Source of the DNA: Solirubrobacterales bacterium 70-9
GTDB taxonomy: Bacteria; Pseudomonadota; Alphaproteobacteria; Acetobacterales; Acetobacteraceae
Assembly: GCA_903970625.1 (NCBI GenBank)
Contig: CAJCJG010000018.1
Coordinates: 1 to 64,000 of the forward strand
DNA length: 64,000 bases
Reading direction: 5' to 3'
Under the pieces are notes generated by a model that searched no databases, was not told the origin of the DNA, and saw nothing but the letters and a program-made list of their open reading frames with translations. Within the stretch, counting starts at the first letter, position 1; each line of letters starts with the position of its first letter. Positions 1-64,000 of this stretch are shown piece after piece. The translations under genes and the position numbers were made by a program.

Positions 1-119
1 ATCATCGCGACCAGCGGCGCCGGGAGTTTTCCTCCGGACTGGGCAACGATGGCCTGAATCAGCATCAACAGGAAGGCGTTGAACCGATCTGCCGGGGAGA
101 GGATGAGGGTGTTTTTCAC
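1..119 (-). CDS. hypothetical protein, N-terminal part only (runs off left edge)
   Basis: An open frame starts at a GTG at 119 and is still open at base 1, giving about 39 residues that begin VKNTLILSPADRFNAF. It has a hydrophobic, helix-like stretch (FLLMLIQAIVAQ). No Shine-Dalgarno sequence precedes the GTG. A promoter-like pair (TTGCCC, 18 nt, TAACAT) ends six bases before it, so the gene may be leaderless. The sequence resembles, from memory, short unknown proteins common in Acetobacteraceae. No function can be given. Confidence 0.4.
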   Translation of the reverse strand, partial: MKNTLILSPADRFNAFLLMLIQAIVAQSGGKLPAPLVAM

Positions 120-125
120 ACCATT

Positions 126-155
126 ATGTTAGTGTATATGACTATAGCTGGGCAA
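126..155 (-). promoter_or_regulatory. candidate promoter of the partial gene at the left edge
   Basis: On the minus strand, TTGCCC (155-150) is followed after 18 nt by TAACAT (131-126). The -10-like box ends 6 nt before the GTG at 119, so transcription would begin at or next to the start codon. The AT-rich stretch stands out from its surroundings. Confidence 0.3.
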
Positions 156-277
156 GAGGAAATCGGCTTCGGCCGGAAAAAGGGCTTGGGCGGGGAGACC
201 GAACCGACCCAAAACCCTTGGCGACAGCCCGCCACTCGGGTTTGATGCCGAGGAACCGACACCGCGAAAGGCACGCC

Positions 278-760
278 ATGACCGAGGACGACAGGAGATT
301 TATGGCGCGCGCCATCGAATTGTCCGAACGGACGTCGCTGGTCGAGAGCGCCGGGGGCGCGTTCGGCGCCGTCATCGTGCGGGACGGAAAAATCATCGGC
401 GAGGGCGCCAACCGCGTGGTCGCCGAAAACGACCCGACATGGCACGGCGAAATGGCGGCCATCCGCAACGCCTGCAAGGCCGAAGGCAGCTTCAAGCTGC
501 GCGACGCGACGCTGTACACCAGCGCCGAACCCTGCCCGATGTGCATGGCCGCATCGTACTGGGCCGGCATCAAGGCAGTGTTCTACGCCGCCACCATCGG
601 CGACGCGCTGGAATACGGGAATTTCGACGACAGCATGATCTACGGCGAGATCAAGAAGCCGCTGACCGAACGCTCGATTCCGATCAAGCAGATATTGCGG
701 GCGGAGGCGGTGGAGGTTTGGAAAAAGTACAAGGAGAAGACGGATCGGGTGCAGTACTGA
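278..760 (+). CDS. nucleoside deaminase (guanine/cytosine deaminase-like)
   Basis: A 160-residue zinc-dependent deaminase of the CDA fold, removing an amino group from a purine or pyrimidine base or nucleoside in the cytosol. The zinc motifs are visible: H56-G-E58 (usual form HAE) and P85-C86-P-M-C89. The order and spacing, and the C-terminal FDDSMIYGEI segment, are closest to GuaD-type guanine deaminases, but substrate cannot be decided from sequence. The start at 278 is chosen because GAAAGG lies 6 nt upstream; an in-frame start at 218 has no such site. The gene converges on livM. Confidence 0.8.
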   Translation: MTEDDRRFMARAIELSERTSLVESAGGAFGAVIVRDGKIIGEGANRVVAENDPTWHGEMAAIRNACKAEGSFKLRDATLYTSAEPCPMCMAASYWAGIKAVFYAATIGDALEYGNFDDSMIYGEIKKPLTERSIPIKQILRAEAVEVWKKYKEKTDRVQY

Positions 761-766
761 GGGCCA

Positions 767-795
767 ATCGCATCTCTAAAACCGGCCTATGCGAT
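767..795. terminator. possible bidirectional terminator stem between deaminase and livM
   Basis: Arms ATCGCAT (767-773) and ATGCGAT (789-795) pair perfectly around a 15-nt loop in the 53-bp gap between the convergent genes. The stem is short and has no clear T-tract, so this is only a suggestion. Confidence 0.2.
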
Positions 796-813
796 AGCCC
801 GACAAATTCTTGC

Positions 814-1749
814 CTACAGCACCAGCCGCAGGCGGTTGCCGAGTTCGCCGACGATGCCGCGGCGGAAGGCGATCACGCACAGGATGAAGATGGCGCCTTG
901 CGACACCGTCACCCAGTCGCCGAACGGGGCGAGGTAGGTTTCCAGCGCGCCGAACATCAGTGCCCCCACGACCGGGCCGAAAATGGTGCCGATGCCGCCA
1001 AGCAGGGTCATCAACACCACCTCGCCCGACATCGGCCAATCCACATCCGTCAGCGTGGCAAAGCCGAACACCTGCGACTTGGCCGCGCCCGCGATACCGG
1101 CCAGGAACGCGGACAGCACGAAGGCCAGCAATTTGTAGTCGTCCACGCGGTAGCCGAGCGAGATGGCGCGCGGCTCGTTCTCGCGAATGGCTTTCAGCAC
1201 CTGCCCGAACGGCGAATGGACGATGCGGTGGATCAACAGGAAGCCGGCGAGAAAAATGCCGGCGATCAGCCAATACAGCGCCATGTCGTCCTGCATGGAC
1301 ACCACACCGAACAGCGGCGCGCGCGGCACTTGCTGGATGCCGTCTTCGCCGCCGGTGAACGACGCCTGCGTGCAAAAGAAATAGATCATCTGCGCCAGCG
1401 CCAGCGTGATCATGGCGAAATAGATGCCCTGCCGCCGGATCGCGAGCCAGCCGAACACCAACCCGACGAGGCCGCCGACCGCGCCGCCGGCCAGAATCGC
1501 AAGCTCGGCGGACAGGCCCCAGGTTTTCGCGACGTACGCGGCGACGTAGCCGCCCATGCCGAAATAGGCGGCGTGGCCGAGCGACAGCAACCCGACATAG
1601 CCGATCAGCAGATTGAAGGCGCTGGCGAACAGCCCGAAGCACAGCACCTTCATCGCGAACACCGGATAGACCAGCCCCGGCGCCACGATGATGACCGCGA
1701 CCAGTGCCACCAGCGCCACCGCCTGCGCCCGCGAAAAGCCGAAACTCAT
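814..1749 (-). CDS. livM: branched-chain amino acid-type ABC transporter permease LivM
   Basis: A 311-residue inner-membrane permease of the LivM family. Hydrophobic helices run through most of its length, and the cytoplasmic coupling loop is visible as IRENEPRAISLGY, which contacts the ATPase. It pairs with LivH, encoded one base upstream, to form the channel of an ABC importer powered by LivG and LivF. It is the last gene of the operon that starts at 6870. The transported solute may be an amino acid, amide, urea or aromatic acid; LivM sequence does not distinguish them. Confidence 0.9.
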   Translation of the reverse strand: MSFGFSRAQAVALVALVAVIIVAPGLVYPVFAMKVLCFGLFASAFNLLIGYVGLLSLGHAAYFGMGGYVAAYVAKTWGLSAELAILAGGAVGGLVGLVFGWLAIRRQGIYFAMITLALAQMIYFFCTQASFTGGEDGIQQVPRAPLFGVVSMQDDMALYWLIAGIFLAGFLLIHRIVHSPFGQVLKAIRENEPRAISLGYRVDDYKLLAFVLSAFLAGIAGAAKSQVFGFATLTDVDWPMSGEVVLMTLLGGIGTIFGPVVGALMFGALETYLAPFGDWVTVSQGAIFILCVIAFRRGIVGELGNRLRLVL

Positions 1750-1750
1750 G

Positions 1751-2638
1751 CTACGCCGCCCTGCCGAACAGGCCGGCCGGGCGCAGCAACAGCACGATCA
1801 CCATGACGACGTACACCACCGCCGCCGACCCCTCCGGATAATAGACTTTGGTCAGTCCCTCGATGATGCCGAGGCCGAAGCCGGTGACGATGGAACCGAG
1901 GATCGACCCCATGCCGCCGATCACGACGGTGGCGAACACGACGACGATCAGGTTGGACCCCATGTTCGGATTGACCGAATTCATCGGCGCCGCCAGCACG
2001 CCCGCGAACGCGGCGAGTGCCACGCCGGCACCGTATGTCAGCGTGACGAGCCGCGGCACATCGACGCCGAACGCCTGTACCAGCGGCGCGTTCTCCGTTG
2101 CCGCGCGCAGCGTGGCGCCCAGCCGGGTTTTTTCGATCAGAAGCCATGTCGCGAGGCACATCCCCGTCGCCGCGATCACCACCCAGGCCCGATAAAGCGG
2201 CAGCACCATGAAGCCGAGATTGAGCGGCCCCTTCAGCGCGTGCGGGATGTCGTACGCCACGCCCGAACTGCCGAACTCGTTGCGCATCAGCCCTTCGATC
2301 ACCAGCGCGCAGCCGAAGGTCAGCAGCAAGCCATACAGATGGTCGAGACCCCGGAGCCGCTTGATCAGCACCCGTTCGAGCGCGACGCCGAACAGGCCGA
2401 CGACACAAGGTGCCACGATCAGCGCCGCCCAGTAGCCGATGCCGAGATAGGTCAGCAGGCCCCAGGCGACGAACGCGCCGAGCATGAACAGCGCGCCGTG
2501 GGCGAAGTTGATGACGTTGAGGAGCCCGAAGATCACGGCGAGGCCAAGCGACAGCAACGCGTAAAACGCGCCGTTGACCAGCCCCAGCGTCAACTGCCCG
2601 TAGAGCAGCAGCAGCGGCTTGCCGAAGATCGTCACCAT
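1751..2638 (-). CDS. livH: branched-chain amino acid-type ABC transporter permease LivH
   Basis: A 295-residue inner-membrane permease of the LivH family. The conserved helix-loop NVINFAHGALFMLGAFVAW occupies roughly residues 41-59, and the coupling loop TRLGATLRAATENAPL lies in the middle. It pairs with LivM, whose start is one base past this stop. It is separated from the upstream binding-protein gene by 249 bp holding a palindromic repeat, an unusual break inside a liv operon. Confidence 0.9.
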   Translation of the reverse strand: MVTIFGKPLLLLYGQLTLGLVNGAFYALLSLGLAVIFGLLNVINFAHGALFMLGAFVAWGLLTYLGIGYWAALIVAPCVVGLFGVALERVLIKRLRGLDHLYGLLLTFGCALVIEGLMRNEFGSSGVAYDIPHALKGPLNLGFMVLPLYRAWVVIAATGMCLATWLLIEKTRLGATLRAATENAPLVQAFGVDVPRLVTLTYGAGVALAAFAGVLAAPMNSVNPNMGSNLIVVVFATVVIGGMGSILGSIVTGFGLGIIEGLTKVYYPEGSAAVVYVVMVIVLLLRPAGLFGRAA

Positions 2639-2686
2639 GGGCGGGGGCGGGCGCCGTTATTCCGGCGAAGGCCCGTAGGCGCTTTA

Positions 2687-2830
2687 TTCTCCCTCTCCGC
2701 CCGCTGTTCGCGGGGGGAAAGGTGGGTCGTCTCGCCGGCATGGCGATGGAAGCGAACCCCAATCGCCGGAGCGGCGGCGTACCCCACCTCGCCCCGACCC
2801 TCTCCGCCCCAACGGGGCGGAGAGGGAGAA
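2687..2830. repeat. MITE-like palindromic repeat inside the liv operon
   Basis: A 144-bp element has perfect 14-bp terminal inverted repeats (2687-2700 and 2817-2830). Nested at its right end is a 13-bp perfect hairpin (2798-2810 with 2814-2826, loop AAC). The hairpin core recurs almost unchanged at 35981-36009, so this is a dispersed family. No transposase is encoded. Lying between a binding-protein gene and its permease gene, the hairpin could act in mRNA processing or partial termination. Confidence 0.7.
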
Positions 2831-2887
2831 GAAAGGCGGCGAGGCAGTGCTTGCAGCATTGACGGGTTCACTGCCATGCCGTGCCGC

Positions 2888-4108
2888 TCAAAGCTTCAAA
2901 AACGCGCAGTTGCCCTCGGCCAGCGGGCGCCAGGCTTCGTCCGGGCCGTAGGAGGAGAGTTGCTTGTAGAAATCCCACGGCCCCTTGCTTTCGGCCGGCG
3001 TCTTCACCTGGAACAGATAGCTGGGGAGCATGCCGCGCCCGTCTTCGCGGATGCGGCCGTGGCCGAACGCGTCGTCGTCGGTCGGCATCGCCTTCATCGC
3101 GTTGACGACGGCGGCCCCGCTCGCCTTGGCGTTGGCGGCGCCGATTTGCTGCACGGCTTTCAGATAGTGCAGCGTGCCGGCGTAGCAGCCCGCATGGATC
3201 ATGTTGGGCCAGTTGTTCGGCGTGCGCGGCTTCACGCGCTCGGTGAAGGCGCGGGTGCGATCGTTCAGGTCCCAGTAAAAACTCTCCGTCAGCGTCAGGC
3301 CCTGGGCGATGTCGAGGCCGAGGGCATGCACGTCGCTGATGAACATGAGCATGGCTGCGACGCGCATCGGCACGCCGAATTCGTGCGCCTGCTTGATGCT
3401 GTTCACCGTGTCGGCCCCGGCGTTGCACAACCCCAGCACTTTCGCCCCGCTCGCCTGCGCTTGCAGCAGGAAACTGGAAAAATCCGTCGTGCCGGGAAAC
3501 GGGTAGGTGGAGGAGCCGAGGATCTTGCCGCCCGCCGCCGTCACGAACCGCGTCGTCTGTTCCTGCAACTGATGGCCGAAGGCGTAGTCGGCGGTGACGA
3601 AATACCAGGAATCGCCGCCGGAGCGGACGGTGGCGCCGCCGGTCGATTTCGCGAGCATGTACGTATCGTAGGACCAATGCACGATGTTCGGCGCGCACTG
3701 CTTGCCCGTCAGGTCGGCGGTCGCGGCGCCGACATTGAGGTAGGCTTTGTCCTTCTCTTTCGCGACAGCGCCGACCGCGAGCGCGACCGACGAGGTCGGC
3801 ACGTCGATAATCATGTCCACGCCGTCGCGGTCGTACCATTGCCGCGCGATACCGGCGCCGATGTCCGGCTTGTTCTGGTGGTCAGCGGCGACGACATCGA
3901 CGTCGAAGCCTTGCGCCGCGAATTCGGCGACAGCCTGTTTGGTGCAGGCAACCGAACTCACGCCGCTGGTGTCGCGATACGGGCCGGACTGGTCGTTCAG
4001 CACGCCGATGCGGATGGTGCTTTTTGCCTGCGTCCGCGCGCGCCCGAGCGGCAACGCGGCGGCAGCGGCGGCAGTGCCCAGCAGGAGCCGGCGGGATAAT
4101 TTTGTCAT
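2888..4108 (-). CDS. periplasmic ABC substrate-binding protein (LivK type), first of a tandem pair
   Basis: A 406-residue type I periplasmic binding protein. The N-terminus has a Tat-like signal (SRRLLLGTAAAAAALPLG) ending near residue 28, followed by the mature start IRIGVLNDQSGPYRD typical of LivK-like proteins. It delivers ligand to LivHM. It is strongly related to its upstream neighbour: both contain SGAKV, DTVNSIKQA, FYWDLNDRTRAF and FQVKTPAESKGPWD. This family includes binding proteins for aliphatic amides, urea and aromatic acids, so the ligand is open. Confidence 0.88.
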   Translation of the reverse strand: MTKLSRRLLLGTAAAAAALPLGRARTQAKSTIRIGVLNDQSGPYRDTSGVSSVACTKQAVAEFAAQGFDVDVVAADHQNKPDIGAGIARQWYDRDGVDMIIDVPTSSVALAVGAVAKEKDKAYLNVGAATADLTGKQCAPNIVHWSYDTYMLAKSTGGATVRSGGDSWYFVTADYAFGHQLQEQTTRFVTAAGGKILGSSTYPFPGTTDFSSFLLQAQASGAKVLGLCNAGADTVNSIKQAHEFGVPMRVAAMLMFISDVHALGLDIAQGLTLTESFYWDLNDRTRAFTERVKPRTPNNWPNMIHAGCYAGTLHYLKAVQQIGAANAKASGAAVVNAMKAMPTDDDAFGHGRIREDGRGMLPSYLFQVKTPAESKGPWDFYKQLSSYGPDEAWRPLAEGNCAFLKL

Positions 4109-4133
4109 TGTCGTTTCCTCCCTCCTTTGCCGT

Positions 4134-5360
4134 TCAGGTTTTGATCAGCGGGCAGCCGCCATCCTTCAGCGGCCGGAACGCTTCGTCGGCCGGCACGGTG
4201 GCGAGCAGCTTGTAGTAGTCCCACGGCCCCTTGCTCTCGGCGGGCGTCTTGACCTGGAACAGATAGCAGGGATGGATTTTGCGCCCGTCCTCGCGAATGG
4301 TGCCTGCGCCAAAGCAATCGTCGTCGGTGGGAATCGCCTTCATGCGCGCGACCGTGGCCGCACCATCGGCTTTCGCGGCGACAACGCCCATGTCGGCGAC
4401 GGTTTTCAGGTAATGCAGCGCCGAGGCATAGACGCCCGCCTGATCCATCGTCGCGCGCTTGCCGGGCACTTTCGCGGCCAGACGGTCCGAGAAGGCGCGG
4501 GTGCGGTCGTTCAGGTCCCAGTAAAAAGTTTCGGAAATGACCAGCCCGCCCGCCGTTTCCAGGCCGAGCGCGTGAACGTCCGAGATGAACACCAGCAGGC
4601 CGGCCACCGTCTGCGTGATGCCGAACTCTTTCGCCTGCTTGATGCTGTTGACGGTATCGAGGCCCGCGTTCGCCAGCCCGATCACTTTCGCGCCGCTCGA
4701 TTGCGCTTGCAGCAGATAGCTGGAGAAATCCGTGGTGCCGGGGAACGGGTATTGCGACGCGCCGACCACCTTGCCGCCGGCGCCGGTGACGAAGCCGGTC
4801 GTGTCGCGTTGCAGCGCCTTGCCGAACTCGTAGTCGGCGGTGATGAAATACCAGCTTTCCCCACCCGACTTCACCAGCGCGCCGCCGGTGGAGTGCGCCA
4901 GCATCCAGGTGTCGTAAACCCAGTGAATGGTGTTGGCGTTGCACTTGGCGCCGGTGAGGTTGGATGTGGCCGGGCCGTCCGCCATGAAAATCTTGTTCTT
5001 CTCCTTTGCCACGCCGGCGATGGCGAGCGAGACGCCGGAGTTCGGCACGTCCAGCACCACGTCCACGCCTTCCTGGTCGAACCATTTGCGCGCGATTTCG
5101 GCGCCGACATCGGGTTTGTTCTGATGGTCGGCCTGCACGATCTCGACCGCGATGCCCTTGGCCGCCGCGTAATCGGCCACGGCGAGGCGGGCGCAATCCA
5201 CCGCGACCGGGCCGCCGAGATCCTTGTACGGGCCGGACAGATCGGTCAGGACCCCGAGCTTGATCGTCGGCGTCTGCGCCCGCGCCCGGCCCACCGGCAG
5301 GATCGTCGCGGCGGCGGCAGCGGCGGCGGACCCCATCAACTCGCGACGTGTCAGGCGCAT
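4134..5360 (-). CDS. periplasmic ABC substrate-binding protein (LivK type), second of a tandem pair
   Basis: A 408-residue type I periplasmic binding protein paralogous to the one encoded 25 bp downstream. The signal begins MRLTRRELMGSAAAAAAATI, again with a twin-arginine-like start. An ATG at 5375 exists, but the start at 5360 is preferred because AGGAGA lies 6 nt before it. The mature region starts IKLGVLTDLSGPYKDL. Two similar receptors for one LivHMGF channel suggest either two ligands or a recent duplication. Confidence 0.88.
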   Translation of the reverse strand: MRLTRRELMGSAAAAAAATILPVGRARAQTPTIKLGVLTDLSGPYKDLGGPVAVDCARLAVADYAAAKGIAVEIVQADHQNKPDVGAEIARKWFDQEGVDVVLDVPNSGVSLAIAGVAKEKNKIFMADGPATSNLTGAKCNANTIHWVYDTWMLAHSTGGALVKSGGESWYFITADYEFGKALQRDTTGFVTGAGGKVVGASQYPFPGTTDFSSYLLQAQSSGAKVIGLANAGLDTVNSIKQAKEFGITQTVAGLLVFISDVHALGLETAGGLVISETFYWDLNDRTRAFSDRLAAKVPGKRATMDQAGVYASALHYLKTVADMGVVAAKADGAATVARMKAIPTDDDCFGAGTIREDGRKIHPCYLFQVKTPAESKGPWDYYKLLATVPADEAFRPLKDGGCPLIKT

Positions 5361-5420
5361 CGAACGTCTCCTCATGCTGCCGGCTGAACCGGCCGATTTT
5401 GCTTGGCGGGCGACAGAATA

Positions 5421-6125
5421 TCAAACGCCGAGATAGTCGTGCAGCTTATCCATCGCGTTGGCCAAATCCGCGTTACGAATCATATCGACGATGGTGCCGT
5501 GCTCCATGACGTAGTGGCGGTCGGCCACGGTGGCGGCAAAGTGGAAATTCTGCTCGACCAGCAGCACGGTGAATCCGCGCTGCTTGATTGCGCGAATGGT
5601 GCGGCCGATCTGCTGCACGATCACCGGCGCCAGCCCCTCGGTCGGCTCGTCCAGCAACAGCAGCCGGGCGCCGGTGCGCAGGATGCGGGCAATCGCCAGC
5701 ATCTGCTGCTCGCCGCCGGACAGCCGCGTGCCCTGGCTACGCGACCGTTCCTTCAGATTCGGGAACAACTCGTACAGCGTCGGCACGTCCAGCCCGCCCG
5801 GTGCAACGACCGGCGGCAGCATCAGATTTTCGAACACGGACAGCGAGGCGAAGATGCCCCGTTCCTCTGGGCACAGCGCGATGCCGGCGCGGGCGATCAG
5901 GTCCGAGCGGAGCGCGATCGTCTCGCCGCCGCGAAACTGCACGCTGCCGGCGCGGCGGCCGACCAGACCCATGATCGACTTCAGCGTCGTCGTCTTGCCG
6001 GCGCCGTTGCGGCCGAGCAACGTGACGACCTCGCCTTCCGCCACGTCGAGATCGACGCCTTGCAGGATATGGCTCTCGCCGTACCAGGCGTTCAGCCCGC
6101 GCACCTGCAACAGCTTATCCGCCAT
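5421..6125 (-). CDS. livF: branched-chain amino acid-type ABC transporter ATPase LivF
   Basis: A 234-residue cytosolic ATPase of the LivF family. Walker A GRNGAGKT is at 38-45, the signature LSGGEQQ starts at 135, and Walker B LLLLDEPTEGL is near 155-165. It dimerises with LivG to drive import. Its start overlaps the end of livG by 11 bp, indicating translational coupling. The usual length for the family is about 235 residues, so the gene is intact. Confidence 0.92.
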   Translation of the reverse strand: MADKLLQVRGLNAWYGESHILQGVDLDVAEGEVVTLLGRNGAGKTTTLKSIMGLVGRRAGSVQFRGGETIALRSDLIARAGIALCPEERGIFASLSVFENLMLPPVVAPGGLDVPTLYELFPNLKERSRSQGTRLSGGEQQMLAIARILRTGARLLLLDEPTEGLAPVIVQQIGRTIRAIKQRGFTVLLVEQNFHFAATVADRHYVMEHGTIVDMIRNADLANAMDKLHDYLGV

Positions 6126-6870
6126 CGGCGCTGCCCAGATAGGCCGCCACCACGTCCGGATTGCGCGAGACGGCGGCGTAGTCGCCCTCGGCCAGCACCC
6201 GCCCGCGCGTCAGCACCGTGATGGTGTCGCACAGCCCCTCCACCACCGACAGATTGTGTTCGACCATCAAAATGGTCCGGCCCCGCCGGATGCGGCGGAT
6301 CAGCGCCACGGTGCGGTCCACGTCCGCGTGCGTCATCCCCGCCGTCGGCTCGTCCAGCAGCATGACCTCCGGGTCGAGCGCCAGCGTGGTGGCGATTTCC
6401 AGCGCGCGCTTGCGACCATAGGCAAGCTGGCCCGCCGGAACCTCGGCGAAGGCACGCAGGCCGACATCGTCCAGCAGGTCGAGCGCGCGGCCGTTGTACC
6501 GGTCCAGCACCCGTTCCGAGCGCCAGAAATCGAAGCTGCCGCCGCGCCTCCGCTGCAACGCGAGGCGAACGTTCTGCAACGCCGTCAAATGCGCGAACAC
6601 GGCGGAGATCTGGAAGCTGCGCACGAGGCCGAGGCGGGCGACGGCGGCGGGTTTCAGCCCCGTGATATCGCGGCCCTTCAGGTGAATGCCGCCGCGCGTC
6701 GGCTGCAAGAACTTCGTCAGCATGTTGAAGCAGGTGGTCTTGCCGGCGCCGTTGGGGCCGATCAGGGCGTGGATGGTGCCGGTGCGGACCTTCAAATCCA
6801 CCCCGTTGACGGCCACGAATCCCCGGAATTCCCGCGTCAGCCCGGTCGTTTCCAGAATCGTGTCCGACAC
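6115..6870 (-). CDS. livG: branched-chain amino acid-type ABC transporter ATPase LivG
   Basis: A 251-residue ATPase of the LivG family and first gene of the operon. Walker A GPNGAGKTT is at 38-46, the degenerate signature AYGRKRALEIA at 150-160, and Walker B VMLLDEPTAGM at 169-179. The GTG start at 6870 is chosen because GGGAGA precedes it by 9 nt and it gives the normal family length. The open frame extends upstream to 7125, but that part is not LivG-like and crosses into the promoter region of the divergent efflux operon. Confidence 0.9.
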   Translation of the reverse strand: MSDTILETTGLTREFRGFVAVNGVDLKVRTGTIHALIGPNGAGKTTCFNMLTKFLQPTRGGIHLKGRDITGLKPAAVARLGLVRSFQISAVFAHLTALQNVRLALQRRRGGSFDFWRSERVLDRYNGRALDLLDDVGLRAFAEVPAGQLAYGRKRALEIATTLALDPEVMLLDEPTAGMTHADVDRTVALIRRIRRGRTILMVEHNLSVVEGLCDTITVLTRGRVLAEGDYAAVSRNPDVVAAYLGSADGG

Positions 6871-6987
6871 GCCCGGCCATCTCCCATGTCGCCATTCTTG
6901 TCTTCGTTGAGGGTCTGAGTTGCATAACGGGCGCGGGCGCACAAGGTCGTATCGGTGGCGGGGTGGCGGAACCGCCATCTGCCCGAC

Positions 6988-7016
6988 ATGACCCCGCCAG
7001 GCAGCGCGGCTATAGT
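6988..7016 (+). promoter_or_regulatory. candidate promoter of the RND efflux operon, leaderless geometry
   Basis: ATGACC (6988-6993) and TATAGT (7011-7016) are separated by 17 nt. The -10 box ends 8 nt before the ATG at 7025, and there is no Shine-Dalgarno sequence, so the transcript probably starts at or next to the start codon. The region is shared with the divergent livG. Confidence 0.45.
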
Positions 7017-7024
7017 CGCTCACG

Positions 7025-8503
7025 ATGGTGCGAGCGATCCCCCGAACAAGCTGGGCCGTGGCCAGCCTGATGCTGCTGGCCGGCTGCCGGGTCGGGCCGC
7101 AGTATGCGGCGCCCCACCCGGACATTCCCGGCAGTTATCGCGCCGCCGACGCGGCCATGAGCCCCGCGCCGGTCCCGACCGACTGGTGGAAAGGCTTCGG
7201 CTCGGCCGATCTCGACGGGCTGATGGACGATGCGGCGACCAAAAGCTTCGACGTGCGGGCGGCCATCGCGCGGGTGGCGCAGGCGGACTCGCAGTTGCGG
7301 GCCGCCGGCGCCTCGCTGCTGCCGCAAGTTTCCGGCAGCGCGGGCGCGACCTGGAGCCGCAGCACCGTCGCCGGCGCCGGCATTGCCACCGGCCCGAATG
7401 GTCTGACCCTCACGACAACCCGGGTTGCCACCGAGCAGCGCAGCTACAGCCTCGGCCCCAGCGTCAGCTACGAGCTGGATTTCTGGGGCGCGATCCGCGC
7501 CGGCCAGCAAGCGGCGGCGGCCACCGCGCTGTTCAGCCGTTACGACCGGCAAACCGTCACGCTGACGACGCTGGCCAGCACGGCAACCACATGGTTCACG
7601 GCGCTCGCCTATCAGGACCGGCTGGCGGTCGGCGAACACAATCTGCACGATAGCGAGGAAATCCTGAAGGCGATCAAGGCGCGGCTGGAGGTCGGCACCG
7701 CCTCGGAACTCGATGTCGCGCAGGAGGAGGCGCTGGTCGCAGGCATCCGCGCCGCTATCCCGAATCTGCGCAATTTCCGCGATCAGGAGGTGGCAGCATT
7801 GGCCGTGCTGGTCGGGCGGCTACCGGAGGCCATTGCCATCCCGGAGGGCACGCTGACCACGCTGACGCTGCCGGAGGTGGCACCCGGCCTGCCCTCGACC
7901 CTGCTCGCGCGGCGGCCGGACGTGGCCTCGGCCGAAGCGCAACTGATGTCTCAAAACGCCAACATTCGCGCCGCCCGCGCGGCGTTCTTCCCAACCATCA
8001 CGCTCACCGGCTCGGCGGGTTGGCAGAGCACGGCCCTACAAACGCTGCTGCAACCGCAATCGCTGCTGTTCAACGCCGCCGCCAACGCGGCGCAAACCAT
8101 TTTCGACAACGGCAAGCTCGGCGCCCAGTACGATGAGGCGAAAGCGCGCTACGACGAACTGCTGGCGGACTATCACAAGGCGGCGGTGCAAGCGTTCACC
8201 GACGTGGAAACCGCCCTGATCCAGTGGCGCGACACCACGGAACAGGAGGGGCTGGAACGGGAAGCTGTGCGCACCGCCCAGCGTGCCGCCGACATCGCGC
8301 GGGCGCAGGTGGAGGCCGGCACGCTCGACATCGTGACCGCGCTGCAAACGCAATCCACGCTGTATGGCGATCAGGATACGCTGGCGCAGGTGCGGCTCGC
8401 GCGCTTCCTGGCGCTGGTCAATCTTTACAAGGCGCTCGGCGGCGGCTGGTCCTCGGGGGATGTGGCGCCGCCGAACGTGCCCATCTTCAACGGCGTGCTA
8501 TGA
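7025..8503 (+). CDS. NodT-family efflux outer membrane lipoprotein
   Basis: A 492-residue outer membrane factor (OprM/NodT family), the exit duct of the tripartite pump encoded by the next three genes. The lipobox LLAGC places the acylated cysteine at residue 21. The mature N-terminus has the family-typical VGPQY and a W-W-K motif, and two repeats of the TolC-type fold follow. Length matches the family (about 460-500). It lies 28 bp upstream of the adaptor gene. The ATG at 7025 follows a -10-like box by 8 nt with no ribosome site. Confidence 0.9.
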   Translation: MVRAIPRTSWAVASLMLLAGCRVGPQYAAPHPDIPGSYRAADAAMSPAPVPTDWWKGFGSADLDGLMDDAATKSFDVRAAIARVAQADSQLRAAGASLLPQVSGSAGATWSRSTVAGAGIATGPNGLTLTTTRVATEQRSYSLGPSVSYELDFWGAIRAGQQAAAATALFSRYDRQTVTLTTLASTATTWFTALAYQDRLAVGEHNLHDSEEILKAIKARLEVGTASELDVAQEEALVAGIRAAIPNLRNFRDQEVAALAVLVGRLPEAIAIPEGTLTTLTLPEVAPGLPSTLLARRPDVASAEAQLMSQNANIRAARAAFFPTITLTGSAGWQSTALQTLLQPQSLLFNAAANAAQTIFDNGKLGAQYDEAKARYDELLADYHKAAVQAFTDVETALIQWRDTTEQEGLEREAVRTAQRAADIARAQVEAGTLDIVTALQTQSTLYGDQDTLAQVRLARFLALVNLYKALGGGWSSGDVAPPNVPIFNGVL

Positions 8504-8531
8504 CCGTCGCCCGCCCGAAGGAATGTTCCTG

Positions 8532-9701
8532 ATGCGCCGCGCTTTGCTTGTTGCCGTGGTGCTGGCCGTCGCCGGCGGGACGGGCTGGTGGTGGGTTGGC
8601 CACCCCCGCGCCAAGCCGGTTGCCGACACCAGCGGCAGCGACCCGATCCCGGTGCTGGTCGCGACCGCCGAAACGCGCGACGTGCCGATCTGGCTGGAGG
8701 GCCTGGGCACCGTGCAGGCCAGCGCCACCGTGACTGTGAAGGCGCAGGTGGACGGCGTGCTGAGCGAGGTCCGCTTCCGCGAGGGGCAGGACGTGCATAC
8801 CGGCGACGTGCTGGCGCGCATCGACCCGCGCACCTATCAGGCCGCACTCGATCAGGCGCTGGCGAAGAAGGCGCAGGATGCCGCGAGCCTGGCCAACGCC
8901 CGCGTCGATCTCGCGCGCTACACCAAACTCGCGGCCACCGCCTACACCTCGGCGCAACAGGCCGACACGCAGCGGTCCACCGTCGCGCAGGACGAGGCGC
9001 AGGTGGCGCAGGATCAGGCGCAAATCGACAATGCGCGCGCGCAGCTCAGCTACACCACGATCACTTCGCCCATCGACGGCCGCACCGGGATACGGCTGGT
9101 GGACCAGGGAAACCTTGTTCATGCCGCCGACACGACCGGCATCGTGGTGATCACGACGCTCAAGCCAATTGCCGTCGTGTTCACGCTGCCGCAACAGCAA
9201 CTTTCCGCCGTCGTCGGTGCGCAAGCGCAAGGCACGCCAATCGTCGAGGCGTTGCCGCAAGGGGCGGCCGAGGGACAGCCGCTCGACCAGGGCACGCTGG
9301 CCGTGCTGGACAATCAGGTTGATTCGACGACGGGGACGATCAAGCTGAAGGCCACGTTCCCGAACGAAGGATTAAAACTCTGGCCCGGCGGCTTTGTGAC
9401 CGTACGGCTGCGGGCGGACACGCGGCGCAACGCGACCGTTATCCCGCCGGCGGCCGTGCAGCGCGGGCCGCTGGGGACGTACGTGTACGTCGTGGGCGAA
9501 AGCATGACCGCGAGCCGCCGGCCGATCACGGTCGGGCACGAGGATTTGCGTCAAAGCATTGTCGAGAGCGGCTTGCAGCCGGGCGAGCGGGTCGTCGTCG
9601 ATGGTGCGGCCCGACTCAGCGACGGCCGCGCCATCTCCATCGCGCAATCGCCAACGGCGCCCGCCACTGCCAGCCGCCCCGCCACCGGCGGCGCGACGTG
9701 A
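8532..9701 (+). CDS. mdtA: RND efflux periplasmic adaptor (MdtA-like)
   Basis: A 389-residue membrane fusion protein linking the inner-membrane RND pump to the outer membrane factor. The N-terminus is a single hydrophobic anchor (residues 4-22), followed by lipoyl and barrel-sandwich segments (VTVKAQVDGVLSEVRFREGQ and its C-terminal counterpart). The ATG at 8532 is preferred to the one at 8523 because AAGGA lies 9 nt upstream. Its stop overlaps the next start as GTGA. The C-terminal tail is rich in Ala, Thr and Pro. Confidence 0.9.
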   Translation: MRRALLVAVVLAVAGGTGWWWVGHPRAKPVADTSGSDPIPVLVATAETRDVPIWLEGLGTVQASATVTVKAQVDGVLSEVRFREGQDVHTGDVLARIDPRTYQAALDQALAKKAQDAASLANARVDLARYTKLAATAYTSAQQADTQRSTVAQDEAQVAQDQAQIDNARAQLSYTTITSPIDGRTGIRLVDQGNLVHAADTTGIVVITTLKPIAVVFTLPQQQLSAVVGAQAQGTPIVEALPQGAAEGQPLDQGTLAVLDNQVDSTTGTIKLKATFPNEGLKLWPGGFVTVRLRADTRRNATVIPPAAVQRGPLGTYVYVVGESMTASRRPITVGHEDLRQSIVESGLQPGERVVVDGAARLSDGRAISIAQSPTAPATASRPATGGAT

Positions 9702-12700
9702 ACATTTCCGCGCCGTTCATCGCGCGGCCCATCGCGACCGCGCTGCTGGCGGTGGCCGTGCTACTCGGCGGCATTTTAGGCTACCGCAGCCTGCCGGTTT
9801 CGGCGCTGCCACAGGTGGACTTCCCGACCATCCAGGTCACGACCCAACTGCCCGGCGCCAGCCCTGACACCGTCTCGACGTTGATCACCGCCTCGCTGGA
9901 ACGGCAATTCGGCCAGATCCAGGGCCTGACCGACATGACCTCGGTGAGTTCCGAGGGCACCAGCCAGATCACGCTGCAATTCGCGCTGGACCGCAGCATC
10001 GACAGCGCGGCGGAGGACGTGCAGGCGGCGATCAACGCGGCGGCCGGGACGCTGCCCGTGTCGCTGCCCTATCCGCCGGTGTACGCGAAGGTGAACCCGG
10101 CCGACACGCCGATCCTGACGCTGGCGTTGGAATCCGATTCGATCACGCTGGACCGCGTCAGCGACGCTGCCGATACGCTGCTGCTTCCGCGCCTGAGCGA
10201 GATTGCCGGCGTCGGCAAAGTCACCGTGCAGGGCAACATGCGCCCCGCCGTGCGAGTCCGCGTCGATCCCGCGCGGCTGGCCGGCTACGGCTTGTCGATG
10301 GAGGATGTGCGCACTGCCATCGCCGCCGCCAACGCCAACGGCGCCAAGGGCGGCTTCGACGGGCCGCGACAGGCGATGGCGCTCGGGGCCAACGACCAGT
10401 TGGTTTCGCCGGACGCCTACAAAACGCTGCTGCTGGCGTATCGCAACGGCGCGCCGGTGCGGTTGCAGGATGTCGGCACCGTCATCGGCGGCCTCGAAAA
10501 CGAACGCACCGCAGCGCGCTACCAGGGCCGGCCGGCGGTGGTGCTGGACATCCAGCGCCAGCCGGGCGCCAACATCGTGCAGACGGTGGACCGCATCAAA
10601 GAAGAGTTGCCGGACCTGCAAGCCGCCATGCAGTCCGGCATCCGCATGGAAGTCGTCGCCGACCGCACGCAGACGATTCGCGCCAGCGTGGCCGACGTGC
10701 AGGGCACGCTGATTCTCTCCGTCGTCCTCGTCGTCGGCGTGATCTTCCTGTTCCTGCGCACATGGCGGGCGACGGTGATTCCCGCCGTGGCGCTGCCGCT
10801 GTCGCTGATCGGCACGTTCGCGGTGATGAATGAACTGGGTTATGCGCTCGACAATCTCTCGCTGATGGCGCTGACGGTCGCGACCGGCTTCGTCGTGGAC
10901 GACGCCATCGTGATGATCGAGAACGTCGTGCGCTACATCGAACAGGGCGTGCCGCCGTTGCAGGCGGCGTATCGCGGGGCGGCGCAGATCGGCTTCACCA
11001 TCGTCTCGCTGACCGTCTCGCTGGTGGCGGTGTTCATCCCGTTGCTGTTTATGTCCGGCGTCGTCGGGAGGCTGTTTTCCGAATTTGCGATGACACTGTC
11101 GATTTCGGTCGTCGTCTCCGCCATCGTGTCGCTGACGCTGACGCCGATGATGTGCGGCCGGCTGCTGCGCGCGCCCGCCGACGAAGCGCCGGGGCGAGTG
11201 GCGCGCGCGATGGAAAGCGGCTTCAACCGGATGCTGGCCGGCTACCGGCGCACGCTCGCGTGGTCGCTGCGGCATGAATCGCTGGTGCTGACCATCGCGG
11301 TCGCCACGCTGGTCGGCACGGTGTTGCTCTACATCGTGATTCCGAAGGGCTTTTTGCCGCTCCAGGACACCGGCCTGATCGTCGCCGTGACCGAGGGGGA
11401 ACAGAGCGTTTCGATTCCGCGCATGACCGCGTTGCAGGCGCGCGCGGCGGAGATCGTGCAGCGCGACCCGGCCGTGACCGGCGTCGTCGGCTTCGTGGGC
11501 GCCGGCTCGATCAATCCCACGCCCAACACGGGCCGCCTGACCATCACGCTGGCGCCGCGACGCGCACGCGACGCCGACGCGCAAACCGTCGCCGCGCGCC
11601 TGCAAAAAGCTCTCGCCGACATTCCCGGCCTGTCCGTCTTCATGCAACCGGTGCAGGACATTCAGATTGGCACCCGCGTCAGCCGCACGCAGTTTCAATA
11701 CACGCTGATCGACACCGATCAAAAGGAACTGACCTTGTGGGCGCCGCGCCTGCTCGCGCGCCTGCAAACGCTGCCGACCCTGCGCGATGTCGCGAGCGAT
11801 CAGCAGAGCGAGGGCTTTCGCACCTTCGTCCACGTCGATCGCGACGCGGCGATGCGGCTGGGAGTGACGATGCAATCGGTACAGGACGTTCTGTACGACG
11901 CTTTCGGCCAGCGGCAAGTCTCCACCATTTTCGGGCAGGCGAACCAGTATCGCGTGGTGCTGGAAGCCGATCCGGCGTGGCAGCGCGATCCCGGCATCCT
12001 GTCGCAACTGCGCGTGCCCGGCGCCAACGCCATGCAAGTGCCGCTCGCCGCCATCGCGAGTATCGAGAGCGACACGGCGCCGCTGGTCATCACGCATGAC
12101 GGGCAGTTTCCGTCGGTGACGCTCAGCTTCAATCTTGCCCCCGGCGCCTCGCTCGGCGACGCCGTGCGGGCCGTCGCGGATGCAGAGAAGGACATCGGCC
12201 TGCCAGTCACCATTGCCGGCCGCTATTCGGGCGACGCGGCCGAGTTTCAGCAATCGCTGGCGAGCGAACCGTGGCTGATTCTGGGGGCCGTGGTCGTCAT
12301 CTACATCGTGCTCGGCGTGCTGTACGAAAGCACGATCCATCCGATCACAATTCTTTCGACGTTGCCCTCCGCCGGCATCGGCGCACTGCTGGCGCTGATG
12401 GCGTTTGGGCTAGATCTGTCGCTGGTGGCACTCGTCGGCATCGTGCTGCTGATGGGCATTGTGAAGAAGAATGCCATCATGATGATCGACTTCGCGCTGG
12501 AAGCCGAGCGCACCCGCGCGTTGCCGCCGCACGAGGCGATCACGGAAGCATGCTTGCTGCGCTTCCGCCCGATTATGATGACGACGGCCGCAGCCCTGCT
12601 CGGCGCGCTGCCGCTGATGCTCGGCCACGGCACCGGCAGCGAACTGCGCATCCCGCTCGGCGTCACCATCGTCGGCGGGCTGCTGCTGAGCCAGCTTCTG

Positions 12701-12793
12701 ACGCTTTACACCACGCCGGCGATCTATCTGGCGCTCGAACGGCTGCGGGCGCGGTTTGCGCGGGCATCGGTGCGTCCGGCGGCGGCCGAATAG
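9698..12793 (+). CDS. mdtB: RND multidrug efflux permease (MdtB-like)
   Basis: A 1031-residue proton-driven RND pump with the expected length and twelve-helix pattern. The proton-relay aspartates D401-D402 are in helix 4 (GFVVDDAIVMIEN), and the helix-10 lysine is in GIVKKNAIMMID. It starts at a GTG overlapping the adaptor stop by 4 bp. In MdtABC systems two different RND proteins form a heterotrimer; the presence of a second pump immediately downstream, closest to MdtC, supports this. Substrates of E. coli MdtABC include bile salts and novobiocin; those here are unknown. Confidence 0.92.
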   Translation: MNISAPFIARPIATALLAVAVLLGGILGYRSLPVSALPQVDFPTIQVTTQLPGASPDTVSTLITASLERQFGQIQGLTDMTSVSSEGTSQITLQFALDRSIDSAAEDVQAAINAAAGTLPVSLPYPPVYAKVNPADTPILTLALESDSITLDRVSDAADTLLLPRLSEIAGVGKVTVQGNMRPAVRVRVDPARLAGYGLSMEDVRTAIAAANANGAKGGFDGPRQAMALGANDQLVSPDAYKTLLLAYRNGAPVRLQDVGTVIGGLENERTAARYQGRPAVVLDIQRQPGANIVQTVDRIKEELPDLQAAMQSGIRMEVVADRTQTIRASVADVQGTLILSVVLVVGVIFLFLRTWRATVIPAVALPLSLIGTFAVMNELGYALDNLSLMALTVATGFVVDDAIVMIENVVRYIEQGVPPLQAAYRGAAQIGFTIVSLTVSLVAVFIPLLFMSGVVGRLFSEFAMTLSISVVVSAIVSLTLTPMMCGRLLRAPADEAPGRVARAMESGFNRMLAGYRRTLAWSLRHESLVLTIAVATLVGTVLLYIVIPKGFLPLQDTGLIVAVTEGEQSVSIPRMTALQARAAEIVQRDPAVTGVVGFVGAGSINPTPNTGRLTITLAPRRARDADAQTVAARLQKALADIPGLSVFMQPVQDIQIGTRVSRTQFQYTLIDTDQKELTLWAPRLLARLQTLPTLRDVASDQQSEGFRTFVHVDRDAAMRLGVTMQSVQDVLYDAFGQRQVSTIFGQANQYRVVLEADPAWQRDPGILSQLRVPGANAMQVPLAAIASIESDTAPLVITHDGQFPSVTLSFNLAPGASLGDAVRAVADAEKDIGLPVTIAGRYSGDAAEFQQSLASEPWLILGAVVVIYIVLGVLYESTIHPITILSTLPSAGIGALLALMAFGLDLSLVALVGIVLLMGIVKKNAIMMIDFALEAERTRALPPHEAITEACLLRFRPIMMTTAAALLGALPLMLGHGTGSELRIPLGVTIVGGLLLSQLLTLYTTPAIYLALERLRARFARASVRPAAAE

Positions 12794-12795
12794 CC

Positions 12796-15700
12796 ATGGG
12801 CGGCTTTTCGGCGATCTTTATTCGTCGCCCGGTCGCCACCTTCCTGCTGGCGGCGGCCATCCTGATCGCCGGCGTCGTCGCGTATTTCTTCCTCCCGGTG
12901 GCCTCGCTTCCCAGCGTCGATATTCCCACCATCGTCGTGTTCGGCAACCGCCCTGGTGCGGACCCGGAGAATATCGCCAACGCAATCAGCGCGCCGCTGG
13001 AACGCCGCCTCGCGGAAATCGCGGGCGTGACCGAACTGACCTCGACCAATGCCGAAGGCAGCGGCGCCATCGTCGTCCAGTTCGATATTTCGCGGGACAT
13101 CGACGCGGACGCGCACGATGTCCAGGCGGCGATCAACGCGGCATCGTCAGACCTGCCGTCCGACCTTCCGACGCGCCCGTATTTCCGCAAGTTCAACCCC
13201 GCCTCGTTCCCGATCATGACGATCGCGCTGACGTCCGACACGCTCTCGCTCGCGCAGATCTACGACGCGGCGGACAGCGTGTTGGCACAACGGCTGTCGC
13301 AGGTGGAAGGCATCTCGCAAGTCCAGGTCAACGGCGCGGCAAAACCCGCCGTGCGGGTGCGGCTCGACCCGGCGGCGCTCGCAGCCGCGCATTTGTCGGC
13401 GCAGGATGTGTACACAGCGATTCGCGGCGCGAACGTCGCCGGACCCACCGGCGGGTTCGAGGGCACGCAGCGGGCGGAAACGATCGGCCTGAACGGCCAG
13501 CTTGCCACCGCGCGGGATTACGCGCCGCTGGTCCTGAAAGCGTCCAACGGCGCCGTCGTGCGACTGGGCGACGTGGCGAGCGTGATCGACGGCGTGGGCG
13601 ACACGCGGCTGGCCGCCGATTTCAGCGGCCAACAGGCGATTCTGCTCAGCATATCTCGCACCGCCGGCGCCAACGCCATCGAAACCGTGGACCGCGTGCG
13701 CGCGATGCTGCCGCTGCTGCAATCCTGGATCTCGCCGGAGATCAAACTCACGATCCTGTCCGACGGCACTTCGATGATCCGCGCCAGCGTCGCCGACGTG
13801 CAGATCACGTTGCTGATCACCGTGGCACTGGTGATCCTCGTCGTGCTGATCTTCATGCGTCGCCTGGTTCCCACCGTCGCCGCCGGCATCACCGTGCCGC
13901 TGTCAATCGCCGGCACGCTGGCCGCGATGTGGTACGAGGGCTTCTCGCTCGACAGCTATTCGCTCATGGCCATCACCATCTCCGTCGGCTTCGTCGTGGA
14001 CGATGCCATCGTAATGATCGAAAATATCGTGCGCCATATGGAGCAGGGGTACACGCCGATGCAGGCGGCGCTGGCGGGCGCGAAGCAGATCACCTTTACC
14101 GTGTTCTCCATCAGCGTCTCGCTGATCGCCGTGTTCATCCCAGTCCTGTTCCTTGGCGGCATCGTCGGCCGGCTGCTGCACGAATTCGCGATGACTCTGA
14201 CCATTGCCATCGTCGTCTCCGCCCTGGTGTCGCTGACCTTGACGCCGATGCTGTGCGGCCGGTTCATGACGCTGCCGCCGACGGAGCCGGGCACCGGTCC
14301 GTGGGCCAGCATCGACGGTGCGGTCCAGCGCGGTTTCGACGCAGCCTTGCGCGGCTACGCCGTCACGCTCGGCTGGGCGCTGCGCGTGCGCTGGCTGATG
14401 CTGGGCGTGACCGTCGCCACGATCGGGCTGACCATCTGGCTCTACACCGTTGTCCCGAAAGGATTTCTGCCGGAGGAGGACACCGGCATCATTCAGGGCG
14501 TCATCGTCGCCAACCCGGATGTGTCCTTCGCCGCAATGCGTGCGCGCCAGAAGGCTGTTGTGGACGTGATCAAGGACGACCCGGATGTTGCCGCCGTCGC
14601 CTCCACCGTCGGCGTCACCAGTGGCTGGACTTCGCTCAATCGCGTCGGCCTCACCATCGCCCTGAAGCCGCCGGGCCAGCGGCATTTGTCGTCCAATGCG
14701 GTGATCGAGCGGCTGCGCCCCGTGCTGAAAACCATTGGGGGCGCCCCGACCTATCTGTGGTCGGCGCAGGAACTGCGGCCCGGCGGCCGGCAGGGGGCCA
14801 GCAACCAGTTCGTGCTGATCGACGCGAACCTCGCGGAACTGCGCACCTGGAGTGTCAAGCTCGAAGACGCGATGCGGCACACGCCGGGATTGCTGGACGT
14901 GACCAGCGATCAGGACTTGGCGGCCCCGCAGATCGACATCGAGATCGACCGAACTGCCGCCGCCCGCCTCGGCGTCAGCGTCGCCGCCATCGACGACGCG
15001 CTGAGCAATGCCTATTCGCAGCGCGAGATTTCGGTGATCTACACGCAGCGCAACCAGTATTGGGTGGTGCTGGAAACCGACCCCAAGCTGCAAAGCGATC
15101 CGAACCGGCTGGATCGCGTGTTCGTCGGCGGCAGCAACAACACGCAGGTGCCGCTGTTGAGCGTCGTGCGCGTCGGCCGTGGCACCGCCCCGCTGACGGT
15201 GCGGCACCAGGGCCAGTTTCCGGCCTCCACCATCAGCTACAACATCGCGCCCGACATTTCGCAAAGCGAGGCGCTGATCCGCGTGCAGAAGACGGTCGCC
15301 GATTTGCGCATGCCGGACACGATCCGCACGGACACCGCCGGCAACACGAAACTGTTCGCCGCGAGCCTGTCCTCGCTGCCGATCCTGATCGCGGCGGCGT
15401 TCCTAGCCATCTATATCGTGCTGGGCGTGCTGTACGAAAGCCTGACGCAACCGATCACGATTATTTCCACTCTGTTCCCGGCGGGGCTTGGTGCGCTGCT
15501 GGCCCTGCTGATAACCGGCACCGATCTGTCGCTGATCGCCATCATCGCGATTCTTCTGCTGATGGGCATCGTCAAGAAGAACGCCATCATGCTGATCGAC
15601 TTCGCGCTGGAGCAGGAACGCCATTTCGGCAAGACGCCGCTGGAGGCCATCCATGCCGCCTGCCTCGAACGGTTCCGCCCGATCATCATGACGACGCTGG

Positions 15701-15900
15701 CGGCTTTGTTCGGTGCCATTCCGCTGGCATTCGCCTTCGGCGCCGGGGCGGAACTGCGCCAACCGCTCGGCATCGCCATCATCGGCGGCCTGATCGTCTC
15801 GCAGGCGCTGACGCTTTATACAACGCCAGTGGTGTATCTGGCGTTGCAGCGGCGGCGCCGCTACCCGAGCCGGAATGCGGTTCCGATCAGCGCCGTGTGA
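12796..15900 (+). CDS. mdtC: RND multidrug efflux permease (MdtC-like)
   Basis: A 1034-residue RND pump, paralogous to the preceding gene. Relay aspartates D402-D403 lie in GFVVDDAIVMIEN and the lysine in GIVKKNAIMLIDF. The ATG at 12796 is two bases past the mdtB stop and gives the canonical N-terminus FIRRPVATFLLA; the open frame extends upstream to 12271, but that part is a shadow of mdtB. The last 40 bp overlap the end of the convergent GH15 gene. Confidence 0.92.
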   Translation: MGGFSAIFIRRPVATFLLAAAILIAGVVAYFFLPVASLPSVDIPTIVVFGNRPGADPENIANAISAPLERRLAEIAGVTELTSTNAEGSGAIVVQFDISRDIDADAHDVQAAINAASSDLPSDLPTRPYFRKFNPASFPIMTIALTSDTLSLAQIYDAADSVLAQRLSQVEGISQVQVNGAAKPAVRVRLDPAALAAAHLSAQDVYTAIRGANVAGPTGGFEGTQRAETIGLNGQLATARDYAPLVLKASNGAVVRLGDVASVIDGVGDTRLAADFSGQQAILLSISRTAGANAIETVDRVRAMLPLLQSWISPEIKLTILSDGTSMIRASVADVQITLLITVALVILVVLIFMRRLVPTVAAGITVPLSIAGTLAAMWYEGFSLDSYSLMAITISVGFVVDDAIVMIENIVRHMEQGYTPMQAALAGAKQITFTVFSISVSLIAVFIPVLFLGGIVGRLLHEFAMTLTIAIVVSALVSLTLTPMLCGRFMTLPPTEPGTGPWASIDGAVQRGFDAALRGYAVTLGWALRVRWLMLGVTVATIGLTIWLYTVVPKGFLPEEDTGIIQGVIVANPDVSFAAMRARQKAVVDVIKDDPDVAAVASTVGVTSGWTSLNRVGLTIALKPPGQRHLSSNAVIERLRPVLKTIGGAPTYLWSAQELRPGGRQGASNQFVLIDANLAELRTWSVKLEDAMRHTPGLLDVTSDQDLAAPQIDIEIDRTAAARLGVSVAAIDDALSNAYSQREISVIYTQRNQYWVVLETDPKLQSDPNRLDRVFVGGSNNTQVPLLSVVRVGRGTAPLTVRHQGQFPASTISYNIAPDISQSEALIRVQKTVADLRMPDTIRTDTAGNTKLFAASLSSLPILIAAAFLAIYIVLGVLYESLTQPITIISTLFPAGLGALLALLITGTDLSLIAIIAILLLMGIVKKNAIMLIDFALEQERHFGKTPLEAIHAACLERFRPIIMTTLAALFGAIPLAFAFGAGAELRQPLGIAIIGGLIVSQALTLYTTPVVYLALQRRRRYPSRNAVPISAV

Positions 15901-17630
15901 CTGAACGCCTGCGGGAAATTGCCAAGCAACCGTCGCGACATCGGGTCGTATTCTTCTGCCAGCAGCCCGAGGTCGTTGCGCAGCGCCAGCAGTCGCTGGA
16001 ACAGCGCCCGCGCCTCCCCACGCCGCCCCTGCATCGCGAACGCATCGGCCAACCAGAAGCTACACGCCAGAAACGCCCCTTCCCCGGGGGGCAACCCGTC
16101 GGCACCGGTTCGCGTGTCGTAGCGGCGGACAAAACCGTCCACCAAAAGCTCACGCTCGATGGCGGCGATGGTGCCGCGCACCCGACTGTCCCCGATGGGC
16201 AGAAAGCCGACCGCCGGTATCAGCAGCAGGCTCGCGTCCAGGGTGGTGCCGCCAAAACTTTGCACAAAGCTGCTTTTTGCGGCGTCGAATCCGGCCGCGC
16301 ATATCTCCGCATGAATCGCGGCGCGCACCTGCCGCCAGCGATCCAGCGGCGCCGGGAACGCAAACCGCTCGGCCGACCGGATCGCCCGATCGAGCGCCAC
16401 CCACGCCATGACGGCGGAGAAGGTGAACCGCCGCCGCCCGCCCCGCACCTCCCAGATACCTTCGTCCGGCTGCTGCCACACCGTTTCCAGATGCTCGGTC
16501 AGGCCGCGCGCGAGGTCCCACCCCTCGGACGGATCGACGGAGGCCAGCACCTCCGCCACTTCGCCGAACACGTCCAGTTGAAGCTGATCGTGGGCCGCGT
16601 TGCCCAGCCGAACCGGGCGCGCGCCCTGGTAGCCGGGCAGCCAATCCGCGAGCCCCTCCGTCAGATCACGCTCGCCGCCCAACCCGTACATGATCCGCAT
16701 CAGATCGGGCCGGCCATCCAGGGCACGACGCAGCCACGCCTGCCACGCCCGCGCCTCCTCGACGTAGCCGCCCTGCATCAGCGCCTGCACCGTCAGGCTG
16801 CTATCGCGCAGCCAGCAAAACCGGTAATCCCAATTGCGTTCCCCGCCCAACGCCTCCGGCAGACTGGTCGTGGGGGCCGCGACGATGCCGCCGGTTGGCC
16901 GATGCACCAGTGCCTTCAGGGTGAGCAGGCTGCGCCTCACCGCCGCGCCGTACGGGCCGCGATAGGTGCCCTTGTCGGCCCACGTCTGCCACTGGCGGGC
17001 CGTCGCCTCTACCGCCTCGGCAGCGTCGAACGGCGCCGGGACCGCGCCATCGGGCGCGTGGCTCAGCACAAAAGCCAACGTCTCTCCAGCGCGAACGGTG
17101 AACTCCGCGGAAGCGGTGCCCTCCGCGATCTCCAAGGGCGATGTCGCGCGGAGCAAAACCCCGTCGGCGCCGGCCGCCGCCCGAATCGCGCCATCGGCAA
17201 GCATCGAAATCGTCGGAATTTCGGCGCCGTAGCCGAAGCGCGGCGCCATCGCCATCCGCATCGCGACCGCCGCTCCCCGCCCGGCCACGAGGCGAACCAT
17301 CGTCGGTTGCGGCGCATCCGGCAGCAGGGCGTCGGTCACGGTCACAGCCCCGTCCGTCGTCAAAAACTGCGTGTTCAGCAGCAGCGTGTCGCCCCGGTAG
17401 GCCCGCCGCACCGGCGCGTCCGCCTGCTCCGGTGCGATGCGCCACGCCCCATGCTCAGCCCCGCCGAGCAAAGCGGCAAAGCAGGCGGGACTGTCGAAGC
17501 GTGGCCAACACAACCAATTGACCGTGCCGGCCCGCGAGACCAGCGCCGCCGAACATCCGTCCCCGATCAGGCCCAACTCCTCGATCGCCGGCGGCCCGGC
17601 GCCGAGAAACGCGGCATCCTCAGCGCGCAA
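15861..17630 (-). CDS. glycoside hydrolase family 15 protein (glucoamylase/trehalase-like)
   Basis: A cytosolic 589-residue GH15 enzyme expected to hydrolyse alpha-glucosidic bonds in short glucans or trehalose. Visible family features are the N-terminal ALVSRAGTVNWLCWPRFDSP, the catalytic-core motif NWDYRFCWLRDSS, and the C-terminal LGNFPQAFSHTALI. The start is uncertain: the family N-terminus begins just after a TTG at 17630 and there is no in-frame ATG or clear ribosome site. The 3' end overlaps mdtC by 40 bp. No signal peptide is seen. Confidence 0.85.
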   Translation of the reverse strand: MRAEDAAFLGAGPPAIEELGLIGDGCSAALVSRAGTVNWLCWPRFDSPACFAALLGGAEHGAWRIAPEQADAPVRRAYRGDTLLLNTQFLTTDGAVTVTDALLPDAPQPTMVRLVAGRGAAVAMRMAMAPRFGYGAEIPTISMLADGAIRAAAGADGVLLRATSPLEIAEGTASAEFTVRAGETLAFVLSHAPDGAVPAPFDAAEAVEATARQWQTWADKGTYRGPYGAAVRRSLLTLKALVHRPTGGIVAAPTTSLPEALGGERNWDYRFCWLRDSSLTVQALMQGGYVEEARAWQAWLRRALDGRPDLMRIMYGLGGERDLTEGLADWLPGYQGARPVRLGNAAHDQLQLDVFGEVAEVLASVDPSEGWDLARGLTEHLETVWQQPDEGIWEVRGGRRRFTFSAVMAWVALDRAIRSAERFAFPAPLDRWRQVRAAIHAEICAAGFDAAKSSFVQSFGGTTLDASLLLIPAVGFLPIGDSRVRGTIAAIERELLVDGFVRRYDTRTGADGLPPGEGAFLACSFWLADAFAMQGRRGEARALFQRLLALRNDLGLLAEEYDPMSRRLLGNFPQAFSHTALIGTAFRLG

Positions 17631-17930
17631 GGGCGCCCGCGAGCATCCATGCAGATGTCATAATGCAACCTCTCCAACCGCAAACAGCATCTGGTGTCGA
17701 ATGTCCGGTGACACATCCCCGTGCGCAATTTCGTGCCAGCAAGCAGCCAAGGGCTGAGCACATGGCGCCCCTGCGCGTGAAATCGACGCCGCAACGGCGC
17801 AAATGGACCGGTCGTCCTTGACTTATGGCGGTGCTTTGCGGATATGGCGACGCACCGCGCCGACTTGACGCGCGTTCGGCGTGCGCACTTGGCGCCGCCG
17901 CCTAGGCGCCGCACTGGAAGCATATACGTT
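17631..17930. other. 300-bp divergent intergenic region
   Basis: No convincing gene is seen between the GH15 gene and the helicase. A GC-rich inverted repeat (GGCGCC at 17891-17896 with GGCGCC at 17905-17910) lies just before the helicase start and could fold in its 5' leader. A weak promoter-like pair, TTGACT and GATATG 17 nt apart, lies near 17818-17846 on the plus strand. Confidence 0.3.
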
Positions 17931-19646
17931 TTGACCGATACCGTGCCGTTCCCCGAGAGCATGCCCACCGAACCGCAGCAGCCCGAAACGGTCGCCGCGA
18001 CCGAGCATGTCGAGTCCTCACGCCCCACGCCAGCCGCGGCCGAAGCGTCGCCTGACGAGGGGGAAACCCCCTACGACGATGAGCCGCAAGAGGTGCTGGA
18101 AGCCCCAGGCTTCGCAGCCCTCGGCCTGTCCGAGCCGATCCTGCGCGCCATCGCGGAAAAGGGCTACGTCAACCCCACGCCGATTCAGGAACAGGCCATT
18201 CCGGTCGTCCTGATGGGCCGCGACGTGCTTGGCGTGGCGCAGACCGGCACCGGCAAGACCGCCGGCTTCACCCTGCCGATGATCGACATTCTCTCCGGCT
18301 CCCGCGCCCGTGCCCGCATGCCGCGCAGCCTGATTCTGGAACCAACGCGGGAACTGGCTCTGCAAGTCGCCGAAAATTTCGTCCAGTACGGCAAGTACCT
18401 GAAGCTGAACCACGCCCTGATCATCGGCGGCGAAAGCATGTCCGACCAGAGAGATCTGCTCAATCGCGGCGTGGACGTGCTGATCGCAACCCCCGGCCGG
18501 CTGATCGACATGTTCGAACGTGGCGGCCTGTTGCTGACCGACACGCGCGTGCTGGTGATCGACGAAGCCGACCGGATGCTCGACATGGGCTTCATCCCGG
18601 ATGTCGAACGCATCGTCGCGATGTTGCCGCCGAACCGGCAGACGCTGTTCTTCTCGGCCACGATGGCGCCGGAAATCCGCCGGCTTGCGGATGCGTTCTT
18701 GCAAAACCCGAAGCTGATCACCGTTTCCAAATCCGCAAGCGTGGCGCCGACGATCACCCAGAAGATCACGCTGGTGGCCGAAACCGACAAGCGCGAGGCG
18801 CTGCGCCGCCTGGTCCGCTCCGAGGACGTGCAAAACGCGCTGATCTTCTGCAACCGCAAGCGCGACGTGGACATCCTGCACAAGTCGCTGCAACGGCACG
18901 GCTTCAGCGTCGGCGCGCTACACGGCGACATGGCGCAGCCCGTCCGGTTCGCCACGCTTGAGAAATTCAAGGCCGGCGAAATCCGCCTGCTGTGTTGCAG
19001 CGACGTGGCGGCGCGCGGCATCGACATCGGTGGCCTGTCGCACGTCTTCAACTTCGACGTGCCGATCCATTCCGAGGATTACGTCCATCGCATCGGCCGC
19101 ACCGGCCGCGCCGGCCGTGAAGGCCGCGCGTTCATGCTGGCGACGCCGGACGACCAAGTGGCGGTCGAAGCCATCCAGAAACTGACCGGCGGCGGTGTAA
19201 TCGAACGCATGCAGATCGAGGGGCTCGATCCGGTCGAATGGTCCGAGGGCGGCGGGCGACGTCGCGGCCGTGGTCGCGGCGCGACGGCGAAAGCACCGGA
19301 CCGCAAGCCGGATACGAAGAAGGCCGAACCGCGCAAGCCGGCGGCGAAAAAGCCCGATCCTATCGTGGCCGTCGAGGCACTGCCGGCACCGGTGCAAGCC
19401 GCACGCTCGGAACCGGTCGTGCAGCCACAGCCCGAGCGCATCGAACGCAGCCGCGACGACCGGGGCGGCCGTGCCCCGCGTGGCCGCGACAATCGCCCGG
19501 AGCGCGCAGAGCGCGAGCCCCGCCGCCGCGACGACGATTTGGGCGCCGCCGTGCTGGGTTTCGGCGAGGACACTCCCGCCTTCATGTTGGTGCCGGCCCG
19601 CCGCCGCACGTCGCGAGCGGTGGAGGAAGCGGAGATCGACGCATGA
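17931..19646 (+). CDS. rhlE: DEAD-box ATP-dependent RNA helicase, RhlE type
   Basis: A 571-residue RNA helicase. Motifs in order are the Q motif ([14 protein letters not shown]), Walker A AQTGTGKT at 103-110, PTRELA, DEAD at 211-214, SAT, and [13 protein letters not shown]. The last 120 or so residues are a basic, disordered Arg/Lys/Pro-rich tail of the kind that binds RNA. The start is ambiguous: TTG 17931 has GGAAG 10 nt upstream, while ATG 17961 has no good site. The start of the next gene overlaps its stop (ATGA). Confidence 0.85.
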
Positions 19647-20842
19647 ACGTCATCGCCACCAAGCGCACGTTGCCGCCGTTCAGGTGGGACGACGCGCTGT
19701 TGCTGGAAGACCAGTTGAGCGAAGACGAACGCGCCATCCGCGACACCGCACGCGACTACTGCCAGGAGAAATTATTTCCACGCATCCTGGAAGCCCACCG
19801 CCACGAGACATTCGACCGCGACATTTTGACGGAGATGGGTGCGCTCGGTTTCCTCGGCCCGACGCTCGACAGCCACGGCTGCGCCGGAGTCAACTACGTC
19901 AGCTACGGTCTGATCGCGCGCGAGATCGAGCGTGTGGATTCCGGCTACCGCAGCGCCTTTTCGGTGCAATCGTCGCTTGTGATGTACCCGATCCACGCGT
20001 TCGGCTCCGACACGCAGAAGGACCGCTATCTTCCCAAACTCTGCACCGGTGAGTGGGTCGGCTGCTTCGGCCTGACCGAGCCCGACGCCGGTTCCGACCC
20101 CTCCTCGATGCGCACGCGCGCCAAAACCGTCGATGGCGGCTTCGTCCTCAACGGCTCGAAGACTTGGATCAGCAATTCGCCGGTCGCCGACGTGTTCGTG
20201 GTGTGGGCGAAGGACGATGCGGGCGACATTCGCGGCTTCGTGCTGGACAGAGGCGCCAAGGGTCTGACCGCGCCAAAAATCGAAGGCAAATTCAGCCTGC
20301 GCGCCAGCGTCACCGGCATGATCATGATGCAGGATGTGTTCGTGCCGACGGGGGCGATGCTGCCCGGCGCGCGGGGCCTGCGCGGCCCGTTCTCCTGCCT
20401 CAACAACGCGCGCTACGGCATCTCCTGGGGCGCCCTCGGTGCCGCCGAATTCTGCTGGCATGCGGCGCGCGACTACACGATGCAGCGCATGATGTTCGGC
20501 CGCCCCCTGGCCGCGACGCAACTGATCCAGCTGAAACTCGCCGACATGCAGACGGAAATCACGCTCGGCCTGCAATCCGTGCTGCGCCTCGGCCGGTTGC
20601 TTGACGAGCACAAGGCCGCACCGGAAATGATCAGCCTGTGCAAGCGCAATTCCTGCGGCAAGTCGCTGGATATCGCCCGCATGGCGCGCGACATGCACGG
20701 CGGCAACGGCATCGCCGACGAGTATCACGTCATCCGCCACGTCCTGAATCTTGAAGCCGTGAACACGTACGAGGGCACGCACGACGTTCATGCTCTGATT
20801 CTCGGCCGCGCGCAGACGGGACTCTCCGCATTCGGCGTCTGA
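19643..20842 (+). CDS. gcdH: glutaryl-CoA dehydrogenase (acyl-CoA dehydrogenase family)
   Basis: A 399-residue FAD enzyme that oxidises and decarboxylates glutaryl-CoA to crotonyl-CoA in lysine, tryptophan and aromatic catabolism. The GcdH-type signature [18 protein letters not shown] and the catalytic glutamate E377 in [12 protein letters not shown] are present. Length is normal. It overlaps the helicase stop by 4 bp, an unusual partnership, and is followed directly by an RNA methyltransferase. Confidence 0.88.
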
Positions 20843-20907
20843 CCCGGGCGGACCTGCCGGCGCCAAGCGAGGTTCGCGTTGGTTACGTCGGCGCCGAGGG
20901 CGACGGC

Positions 20908-22137
20908 GTGGCGTCGCTTGGAGACGGCACAAAGCTGTTCCTGCGCGACGTGCTGCCCGACGAAATCGTCCGCGCCCGCGCCACGCTGAAACGCGGCGAC
21001 GGCTTTGCCGCCGACGTGGGCGAACGTCTCGACGCCAGCCCCGAACGCCAGATCCCCCCGTGCCCCCACGCGCACGAATGTGGTGGATGCGCGCTGCAAC
21101 ATTGGCAGATGGGGCCGTATCTGACCTGGAAATCCGGCCTGTTGGAGGCCGCCCTGCGCCGCGCCGGCTACGCGCCGGCGCTCGCGTCCATCGTCGCCAC
21201 CAAACCGCGCACCCGCCGCCGCATCGACCTTGCCGCCCGCCGGGACGGTGCCACGCTGCATCTCGGCCTACACGCCCCCCGCAGCCGCGACATCGTCGAT
21301 ATTCGCGACTGCCACGTTCTGCACCCGACGCTCGCCGCCCTGGTCCCGCCGATGCGCAAGCTGCTGCTGTCGCTGACGGCGCTGCGGCGCGAGGCCGACA
21401 TCGTTTGCAATCTGCTGGACACCGGCCCGGACCTGCTACTGCGCACGGACGCCGAGCCGACCACGCAGGACCGCACGCGCCTCGCAGACTTTGCCCGCGC
21501 GCACGGCATCCGCCGCATCACCTGGTCGCGCGGCGGCGATCCTCCCGAAGTCGCCGTGCTGACGGAAGCCCCGGTGATCCGCTTGTCCGGCACGAACGTG
21601 ACACCGCCGCCCGGCGCCTTCCTGCAAGCCAACGACGCCGGTGAAGCCGCGATTATCGCAGCCGTACTGAATGGCCTTCCCGATAAACTTGCGCCCCGCG
21701 CGCGCATCGCCGACCTGTATGCCGGCTGCGGCACGCTCTCGTTCGCGCTGGCCGCACGGGCGCGCGTCGCAGCATATGAGGGCGATGCGCCCTCGGTCGC
21801 CGCCCTGCGTGCAGCCGTCAACGCCAACGGCCTTGCCGGACGCATCGAACCGAATCACCGCGATTTGGTGCGGCAGCCGTTGAGCGCGAAGGAATTGTCG
21901 GCCTTCGCCGCCATCGTGCTGGACCCGCCGCACGCGGGCGCGCCAGTGCAAATCGTTCAAATCGCGGCGGCGAAAATCGCCCGCGTGATCTATGTCAGTT
22001 GCAACCCGGCGGCACTCGCGCGTGATGCGGCGGTGTTGCGCGTCGCCGGCTATTCGCTTCTCGGCGCCACGCCCATCGACCAATTCCTATGGTCGGCGCG
22101 GCTGGAAAGTGTGTCTGTCTTCGCCCGTCAAACGTGA
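20908..22137 (+). CDS. 23S rRNA/tRNA (uracil-5-)-methyltransferase family protein (TrmA/RlmC/RlmD)
   Basis: A SAM-dependent RNA methyltransferase of the RumA/TrmA group, at least 409 residues. A Cys cluster C-x6-CGGC near residues 51-61 likely binds 4Fe-4S, the SAM motif is DLYAGCGTLSFALA, and the catalytic cysteine lies in VIYVSCNPAALARD. GTG 20908 is the first standard start, but TRAM-like sequence (EVRVGYVGAEGDGVAS) continues upstream of it in frame. The true start may be a CTG at 20839 overlapping the gcdH stop. Which uridine is modified cannot be told. Confidence 0.85.
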   Translation: MASLGDGTKLFLRDVLPDEIVRARATLKRGDGFAADVGERLDASPERQIPPCPHAHECGGCALQHWQMGPYLTWKSGLLEAALRRAGYAPALASIVATKPRTRRRIDLAARRDGATLHLGLHAPRSRDIVDIRDCHVLHPTLAALVPPMRKLLLSLTALRREADIVCNLLDTGPDLLLRTDAEPTTQDRTRLADFARAHGIRRITWSRGGDPPEVAVLTEAPVIRLSGTNVTPPPGAFLQANDAGEAAIIAAVLNGLPDKLAPRARIADLYAGCGTLSFALAARARVAAYEGDAPSVAALRAAVNANGLAGRIEPNHRDLVRQPLSAKELSAFAAIVLDPPHAGAPVQIVQIAAAKIARVIYVSCNPAALARDAAVLRVAGYSLLGATPIDQFLWSARLESVSVFARQT

Positions 22138-22499
22138 AAACTCTCGCCGCAGCCGCAGCGGCCCTTTTCGTTCGGATTGGTGAAGGTGAAGCCCGCCTCT
22201 AGCGTTTTCACCTCGTAGTCCATCACCGTGCCGATCAGAAACAGGCTTGCCTTGCGGTCCACCAGCACCGTCACGCCCTTGTCATTGACGATCTCGTCGC
22301 CGGGGCCCGGTGCATCGACCCAGCTCATTTGATACGATAGGCCGGAGCACCCCTTCGTGCCGACGCCGATGCGCAACAGCTTGCCTTCCTGCCCCGTGGC
22401 ATAGAGCTTGCGCAGGCGGTCGGCGGCGCCGTCGGTCAGTGCCATCAGCGGCGGCAAGGCGCGGCGCGCGGGCCGCGCGGCGGCGACAGTTTCGGTCAT
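22128..22499 (-). CDS. sufA: A-type iron-sulfur carrier protein (SufA/IscA/ErpA family)
   Basis: A 123-residue carrier that receives a Fe-S cluster from the SUF scaffold and passes it to apoproteins. The three ligand cysteines are C51 (GTKGCSGLSY), C115 and C117 (RCGCGESF). ATG 22499 is chosen over an upstream TTG because GGGGGA precedes it. It is the last gene of the suf operon, 15 bp after sufT, and its end overlaps the convergent methyltransferase by 10 bp. The N-terminus is about 15 residues longer than E. coli SufA. Confidence 0.92.
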   Translation of the reverse strand: MTETVAAARPARRALPPLMALTDGAADRLRKLYATGQEGKLLRIGVGTKGCSGLSYQMSWVDAPGPGDEIVNDKGVTVLVDRKASLFLIGTVMDYEVKTLEAGFTFTNPNEKGRCGCGESFHV

Positions 22500-22514
22500 G
22501 CGTCTGTCCCCCAA

Positions 22515-22880
22515 TCAAAACATGTTCAAGGAAAGCCGGGCATCTTCGGTCATGCGGCTCGGGTCCCACGGCGGGTCCCACACCACGTCCACATCGCAGC
22601 GGCGTACGCCCGCCACCGCCATGATCGCCTCGCGCACCTGCTCGGGCAGTTCCTGCGCGCTCGGGCAGCCCGGCGCCGTCAGCGTCATCTCCACCTGCAC
22701 CGCGCCGTCGTCCTCGATGGCGATGGCGTACACGAGGCCGAGTTCGTAGATATTCACGGGAATTTCCGGATCGTACACGGTCGCGCACGCGGCGATCACC
22801 GCATCCTCGGTCGGGCGCGGCTCGGCGGCTCCATCCGGGGTCCACGCGCCGACCGCCGGCGTTTGAAGGTCTTCACTCAC
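22515..22880 (-). CDS. sufT: SUF system maturation protein SufT (MIP18/DUF59 family)
   Basis: A protein of about 121 residues with the MIP18/DUF59 fold (DPEIPVNIYELGLVYAI; TLTAPGCPSAQELPEQV; VVWDPPWDPSRM). SufT is an auxiliary factor in Fe-S maturation. GTG 22880 is favoured because AGGGGG lies 8 nt upstream; another GTG at 22889 abuts that site. It overlaps the end of sufU by 8 bp, showing tight coupling. The conserved cysteine of the family is in APGCPS. Confidence 0.88.
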   Translation of the reverse strand: MSEDLQTPAVGAWTPDGAAEPRPTEDAVIAACATVYDPEIPVNIYELGLVYAIAIEDDGAVQVEMTLTAPGCPSAQELPEQVREAIMAVAGVRRCDVDVVWDPPWDPSRMTEDARLSLNMF

Positions 22881-23325
22881 TTGAGGCACCCCCTTGTCCG
22901 TCCAGCGCCGCCAGTAGCGCGTGCCATGGCAGCGTGGCGCATTTCACGCGCGACGGATACTCGTGAACGCCCGCCAACGGCCGCAACCGCTCCATGGCCG
23001 CATCTCCGTCCGCCGACCGGCCGGTGCGCGCCATGTCGCGAAACTCGTCCGCCAAGACACGGATTTGATCATCCGACCGGCCCGCCACAACCTCCGCCAT
23101 CAAATCGGCCGATGCCACGCTGATCGCGCACCCCCGTGCCTCGAATCCCGCCTCCGCCACCAGCCCGTCCGCGTGCCGTAGGAACACCTGCACGCGGTCG
23201 CCGCACATCGGGTTGTCGCCTTTCGCGCTCGCGTCGAACGCGGCCAGCCGGATGCCATGGCGCGGCCTGCGCCCGTGATCCAGGATGACTTCCTGGTACA
23301 GATCGCGCAGATCGTCGAACATCAT
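22873..23325 (-). CDS. sufU: iron-sulfur cluster assembly protein SufU
   Basis: A 150-residue IscU-fold protein that in SUF systems accepts sulfur from SufS. Zinc or cluster ligands are visible: C41 and D43 (NPMCGDRV), C66 (RGCAIS) and C129 (VKCATLPW). The 20-residue insertion between the second and third cysteine regions is typical of SufU rather than IscU. The ATG at 23325 overlaps the sufS stop as ATGA and has GGGAG 8 nt upstream. Confidence 0.92.
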   Translation of the reverse strand: MMFDDLRDLYQEVILDHGRRPRHGIRLAAFDASAKGDNPMCGDRVQVFLRHADGLVAEAGFEARGCAISVASADLMAEVVAGRSDDQIRVLADEFRDMARTGRSADGDAAMERLRPLAGVHEYPSRVKCATLPWHALLAALDGQGGASSE

Positions 23326-24566
23326 GCGAAGAACTCCCGCACGCGCACCAGGGCGGTCGCCAGCGCGTCGATCTCCTCGTGCGTCGTGTACACGCCGAAA
23401 CTCGCGCGCGCCGTACTGTCCAGCCCTAGCCGCCGCATCAGCGGTTCTGCGCAATGGTGGCCAGCCCGCACCGCGATTCCCTGCCGGTCAAGCAGCGTGG
23501 CCACGTCGTGCGCGTGCGCGCCATCGACGGTGAAACTGACGACGCCGCCACGATCCTGCGCGCGCCCGATCACGTTCACGCCGGCAACGCCGCCGATCCG
23601 GGCCAGCGCATGATCGGTCAGGCTCGCCTCGTGCGCCGCAATCGCGTCGTAGCCGATATCCTGCACCCAGCGGATCGCGGCGCCCAGTCCTATGCTCTCC
23701 AGAATTGCCGGCGTTCCCGCTTCGAACTTGTGCGGGACCTGTGCCCAGGTGCTGCGCTCGTACGTCACAGACCCGATCATGTCGCCGCCGCCCAGAAACG
23801 GCGGCATCGCATCGAGCAACTCGCGCCGGCCCCACAGCACGCCAATGCCGGTCGGGCCGTACAGTTTGTGGCCAGTGAACACGTAGAAATCCGCATTTAG
23901 CGCCTGCACATCGACGCGCCGATGCACAATGGCTTGGCTGCCGTCGAAAAGCACTTTGGCCCCGTACGCGTGCGCGACGGCGACAATCCGTTCGGCCGGC
24001 GTGTAGGTGCCGAGCACGTTCGACATGTGGGTGATCGAGACCAGCCCCACGCGACCGTCGCGCAACAGATCCTCGAACGCCGCGAAGTCCAGTTCGCCCG
24101 CATCGGTGATCGGCGCCACCCGCAGTTCGATTCCGTGTGCATCCCGCAGCATCTGCCACGGCACGATGTTGGAATGGTGCTCCATCGCGGAAATCACCAC
24201 CGCCTGCCCCGGCTTCATCATCCCGCGCCCATAGCTGTGCGCGACGAGGTTGATCGCACCAGTGCTGTTGCCGGTGAAAACGATCTCGTGCCGGTCGCGC
24301 GCATTGATCAGCGACGCGACCAGATCGCGCGTGCCCTCATAAGATTCCGTCGTGCGCTCGCTCATCCAGTGCAGCCCGCGATGCACGTTGGCGTATTGGT
24401 GTTCCATCGCCCACACCATCGCGTCGATCACCGCGCGCGGCTTTTGGGCACTCGCCGCACTGTCCAGAAACACCAACGGTTTCCCGCGCACGGTCTCGGA
24501 CAAGATCGGGAACTGCGCCCGAATCGCCGAAACATCCAGCGCCACGGGGCGACTCATCACGTTCAT
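23322..24566 (-). CDS. sufS: cysteine desulfurase SufS
   Basis: A 414-residue PLP enzyme that takes sulfur from cysteine for Fe-S assembly. The PLP lysine is K234 in TGHKLYGPTG, the cofactor-stacking histidine is in MEHHSNIVPW, and the catalytic cysteine is C372 in RAGHHCAEPLM (group II). The ATG at 24566 overlaps the sufD stop by 4 bp; an upstream start at 24584 would add an unlikely extension. SufU lies immediately downstream as its sulfur acceptor. Confidence 0.93.
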   Translation of the reverse strand: MNVMSRPVALDVSAIRAQFPILSETVRGKPLVFLDSAASAQKPRAVIDAMVWAMEHQYANVHRGLHWMSERTTESYEGTRDLVASLINARDRHEIVFTGNSTGAINLVAHSYGRGMMKPGQAVVISAMEHHSNIVPWQMLRDAHGIELRVAPITDAGELDFAAFEDLLRDGRVGLVSITHMSNVLGTYTPAERIVAVAHAYGAKVLFDGSQAIVHRRVDVQALNADFYVFTGHKLYGPTGIGVLWGRRELLDAMPPFLGGGDMIGSVTYERSTWAQVPHKFEAGTPAILESIGLGAAIRWVQDIGYDAIAAHEASLTDHALARIGGVAGVNVIGRAQDRGGVVSFTVDGAHAHDVATLLDRQGIAVRAGHHCAEPLMRRLGLDSTARASFGVYTTHEEIDALATALVRVREFFA

Positions 24567-25849
24567 GCTTCCAGCCCTTCCCACCGATCGGCAATCGCCG
24601 TTTCCAGCGCCTCGCGCGTCCTCTCATACGAGACAAGGTCCAGCGCCTCGGCCAGAAACGCACGCACCAGAATCGCCCGCGCCTCGATCTCCGGAATGCC
24701 TCGGCTGCGCAGATAGAACAATTGCTCCGCATCCAGTTCGCCCACAGTGGCGCCGTGGCTACACTTTACGTCGTCGGCGAAAATTTCCAGTTCCGGCTTG
24801 CTGTCGATCTCCGCGTCGGGCGACAGCAGCAGTGCCTGATTCATCTGGTAGCCGTCGGTCTTCTGCGCACCGCGCGCGACCTCGATCTTGCCTTGAAACA
24901 CGCCGCGAGAGCGCCCCGCGAGCACATTTTTCACCGTCTGGCGCGACGCGCAATGCGGTGCCGCGTGCGTCACGACGGTCGTAAAATCGGCATGTTGCGT
25001 ACCGCTCAGCAACTGCGCCGCATTCAGATGCGCGCTCGCTTTCTCGCCCGCCAACTTGGCATGAACTTCCATCCGCGCCAGCTTGCCGCCCAAGGTCAGG
25101 GCAAAGCTGTCATAGATCGCGCCGGCCGCAATGTCGGTATAGACGGTGGACACATGGAACGCCGCCCGCGACTCATCCTGCAACCGCAGATGCGTCAGCG
25201 TCGCACCCTTGCCGACGGCGATTTCCGTCACTGGATTGTGCAAATACACGCCCTCGCCGACCGACACGTCGAACAATGTCAGCGATGCGCCGGCGCCGAG
25301 CTTGATCGCATGGCGCGGATGGAACGCCACCGGCCGGTCCGCCGCGCCCGTGCCAAGGCTCGCGAGCACCAGCAATCCGCCATCCACACCCGCCGGCACT
25401 TCGATGGCCGCACCATCTTCGGCCAGCATCGTGTTCAGCGCCACCATCCGGTCGCGCGCCGGTTGGGCCAGCGCACCATACGCCGGCGCGCCCACGCGCA
25501 CCGACGCGACCGGCGGCACAACGGAAAGATCATCGCGAAACCGGCCATCGACGAACACCAATCGCGGTGCGTCGAGCGACGGCAGCCGCGCCATCAGTGC
25601 CGCGCAATCCGCAACGGGCGTCAGCGGCTCGGCAAACGGCGTCTCCGCCAGCGGTCGCACGCTGGTGAAATGCCATGCTTCGTCGCGCATCCCCGGCAGC
25701 CCATGCAGCCGGAACGCCGCAGCGCCCGCCTCGCGAGTCGCCGCATCGCCCGGCAGCCGCGCGCGCAAGCCGTCGTAGCGCGACAAGAAGGCGCCAGCCG
25801 CCTGGACAAGCCACGCAGGCTGCACGCGGCGTGGGATCGCGGCGTTCAT
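24563..25849 (-). CDS. sufD: Fe-S cluster assembly scaffold subunit SufD
   Basis: A 428-residue SufD, partner of SufB in the SufBC2D scaffold. The C-terminal beta-helix region has the family segments KCSHGATVGELD and YLRSRGIPEIEARAILVRAF. The N-terminal half carries the variable helical domain (LPGMRDEAWHFTSVRPLA). It overlaps sufC upstream and sufS downstream by 4 bp each, so these three are translationally coupled. Confidence 0.9.
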   Translation of the reverse strand: MNAAIPRRVQPAWLVQAAGAFLSRYDGLRARLPGDAATREAGAAAFRLHGLPGMRDEAWHFTSVRPLAETPFAEPLTPVADCAALMARLPSLDAPRLVFVDGRFRDDLSVVPPVASVRVGAPAYGALAQPARDRMVALNTMLAEDGAAIEVPAGVDGGLLVLASLGTGAADRPVAFHPRHAIKLGAGASLTLFDVSVGEGVYLHNPVTEIAVGKGATLTHLRLQDESRAAFHVSTVYTDIAAGAIYDSFALTLGGKLARMEVHAKLAGEKASAHLNAAQLLSGTQHADFTTVVTHAAPHCASRQTVKNVLAGRSRGVFQGKIEVARGAQKTDGYQMNQALLLSPDAEIDSKPELEIFADDVKCSHGATVGELDAEQLFYLRSRGIPEIEARAILVRAFLAEALDLVSYERTREALETAIADRWEGLEA

Positions 25850-26595
25850 GCCGCGTCCGCCACCACACCGGCATAGCCGTCGGCTTCCAGTTCGCGCGCC
25901 AAGTCGGGGCCACCCGACTTCACGATCCGACCGTTCGCCAGCACATGCACGCGATCCGGCACAATATGATCGAGCAGCCGCTGATAGTGCGTGATGACCA
26001 GTGCCGAGAATGCCGGCCCGCGCAAAGCGTTGACGCCATCGGCCACAATCTTCAGTGCGTCGATGTCCAGCCCGCTGTCGGTCTCGTCCAGGATCGCGAG
26101 CGTCGGCCGGAGAATCGCCATCTGCAACACCTCGTTGCGCTTCTTCTCGCCGCCGGAGAAGCCGACATTGACGTTGCGCTTGAGCATGTCGTCCGGCATC
26201 GCCAGCCGCTTGGTCTCCGCACGCGCCAGTTTCAGGAATTGCACCGCGTCCAGTTCGCCCTCGCCGCGCGAGCGCCGCAGCGCATTCAGCGCGGTACGCA
26301 AAAAATTCGCGTTGCCGACGCCGGGCAACTCCACCGGATACTGAAACGCCAGGAACACGCCGGCCGCCGCCCGCGCCTCCGGCTCCATGGCCAGCAAATC
26401 CTGCCCATCCAGCGTCGCGGTCCCGCCCGTCACGACATAGCCGTCGCGGCCTGCGAGCACGTAGGAAAGCGTCGATTTGCCCGACCCGTTCGGCCCCATC
26501 ACCGCATGAACTTCGCCGGTCGGCACGACCAGGTCGATCCCGTGCAGGATCGGCTTGTCGCCGACGTTCGCCGTAAGGCCCTTGATCTCCAGCAT
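25846..26595 (-). CDS. sufC: Fe-S cluster assembly ATPase SufC
   Basis: A 249-residue ABC-type ATPase of the SUF scaffold, cytosolic and not a transporter. Walker A is GPNGSGKSTLSYV, the signature FSGGEKKRNEVLQ, and Walker B LAILDETDSGLDIDALK, all characteristic of SufC. It lies 10 bp after sufB and overlaps sufD by 4 bp. Length matches the family. Confidence 0.93.
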   Translation of the reverse strand: MLEIKGLTANVGDKPILHGIDLVVPTGEVHAVMGPNGSGKSTLSYVLAGRDGYVVTGGTATLDGQDLLAMEPEARAAAGVFLAFQYPVELPGVGNANFLRTALNALRRSRGEGELDAVQFLKLARAETKRLAMPDDMLKRNVNVGFSGGEKKRNEVLQMAILRPTLAILDETDSGLDIDALKIVADGVNALRGPAFSALVITHYQRLLDHIVPDRVHVLANGRIVKSGGPDLARELEADGYAGVVADAA

Positions 26596-26605
26596 GTCCC
26601 GTTCC

Positions 26606-28090
26606 TCAGCCCACCGAGCCTTCGAGGCTCACGGCAAGCAGTTTCTGTGCTTCCACCGCGAACTCCATCGGCAATTCCTTCAGCACATCCTTACAGAATC
26701 CGTTAACGATCAGGTTCACCGCATCTTCTTCCGACAAGCCCCGCTGGCGGCAATAGAACAACTGGTCGTCGGCGATTTTCGAGGTGGTGGCTTCATGTTC
26801 CACCTTTGCCGTCGGGTTGCGGCTTTCGATGTACGGCACGGTATGGGCGCCGCAGGTCTCGCCGATCAGCAGACTGTCGCATTGCGTATGGTTCCGCGCC
26901 CCATGCGCGCGCTGCATGATACGAACCTGCCCGCGGTAGGTGTTGTTGGAGCGTCCGGCGCTAATTCCCTTGCTGACGATCGTGCTGCGCGTGTTCTTGC
27001 CGATATGCACCATTTTCGTGCCGGTGTCGGCCTGCTGGCGATTGGTGGTCACGGCCACCGAGTAAAATTCGCCCACGCTGTCGTCGCCTTGCAGGATGCA
27101 GCTCGGATATTTCCAGGTAATGGCGGAACCCGTCTCCACCTGCGTCCAACTGATGTGGCTGCGCGCCCCTTTGCAAGCACCGCGCTTGGTGACGAAATTG
27201 TAGATGCCACCACGGCCTTCCGCGTCGCCAGGATACCAGTTCTGCACCGTGCTGTATTTGATGCGCGCGTCGTCCAGCGCCACCAGTTCCACGACGGCTG
27301 CATGCAATTGATTCTCGTCGCGCTGCGGGGCCGTGCAGCCTTCCAGATAGCTGACGTAGCTGCCTTCCTCGGCAATGATCAGCGTGCGCTCGAACTGCCC
27401 GGTGTTGCGGGCATTGATCCGGAAGTACGTAGAAAGTTCCATCGGGCAGCGCACGCCCTTCGGGATGAACACGAAGCTGCCGTCGGTGAACACGGCCGAA
27501 TTCAGCGCCGCGAAAAAATTGTCGCCCTGCGGCACCACCGTGCCCAGCCATTTGCGGACCAGCTCGGGGTGCTCGCGCACCGCCTCGCTGATCGGGCAGA
27601 AGATCACGCCCGCCTTCTGCAACGTGGACCGGAATGTGGTCGCGACGGAGACGCTGTCGAACACGGCGTCCACCGCGATCTGCCGCGGCTCGTCCTCGCT
27701 CGGCTCCACGCCGGCCAGGATCGCGCGTTCCTTCAGCGGAATCCCCAGCTTTTCGTAGGTGCGCAACAGTTCCGGATCGACCTCGTCCAGACTCTTCGGC
27801 CCCACCTTCTTCTTCGGGGCCGCGTAGTAGTGCAAACCCTGGTAGTCGATCGGCGGATGCTCTACCCGCGCCCAGACCGGCTCCTCCATCTTCAGCCACG
27901 CCGCAAACGCCTGCAACCGCCAGTCCAGCATCCATTGCGGCTCGTCCTTGCGGGCAGAGATCAGGCGTATGATGTCCTCGTTCAGCCCCTTCGGCGCCAG
28001 ATCCATTTCGATGTCGGTCGAAAAACCCCATTTGTAGGGGTTGGTCGTGGCCTCGTGGACGGCCTGCATCGTGTCGGCGACATCGGACAT
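26606..28090 (-). CDS. sufB: Fe-S cluster assembly scaffold subunit SufB
   Basis: A 494-residue SufB, the subunit on which the cluster is built. Diagnostic segments are [10 protein letters not shown] near the N-terminus, [41 protein letters not shown] and [11 protein letters not shown]; the last three carry conserved cysteines. It is the first structural gene, 9 bp after the Rrf2 regulator. Length is typical. Confidence 0.95.
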
Positions 28091-28099
28091 TGCGTCTTC

Positions 28100-28585
28100 C
28101 TATTCGGCGGCCGCGCTCGCGCGCGGCAAAAATTCGGTCTGCCGGAACGCCGGCGGGATCGAGGCCACGCGCATGTCGGCCAGCGTGATCCCCACGAGCG
28201 CGGTACGGATCGCCTCGTTGACCAGATCCCACCGCCCGCGCACGGCGCACATGCTCTGCACATCGCAGCCACCCGCCCCACCATCGACGCAGGCGGTCAG
28301 GGCAATCGGCCCATCGACAGCGGAAATCACGTCCGCCACCGAAATGTCGGCCAATGGTCGCGCCAGCCGGTAGCCGCCCCGTGCCCCACGCTGGGACACC
28401 ACCAGACTTGCCCCCGCCAGCGCCTTCAACACTTTGGCGACGGTCGGCTCCGGCACGCCGGTCGCCGCCGCGATCCCCGGCGAAGTCTGCACCAGCCCGC
28501 CGCAGCACCCACTCGCGCGCTCGTTGTCCGACAGGCGAACCAGCACCACCACGGCATAATCGGTGAGTTTGGAGAGCCGCAACAT
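28100..28585 (-). CDS. Rrf2-family Fe-S-sensing regulator of the suf operon
   Basis: A 161-residue Rrf2/IscR-type DNA-binding protein. It has an N-terminal winged helix (MLRLSKLTDYAVVVLVRL; TVAKVLKAL; RGARGGYRLAR) and three cluster-ligand cysteines, C99, C107 and C113, with IscR-like spacing (CVDG-x4-C-x5-C). It leads the suf operon, so it most likely senses Fe-S status and controls its own operon, as described for the SUF-linked Rrf2 group. Two further adjacent cysteines (C27, C28) sit in the DNA-binding domain, which is unusual. A palindrome lies 23 bp upstream of the start. Confidence 0.9.
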   Translation of the reverse strand: MLRLSKLTDYAVVVLVRLSDNERASGCCGGLVQTSPGIAAATGVPEPTVAKVLKALAGASLVVSQRGARGGYRLARPLADISVADVISAVDGPIALTACVDGGAGGCDVQSMCAVRGRWDLVNEAIRTALVGITLADMRVASIPPAFRQTEFLPRASAAAE

Positions 28586-28607
28586 GGAAGCTTAACCCCT
28601 GCCCCGC

Positions 28608-28621
28608 CGGTATCCGTACCG
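28608..28621. promoter_or_regulatory. candidate operator upstream of the suf operon
   Basis: The inverted repeat CGGTA-TCCG-TACCG lies 23 bp upstream of the Rrf2 start codon; an adjoining GTAC-N7-GTAC (28617-28631) gives further symmetry. The position fits an autoregulatory site. It does not obviously match the E. coli IscR consensus. Confidence 0.35.
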
Positions 28622-28675
28622 TGCGAGTACTGTATAGCGGAGATGGGACATTGCGTCGGCACCGTCAAGGCATGT

Positions 28676-28703
28676 TTGCGTCCGGCCCACCGCCCGCTAG
28701 CCT
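28676..28703 (+). promoter_or_regulatory. weak candidate promoter of the Nudix gene
   Basis: TTGCGT (28676-28681) and TAGCCT (28698-28703) are 16 nt apart. The -10-like box ends 6 nt before the ATG at 28710, which would give a leaderless transcript. The -35 match is poor. Confidence 0.25.
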
Positions 28704-28709
28704 GTCGCG

Positions 28710-29312
28710 ATGTCCGAGGTCCCGCCCGTCCCGCGCGCAGCCGCCAGCCTGTTGGTCGTAAGGGCGGCACCGTCCGGGCCGGAGGTTCTGATGGGCCTGC
28801 GCGGCGCAGGCCATGCGTTCATGCCCAATAAGCTGGTTTTTCCCGGCGGCGCCGTCGATCCCGAAGATCACGGCGCCCCGGTCGCCGCGCCCTTACCCAC
28901 AGGCGTTTTGCGCCGCCTGGAAGCCTCGGCCGACCGTTCCCTCGCCGCCGCCCTCGGAGTGGCCGCCGCCCGCGAGTTCGCTGAAGAAACCGGCCTGTCG
29001 CTCGGCGAGCCGCCGCATCTGGCCGGTCTCGACTATCTGTGCCGCGCCGTCACCCCGCCCGCCATGTCCAAGCGCTTCGACGCCCGCTTTTTCGTCGTGG
29101 ATGCCGGAGCCGTTACCGGGACGCTGGCCGGCTCCGGCGAACTGGAGGATCTTCGCTGGCTCTCCGTCGCCGATGCCCTGGCGCTGGACCTCGCCCACGC
29201 CACGCGCGGCGTGATGGCCCGCCTACACGATTGGCTGTCCTGGACACCCGCCGAACGCGCCGCACGCACGTGCACGCCGGTGATGGTCGAGCGCGTGTGG
29301 CGGGAGGAGTAG
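28710..29312 (+). CDS. Nudix hydrolase
   Basis: A 200-residue Nudix-fold pyrophosphatase. The Nudix box is recognisable as GG at 46-47 leading to REFAEETGL at 88-96, but it carries a long insertion between the GG and the REx2EE part, as in the NUDT7/NUDT8/NUDT19-like or CoA-type branch. A likely role is hydrolysis of a nucleoside diphosphate derivative such as CoA or NADH; this is inference. It is divergent from the suf operon and convergent with the following hydrolase, one base apart. Confidence 0.8.
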   Translation: MSEVPPVPRAAASLLVVRAAPSGPEVLMGLRGAGHAFMPNKLVFPGGAVDPEDHGAPVAAPLPTGVLRRLEASADRSLAAALGVAAAREFAEETGLSLGEPPHLAGLDYLCRAVTPPAMSKRFDARFFVVDAGAVTGTLAGSGELEDLRWLSVADALALDLAHATRGVMARLHDWLSWTPAERAARTCTPVMVERVWREE

Positions 29313-29313
29313 G

Positions 29314-30111
29314 CTACATCCAAACCCCATTCCGCTCCGTCGCGGCCCCCTCGGCCCGCAGTTTCAGCAAATGGGCCAAAACACTCGCCTCCGCCGCCGC
29401 CCGCAGCCTTGGGTCCAGCGCGAAATACAGGGCCGCGACAATCGCCGCCGGGGTTTGCCGGCCGCCCTGCAACAGCGCGACAATTGCCGCCTCCCGAGCC
29501 AACCGGTGCTCCAGCAGCGCAGAGACAAGCGCACGCGGCTCCGTGATCGGCGGCCCATGCCCGGGCAGCAACAGCCGGTCGTCTCGCGCCAGCATCCGGC
29601 GCAGCCCGGCCATGTAGGCCGCCATGTCGCCCTCCGGTGGCGCTACCACGCTGGACGAGAACGACATGACGTGATCGGCGGAAAACACCGTGTCGCCGCG
29701 CGCAAAGCACAGATGGTCCGGCGCGTGCCCCGGCGTCGCCAGCGCCGTCCACTCCCCGACCGGATCGCCGTCGCCAACGGCCGTACCGAACGCGCCGGAG
29801 GCGGAAAACACCGGCGCCCCGGTCGCCGCCGCCAATGCCGGCAGCGCCCCAACATGGTCGCTGTGCCCATGGCTGAGCAGAATGCCGGCAACTCGCCCGC
29901 TCGCCGCCAAAATCGCGGAAAGATGCCCGGCATCGTCCGGCCCCGGATCGAGCACGAACACGCCGTCGTCCGTGTCGATCAGATACGTGTTGGTGCCGTG
30001 GTACGTCATCGGGCCCGGATTGCCCGCGACGATCCGCCGAATGCCCGGCGCGACCGGCAATGCCACGCCCCGGGTCGGTTCCGGCTCGGTCAGGAAACGG
30101 GGGCCGCTCAC
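29314..30111 (-). CDS. MBL-fold metallo-hydrolase (LACTB2-like)
   Basis: A 265-residue metallo-beta-lactamase-fold hydrolase with the metal motif H81-G-H83-S-D85-H86. The N-terminal NPGPMTYHGTNTYLID and the C-terminal winged-helix-like region (RLAREAAIVALLQGG) are typical of the LACTB2/glyoxalase II-like group. The GTG start overlaps the stop of the upstream EamA gene by 4 bp. Possible substrates are thioesters or RNA; sequence alone cannot decide. Confidence 0.82.
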   Translation of the reverse strand: MSGPRFLTEPEPTRGVALPVAPGIRRIVAGNPGPMTYHGTNTYLIDTDDGVFVLDPGPDDAGHLSAILAASGRVAGILLSHGHSDHVGALPALAAATGAPVFSASGAFGTAVGDGDPVGEWTALATPGHAPDHLCFARGDTVFSADHVMSFSSSVVAPPEGDMAAYMAGLRRMLARDDRLLLPGHGPPITEPRALVSALLEHRLAREAAIVALLQGGRQTPAAIVAALYFALDPRLRAAAEASVLAHLLKLRAEGAATERNGVWM

Positions 30112-31082
30112 TGGTCGTTCCGCTGCGCCAGTGCCACCACCGGCATTGCCCCACCCACTGCCGGCCGCACCCGCTCGCCCACGCGGCGCCGGTGTTCGCG
30201 CAGGAAATTGAACAGGCCCGCCGCCGCCACCACCGTCGCGCCGGCCAGCGTGCCCCAGGACGGCACCTGTGAGAACATCGCGAACCCCAGCCCCATCGCC
30301 CAGACCATGCTGGTGTATTCATACGGCGCCAGCGCCCCCACCGGCGCGAGCGCCGACGCGCGCGAGTGCAGCCAGTGCGCCACCCCGTTGCTCAGCCCCA
30401 GCACCAGCAGCCCGGCAAACGCCGTCATGCTCAGCCCTGGGGCCGGAAACCCCATGCCGAGCATCGCAAAACCCACCGGCACATGGAACGCCATCAGCCA
30501 GAACGCCAGACATTCCGGCGTTTCCGTCGTCGCCAGGAGCCGCGTCGTCGTGCGGCTGATGGCGACGCCCACCACGCCGAGAAGCACCAGGCCGGACACG
30601 GGAGTCCACAAATCGCCGCCAGGCCGCAGCATCACCAGCATGCCGAGAAACCCGATCCCGGTCGCCACCGCCCGCCGCACGCCGATCCGCTCGCCGAGCA
30701 TCGGCACCGCCAGCAGCAGCATCAGCAACGGCGCCGCGTAGCCGAGGGCATAACTGTCGGCGAGCGCCATGTGCATCTGCCAGGCGATGTACCAGGTCAG
30801 CGTCGCGCCCGCGTGGATCAGGCTGCGCAGCATGACCATCTGCCAGCGCACCGGCCGCAGCCGGCGTAGTCCGCCACCGCCCCGCACCGCCAGCGCCGCC
30901 ACCGTCGCGCCTCCGAGAACCCCGCGCCCGAGCATCGCCCCGGCTACGCCCGCCACCGGCAGCGCGATGATGGTCGCCACATCACCCACCGTCAGCAGGA
31001 AGAAGCAGATATTGACCAGCAGGATGCCGCGCACCGTGTCCGTCCCGGTGTCGCGCAGCACCAGCCGAAGTTTCTCAGCCAA
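30108..31082 (-). CDS. EamA/DMT-family transporter
   Basis: A 324-residue integral membrane protein with two EamA repeats and about ten hydrophobic helices, of the drug/metabolite exporter superfamily. TTG 31082 is chosen as start because GGGGAGG lies 6 nt upstream and the frame before it is a shadow of the preceding gene, which it overlaps by 8 bp. Substrate unknown. It is coupled at both ends to its neighbours. Confidence 0.8.
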   Translation of the reverse strand: MAEKLRLVLRDTGTDTVRGILLVNICFFLLTVGDVATIIALPVAGVAGAMLGRGVLGGATVAALAVRGGGGLRRLRPVRWQMVMLRSLIHAGATLTWYIAWQMHMALADSYALGYAAPLLMLLLAVPMLGERIGVRRAVATGIGFLGMLVMLRPGGDLWTPVSGLVLLGVVGVAISRTTTRLLATTETPECLAFWLMAFHVPVGFAMLGMGFPAPGLSMTAFAGLLVLGLSNGVAHWLHSRASALAPVGALAPYEYTSMVWAMGLGFAMFSQVPSWGTLAGATVVAAAGLFNFLREHRRRVGERVRPAVGGAMPVVALAQRNDQ

Positions 31083-31896
31083 AGTCCGCCTCCCCGTCCA
31101 TGCACACGGCGCCGCTGTCGTCACGGCTTTCCACCCGCACGCGGCTGCCATCGCGCGCGGCCAGCAATGTCAAATCCCGATCGTGAAACGCCGGCCGCCG
31201 CCCCCGATACGCGAACGATGCAAGCCGCCCGCCCACCATCTCGCACGCCAGCCCCGCCAGCAGCGTCGCCTGCAACGGCCCATGCACGACGAGGCCCGGA
31301 TACCCCTCCTCGCGCGTGACGTAGTTCTGATCGTAGTGGATGCGATGCCCGTTGCCAGTCAGCGCCGAATAGCGAAACAGCAGCACCGGATCGGGCCGCA
31401 GATGCCGCACCAGCGCGCCCGCCGGCAGCGCCCCCGCCGCCGTCGCGGGCTTCACCGCCGCGCCTTCGGCCCCCCGATAGACGATGGTTTGAACCTCGCG
31501 GATCGCCGGCCCCCTCTCGCCCGCAATCTCGTGGCGGACCCCCACGAACACCAGCCGTCCGCTCGCGCCGCGCTTTTCCTCGATGGACTGGATGATGCTG
31601 GTGCGAACCACGTCTTCGCCGACATGCAACGGCGCGAGAAACTCGACGCGGCCACCCGCCCACATCCGGCGCGGCAGATCGTCCACCGGGGGCAGAAACC
31701 CGCCCCGCTTCGGGTGCCCGTCCGGCCCCAGCCCGCTGGCCGGGGCCAAGTGTTGGAACAACATCCAGTGCCACAACGGGGGCAGCTCTGCCCCCGGCGC
31801 TTCGATGTCCAGCGTCGCCGCCAGCCCCTGCACCAGCGTCGGCCAAACCGTGTCGGACCGCGTCTCGCGCCGGCCAAGATGATCGTCGTATTGCAT
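31075..31896 (-). CDS. MaoC/HTD2-like acyl-CoA hydratase (mesaconyl-CoA hydratase-like)
   Basis: A 273-residue hot-dog-fold hydratase/dehydratase. The N-terminal half has the FAS1-like dehydratase segment (WHWMLFQHL; GGFLPPVDDLPRRMWAGG). The C-terminal half has a hydratase-2-like motif (RYSALTGNGHRIHYDQNY followed by PGLVVHGPLQATLL). These features match HTD2-like proteins such as mesaconyl-C4-CoA hydratase and itaconyl-CoA hydratase. The exact acyl-CoA substrate is not decided. Confidence 0.78.
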   Translation of the reverse strand: MQYDDHLGRRETRSDTVWPTLVQGLAATLDIEAPGAELPPLWHWMLFQHLAPASGLGPDGHPKRGGFLPPVDDLPRRMWAGGRVEFLAPLHVGEDVVRTSIIQSIEEKRGASGRLVFVGVRHEIAGERGPAIREVQTIVYRGAEGAAVKPATAAGALPAGALVRHLRPDPVLLFRYSALTGNGHRIHYDQNYVTREEGYPGLVVHGPLQATLLAGLACEMVGGRLASFAYRGRRPAFHDRDLTLLAARDGSRVRVESRDDSGAVCMDGEADFG

Positions 31897-32027
31897 CGGG
31901 AAGCGGCGCCCGTCGGTGTAACCGAACCTTACATCGCCGCCGTCACCGCAACACGCCCCAAACGGGTGGAGCGGTGTTCATCCGCAACATCCTTGAACCC
32001 GCCCCGCGAAGGTGCCACGTCTTTGGA

Positions 32028-32360
32028 ATGGCCCCTTATGATCCCAACTCGACCGATCCGCGCTGGAACACGGTGAAGCCGAAGCCCGCGCCGCTGATCA
32101 ACATGACGGTGACGGGCGAGTTCATCGACGGCACGCGCCACGATATTCCGCCGATTCCCGCGAAAATCATGGGCGTGGCGATCCTCGTCACCGTGCTTGC
32201 GGCGGCCGGTGCCATCGCGCTACTGGCGCTCTGGTTCGTCCTGACGCTGATCCCGATCCTGCTCGCCGCCGGCCTGATCGCGTTTACCGTGTTCCGCGTG
32301 CAACTCTGGTTTGCGCGCCGCAAGTCACTCGGCGGCCAGCGCAACGTGTTCCGCCCTTAG
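32028..32360 (+). CDS. small membrane protein of unknown function
   Basis: A 110-residue protein starting MAPYDPNSTDPRW with two adjacent hydrophobic segments (about 45-67 and 68-87) and a basic end (FARRKSLGGQRNVFRP). The start at 32028 is preferred to a GTG at 31974 because the sequence before it is Pro/Arg-rich and unlike a protein N-terminus. The 3' end overlaps the convergent LLM gene by 36 bp. I do not recognise the family. Confidence 0.6.
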   Translation: MAPYDPNSTDPRWNTVKPKPAPLINMTVTGEFIDGTRHDIPPIPAKIMGVAILVTVLAAAGAIALLALWFVLTLIPILLAAGLIAFTVFRVQLWFARRKSLGGQRNVFRP

Positions 32361-33356
32361 CCCGGCAGCCTCCGCGATCGAGCGATAGGATTGCCGTCGC
32401 GCCGCCGGATCGTGCGCCGTGCTGAGGATCGCAACCTCGTCGGCACCCACGTCTTTGGCCAAATCCCGGAGCCTCACGACCACCTGCACGCCGGTCCCGA
32501 TGATCGCCCGCTCGCGTCCCCGCGCCGCCCGCGCCCGCTCGCCCTCCGTCCACGCATGCGCCGCCGCTTCCTCGGGCGACGGCATCGGGACGAACACGCC
32601 CCGGTCGCGCGACAGGCGCCACAGCGCCCGGGACGAATAGTGATACTCCGCCGCCGCCTCGCTTTCGGCCGCCAGCGCCCACACGCAGACGGCGGCATAC
32701 GGCGCCGGATTGCGCTCGCTCGGCCGGAACGTCTCGCGATACAGCGCAATCGCGTCGGCGCAGCCCTGACCGTCGGTGATGAAGTGCGCGAAGCAGTACG
32801 GCAGCCCGAAATGCGCCGCCACCTGCGCGCCGTAGTCGCTGCTGCCCAGAATCCACGCCGCCGGTACCGTCGGCCCGGCCGGCTGCGCGCTCACGCTGCG
32901 GAACGGGTGCTTTTCCACCAGCGGCGCGCCGGAGGACCATGCCAGCAGGTCCCTCACCTGCGCCGGAAAATGATCGGCCGCCGTCGCCGCGTTCGGGTTC
33001 AGCGCATGCGCCGTCAGCCCGTCCGACCCCGGCGCGCGGCCGAGGCCCATATCGATCCGCCCCGGCGCGATGGCCTCCAACACCCGGAACTGTTCCGCCA
33101 CCTTCAACGCCGCATAGTGCGGCAGCATGATGCCGGCACTGCCGATGCGAATGCGCTGCGTCGTGGCCGCCAACGCGCCCAGCAGAACTTCCGGCGCAGA
33201 CCCGGCGACCGAGTCCGAATTATGGTGCTCGGCCAGCCAGTAGCGCGAATACCCGAGTTCCTCGCACAGCAGCGCTAGCGCCAGACTTTCCCGAATGGAC
33301 TCCGCCGGCGTCCGCCCCGTCACCACCGTCGATTGATCGAGCACCGCAAGTTGCAT
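32325..33356 (-). CDS. LLM-class flavin-dependent oxidoreductase (luciferase-like group 1)
   Basis: A 343-residue flavin-dependent monooxygenase-like enzyme of the bacterial luciferase superfamily. The group 1 hallmark RYWLAEHHNSDSVAGSAPEVLL is clear, as are SAGIMLPHYAALKVAEQFR and GRIDMGLGRAPG. ATG 33356 is chosen because GGAGAGG lies 4 nt upstream; the frame before it is an Arg-rich shadow. Substrate unknown. Confidence 0.85.
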   Translation of the reverse strand: MQLAVLDQSTVVTGRTPAESIRESLALALLCEELGYSRYWLAEHHNSDSVAGSAPEVLLGALAATTQRIRIGSAGIMLPHYAALKVAEQFRVLEAIAPGRIDMGLGRAPGSDGLTAHALNPNAATAADHFPAQVRDLLAWSSGAPLVEKHPFRSVSAQPAGPTVPAAWILGSSDYGAQVAAHFGLPYCFAHFITDGQGCADAIALYRETFRPSERNPAPYAAVCVWALAAESEAAAEYHYSSRALWRLSRDRGVFVPMPSPEEAAAHAWTEGERARAARGRERAIIGTGVQVVVRLRDLAKDVGADEVAILSTAHDPAARRQSYRSIAEAAGLRAEHVALAAE

Positions 33357-33422
33357 CGCACCTCTCCGTCGCCGCTTCCGTCGCATGTGGCGGTGCGGCG
33401 ACGGGTTGGCAACCGGTTCGCA

Positions 33423-34439
33423 TCAGGCCCGCTTGCGCGCGGCCTTCGCCCGCTCGCTGCGGATTTTCAGGCGCGCGTTCATCTGCTCCCCGGCGGCCTC
33501 GGATCCGTCATGGAAGGTGCCGACCCATTTGTCGATTGGCACCAGATCGCTGCCGTAATTCACCTCGAAATACCGGTGATGCAGGTAGTGCCAGTAGGCG
33601 CCGGAATCGAACTCCGCCTCGCCCAGCTTCAGCCGCCCGAACCCGGAATGGCCGTTGGCCGGCGCGAACGCCAAATGCTGCATGTGGAAGATCACGTGCA
33701 GCCCGTTCGACGGCACGATCCAGTGCAGCAGCACGCCGGAGAAATACAGCAGATGCTCGACGGGGTGCATCGCGAGGCCCGACCACGGCCCCGGATCGAC
33801 GTTCTTGTGGTGCAAGCTGTGGACGGCGCGATACAGCGGCGGCCAGTGGATCAGCCGGTGGACGGCATAAAAATGCGCCTCCCGCCAGACGGGAATGAAC
33901 AGCATCAGCAGCGCGCACCAGATCGGGTGGTCGGCCCAGCTCGCGGTCGGCAGACGGTGGTTTGCTTGCAGCCACAGCGTGACGACCTCCCACGCCGTCC
34001 AGATCGGCAGGCCGCTGGCGATGGTCCAGACCATGTTGTCCCAGACCTGCCGGCCGAACAGGAACGTCGGGTTGTTCGTGGCCTGCCAGCGGTCTGTGAA
34101 TTTGTAGTCGGTGCCCTGCCGCCGCCCGACATGCAGATACAGATGGAACGCGCCGAACACCGCAAGCATGAGGACGAGATTGCGGGCGAGCACGAAGCCG
34201 ATCCAGCCCGGCGCCAGCGTCTGCATCGTCGCCATGTCGGGGGTGGCGAACAGCCATGTCAGCGTCGCGATGGCGGCGTACAGAGTGTTCCACGGCCACA
34301 GGAAGCCCGGAAAGCCGAACAGCCACTTTGCCACGCCCACCGGCTTCGGCGGCCACGCATAGACCGGCGGGGGCTCCAGCAACTCGGCCGGCTTCCAATA
34401 GCCTCGACGATCCCGTTGGCCGACTGCCGCTTCCGACAT
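33423..34439 (-). CDS. sterol desaturase/fatty acid hydroxylase family protein
   Basis: A 338-residue membrane di-iron enzyme. The histidine boxes are complete: HFYAVHRLIH (189-198), HSLHHK (207-212) and HYLHHRYFEVNYG (284-296). Several hydrophobic helices flank them. Family members introduce a hydroxyl group or double bond into sterols, hopanoids, carotenoids or fatty acids. It lies 66 bp from the LLM gene on the same strand. The substrate is not indicated by its neighbours. Confidence 0.85.
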   Translation of the reverse strand: MSEAAVGQRDRRGYWKPAELLEPPPVYAWPPKPVGVAKWLFGFPGFLWPWNTLYAAIATLTWLFATPDMATMQTLAPGWIGFVLARNLVLMLAVFGAFHLYLHVGRRQGTDYKFTDRWQATNNPTFLFGRQVWDNMVWTIASGLPIWTAWEVVTLWLQANHRLPTASWADHPIWCALLMLFIPVWREAHFYAVHRLIHWPPLYRAVHSLHHKNVDPGPWSGLAMHPVEHLLYFSGVLLHWIVPSNGLHVIFHMQHLAFAPANGHSGFGRLKLGEAEFDSGAYWHYLHHRYFEVNYGSDLVPIDKWVGTFHDGSEAAGEQMNARLKIRSERAKAARKRA

Positions 34440-34469
34440 TGTTCGATCCTCCCCGACTGGCGCGCGAAG

Positions 34470-35747
34470 TCAGAAGCCGACCGGCCCGAACACCGCCCGC
34501 AACGCGACGTAGAGTAGCGCGCCGACCAGGAAGCCGACCAGCGTCCCGTTCACCCGCACATATTGCAGGTCGGCCCCCACCCGCAGTTCCAGCTTCTCGG
34601 TGATCGTGGCCGAATCCCAGTTGCCCACCACGTCGGCGATGAACCCGGACACGCGCGCCTGCGCCGCCGGCAGGAAGCCGACCAAAATGCCTTCCGAGGC
34701 GCGCTGCACCCGTGCGCGGGCGCCGGCGTCCGTCTCCAGCAGCGTGCCGAGATTGCCGAGCGCGCTGGCCAGATACGCCACCACATGCCCATTCGGGCGC
34801 GATGCATCTGCCTCCAGCGCCATGCGCAGCCGCGACCAGATATCCCACACCCAGGCCCGCACCGTGTCGTGCGCCACCACCTGCCGCACGGCGCGCCCGA
34901 TCTCCGCCGCCCGCACCGGATCGTCCTCCATCCGCGCGATCTCGCGCCGCATCCATTCGTCGAACGCCTCGCGCAGCTCCGAGCCGTCGTCCTGCATCTT
35001 GTCGAGTTCGACGTTGACCTGCGTCAGTACCCGCCGCGCGATCGAAGCGCCGAGCGCCCAGCCGACCAGCCGGCCGCCTTGCTCGCGCACCCGCTCCTCG
35101 ATCGCCCGCCGCAGCGAGTCCTCCCGCTCCGCCAGGATCAGTTTCAGTTTGGCGAGGATGAACCCGAACACCTCCTGGTGCCGCCCGCCTTCCACCAGCG
35201 TCCGCATCGCCCGCGCCATGACCTTGCCCGCCGCCGGGCCGCCCACCAGCCGAGGAATCAGCCGCGCCAGCGTCCGCCTTGCGCGGCCGTCCTCGACCGT
35301 CGCCAACAGCTTTGGCAGCACCCCGGCCAGTGCGGCGGCGGCCGGCGCCATCGCCTCGGGGTCGGCAAAGAATTTTGCGACGATCCCGGCGAGGTCCAGT
35401 TGCCCGAGCGTCCGCCGTACCTCGGCCTCGGTGAACACATGATTGCCGACGAAGCGGCCGAGCGCGCGCCCCAGCCGTTCCTTCTGCGCCGGGATGATGG
35501 CCGTGTGGGGAATGGGCAGCCCCAGTGGGTGCCGGAACAACGCCGTGACCGCGAACCAGTCGGCGATCCCGCCGACAAACCCGGCCTTCGCCGCCGCCTG
35601 GAGCGCGCCGGCCGCGTAACTCGGGGCCAGCGCGTAGCTTGCCGCCGTCAGCGCCGCCATGCCCACCAGCAGCCCGGTCGCGAACATTTTATGTCGCCGC
35701 AGCGAAAGCCGCGCCGCCCGATCCGGGTCCAAACCTGCTCCGTCCAT
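34470..35747 (-). CDS. DUF445 domain-containing membrane protein
   Basis: A 425-residue protein of the DUF445/YjiN family. It starts with two hydrophobic segments (LLVGMAALTAASYALAPSY; FVGGIADWFAVTALFRHP), where GGIADWFAVTALFRHPLG is the family hallmark. A long helical region follows, and a C-terminal anchor (NGTLVGFLVGALLYVALRAVF) ends the protein. Function is unknown. A promoter-like pair ends 9 nt before the ATG without a ribosome site. Confidence 0.85.
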   Translation of the reverse strand: MDGAGLDPDRAARLSLRRHKMFATGLLVGMAALTAASYALAPSYAAGALQAAAKAGFVGGIADWFAVTALFRHPLGLPIPHTAIIPAQKERLGRALGRFVGNHVFTEAEVRRTLGQLDLAGIVAKFFADPEAMAPAAAALAGVLPKLLATVEDGRARRTLARLIPRLVGGPAAGKVMARAMRTLVEGGRHQEVFGFILAKLKLILAEREDSLRRAIEERVREQGGRLVGWALGASIARRVLTQVNVELDKMQDDGSELREAFDEWMRREIARMEDDPVRAAEIGRAVRQVVAHDTVRAWVWDIWSRLRMALEADASRPNGHVVAYLASALGNLGTLLETDAGARARVQRASEGILVGFLPAAQARVSGFIADVVGNWDSATITEKLELRVGADLQYVRVNGTLVGFLVGALLYVALRAVFGPVGF

Positions 35748-35756
35748 GCAGGCGGT

Positions 35757-35784
35757 AGCCTATCGCGTGGCGCGGGATGGGCAA
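35757..35784 (-). promoter_or_regulatory. candidate promoter of the DUF445 gene, leaderless geometry
   Basis: On the minus strand, TTGCCC (35784-35779) is separated by 16 nt from TAGGCT (35762-35757), which ends 9 nt before the ATG at 35747. The -35 hexamer is the same as in the candidates at 150-155 and 44649-44654. Confidence 0.35.
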
Positions 35785-35824
35785 GGGGGCGGCGCCTGTC
35801 CCAACCTGTGGTTTGATTCTACCT

Positions 35825-35930
35825 CGTCGTCATGCCCGCGGAGGCGGGCATCCACGCGCACAAAGCCGCGTTGTCGGGGGCCGTGGGCAGCGCTTTGCGC
35901 GCGCGTGGACCCCTGCCTTCGCGCTACGGG
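35825..35930. repeat. palindromic intergenic repeat, GTCAT-CCCGCG type
   Basis: An 8-bp perfect hairpin (ATGCCCGC 35832-35839 with GCGGGCAT 35844-35851) is followed by a second long-armed stem. That stem pairs TCCACGCGC from 35851 with GCGCGTGGA near 35904-35912, and CAAAGC with GCTTTG inside it. The layout resembles the element at 48829-48925 and the common alphaproteobacterial TCATNCCCGCG repeats. No protein is encoded. Confidence 0.6.
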
Positions 35931-35975
35931 ATTCACACATCCGGACGTCGCTTGTTTGGCGCTTGGCCTGGGCAT

Positions 35976-36020
35976 TCGCCCCCTCTCCGCCCCAACGTGG
36001 CGGAGAGGAAGCAGAAGGGG
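35976..36020. repeat. second copy of the CCCTCTCCGCCCC hairpin core
   Basis: Arms CCTCTCCGCC (35982-35991) and GGCGGAGAGG (35999-36008) form a 10-bp stem around CCAACGT. The core differs by only one or two bases from the hairpin at 2798-2826, proving a dispersed family within this window. Only the core, not the 14-bp outer repeats, is seen here. It lies 78 bp from the end of the polyol operon. Confidence 0.6.
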
Positions 36021-36097
36021 CATCGACGCTAAGACAACGGGTGAATCCCGTAGGCCTTCGCGGGGTGACCGATAGTGGTTGGAACACCATCAATTCT

Positions 36098-37573
36098 TCA
36101 AACTTCCTCGATTGCGCGGAGCGTCGCCAGCGCTCCCCGTTCGTGCAGCGAGGCCAGGGCCGCGACGTAGGGTTGAGTGAAGCGCGGTTCGTCGATCAGG
36201 TCGCCGAAGACCGCCCGGTTCTCCAGGAAAGCCAAGGGATTCGCGCGATTGCGGGCGGCGGCTTCCATCAGCGTGCGTTTCAGCGGATCGACGACCTCGA
36301 TCGGCTGCCCGGCTTCGTCTGTGCCCTCGGCGTAGCGCGCCCAGCTTGCCACGATGGCGGCGGACAGGCGCACCGGACCGCCGGCGGCCAGACTTTCGCG
36401 CACGACGGGGAGCAGGAACTTAGGGATGCGGTCCGAGGTTTCTGCGCAGAGGCGGGCGAGCGTGTCGCGCACTTCCGGGTTGCCGAAACGCTCCATCAGC
36501 GTCCGGCAATAGGCGTCCAGATCGACGCCGGGCAGGGGGCGCAGCGTGGGCCGCGCCTCCTCGTTCATGTACGCCAGCAGAAAGCGGGGGAACAGCGGAT
36601 CGGCCATCGCCTCGTGCGCGAAGCGGTAGCCGGCGAGAACGCCGAAATAGCCGAGCCCCTGATGCCCTGCGTTCAGCAGCCGCAGCTTCATCAGCTCGTA
36701 CGGCACTACGTCGGCCACCATCTGCACGCCGACATGTTCGAGCGGCGGGCGACCCTGGGGGAAATGGTCCTCGACCACCCATTGCGTGAACGGCTCGCAG
36801 ACGACCGGCCACGCGTCGGCGATGCCGAACCGCTCGGCGAGTTGCGCCTTGTCGGACTCGCTCGTCACCGGCGTGATCCGGTCCACCATGGCGTTGGGGA
36901 AGGCGACGTGTTCGGCAATCCAGTCGCCGAGGTCGGCATCCTTGCGGTGCGCGAAGGCGGCGAACGAGCGGCGTGCCATGTCGCCGTTGCTTTGTACGTT
37001 GTCGCACGACATGACGGTGAACGGCGGGATGCCCCGCGCGCGCCGCCGCCGCAGCGCCTCGACGACGACGCCGAACACGCTGACCGGGACCGCGCCCGGT
37101 TCGAGGTCGTGGACAACACCGGGATGGGCGAAATCGAAAGCGCCGGTGACGTGGTGGAAGTTGTAGCCGCCTTCGGTGACGGTCAGGGAGACGATGCGCG
37201 TGGCGGGGGCGGCCATGATTTCGAGAACCGCCTCCGGATCGTCGGGCAGGAACCGGTAGTCGATCATCGAACCGACGACTCGCGCGGTATGCTCACCGCT
37301 CGGGTGCTTGACGACCAGCGTGTACAGGCCGTCCTGCGCATGCAGCGCGTCCCGCATCCTGGCATCGCCGGGCAGCAGGCCGACGCCGCAAATGCCCCAC
37401 TCCATCGCCTCGCCGCGATTCATCAGGTCGTCGAGATAGACGGCCTGGTGCGCACGATGAAAGCTGCCGACGCCGATATGGACGATACCGACCGTGACCC
37501 GGCTGCGGTCGTACCCTGGCCGGCCGATGTTCGCCGGCAAGCGAGGGAGGTCGTCGTTTTTCAGTCGTTGCAT
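36098..37573 (-). CDS. mtlK: mannitol dehydrogenase family protein (polyol 2-dehydrogenase)
   Basis: A 491-residue long-chain polyol dehydrogenase of the MtlK/fructuronate reductase family, oxidising mannitol or a similar polyol to the ketose with NAD. The N-terminal VGIVHIGVGSFHRAHQAVY is the nucleotide-binding region, and the catalytic KLRLLNAGHQGLGYFG segment carries the conserved lysine, asparagine and histidine. It is the last gene of the polyol operon, 43 bp after the SDR, as in the Rhodobacter smo/mtl operon. Confidence 0.88.
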   Translation of the reverse strand: MQRLKNDDLPRLPANIGRPGYDRSRVTVGIVHIGVGSFHRAHQAVYLDDLMNRGEAMEWGICGVGLLPGDARMRDALHAQDGLYTLVVKHPSGEHTARVVGSMIDYRFLPDDPEAVLEIMAAPATRIVSLTVTEGGYNFHHVTGAFDFAHPGVVHDLEPGAVPVSVFGVVVEALRRRRARGIPPFTVMSCDNVQSNGDMARRSFAAFAHRKDADLGDWIAEHVAFPNAMVDRITPVTSESDKAQLAERFGIADAWPVVCEPFTQWVVEDHFPQGRPPLEHVGVQMVADVVPYELMKLRLLNAGHQGLGYFGVLAGYRFAHEAMADPLFPRFLLAYMNEEARPTLRPLPGVDLDAYCRTLMERFGNPEVRDTLARLCAETSDRIPKFLLPVVRESLAAGGPVRLSAAIVASWARYAEGTDEAGQPIEVVDPLKRTLMEAAARNRANPLAFLENRAVFGDLIDEPRFTQPYVAALASLHERGALATLRAIEEV

Positions 37574-37616
37574 GAAAGGTTGCCTCGTCGTTGGTTCCAG
37601 CCGGCAGGTTGTGACT

Positions 37617-38390
37617 CTACCAAATCGTATAGCCGGCGTCTGCCTGCACCACCGCCCCAGTCATCACGCTGGAAGCAGCAGAGGCGAGAAACAGGATCAC
37701 GGCGGCGATCTCGTCCGGGCGGCCGACGCGGTGCATCGGGGTGCTGTCCATCCAGACCGGGAACATCGCCGGGTTGGTGAAACCGGGGCTCGACATCGGC
37801 GTGTCGATGTAGGTGGGGGCGATGGAATTGACCCGCACGCCGCGCGCCGCCCACTCGCCCGCGAGCGACCGCGTCATGTGATGTACCGCAGCCTTGGAGG
37901 CGTTGTAATGCACCTGTCGCTGCGGCTTGTTGGAGATCAGACCCGACATCGAGCCGATGGTGACGATGGACCCGCGACCACGCGCCAGCATGTGGCGGCC
38001 GAATTCGCGGCAGCACCAGAACACGCCATTGAGGTTGATGTCGATCACGCGCAGCCAATCGGCGTCCGGCATGTCTTCGCCCGGCGTGTCCGGCAGCGCG
38101 ATGCCGGCGTTGGCGATCAGGATGTCCACGCCGTTCCCTTGGGCGTTCAGGTCGTCGGCGGCGCGGCGCACGTCGTCCGGCTTGGTCACATCGAGAAAGA
38201 GTGTGTCCGCCTCGTAGCCCTTCGCTGCCAGCGCGGCGCGACCCGCGGCTAGATTGTCGGCGTTGTAGTCGCAAAGCACGATCTTGGCGCCATACTCGGC
38301 GAGCGCCTCGGCCCCGGCAAGGCCAATGCCTCGGGCGCCGCCGGTGACGACGGCAGTGGAGCCTGCAAGTTCGAATTTTTCACGATACAT
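37617..38390 (-). CDS. SDR-family polyol dehydrogenase (sorbitol dehydrogenase SmoS-like)
   Basis: A 257-residue short-chain dehydrogenase with TGGARGIG at 16-23, NAG at 94-96, and catalytic Y162/K166 with S147 or S149 upstream (GSMSG). The ATG at 38390 is preceded by GGAGA; the open frame beyond it is a shadow. Between the permeases and the mannitol-type dehydrogenase, it occupies the position of SmoS in the Rhodobacter sorbitol operon. Sorbitol, xylitol or arabinitol are all possible substrates. Confidence 0.85.
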   Translation of the reverse strand: MYREKFELAGSTAVVTGGARGIGLAGAEALAEYGAKIVLCDYNADNLAAGRAALAAKGYEADTLFLDVTKPDDVRRAADDLNAQGNGVDILIANAGIALPDTPGEDMPDADWLRVIDINLNGVFWCCREFGRHMLARGRGSIVTIGSMSGLISNKPQRQVHYNASKAAVHHMTRSLAGEWAARGVRVNSIAPTYIDTPMSSPGFTNPAMFPVWMDSTPMHRVGRPDEIAAVILFLASAASSVMTGAVVQADAGYTIW

Positions 38391-38410
38391 CTTCGTCTCC
38401 TTCAAAAATG

Positions 38411-39232
38411 CTACTTGACCGCCCCGAAGGTCAGTCCGCGCACAAGCTGACGCTGGGTACACCAGCCGAGCACCAGCATCGGTGCCACGGCCGCGACCGA
38501 CGCGGCCGACAATTTTGCCCAGAAAAATCCTTCGGGATTGGAGAACGAGGCGATTGCCAGCGCCAGCGTGGCGGCGTTGACCTCGGTGACGTTGATGCAC
38601 CAGAAGGACTCGTTCCATGACATGATGATCGACAGCAACGCCGTCGAGGCAACGCCCGGCAGGGCCAGCGGCAGGACCAGACGGACGATCTGCTGCAACG
38701 CGCCGGCGCCGTCCACGCGCGCCGCCTCCAGGATTTCGCGCGGCACTTCCTTGAAGAACGAGTAGAGCATCCAAACGACGATGGGCAGGTTGCCGAACAG
38801 GGTGATGACGATAAGCCCCGTGCGCGTGTCCAGCAAATGCGCATCGCGCAGCAGCAGGTAGATCGGCACCAGAACGCCGACCGCCGGCATGAATTTGGTG
38901 GACAGCATCCACAGCAGGATGCCCTGGGTGCGCCGGCCCGGATAGAACGCCATCACGTACGCCGCCGGAATGGCGAGCAAGAGGGCCAATGCAGTCGCGC
39001 CGAAGGCGACGGCGACGCTGTTCCAGAAATGCGCGATATAGTCGATGCGCTCCTGCATCTCCGCGAAGTTTTCCAGCGTCGGCGTGAAGAACAGCAGCGG
39101 CGGCGAGGCAACGGCGTCGATCTCGGTCTTGAAGGCAGCGAGCGTCATCCAGAAGATCGGGAACGCCATCACCAGCGCGGCGAACCAGCCGATGGCGGTG
39201 AATTGCAGCTTGGTACGCAGGCGCTGCCGCAT
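38411..39232 (-). CDS. smoG: polyol/sugar ABC transporter permease (SmoG/MalG type)
   Basis: A 273-residue permease of the CUT1 family with six hydrophobic segments and the coupling loop REILEAARVDGAGALQQI. ATG 39232 is chosen because AGGGG lies 8 nt upstream. It pairs with the permease encoded 10 bp upstream. The operon supplies no ATPase for it. Confidence 0.88.
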   Translation of the reverse strand: MRQRLRTKLQFTAIGWFAALVMAFPIFWMTLAAFKTEIDAVASPPLLFFTPTLENFAEMQERIDYIAHFWNSVAVAFGATALALLLAIPAAYVMAFYPGRRTQGILLWMLSTKFMPAVGVLVPIYLLLRDAHLLDTRTGLIVITLFGNLPIVVWMLYSFFKEVPREILEAARVDGAGALQQIVRLVLPLALPGVASTALLSIIMSWNESFWCINVTEVNAATLALAIASFSNPEGFFWAKLSAASVAAVAPMLVLGWCTQRQLVRGLTFGAVK

Positions 39233-39242
39233 TGTCGCGCCC

Positions 39243-40160
39243 CTACATTTGCCGCGCGACGGTGCGCACGAACAGAAACGTGATGACGTTGGCAAGCACG
39301 ATGGCGAGCACGCCGGCCGCCGAGGCGCCGCCGACATCGAAGGCGAGCAGCGCGCGCGAATAGATCAGGAACGATAGATTGGTCGTCGCCAGACCCGGAC
39401 CGCCGACCGTGGTAACGACGATCTCCGCATAGACGACGAGGAAGAAAATCGTCTCCAGCATCACCACGACCGCAATCGGCCGCGCCAGATGCGGCAGGAT
39501 AACGAAGCGGAACACCGCGAGCGGACTGGCGCCGTCCAGATGCGCCGCATCCACCTGCTCGCGGTCGACCGATTGGAGCGAGGTCAGCAGGATCAGCGTG
39601 GCGAACGGCGTCCACTCCCAGCCCACGATGGCGATGACGGACGCCAGCGGGTAGTCGCCGAACCAGTCGATGGCTTCGAAGCCAAGCGAGTTGGCGATCC
39701 AGGCGAACAGGCCGTACACCGGGTGCATCAGCAGGTTCTTCCAGACCAGCGCGCTGACCGTGGGCATGACGAAGAACGGCGCGATGGCCAGCAGCCGGGC
39801 GATGCCACGGCCGAAGAATGGCTGGTCGAAGACGATGGCGAGCAGGATGCCGACGCCGATGGTGACGGCGAGGTCGCCCACGACGATGATCACGGTGTTG
39901 AGGAGTGCGGTCGCCAGCGAGGGATCGGTGAACAGATAGACGTAGTTGTCGAAGCCCGCGAAACCGCGCCCGGCAGGATCCTGAAGGTTGTAACGCTGCA
40001 CCGAAAACCACAGCGTCAGGATCAGCGGCACGATCATCCAGGCGAACAGCGCCGCCACCGCCGGCGCCATCAGCCAGGTGGTGCCGCGCCGAAAAAAGCC
40101 GGGATGGCCGCGGCCGCGGCGGCGTGCCACGGCGGGGGCATACAGAGTCGTCGTGCTCAT
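39243..40160 (-). CDS. smoF: polyol/sugar ABC transporter permease (SmoF/MalF type)
   Basis: A 305-residue CUT1 permease. The coupling loop reads DREQVDAAHLDGASPLAVF, and the N-terminus has the typical TWLMAPAVAALFAWM helix. It is 91 bp after the binding-protein gene, a gap with two strong stem-loops, and 10 bp before smoG. Confidence 0.88.
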   Translation of the reverse strand: MSTTTLYAPAVARRRGRGHPGFFRRGTTWLMAPAVAALFAWMIVPLILTLWFSVQRYNLQDPAGRGFAGFDNYVYLFTDPSLATALLNTVIIVVGDLAVTIGVGILLAIVFDQPFFGRGIARLLAIAPFFVMPTVSALVWKNLLMHPVYGLFAWIANSLGFEAIDWFGDYPLASVIAIVGWEWTPFATLILLTSLQSVDREQVDAAHLDGASPLAVFRFVILPHLARPIAVVVMLETIFFLVVYAEIVVTTVGGPGLATTNLSFLIYSRALLAFDVGGASAAGVLAIVLANVITFLFVRTVARQM

Positions 40161-40178
40161 GCCACGCGGGGTCCTTTT

Positions 40179-40193
40179 GATCCGCAGCGGATC
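40179..40193. repeat. perfect 7-bp inverted repeat in the smoE-smoF gap
   Basis: GATCCGC and GCGGATC pair around a single A. The site is 19 bp upstream of the smoF start. It could be a small hairpin in the mRNA or an operator. Confidence 0.45.
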
Positions 40194-40202
40194 GGGGCGC
40201 GA

Positions 40203-40234
40203 GGCCGGCCACGGCGCGCGCGCCGCAGCCGGCC
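40203..40234. repeat. strong nested stem-loop after the binding-protein gene
   Basis: GGCCGGC...GCCGGCC encloses CGGCGC-GC-GCGCCG, giving 13 pairs with one 2x2 internal mismatch. It lies 18 bp after the binding-protein stop. There is no T-tract, so an mRNA-stabilising 3' stem is more likely than a terminator; such stems explain high binding-protein levels in sugar ABC operons. Confidence 0.5.
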
Positions 40235-40251
40235 GCCTCCGTGTGGCGCGA

Positions 40252-41568
40252 CTACTTGATGTAACCGGCCTGCTTCAGCACCCGGTTGGCGTTGTCCGCC
40301 GCGCTGTCGAGCGCCTGATCGACCGATTCCTTGCCGGTCAGGGCGGCGGCGATCTGCTGGCCGGCAAAGTTGCCGATGGCCTGCATCTCCGGAATCGTCG
40401 CGAACGTGATCCCCGTGTACGGCTTGGGGTCTTTCGTGCCATGCACCACGTCGGCCGATTCGATCAGGCCGAGAGTGATCTTGGCGAACGGCGCGGCCTT
40501 CTGGTACTCCGGATTGGCGTAGGTGGACGCGCGGGTGCCCGGGGGTGCCGTGACCCAGCCGTCGGTCTTGCCGACCATGTCGATGTAGTCCTTCGAAGTC
40601 GCCCACTCGATGAACTTCTTCGCCTCGGCCGTGTGGGTGCTGGAAGTCGGCACCGCAAGCGCCCAGGCCCAGAGCCAGCCGTTGCCCTTGTTCCAGCTTT
40701 CGATGGGTGCGTTGGCGAAGCCGACCTTGTCCGCCACCTGCGACCGCTTCGGATCGTAGAGGATGCCGGCGGCGACCGTCGCGTCCACCCACATGCCGCA
40801 ATGGCCACTCGACATCAGCGCAAGATTCTCGTTGAAGCCGTTGCCGGCGGCACCAGGCGGGCCATCCTTGTGCATCAGGTCGACATAGAAGGCGATGGCC
40901 TTCTTCCAGGCCGGGCTATTATAGCCGGAATGCCAATCGGCATCGAACAATTGGCCGCCGAACGTGTTCCCGAGCAGGCCCGCGATCCCCATGTTTTCGC
41001 CCCAGCCGGGCTGGCCGCGCAGGCAAATGCCGTAGATCTGCTTGGATTTGTTGGTGATCTTCGAGGCTAAGGTTGCCACGTCGTCCCAGGTCGGGTGCTC
41101 CGGCATCGTCAGGCCGGCAGCTTTGAACAGGTCGGTGCGGTAGAACATCATCGTGCTCTCCGCATAGAACGGCAGCGAATACAGCTTGCCGTCGTAGGAC
41201 AGGCCGTTGCGCACCGATTCGAGGACGTCGTTGAGGTCGTAGCTTGCGGGCGTGTCCTGGAGCGGCACCAGCCATCCGTTCTTGCCCCAGATCGGCGTTT
41301 CGTACATGCCGATGGTAATGATGTCGAACTGGCCGCCCTTGGTGGAAATGTCGGTGGTCACGCGCTGGCGCAGCACGTTTTCCTCCAGCACCAGCCATTT
41401 CAGTTTGATGCCGGACTGCTCCTCGAACTTCTTCGAGTATTTCTGCATCACGATCATGTCGGGGTTGTTGACGGTGGCGATCGTCAACGTCGTCTGGGCC
41501 TGCGCCGCAGCGCCCCATCCGAGTGCCGCCGCCAGGACGGCCGACAGCAGCCATTTTTTCTTGTTCAC
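40252..41568 (-). CDS. smoE: polyol/sugar ABC transporter substrate-binding protein (SmoE type)
   Basis: A 438-residue type 1 extracellular solute-binding protein with an ordinary signal peptide (KKKWLLSAVLAAALGWGAAAQAQ). GTG 41568 is chosen because GAGGAGG lies 5 nt upstream and the signal peptide follows at once. Sequence features such as LPFYAESTMMFYRTDLF and GWGENMG fit binding proteins of the sorbitol/mannitol group. It heads the polyol operon. Confidence 0.88.
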   Translation of the reverse strand: MNKKKWLLSAVLAAALGWGAAAQAQTTLTIATVNNPDMIVMQKYSKKFEEQSGIKLKWLVLEENVLRQRVTTDISTKGGQFDIITIGMYETPIWGKNGWLVPLQDTPASYDLNDVLESVRNGLSYDGKLYSLPFYAESTMMFYRTDLFKAAGLTMPEHPTWDDVATLASKITNKSKQIYGICLRGQPGWGENMGIAGLLGNTFGGQLFDADWHSGYNSPAWKKAIAFYVDLMHKDGPPGAAGNGFNENLALMSSGHCGMWVDATVAAGILYDPKRSQVADKVGFANAPIESWNKGNGWLWAWALAVPTSSTHTAEAKKFIEWATSKDYIDMVGKTDGWVTAPPGTRASTYANPEYQKAAPFAKITLGLIESADVVHGTKDPKPYTGITFATIPEMQAIGNFAGQQIAAALTGKESVDQALDSAADNANRVLKQAGYIK

Positions 41569-41592
41569 GGTTTCCTCCTCGTTTTTTAAGTC

Positions 41593-41622
41593 GCCGGCGC
41601 GGATGCTGCCATCGGCGCCGGC
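41593..41622. terminator. stem-loop between the NCS2 permease gene and smoE
   Basis: GCCGGCGC (41593-41600) and GCGCCGGC (41615-41622) pair perfectly over a 14-nt loop. Read on the minus strand it is followed by an A-rich, not T-rich, stretch. It may separate expression of the permease gene from the polyol operon; its type is unclear. Confidence 0.35.
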
Positions 41623-41637
41623 GCACAGCAAGCTTTG

Positions 41638-43026
41638 CTAGACGTGCTCGGCCGCCGCTGCCGTCGCCGCCGCCTCGTGCCGTGCCGCCTCGGCGCTGCC
41701 CACCCCGTTGAAGAACACGTTCAGGATCACCGACACGACGGCGGACAGCAGGATGCCGGATTCCAGCAGCGGTTGCAGCTCGTGCGGCATGTTGTGGAAG
41801 AACGCGGGCGCCACCAGCGGGATCATGCCGAAGCCTACCGAGACCGCGACGATGAACAGGTTGTTGGCGTTGGCCTTGAAATTCACCCCGGTCAGGATGC
41901 GCGCGCCGGTGGCCGCGACCATGCCGAACATCACCAGCCCTGCGCCGCCGAGGACCACCTGCGGCACCGCCTCCACCAACGCCGCCATCTTCGGCAGCAC
42001 GCCCAGCACCAGCATCACCACGCCGCCCGTGACCGTGATGTAGCGGGAGCGTACGCCGGTGACGCCGACCAGCCCGACGTTCTGCGAGAACGAGGTGTAG
42101 GGAAACGTGTTGAAGATGCCGCCCAGGATCGTGCCGACCCCATCGGCGCGCAGCCCCCGCGTCAGGTCCGCCTGCGCAATCGGTTTGCCGGTGATCTCGC
42201 CGAGTGCCAGGAACATGCCAAGCGATTCGATCATCACCACGACCATGACGATGCACATGGTAATAATCGGGATCGGGTAGAACTGCGGGACGCCGAAGTG
42301 GAACGGCACCACCACGGCGAACCATTCGGCCGTGCCCACCTTCTCGAAATGCATCAGGCCGAGCGCCGCCGCGACCGCCGCGCCGACGACGATGCCGAGC
42401 AACACGGCGACGTTGGCAACGAAGCCCTCGCCCCATTTGATCAGCGCCAGGATCACGATCAGAACGAACAGCGCGATGGCCAGCCCGGTCAGTTGCCCGA
42501 ACGCCGGGTTCGGCACGGCGGCCGGCGTGCCGTCGATAACCTTGGTGAATGTTTGCAAGCCACCGCCTGCCCAATTGATGCCCACCCGCATCAGCGACAC
42601 GCCGATCACCAGAATGATCGTGCCGGTCACGACCGGCGGGAACAGCGGCAGCAGCCTGCTGACGAAGGGTGCGGCGATCACGCCGAAGAAGCCGGCCGCG
42701 ATCACCGAGCCGTAGATGCCGAGCAACCCGATCTCCGGCGAGGCGGCCATCGACAGCATCGGGCCGACGGAGGCGAAGGTGACGCCCATCATCACCGGCA
42801 TCCGAATGCCGACGCCAGGAAAACCGAGGCTCTGCACGATGGTCGCCAGCCCGCAGGCGAACAGATCGGCGCTGATCAGGAACGCCACCTGTTCTGGCGG
42901 CAGATTCACTGCCCGCCCGATGATCAGCGGCACCGCGACGGCACCGGCATACATGACCAGCACATGCTGAATCGCCAGAGGCAGCAGCCGCGCGATGGGA
43001 AGACGTTCGTCGACGGGATGAACCAA
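41638..43026 (-). CDS. NCS2-family nucleobase:cation symporter (xanthine/urate permease-like)
   Basis: A 462-residue inner-membrane permease of the nucleobase cation symporter-2 family with about 14 hydrophobic helices. Visible hallmarks are QSLGFPGVGIRMPVMMGVTF in the first half and IESLGMFLALGEITGK in the second. It is closest in character to xanthine/urate permeases. The start is a TTG at 43026 supported by GGAGGA 8 nt upstream. It lies 69 bp before the polyol operon on the same strand, an odd functional neighbour. Confidence 0.85.
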   Translation of the reverse strand: MVHPVDERLPIARLLPLAIQHVLVMYAGAVAVPLIIGRAVNLPPEQVAFLISADLFACGLATIVQSLGFPGVGIRMPVMMGVTFASVGPMLSMAASPEIGLLGIYGSVIAAGFFGVIAAPFVSRLLPLFPPVVTGTIILVIGVSLMRVGINWAGGGLQTFTKVIDGTPAAVPNPAFGQLTGLAIALFVLIVILALIKWGEGFVANVAVLLGIVVGAAVAAALGLMHFEKVGTAEWFAVVVPFHFGVPQFYPIPIITMCIVMVVVMIESLGMFLALGEITGKPIAQADLTRGLRADGVGTILGGIFNTFPYTSFSQNVGLVGVTGVRSRYITVTGGVVMLVLGVLPKMAALVEAVPQVVLGGAGLVMFGMVAATGARILTGVNFKANANNLFIVAVSVGFGMIPLVAPAFFHNMPHELQPLLESGILLSAVVSVILNVFFNGVGSAEAARHEAAATAAAAEHV

Positions 43027-43048
43027 GGCGCCGATCCTCCTGCCATGC

Positions 43049-43064
43049 GGCGCCTGGAGGCGCC
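43049..43064. repeat. small hairpin in the leader of the NCS2 permease gene
   Basis: GGCGCC-TGGA-GGCGCC forms a 6-bp stem with a 4-nt loop 23 bp upstream of the TTG start. Nothing resembling a purine riboswitch core was seen around it. Confidence 0.3.
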
Positions 43065-43098
43065 CGTGTCACGCAGGAGTCGCAAATTTCGGACCAGC

Positions 43099-43139
43099 AC
43101 TTATCGCTAAGTTGCGCGTACCGGCCGGTGCGTACCGGC
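43099..43139. promoter_or_regulatory. candidate operator region upstream of the NCS2 permease
   Basis: The palindrome ACTTA-TCGC-TAAGT (43099-43112) is next to two direct copies of GCGTACCGGC (43116-43125 and 43130-43139). Symmetric and repeated half-sites in a 120-bp intergenic region suggest regulator binding. No adjacent regulator gene is present. Confidence 0.35.
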
Positions 43140-43146
43140 AACGTAC

Positions 43147-43590
43147 CTACAGCGTGCCGGCCTTTCGGGCGGCCTCGTACTCCGGGATCGAGTGGGCAAT
43201 GACCATGTTCTGGTTGCTGTCGATCACATGGCCATGGGTACTGCAAAGAACGTGATTCTTTGGCCCTTTCAACTTGCCATGCACGATCACGCAGTCCGGC
43301 ACCGTCGCGTGCGGCAGCTTGACCTGCATCCAGTCGATGCGCTCCTGCTCCTTGCCGAGCACATCGAGCGATGCCAGCGCCATCGCGTCCGCCTTCGCGA
43401 CCACCTGCTCGGGGCTGTTATCGGCGGAGGCGACCCCCTGGATCGATTCGTAAAAATAGTCCTCGTAGCGTTCCTGAAAAACGGCGATATCCGCGCCTGC
43501 GTCGGTCGCGGTCTGCTGGCCCTTCGCCAGAAATGCGGCCCGGGCGGCTTTCAGTCGCGGGACAGTTGTCCGCAGCGCCTCCTCGGCCAC
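43147..43590 (-). CDS. C-terminal part of an unknown protein, cut off by an in-frame TAG
   Basis: This 147-codon open frame lies in exactly the same frame as the gene just upstream, separated from it by TAG and four sense codons (TTT TCG CGC GCG). It could be started only from a GTG with no ribosome site. The sequence is helical at first (LKAARAAFLAKGQQ) and ends with a compact His/Cys-containing part (DCVIVHGKLKGPKNHVLC; STHGHVIDSNQ). I do not recognise a family. It is best read as the continuation of the upstream gene after a nonsense change, a readthrough stop or a sequencing error. Confidence 0.55.
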   Translation of the reverse strand: MAEEALRTTVPRLKAARAAFLAKGQQTATDAGADIAVFQERYEDYFYESIQGVASADNSPEQVVAKADAMALASLDVLGKEQERIDWMQVKLPHATVPDCVIVHGKLKGPKNHVLCSTHGHVIDSNQNMVIAHSIPEYEAARKAGTL

Positions 43591-43602
43591 CGCGCGCGAA
43601 AA

Positions 43603-44373
43603 CTATGCGATCTGCTGCGGCGTCAGGGAGGAGCGGCCGGAAGCCCCTTGCAGGGCAGCCTCGTAGGCCTTCGACGTCGGCCCCATGTCCATCTTCGCTT
43701 GCTGCTTTTGATCGTCCGGCAGCGGGTCGTTGGGGTCGTTCGCCGCGGAATAGGCAATAACGACCTTGTTGCTGATTTCGAGCGTCCCGATCACACCCGG
43801 CCCGGCGACGGCCTGGGCCGTGACCGTTGCCTTGTCGCCCGCGACCATGGAGACCTGGATGATAGATGTGAATTTGCCATCGTTCCCGACGACGGTGTTG
43901 TAGGAACCCAGGCCGCCCGCCGTCGAACCGCTGGTCGGCGCGGTCTCGATCATAATCGTCTCGTTGGGGATGAAGCCGCTGCCGGCGATGGCAAAGAAAT
44001 TGTTGCCCTTGTCCGTGACGGCGATCACCGGCGGCGTCGAGGGGCGGGCCGGTGGCGCAGCGACGGGTGCCGAGGTGGTGGTTGTCGTGCCCGCCGTGGC
44101 CAGCGCGGTGGTGGTGATCGCCTCTTGGGGTTTTGCGCTCGCATCGACCCATTTCAACTCGGTGTCGTCGGTGTCGTTTGCGGCCTGCCCACCGCTTGGC
44201 TGCGCGTTCGTGTCGTCGGCCTGATCGACCGCATCGTTCGCGTCCGATGAATCGGGTGCGGCGCCGGCGGCTGCCCCCGCATCCGCCGCACCTTGGCCTT
44301 GCCGTGTGTCGCGGCCGGTGAAACGCGTCGTCCAGTCGTGGATATCGTCGCTCAGAGCGTCGAGGATACCCAT
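43603..44373 (-). CDS. unknown acidic protein, N-terminal part ending at an in-frame TAG
   Basis: A 256-residue product starts MGILDALSDDIHDW at ATG 44373 (GGGGA upstream). Residues 20-75 are low-complexity and rich in Asp, Ala and Gly. Residues 90-110 are rich in Thr, Pro and Ala, and residues 115-205 look like a beta-rich domain (VIAVTDKGNNFFAIAGSGF; GDKATVTAQAVAGPG). It ends SSLTPQQIA just before TAG, and the frame then continues for about 150 codons. There is no signal peptide. No known family recognised. Confidence 0.6.
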   Translation of the reverse strand: MGILDALSDDIHDWTTRFTGRDTRQGQGAADAGAAAGAAPDSSDANDAVDQADDTNAQPSGGQAANDTDDTELKWVDASAKPQEAITTTALATAGTTTTTSAPVAAPPARPSTPPVIAVTDKGNNFFAIAGSGFIPNETIMIETAPTSGSTAGGLGSYNTVVGNDGKFTSIIQVSMVAGDKATVTAQAVAGPGVIGTLEISNKVVIAYSAANDPNDPLPDDQKQQAKMDMGPTSKAYEAALQGASGRSSLTPQQIA

Positions 44374-44402
44374 TCCCGTTCCCCGGTCAGTTCCGACAAG
44401 GT

Positions 44403-44432
44403 AATTCAATCGCCGCCACGCTACGCCGTCAA
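44403..44432 (-). promoter_or_regulatory. candidate promoter of the TAG-interrupted gene
   Basis: On the minus strand, TTGACG (44432-44427) and TGAATT (44408-44403) are 18 nt apart, ending 29 nt before the ATG at 44373. The leader would contain the GGGGA ribosome site. An intact promoter argues against long-standing decay. Confidence 0.35.
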
Positions 44433-44648
44433 TCAACTCGAAACGAGAAACAACTTTGGTGTTCCGGCGGTCGCCAACGTAACCCCCACTGGGATTTCCG
44501 CCGGTCTCAGACCCGCATCGGCGAAACAAACGGGGCCAGGATGCCGCAAATGTACGCCGGTTCTGCCCAACAGTCGCGCACCCCCCCCGGCTCAGTTCCA
44601 AATTAAAGGCAAACCGTCAATGATTTCGCATCAGCGTACCGGGACCGC

Positions 44649-44677
44649 TTGCCCTCCGGCGCAGAGACTGATCAAAT
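44649..44677 (+). promoter_or_regulatory. candidate promoter of the PEP-carboxylase-like gene, leaderless geometry
   Basis: TTGCCC (44649-44654) and TCAAAT (44672-44677) are separated by exactly 17 nt, and the -10-like box ends 7 nt before the ATG at 44685. No Shine-Dalgarno sequence is present, so the start codon probably coincides with the 5' end of the mRNA. The rest of the gap back to 44432 shows no gene. Confidence 0.45.
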
Positions 44678-44684
44678 CTCGCAC

Positions 44685-47504
44685 ATGCAGCATTCCGTCT
44701 CGGACCTCGCCAGCATCCCGGCCCTCGCGGCAGACCTGCTCGCGCTGACGGCGCGTGCGCGGGAGGGGGCGGAGGCCGATCCGTTCGGCAACCCGGTGCT
44801 GTCGGTGGCACTCGCCGTGTCCCGCCGGATCGACCAGGGCACGCTGCCGTTCGACGATATCGAGGCGTTGGTCCGGCATCTGCGTGATGCGGCGTTTGCC
44901 GACCGGGCGGTGCGGATTGCCGCTTATGTGGGCGGGGTGGACATCACCGCCAACCGCGCCGCCATGTCGTCGCTGGCCGAACGGCTGGTCCGCCCGGACC
45001 CGGCGGACAGTGCGGTGCCGCTGGCCACCTTCCGCAACGCGGTCGAGCGGGCGCGGTTTGCCGCCGTTTTCACCGCGCACCCGACGTTTTCGCTGCCGGT
45101 GAACATCAACCATGTGCTCGCCGAAGCCGCCAGCGGCCGGCCCACGGAGGAGACGTTCGCCTCCCACCGCTCCATGGGCATGAAGCTGGAGGAGGAGTTC
45201 GAGCAGGCCACATTCGCCATCGTGCAGGGCCGCAACGCTCTGGATCTGTTGAACGAAGCGATTCTGATTGCTGCCCGCACCAACTGGCCCGGGCGCTGGA
45301 CGGAGATCGTGCCCTCGCCGATCATCCTGACAAGCTGGGTCGGCTACGACACCGACGGCCGCACCGACATCGGCTGGTGGGATACGCTGCGCCTGCGGCT
45401 GCGGATGAAGCGGATGCAGCTTCTGCGCGTGCAGGCGCAGGTGGAGGCGGTGCCCGAGGGCGCCCCGATCGCCGCCCGCGTCGCGACCGCGTTGGAGGCG
45501 CTGGACGCGCAACTGGCCACCGCCCCCAGCAGCCAGGACCCCGATGCCGTTGCCGCTTTCGCACAGGCCCTGATCGGCCAGCGGGATGCCGCGATGATCA
45601 CGCCGGAGCCGCTGGACGCGCTGTTCCGTACCGCGATCGCCGCCGCCCCGCTGCCCGCCAAGCTCGCACTATCTGTGGCCCGAGCCGGGTTGCGTTCCCA
45701 CGGCCTGTCGCTCGCCCACACCCATGTCCGCCTGAATGCCGCTCAATTGCACAACGTCGTCCGCCAGCGCGTGGGCCTCGCCGACCCGCCCGAGGATCAG
45801 TCCCGTCGGCGCGTGCTGCTCCATGGCATCAACGCGGCGCTCGATAGCGTGGTGCCGATTCCGGTCGATTTCGGCGCCCTGATCGCCGAGGGCGCCTCCG
45901 CCGCGCGGCTAATGATGACGGTCGCGCAACTGGTGAAACACATCGACGCGGCGACGCCGGTGCGGTTCCTGATCGCGGAGACCGAAAGCGGCTACACGCT
46001 ATTGGCCGCGCTGTGGCTTGCCAAGCTGTTCGGCATCGAAAAACACATCGAAATCAGCCCGCTGTTCGAGACGGCGGAGGCACTGGAACTCGGCATCCAT
46101 GTGCTGGAGGAGGCGCTGCGCAGCCCGCACTACCGCGCCTATCTGCAACAGACGGGGCGGATGGCGCTGCAATTCGGCTACTCGGATTCCGGTCGTTATG
46201 TCGGGCCGCTGGCCGCCACCTACCTGATCGAACGGCTGCGGCTGAAACTCGGCGAGGCGCTGGCGCGCCACAAACTGACCGGCGTGGAGGTGATCTTCTT
46301 CGACACCCACGGCGAGAGCGTTGGCCGTGGCGCCCATCCCGGGTCGCTGGCCGAGCGCCTCGCCTATCTGTCGCCTCCGGCGGCACGGCAGGCGCTGTCC
46401 AAGGCCGGGATCGCGGTGCGGGAGGAGAGCGCGTTTCAGGGCGGCGACGGCTATCTGCTGTTCGGCACCCCGGAACTGGCGACCGCAACCGTCGCCCGCA
46501 TCGCGGAGCACGCATTTCCGCCCGAGTTGCGCTTCGGCCAGCCGCCGCCGCCAGTCGATCCGATCTACGAGGAAACCGACTTTTCCGCCGATTTTTTCGC
46601 GACGTGCCGCGCGGGGATGCAGGAACTGGTGGACGACGCGGGCTACGCCGCGCTGCTCGGCGCCTTCGGCCCCGCGCTGCTGGACAAATCCGGCTCCCGC
46701 CCGGCCGCGCGGCAGACCGACGGCATGGCGGGGCCGGCGATGATCCGCCATCCGCGCGAACTGCGGGCGATCCCGAACAACGCCATCCTGCACCAGCTCG
46801 GCTGGCTCGCGAACACGTTGCAGGGGCTGGGAGCGGCCGCCAACCGCCATTCCGAACTTTTTGGCGAGTTGCGGGAGCGCAGCGGCCGGTTCCGCAACGC
46901 GATGGCACTGGTGCATCATGCCATGGCGCACTCCGATCTCGACGTGCTGCGCGCGGTGGTGGCGACACTCGACCCGGGCATGTGGCTGGACCGCGCCGCC
47001 CACGCTCGCCGGCCGGGGCGGCGGACCGCGCTGGTCGCGGTCGCGCGGGCGTTGGAGCGGCTGGATCTGTGGGCGCAGGCGCAGGCGATGTTCCGCCGCA
47101 TCCAGGCCGACCATGTGGCGCTCCGCGCGCTGTGGCCGGACGCACCGATGATGTCGGACCGCGAAATGCTGCTGCACTCGATGCGGTTGGCGCTGATCCA
47201 TCGCATCTGGCTGATCTCGACCGAAGTGCCGGATTTTTCGCCGCGCCACGGCATCACCCGCTCGAACCTGGACGGCCGGATTCTGCGGCTTGACGTGCCA
47301 TCGTCGGTCGCATTCCTGACCGAAGTGTTTCCGGCGGCACCGGATGCCTCCGCCGATCGCGACTTCGCCGAACCCCGCGCACCGCGCGCCGAGGCCGCCT
47401 ATTCGCGCGAGCATGCGGAGATTTTTTCGCCGATGGCGCGGCTGTTCGGGCTGGTGCGGGAGATCAGCACGGCGGTCACACACGAGGTCGGCGCATTCGG
47501 CTGA
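44685..47504 (+). CDS. phosphoenolpyruvate carboxylase family protein with altered active-site motifs
   Basis: A 939-residue protein with the overall length and motif order of PEP carboxylase, which makes oxaloacetate from PEP and bicarbonate. FTAHPT with H132 is kept. However, the DRDGNP motif reads DTDGRT, and GYSDSNKDAG reads GYSDSGRYVG. The loop HGRGGxxGRGG is shortened to H542-GESVGRGAH, losing the first arginine. The usual C-terminal NTG is replaced by AFG. These residues are known to be catalytic in canonical enzymes, so activity is doubtful. A protease and an exporter gene follow closely. Confidence 0.75.
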   Translation: MQHSVSDLASIPALAADLLALTARAREGAEADPFGNPVLSVALAVSRRIDQGTLPFDDIEALVRHLRDAAFADRAVRIAAYVGGVDITANRAAMSSLAERLVRPDPADSAVPLATFRNAVERARFAAVFTAHPTFSLPVNINHVLAEAASGRPTEETFASHRSMGMKLEEEFEQATFAIVQGRNALDLLNEAILIAARTNWPGRWTEIVPSPIILTSWVGYDTDGRTDIGWWDTLRLRLRMKRMQLLRVQAQVEAVPEGAPIAARVATALEALDAQLATAPSSQDPDAVAAFAQALIGQRDAAMITPEPLDALFRTAIAAAPLPAKLALSVARAGLRSHGLSLAHTHVRLNAAQLHNVVRQRVGLADPPEDQSRRRVLLHGINAALDSVVPIPVDFGALIAEGASAARLMMTVAQLVKHIDAATPVRFLIAETESGYTLLAALWLAKLFGIEKHIEISPLFETAEALELGIHVLEEALRSPHYRAYLQQTGRMALQFGYSDSGRYVGPLAATYLIERLRLKLGEALARHKLTGVEVIFFDTHGESVGRGAHPGSLAERLAYLSPPAARQALSKAGIAVREESAFQGGDGYLLFGTPELATATVARIAEHAFPPELRFGQPPPPVDPIYEETDFSADFFATCRAGMQELVDDAGYAALLGAFGPALLDKSGSRPAARQTDGMAGPAMIRHPRELRAIPNNAILHQLGWLANTLQGLGAAANRHSELFGELRERSGRFRNAMALVHHAMAHSDLDVLRAVVATLDPGMWLDRAAHARRPGRRTALVAVARALERLDLWAQAQAMFRRIQADHVALRALWPDAPMMSDREMLLHSMRLALIHRIWLISTEVPDFSPRHGITRSNLDGRILRLDVPSSVAFLTEVFPAAPDASADRDFAEPRAPRAEAAYSREHAEIFSPMARLFGLVREISTAVTHEVGAFG

Positions 47505-47509
47505 GGTGT

Positions 47510-48175
47510 TTGCCGGCCGCATTGTTGGCCCTGGCCGCTGCCGCGCCGGCCCTGCCCGGGGTCGGCGGCACCGAAACCCGCATGACGGTGGACGCCACGG
47601 CGCTACCCTGGCGAGCGCTGGCACGGTTGCAGGTACCGGGGGAATCGCGCTGCACTTCGGTCATGGTCGGCCCGCGCACCGCGCTGACGGCGGCCCACTG
47701 CCTCACTGGCCCTCGCACCCACCGGCCGGTGCCGCCCGCCTCGGTGCATGTGCTGATTGGCTATGCGGGCGGCCAATTCGCGCGCCACAGCATTGCCACC
47801 TCCTACCGCCTGGACGGTCGCGGCGCGGACGTGGCGGTCGTGACGCTGGCCGATCCCATCGGCGCGGACACGCTGCGGCTCGCCGACGCCGATCCGCCAA
47901 CTGGCACGGCGGTCGTGCTCGGCGGCTACAATCGCGACCGGGCGGAGGTGATCGAGGCGGACATGAGCTGCCGCGTGATCGACGCGACGTCGGCGCGGCT
48001 GGTGCATGATTGCGCCGGTACCTTCGGCACCAGCGGCGCGCCGTTGTTAGGGCGGGCAGCGGACGGGGCGTGGCGCATCGTGGGCTTGCAGGTAGCGGCC
48101 TTCACCGACCATATCGGCGGCATCGCGATCCCGGCCAGCCGGTTGCGGCCGGCATTGTCCGCGCCCGCCAACTGA
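47510..48175 (+). CDS. exported trypsin-like serine protease
   Basis: A 221-residue chymotrypsin-fold protease. The N-terminus is a short hydrophobic signal (LLALAAAAPALPG). The triad is H63 (LTAAHC), D107 (GADVAVV) and S175 in GTSGAP, a variant of the usual GDSGGP also seen in V8-like proteases. Four cysteines (C48, C64, C154, C168) could form two disulfides. It begins five bases after the PEP-carboxylase-like gene at a TTG, so it is probably co-transcribed. Confidence 0.78.
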   Translation: MPAALLALAAAAPALPGVGGTETRMTVDATALPWRALARLQVPGESRCTSVMVGPRTALTAAHCLTGPRTHRPVPPASVHVLIGYAGGQFARHSIATSYRLDGRGADVAVVTLADPIGADTLRLADADPPTGTAVVLGGYNRDRAEVIEADMSCRVIDATSARLVHDCAGTFGTSGAPLLGRAADGAWRIVGLQVAAFTDHIGGIAIPASRLRPALSAPAN

Positions 48176-48189
48176 CGCACCATCGGTAC

Positions 48190-48807
48190 ATGATCCCGTT
48201 CGACCTCTACATGGCCTTCGTCGCGGCCACGACCGTGCTGATGCTGATTCCGGGGCCGAACGTGGCGCTGATCGTGGCCAATTCCGTCGCCTACGGCACC
48301 CGCTTCGGCCTGCTGACGGTCGCCGGCACGTCGGCGGCGATGGTGGTGCAGCTTGGCGTGGCGGCGCTCGGGATGGCGGCGGTACTGGGGGCGCTCGGCA
48401 CGCTGTTCGACTGGCTGCGCTGGGTGGGCGTGGCCTATCTGCTGTATCTCGGCATCCGGCAGTGGCGGGCGGCGCCGGTCGATCTGACCCGCACCCGGCC
48501 GCAGCCCCGCTCGGCCCGGCAGATTTTTATGCGCGGTCTACTGGTGTCGCTGACCAACCCGAAGACGCTGTTCTTCTACGGCGCGTTCTTCCCGCAATTC
48601 CTCGACCCGGCGCGCGACTTGACGACGCAAATATTGGTCCTGTCGCTGACGTTCCTGGCGCTGGCGGTGCTGCTGGACGGCGCGTGGGCCGTTTTGGCAG
48701 GACGGGCGCGTGGATTTCTCGCCGGTCGGGGGCGGCTGCGCAACCGGATTTCAGGCGGGCTGCTGATGGGCGCCGGTCTCGGGCTGGCGCTAGCGCGGCG
48801 GCGCTAA
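48190..48807 (+). CDS. LysE-family amino acid/metabolite exporter
   Basis: A 205-residue inner-membrane exporter of the LysE/RhtB family with about six hydrophobic segments. The conserved TVLMLIPGPNVALIVANS near residue 15 and LVSLTNPKTLFFYGAFFPQF in the middle are diagnostic. It lies 14 bp after the protease gene. Family members export amino acids or homoserine lactones; the substrate here is unknown. Confidence 0.87.
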   Translation: MIPFDLYMAFVAATTVLMLIPGPNVALIVANSVAYGTRFGLLTVAGTSAAMVVQLGVAALGMAAVLGALGTLFDWLRWVGVAYLLYLGIRQWRAAPVDLTRTRPQPRSARQIFMRGLLVSLTNPKTLFFYGAFFPQFLDPARDLTTQILVLSLTFLALAVLLDGAWAVLAGRARGFLAGRGRLRNRISGGLLMGAGLGLALARRR

Positions 48808-48828
48808 AGGCTGGTTCGGAACGACCAA

Positions 48829-48925
48829 TCCACTTGGCCACTCCAGCGAAAGCCGGTGTCCAGGGCCGCGCTAAAGTCCGAGCGTACGGCCCTGGATTCC
48901 GGCTTTCGCCGGAATGACGAAAGGA
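48829..48925. repeat. long-armed palindromic intergenic repeat
   Basis: Arms of 22 bp (48846-48867 and 48888-48909) pair with only two mismatches around a 20-nt loop, with cores GCGAAAGCCGG and CCAGGGCC. The flanks match the widespread ATTCCGGCTTTCGCCGGAATGACG type of alphaproteobacterial repeat. It sits between the ends of two convergent genes, where it could also stop transcription from both sides. Confidence 0.7.
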
Positions 48926-48991
48926 GAGCATTGAACACGACCTACGCTGACCATCCCTGGCCGGCGCCGCCCGCCTGCCCAAACCGAAACC

Positions 48992-51091
48992 CTACGCAGA
49001 CTTCGCCATGATTTCGTCGGCGATGTTGCGCGGCACCGGGTCGTAGTGATGGAACTGCATCGTGAACGACGCGCGGCCCTTCGTCATGCTGCGCAGGTGG
49101 GAAATGTAGCCGAACATCTCCTTCAGCGGCACCTGCGCGCGGACCATGATGGTCGAGCCGCTGCTTTCCTGGTTCTGGATCATGCCGCGCCGGCGGTTCA
49201 AATCGCCCACCACGTCGCCGACATGGTCCTGCGGGGTCGTGACCTCCACGTCCATGATCGGCTCCAGAATCTGCGGCCCGGCCTTCTTCATGCCCTCGCG
49301 AAAGCACGCCTTGGCCGCGATTTCGAAGGCCAGCGCGCTCGAGTCTACGTCGTGGTACTTGCCGTCGATCAGCGTGTATTTGAAATCCACCGTCGGGAAG
49401 CCCGCCAGCACACCGGTATCGGCCTGCACGCGGATGCCCTTTTCCACCGCCGGAATGAATTCCTTCGGCACCGTGCCGCCGACGACCTTGTTCTCGAACA
49501 GGACGCCCTGGTTACGCTCCTGCGGCTCGAACACGATCTTGACTTCGGCGTATTGGCCGGAGCCGCCCGACTGCTTCTTGTGGGTGTAGGTTTCGGTGTG
49601 CGACTTACTGATCGTCTCGCGATAAGCCACCTGCGGCGCGCCAATGTTCGCCTCGACGCCATATTCGCGCTTCAGACGGTCGATGATGATTTCCAGGTGC
49701 AATTCGCCCATTCCGGACAGGATGGTCTGCCCTGTCTCCTGATCCGTCTTGAGGCGCAGGCTTGGGTCTTCGCCCGCGAGCTTTTGCAGCCCCAGCGTCA
49801 TCTTTTCGACGGAGTCCTTGGTCTTAGGTTCGACGGAGATGTCGATGACCGGCACGGGGAACGCCATGCGCTCCAAAATCACCGGATCGTCGGGCGAGGC
49901 CAGCGTATCGCCGGTGCCGGTGTCCTTCAGGCCGACGAAGGCCGCGATATCGCCGGCCGCGACCTCCTTGATTTCCGCGCGCTTGTCGGCGTGCATTTGG
50001 AACATGCGGCCGACACGTTCCTTGTGGTCCTTCGTCGTGTTCAGCAGCGTATCGCCGCTCTTCAGCGTGCCGGCATAGACGCGGACAAACGTCAGCGTGC
50101 CGTACTTGTCGTTGATGATCTTGAACGCGAGGCCGGCGAATGGCGCGTTCGGGTTGGCCTTGATGCGGCGGCGGTCGCTGTGCTCGCCATCCTCCTCGCC
50201 TTCCTCGGCCGCGACCGAGATACCCGGCACGTCGATGGGCGACGGCAAATAGTCCAGCACGGCGTCCAGTAGCGGCTGCACGCCTTTGTTCTTGAACGCG
50301 GTGCCGCACAGCACCGGGCGGAAGGCGCCGCTGATGGTGCCCGTCTTGATGGCGCGCTTCAGGGTTTCGACAGAGACATCGCCCTTGTCGAAATATTCCT
50401 CCATGCCGGCGTCATCGACCGACAGCGCCGTGTCGAGCAACGTCTGGCGATGTTCCTTGGCCTGCTCCAGCAGATCGTCGGGAATCGGCGCGTCATGGAA
50501 TTTAGCACCCAGCTCGCCGCCTTCCCAGATGATCGCCTTCATCTCGACCAGATCGACCACGCCGACGAACTGATCCTCCACACCGATGGGAAGCTGGAGC
50601 GGCAGCGCCACGATATCCAGCTTCTCCTTCAGCGTCGCGAACGCGCGGTAGAAGTCGGCGCCGGTGCGGTCCAGCTTGTTGATGAAGATGATGCGCGGCA
50701 CGTTGTAGCGGTCGGCCAGACGCCAGTTGGTCTCCGACTGCGGCTGCACGCCGGCCACGCCCTCAATGATGAACACCGCGCCGTCCAGCACGCGAAGCGA
50801 GCGGTTCACCTCAATGTTGAAATCGATGTGGCCAGGCGTGTCGATGATGTTGATGCGGTAGTCTTTCCACTCGCAGGTGACGGCGGCGGACGTGATGGTG
50901 ATGCCGCGCTCGCGCTCCTGCTCCATGTAATCGGTCGTGGTGTTGCCGTCATGCACCTCGCCGATGCGGTGGGAGACGCCGGTGTAGTACAGAATCCGCT
51001 CGGTCGTGGTGGTCTTACCCGCATCGATGTGCGCGGTGATGCCGATATTGCGGATTCTGTCGAGCGGCGTTGCGGACACGGTGGCCTCCAT
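48992..51091 (-). CDS. fusA: translation elongation factor G
   Basis: A 699-residue GTPase that moves tRNA and mRNA through the ribosome. G motifs are [20 protein letters not shown] and NKLD, and domain IV contains the usual [15 protein letters not shown] 51091 gives the standard N-terminus; the open frame upstream is not EF-G-like. An acidic insertion ([11 protein letters not shown]) precedes domain II. It is not beside rpsL, rpsG or tuf, so it is either a relocated fusA or a second copy. Confidence 0.93.
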
Positions 51092-51351
51092 GGGCTTCTG
51101 GGCATACGACAAGCGGGCGTCGCGGCCCGACCCGGTCCGTGCGCCCTCCCCATGCCCGGCCCTCGGGCCGGGTGAATGGGCCGTCACATGCCTTCGCGGG
51201 CGCGAAAAAGCAAGAGCGGGGTGAACGGAGCGGGCCGGTGGAGGCGGCATGGCTGCGCGCCCGTCTCACGAAACCGCGCGGATTCTTACAAATTTGTACG
51301 AAACCGTCCGGCAACACACGCCCGCCACAAACCCGGCTATATGTGCCCGGC
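51092..51351. other. 260-bp divergent region between fusA and the DUF1800 gene
   Basis: No gene seen. It contains a perfect 8-bp hairpin CCCGGCCC-TC-GGGCCGGG (51155-51172) in the probable fusA leader. A 12-bp AT-rich perfect palindrome, TACAAATTTGTA, lies at 51287-51298. A -10-like TATATG (51338-51343) ends 8 nt before the DUF1800 ATG. Confidence 0.5.
51287..51298. promoter_or_regulatory. candidate operator, perfect palindrome TACAAATTTGTA
   Basis: A 12-bp AT-rich palindrome in otherwise GC-rich DNA, 53 bp upstream of the DUF1800 start and 195 bp upstream of fusA. Its position suits control of the DUF1800/DUF1501 pair. Confidence 0.35.
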
Positions 51352-52644
51352 ATGGACGCACACCCAATGCAGGCCATGATCCGGTTCGGCCTCGGCCGGC
51401 GTGGCACCGAGCCGCTGCCCACCGACGCCTCGGCGTGGCTGCGCACCCAATTGCTGGACCCGGACCCAGCGCTGGCCGAACCCGTCTCCAGCACGCTCGC
51501 GGGCCTCGACGCGCATCGGCTGGACCGCGAGATGAAACCGATGGACGGGCAAATCTCGCACGTCCAGGCGTTGTGGAAGGCGGATTCGGCCATCGCCACC
51601 CGGCTGCTGGCCGAAACCGACCGGCCGTTCCGCGAGCGGCTGGGATGGTTCTGGGCCAACCATTTCACCGTCAGCCTGAAGCGCGGCGAAATCCGCCCGC
51701 TGGCGCTGCCCTACGTTCAGGAAGCCATCCGCCCGCATGTGACGGGCAAATTCGCCGACATGCTGCGCGCGGTCATGCGGCACCCGGCCATGCTGTGGTA
51801 CCTGGACAATCAGGAATCGGCGGGGCCGGACAGCCCGGCCGGCATCCGCGCCCATCGCGGCCTGAACGAGAACCTGGCGCGTGAGTCGCTGGAACTGCAT
51901 ACGATTGGGGCTACGGCCGGCTACACGCAGGCGGATGTGACCGAATACGCGAAAGTGCTGACCGGCTGGTCGGTGGACATGGGGTCCGCGTCACCCGGCT
52001 TCGCCTTCCTGCCGGAGCGCCATCAGCCCGGCCCGAAAACCATCATGGGCATGTCGTTCCCGGAAGGGCAGGCGGGCGGCGAGGCAGTCTTGACCTGGCT
52101 CGGAAATCATCCGGCGACGTTCCACCGGATCGCCGAAAAGCTCGCCCGGCATTTTTTGGCCGACCAGCCGGCGCCAGCCGACGTGAAACGCATCGCCGAC
52201 GTGCTGCACCAGACCCACGGCGACCTGCGGGCCGCCACGCTCGCGATGCTGGAGATACCAGCCGCATGGCAGAGCCTGACCAAACTGCGCGCCCCGGGCG
52301 ACTACGTGGTCGCGGCCGTGCGGGCGCTGGACCTGCCGGAGGCGCAACGGCCGGACATGCTGGGGCTGATGAACCACTTCGGGCAACCGTTCATGAGCGC
52401 CCCGCTGCCGAACGGCTGGCCGGACACGGCGGCCGACTGGGCGGACGGCGAAATGCTGCTGCGCCGCGCCGACTGGGCGATGGGGCTCGCCGGCAAACAC
52501 CCGGCCATCGACCCGATGCTGCTCGCGCAAGCGAGCCTCGGCGACCTGCTCGGCGACGGCACGCGCCACGCGATCCAGCGCGCCGCGACCCGCCAGGATG
52601 CGGTGGCGCTGGCGCTCGCGGCCCCCGAATTCCAGCGGAGATAG
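51352..52644 (+). CDS. DUF1800 domain-containing protein
   Basis: A 430-residue DUF1800 protein. Family segments are visible: MIRFGLGRRG at the start, MVLGQPF-type FWANHFTVSLKR near residue 100, and ENLARESLELHTIG in the middle. Function is unknown. Nearly all relatives are encoded next to a DUF1501 protein, as here (3 bp away). No clear signal peptide or ribosome site is seen at the chosen ATG; a start at the next in-frame ATG (51367) is possible. Confidence 0.85.
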   Translation: MDAHPMQAMIRFGLGRRGTEPLPTDASAWLRTQLLDPDPALAEPVSSTLAGLDAHRLDREMKPMDGQISHVQALWKADSAIATRLLAETDRPFRERLGWFWANHFTVSLKRGEIRPLALPYVQEAIRPHVTGKFADMLRAVMRHPAMLWYLDNQESAGPDSPAGIRAHRGLNENLARESLELHTIGATAGYTQADVTEYAKVLTGWSVDMGSASPGFAFLPERHQPGPKTIMGMSFPEGQAGGEAVLTWLGNHPATFHRIAEKLARHFLADQPAPADVKRIADVLHQTHGDLRAATLAMLEIPAAWQSLTKLRAPGDYVVAAVRALDLPEAQRPDMLGLMNHFGQPFMSAPLPNGWPDTAADWADGEMLLRRADWAMGLAGKHPAIDPMLLAQASLGDLLGDGTRHAIQRAATRQDAVALALAAPEFQRR

Positions 52645-52647
52645 GTC

Positions 52648-53862
52648 ATGGCCCACGGCGCAAACCTGCTGACGCGACGGGCGACGCTGCTGGGGCTGGC
52701 GGCGGCGGCCACCATGGGCGGCACGACGCTGGCGCTCGCCGACGCGCCGGGGGAGCGGCGTTTCGTCGTCGTCATCCTGCGCGGGGCGCTGGACGGCATG
52801 TCAGCGGTGGTGCCGTACGGCGATCCGGACCTTATGGGCTTGCGCGGCGGTCTGGTGCCGAAGCGGCCGGGGCAAGAGGGCGGGCTGTTGGACCTCGGCG
52901 GCTTCTTCGGACTTCACCCGGCCATGCCGAACCTGCACGCGATGTACGCGGCCGGCGATCTGCTGCCGATCCACGCCGTCAGCAACGGCACCGGCACGCG
53001 CAGCCACTTCGTGGCGCAGGACCGGCTGGAACTCGGCTCGCTGAAGGACGGCGGCATCACCAGCGGCTGGCTGAATCGCGCCGCCGGGTTGTTGGGCCGC
53101 CCGGCACAGGACGGGCAGCGGCCCGGCAGCGAGACGGCGCTGGCGGTCGGCTCCTCGCTGCCGCTGCTGCTGCGTGGGCCGGCGCCTGTGGGCACCTGGA
53201 TGCCGCCGGGCGGCGGCAAGATCGACCCGAGTTTTTACGTCGAACTGGCCGCCCTGCATGCGTCCGACCCGACAACGGGCCCGGCGATCGCGGTGGCGCT
53301 GCGCGAGCGGGGTTTTAGCGCGGAGGCGTTGGCCGGCATGGCGCCGCTGCCGAACCAGGGCGCGTTCTCGTCCCTATGCGCCGCCGGCGGGCGCCTGCTC
53401 GCAGCGCCAACAGGGCCTCGGCTCGCGGCGCTGGAAGTCGGCGGCTGGGACACTCACGCGCATCAGGCCAACCGCCTGCCGCCGGTGCTGAAAACGCTGG
53501 ACGACGGGCTTGCGGGCCTGAAGGACGGGCTGGGCGAGCAGTGGAAGCAGACAGTGGTGCTGGTGGTGACGGAGTTCGGCCGCACCGTCCGGGTGAACGG
53601 CACGCAGGGGACGGACCACGGCACCGCCTCGGTCGCGTTCGTGCTCGGCGGCCGGGTGGCCGGCGGTCGCGTCGGCGGTACCTGGCCGGGCCTGAAGCAG
53701 GCCCACCTGTTCGAGAACCGCGACCTGACGCCGACCGCCGATTTGCGCGGGGTAGCGAAAGGGTTGCTGGCGCAACAGTTCGGGCTGGACTCGGCGGCGC
53801 TGAACGCGGTATTCCCCGATAGCGCGACGATTGCACCGATGCGCGGGTTGCTGCGGGCCTAA
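52648..53862 (+). CDS. DUF1501 domain-containing protein, Tat-exported
   Basis: A 404-residue DUF1501 protein of the alkaline-phosphatase/sulfatase-like superfamily. It has a twin-arginine signal (LLTRRATLLGLAAAATMGG) and ends its signal around residue 31. Metal-site-like segments GGWDTHAHQ and VVTEFGRTVRVNGTQGTDHG are intact, suggesting a hydrolase. Partnered with the DUF1800 protein upstream. GGAGATAGG precedes the ATG. The end overlaps the convergent hap operon by 4 bp. Confidence 0.88.
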   Translation: MAHGANLLTRRATLLGLAAAATMGGTTLALADAPGERRFVVVILRGALDGMSAVVPYGDPDLMGLRGGLVPKRPGQEGGLLDLGGFFGLHPAMPNLHAMYAAGDLLPIHAVSNGTGTRSHFVAQDRLELGSLKDGGITSGWLNRAAGLLGRPAQDGQRPGSETALAVGSSLPLLLRGPAPVGTWMPPGGGKIDPSFYVELAALHASDPTTGPAIAVALRERGFSAEALAGMAPLPNQGAFSSLCAAGGRLLAAPTGPRLAALEVGGWDTHAHQANRLPPVLKTLDDGLAGLKDGLGEQWKQTVVLVVTEFGRTVRVNGTQGTDHGTASVAFVLGGRVAGGRVGGTWPGLKQAHLFENRDLTPTADLRGVAKGLLAQQFGLDSAALNAVFPDSATIAPMRGLLRA

Positions 53863-54983
53863 TCAAAACTCTCGACAAACAGCCGATTCAACTCGGCCAC
53901 CACTGCGGCCCCTGACTCTTTGGCGAGCAGCCCTTCATTGATCCGCTCGGCGGCCGCGTGCTGGAACGGCATGTAGCCGTCGTGGCGCGGACGCACCCAG
54001 GAATTCTCCAGCGTCTCGCGGGTAGCGCGATAAAAATCGCCGTTGGCGGCGTTCACCGACACGTCGCCCCACGCAACCGCGTTGCCCGGCTGGCCGCCCG
54101 CGTCGGCATACGGGCCGCGCTGCACATCGGCACTCGCCAGCCAGAACGCGAACGCCACCGCTTCGTCGCCAAACGGGCAAAAGGCCGAAACGGCGATGCC
54201 GGTGCCGCCGAGGGCGGACCCAACTGGCCCTTGTTCGCCCGCCACCGGAATGTCGGCGAAGGCCAGCGGCGCCGGGCGAAAACCGGGGCGGGCATAGCTG
54301 ACATAGCCGTAGATGTAAGGCGCACAGTGTTCCGCTGCATCCGCGAGCGCCATCCGTTCGGAGACGGCAATCGGGTCCATCGTGAAACAGGCCGGGTCGA
54401 TCAGGCCGGCCAACGTGCGGATGCGCTCGAAAACCTCGGCGCCAAATTCGGCGTCGATCAGGGCTGCCGGACCAAAACTTCCAGCCGGCTGACCCAGATT
54501 GGCGGCGAGGGTATAGAACAGCATCAGCGAGTGCGGCGGCCGCATCGGTACCAGCACCCGGCCCGCCCGCGCCAGGTCCAGCAGATCGTCCCATGTCTCT
54601 ACAGGCCCGGCCAGCCGGTCCGGCCGCCATGCCTGCACCTGCGCTGCCGCGTCGATCGGGAGTGCCCACTGGTCGCCGCGCCAGCGATAGGAACCGAACG
54701 ATTCGCCGACCGACTGATTGGCCAGCCTGATCAGATCGGGCACCCGATCCGGCCGGTTCAGCGGCAGCAGGCAGTCCTCGCGCACGATCTGGCCGACATG
54801 CGGGTGGTCAATGACGATCAGATCGTAGCGGCGAGCCAGATCCTCGACCGGATAGGACTCAAAATCCTGCAACGACCGCCGATCCCAGACGACATCGACA
54901 CCGGTCTTGCTGCGCCACAGTGCCGAACATGCCTCCAGCGGATCGTAGCCGCGCGGATGGCTCCACGTCATGCCGCGCAGCAC
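53859..54983 (-). CDS. ABC-type extracellular solute-binding protein without signal peptide
   Basis: A protein of about 374 residues with the fold of type 2 solute-binding proteins (MTWSHPRGYDPLEACSALW; DLIVIDHPHVG; PIDAAAQVQAW). It has no recognisable signal peptide with either start (GTG 54983 or ATG 54971), which is odd for a binding protein but seen in this subgroup. It lies 4 bp after the hydroxyquinol dioxygenase gene, the last gene of the aromatic operon. No permease or ATPase gene accompanies it, so its role is unclear. Confidence 0.72.
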   Translation of the reverse strand: MLRGMTWSHPRGYDPLEACSALWRSKTGVDVVWDRRSLQDFESYPVEDLARRYDLIVIDHPHVGQIVREDCLLPLNRPDRVPDLIRLANQSVGESFGSYRWRGDQWALPIDAAAQVQAWRPDRLAGPVETWDDLLDLARAGRVLVPMRPPHSLMLFYTLAANLGQPAGSFGPAALIDAEFGAEVFERIRTLAGLIDPACFTMDPIAVSERMALADAAEHCAPYIYGYVSYARPGFRPAPLAFADIPVAGEQGPVGSALGGTGIAVSAFCPFGDEAVAFAFWLASADVQRGPYADAGGQPGNAVAWGDVSVNAANGDFYRATRETLENSWVRPRHDGYMPFQHAAAERINEGLLAKESGAAVVAELNRLFVESFD

Positions 54984-54987
54984 GGTC

Positions 54988-55815
54988 TCAGCCCGCCCGC
55001 TCCAGGCCGAACTCGTAGTGCACGGATTTGCCAAGCACATGCGGCGTAGGCCGCACCACCAGCGCGTCCTTCACGCCGAACACCGCGTCGCTGTCCACGT
55101 ACGGGTCGTCCTCGAAATACAAAGCGGTCGTCAGCGTCCGATAGCCGGGGGCGGAGACGATGAAGTGCAGATGCGCAGGCCGCCACGGATGCCGGCCCGT
55201 GGCCGTCAGCAGTGCGCCAACGGGGCCGTCGTGCGGAATCGGATAAGGCGTCGGCATGATCGTCCGCAGGTCGAACAGGCCGTCGGCATCGGTGGAGAAT
55301 TTTCCGCGCAGATTCATCGCCGGCTGGTTCGGGTCCTGCACGTCGTAGAACCCGTTCGGCGCCGTCTGCCAGACATCCAGCACGGCGCCCGCAATCGGCG
55401 CGCCCGCCGCATCGTGGACGCGCCCATGCACCAACAAATCGGCGTCCGATCCGTCCTTCAGGATCGACGCGCCCGGGGGCAAATCGGGCGCGCCCTCGAC
55501 ATAGAACGGCCCAAGCACGCTGGTCTCCGTCGCCCCGGGGCTTTTACGATTGTTGATCAGTTCCACCAGCGTCGAGACGCCGAGCGTGTCCGACAACAGA
55601 ATAAACTCCTGCCGCGTGTCGTCGCACATGTGGCCAGTCGCCGTCAGGAATTTGATCGCCGCCAGCCATTCCGCCTCGGTCGGCTCCACGTCGCGCACGA
55701 ACGCATGCAGATGGCGCACAAAACTCGCCACCACCTGCTTCAGGCGCGGATTCTCGCACCCTGCCAATTGGCCCACGACCGCGTCCGTGGCCGTCGATTC
55801 CGTCACATCGCGCAT
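54988..55815 (-). CDS. hydroxyquinol 1,2-dioxygenase (intradiol)
   Basis: A 275-residue intradiol dioxygenase cleaving hydroxyquinol (1,2,4-trihydroxybenzene) to maleylacetate. The Fe(III) ligands are all present: Y157 (NGFYDVQ), Y191 (TPYPIPHDGPVG), H215 and H217 (RPAHLHF). The N-terminal helical dimer domain includes GHMCDDTRQEFILLSDTLG. Neighbouring maleylacetate reductase is the next enzyme in this route, favouring hydroxyquinol over catechol as substrate. In the hap cluster of Pseudomonas fluorescens ACB the equivalent gene is hapB. Confidence 0.88.
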   Translation of the reverse strand: MRDVTESTATDAVVGQLAGCENPRLKQVVASFVRHLHAFVRDVEPTEAEWLAAIKFLTATGHMCDDTRQEFILLSDTLGVSTLVELINNRKSPGATETSVLGPFYVEGAPDLPPGASILKDGSDADLLVHGRVHDAAGAPIAGAVLDVWQTAPNGFYDVQDPNQPAMNLRGKFSTDADGLFDLRTIMPTPYPIPHDGPVGALLTATGRHPWRPAHLHFIVSAPGYRTLTTALYFEDDPYVDSDAVFGVKDALVVRPTPHVLGKSVHYEFGLERAG

Positions 55816-55827
55816 CGTGCCTCTCCA

Positions 55828-57126
55828 TCAGGTGATCGGCTGCATCGGCCCATCCACCGGAATCGATGGCGCGGTCCCGTTGAAGGTGATCGCAAGATCG
55901 TATTTGAACGCGCCGCCGCGCCGCCACTGCCCGCCGACCAGCGGTGTCTTCGTCACGTTCTTCACCGGCCCGTGTGCCCAATCCACGCGGCCCACGACGG
56001 TATCGAGCGAAGTCGCACCGATCGCCGCCGAGACGGCCGCGTGATCCTCGACATCGCCGACATGCTTCAGCACATCGACGGCGACCTCGATCAGCGAGTG
56101 CGCGAAGCCGATGCACTGCGTCCACTGCTTCTTCGTCGTGGCCGTGTAGCTCTGCGCGAGCGCCCCGGCACTCTGCCCGGTCAGCGACGACGTGAACGGA
56201 TGGCGCGGCGACCACCAGACTTCGCTCGACAGATTGTGCGCCGTGTTTCCCAGCGCCTCGACGGCGACCGGAAACAGAATCCCCTTGCCCACGCTTGCGG
56301 CTTTTGGCTTAAAACCCTGCTGCTGCGCCTGGGTCCAGAACGTCGTGAAGTCGGGCGGGATCACCACGCCCGTCACGATCTCGACCTTCGCTTCCTTGAA
56401 GCGGCCGATCTGCGCGGAGAAATTATCGCTCAGATCCTGATAGCGGCCAGGATCGACCAGTTTGTAGCCGAGCTTGTCCAGAACTGGCGGAAAGCCGAGC
56501 TTTGGGTCGCCCCACGCATTGCCGTCGCCATCGTTCGGGAACAGGCCGCCGACGATCTTGTCGGTCGTCAGTTGCCCCCACATGCCGGTGTAAACGGCGA
56601 TCACGTCCTCCAAACCCCAGAAATAATGCCAGGTGTATTTGAACCCCACGTCCGGTTTGCCGCCGCGCGTGAAGAACCACGGCTGCCATGGCGCCATCGT
56701 GGAAATGCACGGCACTTCGTTGACCTCGCATTGGTCCGACACGGGATTGGTCGTCTCGGGCGTGGAAGAGACCAGCATCAGGTCGATGTTGTCCGCCTGG
56801 ATCAGGCTGCTCGCCACTTCGGCCGCGCGATTCGGATTGGATTGGCTGTCCTTCAGCACAATCTCCACCGGACGCTTGCCGGCCTTGGTGACGACGCCGT
56901 CCGCCAGCAGTGATTTCACGCCATGCAGCGTGAACGCATCCGCCTCGCCGAACGCCGCCAGCGGCCCCGTCTGCGGGCTGACGAAGCCGATCTTGATCGT
57001 CTTGGTCGCCGCACGCACCGGCCGCATCGGGCCGAGCGCCGCGAGTGCAGCCGCCGTCGCCGTGCCGGCGATGAAGCGGCGCCGTCCTGCCGGTGCCAGA
57101 ATCTCGGCGAGCGTCTTCTCGGTCAT
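55828..57126 (-). CDS. LivK-type ABC substrate-binding protein within the hydroquinone operon
   Basis: A 432-residue type I periplasmic binding protein with a Tat-like signal (GRRRFIAGTATAAALAALG) and mature start IKIGFVSPQTGPLAAFGEAD. It is not closely related to the tandem pair at 2888-5360. It lies between the dioxygenase and maleylacetate reductase genes, so an aromatic ligand or pathway intermediate is a fair guess. No liv-type permease is nearby; it may use the channel of another system. Confidence 0.82.
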   Translation of the reverse strand: MTEKTLAEILAPAGRRRFIAGTATAAALAALGPMRPVRAATKTIKIGFVSPQTGPLAAFGEADAFTLHGVKSLLADGVVTKAGKRPVEIVLKDSQSNPNRAAEVASSLIQADNIDLMLVSSTPETTNPVSDQCEVNEVPCISTMAPWQPWFFTRGGKPDVGFKYTWHYFWGLEDVIAVYTGMWGQLTTDKIVGGLFPNDGDGNAWGDPKLGFPPVLDKLGYKLVDPGRYQDLSDNFSAQIGRFKEAKVEIVTGVVIPPDFTTFWTQAQQQGFKPKAASVGKGILFPVAVEALGNTAHNLSSEVWWSPRHPFTSSLTGQSAGALAQSYTATTKKQWTQCIGFAHSLIEVAVDVLKHVGDVEDHAAVSAAIGATSLDTVVGRVDWAHGPVKNVTKTPLVGGQWRRGGAFKYDLAITFNGTAPSIPVDGPMQPIT

Positions 57127-57152
57127 GTCGTTTCCCCTCGATCTTTGCCGGT

Positions 57153-58211
57153 CTATGACGCCGGTCGATAACCCTCGAACGCATCGCGCAGCAGCGCCCG
57201 CACGCCGTCCCGCATCACCGGGCGCGGATTCCAGTACGGATTGGCCGTCGCCAAATCGGCGACGCGGTCGATATCCGATTCGCGCATTCCCAAGTCCCGC
57301 AGCGATGTTTTGGCACCCACGGCGACCGCGAGATCAAACAGCCCGTGCGCCGCATCGTCTGCACCCAATGCCGCCGCAATGCGCGCCATCGCGTCCGGCG
57401 CCGCATACCGATTATAGGCAACGGCGTGCGGCAAGACGACGGTATGCGTCTCCGCATGCGGCAGGTTCAGCGTACCGCCGAGCGCGTGGCAAAGCTTGTG
57501 ATGAATCGCCATCCCGACCGCGCCCAGCGACGCGCCCGCAAGCCACGCGCCGTATTGCGCCCGCGTCCGCGCGGCCAAATTCGTCGGTTCCCGCACCACG
57601 CGCGGCAAACTATCGGCGAGCGCACGAATACCGTCCTCTGCCATCAACGAAATCACCGGATTGGCGCTTTGCGCATACAGCGCCTCCACACAATGGGCGA
57701 TGGCGTTCATGCCGGACACGCCGGACAGCGCCGGCGGCAAACTCAATGTCAGCGTCGGATCGTAGATCACCGCACGCGGCAGCACGCGCCGGTCGTTGCC
57801 CGTTTTCTTCACGCCGGCCTCGGTCAGCCCCCAGATCGGTGTCATCTCCGATCCCGCATAGGTCGTCGGCACGGCAATAATCGGCGTACCAAATTCCAGT
57901 GCTATGGCTTTGCCGAGCCCGATTGTCGAGCCGCCACCGACCGCGATGCACACATCCGCGCCCAGCGCCGCCGCGTGCTCGCGCGCCGCGCGCGCAACCT
58001 CCACCGGCACATGCATCGTCGCTTTGTCGTAGATGCCAACGGAATTTTCCCCAAGCCGGCGCGCAACATCTCGGGCCATTACCCGCTGTTCCGGCGTACA
58101 CAGCACGAGCGCCTTCGCCGCCCCCAGCCGCGCCACTTCGTCCGGCAACCGGTCCAGCGCGCCCACGCCAAAAATCACGCGCCACGGCAGCGGTTCGAAG
58201 ACAAAGTCCAT
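57153..58211 (-). CDS. hapF: maleylacetate reductase
   Basis: A 352-residue iron-containing-alcohol-dehydrogenase-fold enzyme reducing maleylacetate to beta-ketoadipate with NAD(P)H. The nucleotide site GGGSTIGLGKAIAL and TTYAGSEMTPIWGLT are characteristic, as are the metal-site histidines in HHKLCHALGG and PHAETH. ATG 58211 shares one base with the stop of the aldehyde dehydrogenase gene. It is the common end point for both ring-cleavage branches here. Confidence 0.9.
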   Translation of the reverse strand: MDFVFEPLPWRVIFGVGALDRLPDEVARLGAAKALVLCTPEQRVMARDVARRLGENSVGIYDKATMHVPVEVARAAREHAAALGADVCIAVGGGSTIGLGKAIALEFGTPIIAVPTTYAGSEMTPIWGLTEAGVKKTGNDRRVLPRAVIYDPTLTLSLPPALSGVSGMNAIAHCVEALYAQSANPVISLMAEDGIRALADSLPRVVREPTNLAARTRAQYGAWLAGASLGAVGMAIHHKLCHALGGTLNLPHAETHTVVLPHAVAYNRYAAPDAMARIAAALGADDAAHGLFDLAVAVGAKTSLRDLGMRESDIDRVADLATANPYWNPRPVMRDGVRALLRDAFEGYRPAS

Positions 58212-59674
58212 CAGCGCGGATACCACGGCGGAATTTGCGCATCGACATTCACCCACACGGATTTCGCATCCGTGTAGTCGTGCATCGCCTCGAACCCCAT
58301 CTCGCGCCCATAGCCGCTGCGCCCGACGCCGCCGAACGGCGAGCCGGGATTCACCCGCTTGTAGCAGTTGATCCACACCATGCCGGAGCGCATCGCGTGC
58401 GCCACCCGATGCGCCCGCTGCAAATTCTGCGTCCACAACCCGCCGCCGAGGCCGTACTCGGTGCCGTTGGCAATCGCAACCGCCTCCGCCTCATCCTTGA
58501 AGGTGGAGACGGCGACGAACGGGCCGAACACTTCTTCCTGGCACACCCGATCCTGCGGCTGTGCCCGCACCACGGTCGGCCGCAAATAGAATCCGTTGGA
58601 CAGCGCGGCCTCTTCCGGCACCGTACCGCCGAGCAGAATTTCGCCGCCCTCCTGATGCGCGATGCGGCAGTACTGCAACACCCGCTCCTGATGCTGGCGT
58701 GACGTCAGCGGTCCCATCTCGGTCGCCGGATCGGACGGGTCGCCGACACGGATCGAAGCCGCCAGCTTCAAAAACCCGTCCAAAAACGCATCGGCGATCC
58801 TTTCGTGCAGCAGCAGCCGCGACCCCGCGATGCATGCCTGCCCCTGGTTGTGAAAGATCGCGAACGCGGAGCCGTTGATGGCGGCGGGCAGGAACGCATC
58901 GTCGAACACGATGTTCGCACCCTTGCCGCCAAGCTCCAGTTGCACGCGCTTCAAATTGCCGGAGGACGCCTGCACGATGCGTTTCCCAGTCGCGGTGGAC
59001 CCGGTGAAAGCAATCTTGTCCACGCCCGGATGCTCGGCCAGATGCTGCCCCGCCGTCGTGCCGTAACCGGGAACGATGTTGGCCACGCCTGCGGGAAACC
59101 CGACTTCCGCCATCAACTCGGCGATGCGCAGCGTGGACAGCGGCGTGATCTCGGCCGGCTTCAGCACCACCGTATTGCCGGCCGCCAGCGCCGGCCCCAT
59201 TTTCCAACTGGTGAACATCAACGGAAAATTCCACGGCACGATTTGGCCCACCACACCCAGCGGCGCGCGCTGCACGTAGTTCAGGAATCCCGCCTCCACC
59301 GGCACGACGCTGCCTTGCACCTTGTCGGCCATGCCGCCGAAATAGCGGAACGTCGCCGCCGTGCGCGGCACGTCCAGTCCGCGCGTGTCGCGCAGCGGAT
59401 GGCCGGTGTCCAGCGTCTCCAGCCGCGCTAAGGCCTCGCCATCCTGCTCGATGCGGTCCGCCAGTTTCAGCAGCAGCCGCCCACGATCCGCCGCCGCCAT
59501 ACGGCTCCAGGCCGGAAACGCCGCGCGCGCGGCATCGACAGCCTTGTCAACGTCGGCCGCGCGCCCCTCGGCAATCTCGCAAATCGTGCTGCCGTCGTGC
59601 GGGTTGAGCACGGGAATCGTCCCGCCCTGGGCGGCATCGACGAACGCGCCGCCGATGAACAGTTTGGTCTGCAT
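58211..59674 (-). CDS. hapE: aldehyde dehydrogenase, probable 4-hydroxymuconic semialdehyde dehydrogenase
   Basis: A 487-residue NAD-dependent aldehyde dehydrogenase with E248 (LELGGKG) and catalytic C281 (NQGQACIAGS). Sequence alone gives a general aldehyde dehydrogenase. Its place between the hydroquinone dioxygenase and maleylacetate reductase genes matches HapE/PnpE, which oxidises 4-hydroxymuconic semialdehyde to maleylacetate. It lies 15 bp after hapD. Confidence 0.85.
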   Translation of the reverse strand: MQTKLFIGGAFVDAAQGGTIPVLNPHDGSTICEIAEGRAADVDKAVDAARAAFPAWSRMAAADRGRLLLKLADRIEQDGEALARLETLDTGHPLRDTRGLDVPRTAATFRYFGGMADKVQGSVVPVEAGFLNYVQRAPLGVVGQIVPWNFPLMFTSWKMGPALAAGNTVVLKPAEITPLSTLRIAELMAEVGFPAGVANIVPGYGTTAGQHLAEHPGVDKIAFTGSTATGKRIVQASSGNLKRVQLELGGKGANIVFDDAFLPAAINGSAFAIFHNQGQACIAGSRLLLHERIADAFLDGFLKLAASIRVGDPSDPATEMGPLTSRQHQERVLQYCRIAHQEGGEILLGGTVPEEAALSNGFYLRPTVVRAQPQDRVCQEEVFGPFVAVSTFKDEAEAVAIANGTEYGLGGGLWTQNLQRAHRVAHAMRSGMVWINCYKRVNPGSPFGGVGRSGYGREMGFEAMHDYTDAKSVWVNVDAQIPPWYPR

Positions 59675-59689
59675 CGGCGGGGAAAATCC

Positions 59690-60724
59690 CTAGAATGTCA
59701 CTGGAACGTTCGGGGCCTTGCCCTCACGGATCAACGCGGGAATCTTGGGCGAGCCGTTTTCCCACACCAGCAGCATCGAACGCTTGTCGGAGAATCCCTG
59801 ATGCCGCACGTCGGCCGGCATCACGCACACGTCGCCCGCCTTGCACACCACCTGCGCCCGATACGCACCGGTATCACGATTCTTCGTCGTCCACACGATC
59901 TCGTCTGACAACTGAATAAACCATTCCGGCCGGTCGTTACCGTGCTCTACCGGCAGGATGAATTCCTCCGAGGTCGGGCAGAACAGGCTTTCCTTCACCA
60001 CGGAACAGACGGACGGATTCCATGTCACGTCCGAACGCGACAGATACGCAAACAGGTTGAACGCCGAGACCTCGTGCTCGAAGCCCGGTTCCGCATACAC
60101 TTCCGGAGCATCCTGCGGCACATCGGCGAACATACGATTCACCGTGTAGCCGTCGGCATCCGTGCGCACCGGCGTATCCCCCGGCAACCCGACCATGCGT
60201 TTGGCGGTGACGCGCTTGCGGCCCACGGCGGCATCGTTGTCGCCGTTCTTGCTGCCCCATGGCGCACCCGTTTCCATCGGCGCCGCGAACGGATCGTAGC
60301 CCTCGTTCGTCCAGTCGCCGATCATCTCCTTAAAGATCCGCATCAGCTCGTCGGCCTTGAACCGCTCGATGAACGCGGTGCCGGAGCGCACGAAAGATTC
60401 GTTTGTGGCGCCGGCAAACATTTCTACCTCGCCGTAGTAGTTCGTGGTCCCGAACACCGCGTCGAAATTCACCGTCCCGTAGAAAAACCCCCAGGCCACA
60501 TCGCGCATCAGCGCGCGCAGGAACACGTCGATGGCCAGTTGGTGCCGGCCGTTCGGCCAGGTGATATGGGCGAAATAGCCGTCGCGGCGGAACCCGAACG
60601 CGCCGGCGCGAAAGCTGCGGTAGCCGGTGCGGTTGTCCGCCGGATCGGTCGCGAACGCCGATTGCAATGGCAACCCGCGCGGGTTGGCGGGGCGCATCGG
60701 CGCGATGTCTTCGCTCATGGCCAT
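59690..60724 (-). CDS. hapD: hydroquinone 1,2-dioxygenase large subunit
   Basis: A 344-residue protein matching the large subunit of two-component hydroquinone dioxygenases (HapD/PnpD), which open hydroquinone to 4-hydroxymuconic semialdehyde with Fe(II). The expected ligand set is visible with the right spacing: H261, N263 and E267 in EHGNDRPEW, and H308 in ADVRHQG. These correspond, as I recall, to H256, N258, E262 and H303 of PnpD from Pseudomonas WBC-3. The small subunit gene is 25 bp upstream. GGAA precedes the start. Confidence 0.88.
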   Translation of the reverse strand: MAMSEDIAPMRPANPRGLPLQSAFATDPADNRTGYRSFRAGAFGFRRDGYFAHITWPNGRHQLAIDVFLRALMRDVAWGFFYGTVNFDAVFGTTNYYGEVEMFAGATNESFVRSGTAFIERFKADELMRIFKEMIGDWTNEGYDPFAAPMETGAPWGSKNGDNDAAVGRKRVTAKRMVGLPGDTPVRTDADGYTVNRMFADVPQDAPEVYAEPGFEHEVSAFNLFAYLSRSDVTWNPSVCSVVKESLFCPTSEEFILPVEHGNDRPEWFIQLSDEIVWTTKNRDTGAYRAQVVCKAGDVCVMPADVRHQGFSDKRSMLLVWENGSPKIPALIREGKAPNVPVTF

Positions 60725-60749
60725 GGTCGGTTCCTTCCGGCGTCGGTCG

Positions 60750-61250
60750 TCAGCTTTGGCAAATCTTCGCCCATTTGTGGACCGTTTCCGGCCCGTCGAT
60801 GGTCTGAATCATCAGCGTCGCCGGGCGTGGAGCCTGAAAGCGATACGCGGCCCCTACCGGCAGCAATGCCATGTGCCCGCGCCGCAGCACGATGCGCCCC
60901 ATTTTTTGCCCCGCCGGCAGGTCGTCCAGCCGCCGCGCCCCCTCGCTCTCCGGGTCCACGACGGCATCCGGATCGTCGAGTTTGACCAGATGCACTTCGA
61001 TCTCGTGATCCAGCGACAGTGCAAACTCATCGTGCGCGCAGGTGTACCAGGGCGACACACCCTCCGCGCGAGCCACTTCGATAACGTACTCGAAATTCTT
61101 CGCCACGACGACGCGCTCGAACGGCAAAGATTTCGCGGCCACTTCAAACATGTTGGAAAACAGGTAGTTTTTGGCGCTGTCGTCGATGACGTTCACGCCA
61201 CCCTTGGCGTATGCGTCGATCGAGCCAAACACGGTCGTATACTCGGACAT
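60750..61250 (-). CDS. hapC: hydroquinone 1,2-dioxygenase small subunit
   Basis: A 166-residue cupin-like protein of the HapC/PnpC type, about the expected size of the 19-kDa small subunit. It has SLDHEIEVHLVKLDDP and GRIVLRRGHMALLP in a beta-barrel arrangement and pairs with HapD to form the alpha2-beta2 enzyme. It is the first gene of the operon; the ATG at 61250 has only a weak purine-rich ribosome site (CGAGAAA). The open frame upstream to 62147 is a shadow of the regulator gene. Confidence 0.87.
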   Translation of the reverse strand: MSEYTTVFGSIDAYAKGGVNVIDDSAKNYLFSNMFEVAAKSLPFERVVVAKNFEYVIEVARAEGVSPWYTCAHDEFALSLDHEIEVHLVKLDDPDAVVDPESEGARRLDDLPAGQKMGRIVLRRGHMALLPVGAAYRFQAPRPATLMIQTIDGPETVHKWAKICQS

Positions 61251-61276
61251 CGTTTCTCGTTCCCTGGCCAACGTTC

Positions 61277-61287
61277 GTTCGGCGAAC
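61277..61287. promoter_or_regulatory. candidate operator downstream of the hap promoter
   Basis: GTTCG-G-CGAAC is a perfect 5-bp inverted repeat between the candidate -10 box and the hapC start, with another GTTCG copy just beside it. A repressor here would block transcription of the catabolic operon. Confidence 0.35.
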
Positions 61288-61306
61288 AAGCATTCTCTTT
61301 GCGAAC

Positions 61307-61336
61307 ACGATATGCCCGCGTGGCCCGGCCGGTCAA
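61307..61336 (-). promoter_or_regulatory. candidate sigma70-type promoter of the hydroquinone operon
   Basis: On the minus strand TTGACC (61336-61331) and TATCGT (61312-61307) are 18 nt apart, about 57 bp upstream of the hapC ATG. It lies in the 95-bp gap after the WYL-regulator gene, so the operon can be expressed independently of that gene. Confidence 0.45.
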
Positions 61337-61345
61337 GGTCCGCGC

Positions 61346-62026
61346 TCAGTCCTTCATCGCCGCCGCCAGATAGTCCGGCAGCCCGCGCCCGGCTTCGCGC
61401 GGAAAATTGTTGCCCAGCACGATGGCGGTCATCCGGTCGATGCGGAATGCCCGGAAATCGCCGCGCAACTCGCACCACGCCGCCAGCGTCCACACGCCGC
61501 CCCAGAAGAACAGCCCCAGCGGGCGCACTGTCCGCTCGGTCAGCCCGCCCGTCTCCGTCGTGTAGCCGAACGCCACCCGCAAATTGCCGTCGATGGCCGC
61601 GTGCAGCCGGTCCAGATCGTGGCGAACCGCGTCGGAGGCGACGTGGCCGGGCGCGTACAGCCGCGTCCGGTCCATCCGCTCGCGCAGCGCAGGCGGCAGC
61701 ACCGCCTCGATTTTCCGCAACGCCTCCTCGGCCGACGCCGCCAGTCGTGCGCCGCCCCAGGCCCGCGCCATCCGCGCGCCCAGGACGACGGCCTCGATCT
61801 CCGCCGCATCGAACATCAGCGGTGGCAGGTCGAAGCCGGCGCGCATCACGTAGCCGACGCCCGCCTCCCCCTCGATCGGCACGCCGGAGGCCAGCAGATC
61901 GCGCACGTCGCGATAGACGGTGCGCTCCGAGACCTCCAGCCGCTCCGCCAGCTTGCGCGCCGTCGTCAGCCGTCCTCCCCGCAGCAATTGCAGCAAGCGG
62001 AACAGCCGGTCGGCGCGCCGGCTCAC
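61346..62026 (-). CDS. YafY-type regulator with HTH and WYL domain
   Basis: A 226-residue DeoR-like regulator. Residues 1-60 form a helix-turn-helix (LFRLLQLLRGGRLTTARKLAERL and RTVYRDVRDL), and the C-terminal half is a WYL domain (RVAFGYTTETG; RPLGLFFWGGVWTLAAWCE; FRAFRID). WYL domains sense small ligands or nucleic acids. The GTG start overlaps the VOC gene stop by 4 bp, so the two are one operon. It is the only DNA-binding protein next to the hap operon, but control of hap is not shown. Confidence 0.85.
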   Translation of the reverse strand: MSRRADRLFRLLQLLRGGRLTTARKLAERLEVSERTVYRDVRDLLASGVPIEGEAGVGYVMRAGFDLPPLMFDAAEIEAVVLGARMARAWGGARLAASAEEALRKIEAVLPPALRERMDRTRLYAPGHVASDAVRHDLDRLHAAIDGNLRVAFGYTTETGGLTERTVRPLGLFFWGGVWTLAAWCELRGDFRAFRIDRMTAIVLGNNFPREAGRGLPDYLAAAMKD

Positions 62027-62400
62027 GTCCCGTGCAGCCCGACGCGATTGCCCTCCGGGTCGAACACATGGACGAAGCTGCCCATCCCCGGCGGCAATTC
62101 CACTCGTGGCCCGGCAAACCGGCCGCCGGCCGCCTCCACCCGGTCAATCACCTCGTTCAGCCGCGTTCCGCAGTTCAGATAGACGATGCTGCCGGCCCCG
62201 CCCGGTTGCAGATGCGCCGCCTCGATCACGGCCCCGCCGACACCGGGTTCCGCGTACGGGAACACCGCCATACGCGGCCCGCCGAACTGTTCCACCCGCA
62301 GCTTGCCGGCGAGCAGCGCCTCGTAGAACGCCACCGTCTGCTCGAACGCCCGCGCCGGGATTTCGAACCACGCCACCGCCGAACCTTGTTTCTCGCTCAT
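62023..62400 (-). CDS. VOC-family (glyoxalase/bleomycin resistance-like) protein
   Basis: A 125-residue vicinal-oxygen-chelate protein starting MSEKQGSAVAWFEIPA. Two beta-alpha-beta modules are visible (FEQTVAFYEALL and VIDRVEAAGGRF), ending FVHVFDPEGNRVGL, the family hallmark. ATG 62400 is chosen because GGAGG lies 7 nt upstream. It is coupled to the YafY-type regulator, a pairing common in proteobacteria. Substrate unknown. Confidence 0.85.
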   Translation of the reverse strand: MSEKQGSAVAWFEIPARAFEQTVAFYEALLAGKLRVEQFGGPRMAVFPYAEPGVGGAVIEAAHLQPGGAGSIVYLNCGTRLNEVIDRVEAAGGRFAGPRVELPPGMGSFVHVFDPEGNRVGLHGT

Positions 62401-62456
62401 CGCCGTCCCTCCGTTCCCGCCGCACCAGCGCGGCACGGCAGGAACCTACCGGACCC

Positions 62457-62480
62457 CTCCTGACAGCATCGTGTCAGGAG
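62457..62480. promoter_or_regulatory. probable operator of the VOC/YafY operon
   Basis: CTCCTGACA-GCATCG-TGTCAGGAG is a perfect 9-bp inverted repeat, 56 bp upstream of the VOC ATG. The CTGACA/TGTCAG half-sites look like those found, from memory, before other YafY/VOC pairs. A -10-like TAGGTT (62448-62443, minus) lies just downstream. Autoregulation by the WYL protein is the simplest reading. Confidence 0.5.
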
Positions 62481-62483
62481 ACA

Positions 62484-63332
62484 TCATGCGGGAGGCACGG
62501 GACTGCATGCGGCGGCCGTCGCGCGGGCCAGCACGATCATCCGCCGCGCCGCCACCCCCGCGCCGGCCACGTCGCTGGCCAGCCGCTCCATGATCGGGTT
62601 GGACAGCAGCGTCCGCATCGCCACATCCGCCGCGATGTCGGTGGCAACGACACTCGCCGCCGCGAACGCCACCCGGCGCAGCAGCGCCAGCGTCCCGAAC
62701 AGGCCGGGCCGCAGCCCATGCATTTCCGCGATCTGCCGCACCAGCCGCACGCCGCGCCAGCCGACCAGCAGCCCGTCCAAAGCCGGCGAGGGCACCGCCG
62801 CCGCCGCCGAAAAAACTTGGATGGCCGCCGTCCTGCCCAGTGCATCCGCCCGCGCCCGCAGCGTCGCCACCGGCCCCGCGCGCAACAGGGCCAAAATCGC
62901 CGCCGGCTCGTCGGTCGCGCGGATCGCCTCGGCCAGCGCCGCACCCTCCGGCAGCGTCGCCAGCCACGCAAGGGCGGCAAGCTTCGCCTGCGCCGGATCG
63001 GCCAGCGCCGCATGCAGCCGGTCCACCCGGCGCAGCCCGACCAGCGCAAACAATTCGCGCCACGCCGCAAGGCCCAGCAGCCCGAAGCCGCCCAACGCCA
63101 CCGCCAGCGTGAGCGACCCCAACACAGGCCCCCGCTCGAACTGGCTGGCGACGAAATTGCCCGCATCGAGGGCAGCAAACCCGGCCACCAGCACGGCCGC
63201 CCCGGCAGCGGCGAGGCCAACGCCGCTTGGCGGCGTCGGCGCCACAACCGGCACCGGCAACGCCTCCGGCTCCAGCCGCGAAATCTTTTGGTCTTCCAGT
63301 TCGAAGCGCGGTCGGATGCGGGTCTCGCTCAC
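62484..63332 (-). CDS. YcjF-like membrane protein (TIGR01620/DUF697)
   Basis: A 282-residue inner-membrane protein with two hydrophobic segments (about residues 36-56 and 68-90) and a C-terminal DUF697-type region (FGTLALLRRVAFAAASVVATDIAAD). GTG 63332 overlaps the stop of the YcjX gene by 4 bp. In enterobacteria ycjX and ycjF are stress-linked partners; the pairing here supports both calls. Function remains unknown. Confidence 0.8.
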   Translation of the reverse strand: MSETRIRPRFELEDQKISRLEPEALPVPVVAPTPPSGVGLAAAGAAVLVAGFAALDAGNFVASQFERGPVLGSLTLAVALGGFGLLGLAAWRELFALVGLRRVDRLHAALADPAQAKLAALAWLATLPEGAALAEAIRATDEPAAILALLRAGPVATLRARADALGRTAAIQVFSAAAAVPSPALDGLLVGWRGVRLVRQIAEMHGLRPGLFGTLALLRRVAFAAASVVATDIAADVAMRTLLSNPIMERLASDVAGAGVAARRMIVLARATAAACSPVPPA

Positions 63333-64000
63333 AGCACATCCTCCAGCAAAAATGTCAGCAGCGCGTCCAGCCCGATATGGGGCACGCCGCCGCGCCCGGC
63401 CAGCGCCAGCCGCATCGGCTCGAAATCCGGCAGCGCCAGGAACGGATGCGCCCAAAAATCGGCCCCTGGCGGCCGGTCCGGCACTTCACCGGGATAGGAG
63501 CGCCCGGCCCGCGCCTCACCCGCCACGCGCCCCCGCACGGCCGAGACCGGCCTTCCCTCCAGCGTCCACACCACATCCTCGGTGCAGCGCACCGACGCGA
63601 TCGCGAACGCGCGAGACACCACGTCCGGCGTCTTCGTCAGGCTCGCAACCAGGTCGGCCAGATTGCCGCGCTGGCGGTCGGCGACATGGTCCGCCTTGCT
63701 GGCAGCGAATGCCACCCTCCCGATGCCGCCGAACCACCAGGGCAGCATCGCGGCCAGCCACCCCGCCGCACCGCCCCGCCAGCGCAACGCCTTGGCCACC
63801 GCCCGCAGCGACGCCGCCGCGTCCGCGAACGCATCCGCCCCGGCATGCAGCGCTGACAGCAGATCGGCCAGCACCACCAGCCGATCCACGGCCCCGAACG
63901 CCGGCGCCACCAGATCGGCCCGAATTTGCGTCCGATACCGCTCGTACCGGTCGCGCAGCAGCCCCGCCAGCGGTCCCGCGCCGTCCATCGGAAAGAACGC
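63329..64000 (-). CDS. YcjX-like P-loop protein, C-terminal part (runs off right edge)
   Basis: The C-terminal 223 residues of a YcjX/DUF463 protein are present; the frame is still open at base 64000. Recognisable parts are DRLVVLADLLSALHAG, VAFAASKADHVADRQRGNL (the G4-like SKADHV region of the family) and the C-terminal GADFWAHPFLALPDFEPMRL. The P-loop itself lies outside the window. It is coupled to the YcjF-like gene. Confidence 0.82.
   Translation of the reverse strand, partial: AFFPMDGAGPLAGLLRDRYERYRTQIRADLVAPAFGAVDRLVVLADLLSALHAGADAFADAAASLRAVAKALRWRGGAAGWLAAMLPWWFGGIGRVAFAASKADHVADRQRGNLADLVASLTKTPDVVSRAFAIASVRCTEDVVWTLEGRPVSAVRGRVAGEARAGRSYPGEVPDRPPGADFWAHPFLALPDFEPMRLALAGRGGVPHIGLDALLTFLLEDVL

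Follow-up and report, generated by a model that had tools for sequence, protein, structure and literature searches.

A single in-frame TAG in an orphan frame of an Acetobacteraceae genome: most likely an ordinary broken gene or a draft artefact, with a rare Cys/His mini-domain downstream

A reading frame divided by one stop codon can be a broken gene, a pair of adjacent genes, a site of stop-codon readthrough or an error of assembly, and which of these best describes the minus-strand frame at 43147–44373 in the genome of Solirubrobacterales bacterium 70-9 is the question raised by this locus. Within the 64,000-nucleotide stretch of DNA that we analyzed (the window), this is one frame of 409 codons whose sole interruption is a TAG at 43603–43605; translated from 44373 to 43147, it yields 408 codons (the sense codons plus the replaced stop) and a terminal stop at 43147. 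The internal TAG is codon 257, and the next four codons are sense and lead to a GTG (43588–43590, minus strand), such that translation confirms the claim of the initial annotation that two listed frames are one and the same, with the TAG alone between them. The upstream part (43606–44373, minus strand) extends for 256 codons from an ATG at 44373, and the downstream part (43150–43602, minus strand) continues in the same frame for 151 codons, with a helical stretch followed by a C-terminal mini-domain of ∼50 residues (43159–43311, minus strand).

To score coding potential, we used a six-frame codon-usage model trained on the genes of the window, most of which have family matches. Relative to the best wrong frame, the score is +11.5 for the 43 codons that lead up to the TAG and +8.5 for the 43 that follow it; control windows within real genes (n = 178) lie above 0 in 97% of cases (median 11.9), and not one of 503 stop-free false-frame windows reaches +8. 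Coding in one and the same frame thus runs to the TAG and continues after it, bearing out what had been proposed for the locus. There is no frameshift either. The C-to-T change in a CAG codon that had been proposed is a candidate origin of the TAG, as the sequence does not fix the original codon. The coding score and a low-confidence structure model together describe the upstream part, which is predicted to contain an N-terminal helix, an acidic, Ala-rich linker, a beta-rich middle and the beginning of a helical region. A model of the full 408-residue chain (pLDDT 41) is usable only as a hint of secondary structure; modeled as if read through, the chain has a low-confidence predicted helix (residues 252–287) that crosses the position of the stop.

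The layout by itself is not rare. A codon-model scan of every stop in the 64 kb recovered coding–stop–coding in one frame at six other stops (22515, 28100, 34470, 41638, 55828, and 59690), all of which look like ordinary neighboring gene pairs in which the second start lies 9–69 nt past the stop and has Shine–Dalgarno pairing of −4.2 to −11.8 kcal/mol. What is distinctive at 43603 is the absence of a downstream ribosome site and not the layout. Indeed, the GTG at 43590, 12 nt past the TAG, is the only candidate start within the first 66 downstream codons, and it has no Shine–Dalgarno pairing (0 kcal/mol), in line with the earlier statement that the downstream part lacks a ribosome site of its own. 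The companion statement, that the promoter and ribosome site of the upstream part are intact, survives only in part: the ATG is preceded by a moderate ribosome site (GGGGA, −5.7 kcal/mol), but no sigma-70-like promoter site was found for it.

These observations bear directly on the possibility that the locus comprises two translationally coupled genes, in which the upstream protein would end at the TAG and a second protein of ∼147 residues would start at the GTG by reinitiation (or, in a variant, a shorter product of ∼60 residues could start from an ATG at 43329). Same-frame neighbors 9–69 nt apart are common in the window (n = six), and 12 nt from stop to start is a typical distance for coupled genes; however, the GTG pairs at 0 kcal/mol where the six real pairs reach −4.2 to −11.8, and the coding signal extends right to the TAG from both sides. 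Reinitiation might nevertheless take place without such pairing. Further evidence on both sides of this reading comes from a search for relatives.

Models from Pfam, NCBIfam and PHROG match neither half of the frame, and for the body of the protein (residues 1–350) no convincing relative emerged from 397 other genomes of the family, from genome and viral contig collections, or from plasmids and phages. Weak matches of the body in 25 other family genomes are at the level of chance for a sample of ∼400 genomes, and an origin from a phage or plasmid was rejected, since the phage, plasmid and viral searches returned no match (hits in Paraburkholderia have E values of 0.9). The collections searched likewise contain no relative of residues 262–355, immediately ahead of the mini-domain, an absence that speaks against a coupled second gene, and no relative in the genomes, viral contigs, plasmids or phages carries both halves in one chain, nor does any of the other genomes searched share the layout with a stop at the same place. 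The description of the protein as unrecognised thus stands for the body, an orphan without a Pfam, NCBIfam or PHROG match, but not for the last ∼50 residues, for which relatives exist. With an orphan body there is no intact relative for comparison, and the locus is a candidate nonsense pseudogene.

The relatives of the last ∼50 residues define a Cys/His mini-domain (pattern DC-x-IV-x-GK-xx-GP-x-NHVLC-x-TH-x-H-x-LD...IIA) that occurs in 4 of the 397 other family genomes sampled, at ∼50% identity. Six copies share two invariant Cys, two His, two Asp, one Pro, and one Ala; the copy in the window retains all eight of these columns while being ∼50% identical to its nearest relatives, which indicates that the downstream mini-domain is little decayed. 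Three of the carriers have it close to the N-terminus of a protein that has a start of its own (L003, 283–1749; L005, 126–1652; and L004, 88–1863, which has two copies), and in the fourth (L006, 1465–1692) it makes up nearly all of a protein of ∼59–76 residues. The search for homologues that join both halves in one chain accordingly returned relatives of the mini-domain only, near their own N-terminus or alone. The initial annotation had held that downstream homologues standing alone with their own start would count against a single chain; such homologues were found for the last ∼50 residues only (alone in L006, N-terminal in L003–L005). Because the mini-domain stands alone elsewhere, two coupled genes are kept as a possible, if rather unlikely, account of the locus.

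The carrier proteins L003, L004, and L005 are ∼489–592 residues long; L003 and L005 have a long C-terminal region in common (44.7% identity) and L004 differs. Glycine-rich hydrophobic stretches occur in the partner parts of L003 and L005. An N-terminal helix common to the upstream part and to the mini-domain relatives, sought with a three-sequence profile, did not score above decoys. A structure model of the mini-domain built from the six sequences has a pLDDT of 88 and matches no known fold at E below 0.3, and the Cys/His pattern suggests a putative metal site. Judged from these sequences, the mini-domain appears to be an undescribed, rare module whose partners change. Type VI secretion sheath (VipB/TssC) genes are present in all three of the four carrier genomes that were tested (G021, G206, and G144), which may be no more than their background rate; they lie on contigs other than those of the mini-domain, and none were seen in the genome of the window (G000).

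The genomic setting is that of accessory DNA. A segment of ∼9 kb (35748–44650), flanked by DUF445 and ppc-like genes, holds genes for a mannitol dehydrogenase, an SDR protein, a sugar ABC transporter, and a xanthine permease together with the interrupted gene, and its G + C content is 0.62–0.68 compared with 0.68–0.71 in the flanks. The other genome of the genus that was examined (87% complete) is without the interrupted gene; there, the DUF445 gene (85% identical protein) has the ppc-like gene as its immediate neighbor and the segment is absent, placing the interrupted gene on an accessory segment. The flanking ppc-like gene (44685–47501) encodes a divergent phosphoenolpyruvate carboxylase-like protein that scores 72.7 bits against the standard model, for which the curated cut-off is 815 bits.

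Taken together, we hypothesize, with middling confidence, that this is a lineage-specific orphan gene broken by a nonsense change, a young pseudogene whose function has been lost. The ancestral gene would have encoded one protein of ∼408 residues, probably a single chain with an N-terminal helix, a linker, a beta-rich domain, a helical part, and the Cys/His domain; the TAG at codon 257 would stem from a nonsense change, presumably real and recent. Translation would now most likely end at this codon, giving a 256-residue product that lacks the Cys/His domain and most of the helical part, and that has probably lost its function. One chain and one nonsense change account for the continuous coding, the absent downstream ribosome site and the well-kept mini-domain, as long as the change happened recently or is a mistake in the sequence. 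In favor of a broken chain we count coding on both sides, the eight retained columns, the GTG lacking Shine–Dalgarno pairing, the low-confidence helix predicted across the stop, and the absence of both the gene and its segment from the other genome of the genus; against it we count that no relative has both halves, that the mini-domain is elsewhere N-terminal or alone, and that the draft allows for a consensus error. This last point leads to the explanation that the actual gene is intact and the TAG comes from an erroneous base, or from a mixture of strains, in the assembly, which we regard as unlikely. One base would suffice and the 409 codons show no other defect; the genome is a fragmented draft in 378 contigs (93.6% completeness), which makes a consensus error possible. 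Nothing counts directly against this explanation, although the other window genes examined carry no interruption. On balance, the gene is most probably a broken orphan gene of an ordinary kind, or else a draft artefact.

The remaining explanation is readthrough of the TAG, either programmed or simply tolerated, by which some molecules would gain the helical part and the Cys/His mini-domain; we consider it very improbable. The downstream part is still coding-like and keeps its invariant residues, as readthrough would lead one to expect, but TAG is a routine stop here, which rules out its recoding to sense: the codon model places it at the end of ∼18 of 50 genes, and EF-G and pbuX also stop with it. 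A suppressor tRNA is ruled out among the 43 tRNAs found in the 93.6% complete genome, none of which has the UAG-reading CTA anticodon; the initial annotation had suggested a look for such an amber suppressor. No RNA readthrough element was found either: the fold of the RNA around the TAG is no more stable than those of shuffled sequences (z +1.2), and there is no match to an Rfam family. The base after the TAG is a T, which raises termination efficiency in Escherichia coli reporters (PMC11126739), and none of the other genomes searched shares the layout. Of the three origins put forward in the initial annotation (a recent event, a sequencing error or programmed readthrough), a single chain broken recently or by error is therefore best supported and readthrough is unlikely. 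It is scarcely more probable that low-level readthrough or reinitiation yields two products, with and without the Cys/His domain, in a family in which the mini-domain would recombine with varied partners. A broken orphan gene is by itself of little importance, and the mini-domain is the sole part worth pursuing; if it is a real domain, it would add modestly to annotation and would mark out a group of modular proteins.

Among known systems, genes with programmed stop-codon readthrough resemble this locus in that coding goes on in frame past the stop; they differ from it in that here the layout is unconserved, no suppressor tRNA was found, the next base is unfavorable, and there is no RNA element. 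"Pseudo-pseudogenes" (Feng et al. 2022, as presented in a review, PMC11078800) offer a likeness in an interrupted frame that possibly gives a low level of product, whereas the present case is known from sequence alone. Bacterial pseudogenes made by a single nonsense codon differ in that here no intact relative is at hand to prove the ancestral chain; the likeness lies in one in-frame stop, an otherwise intact frame and an accessory gene.
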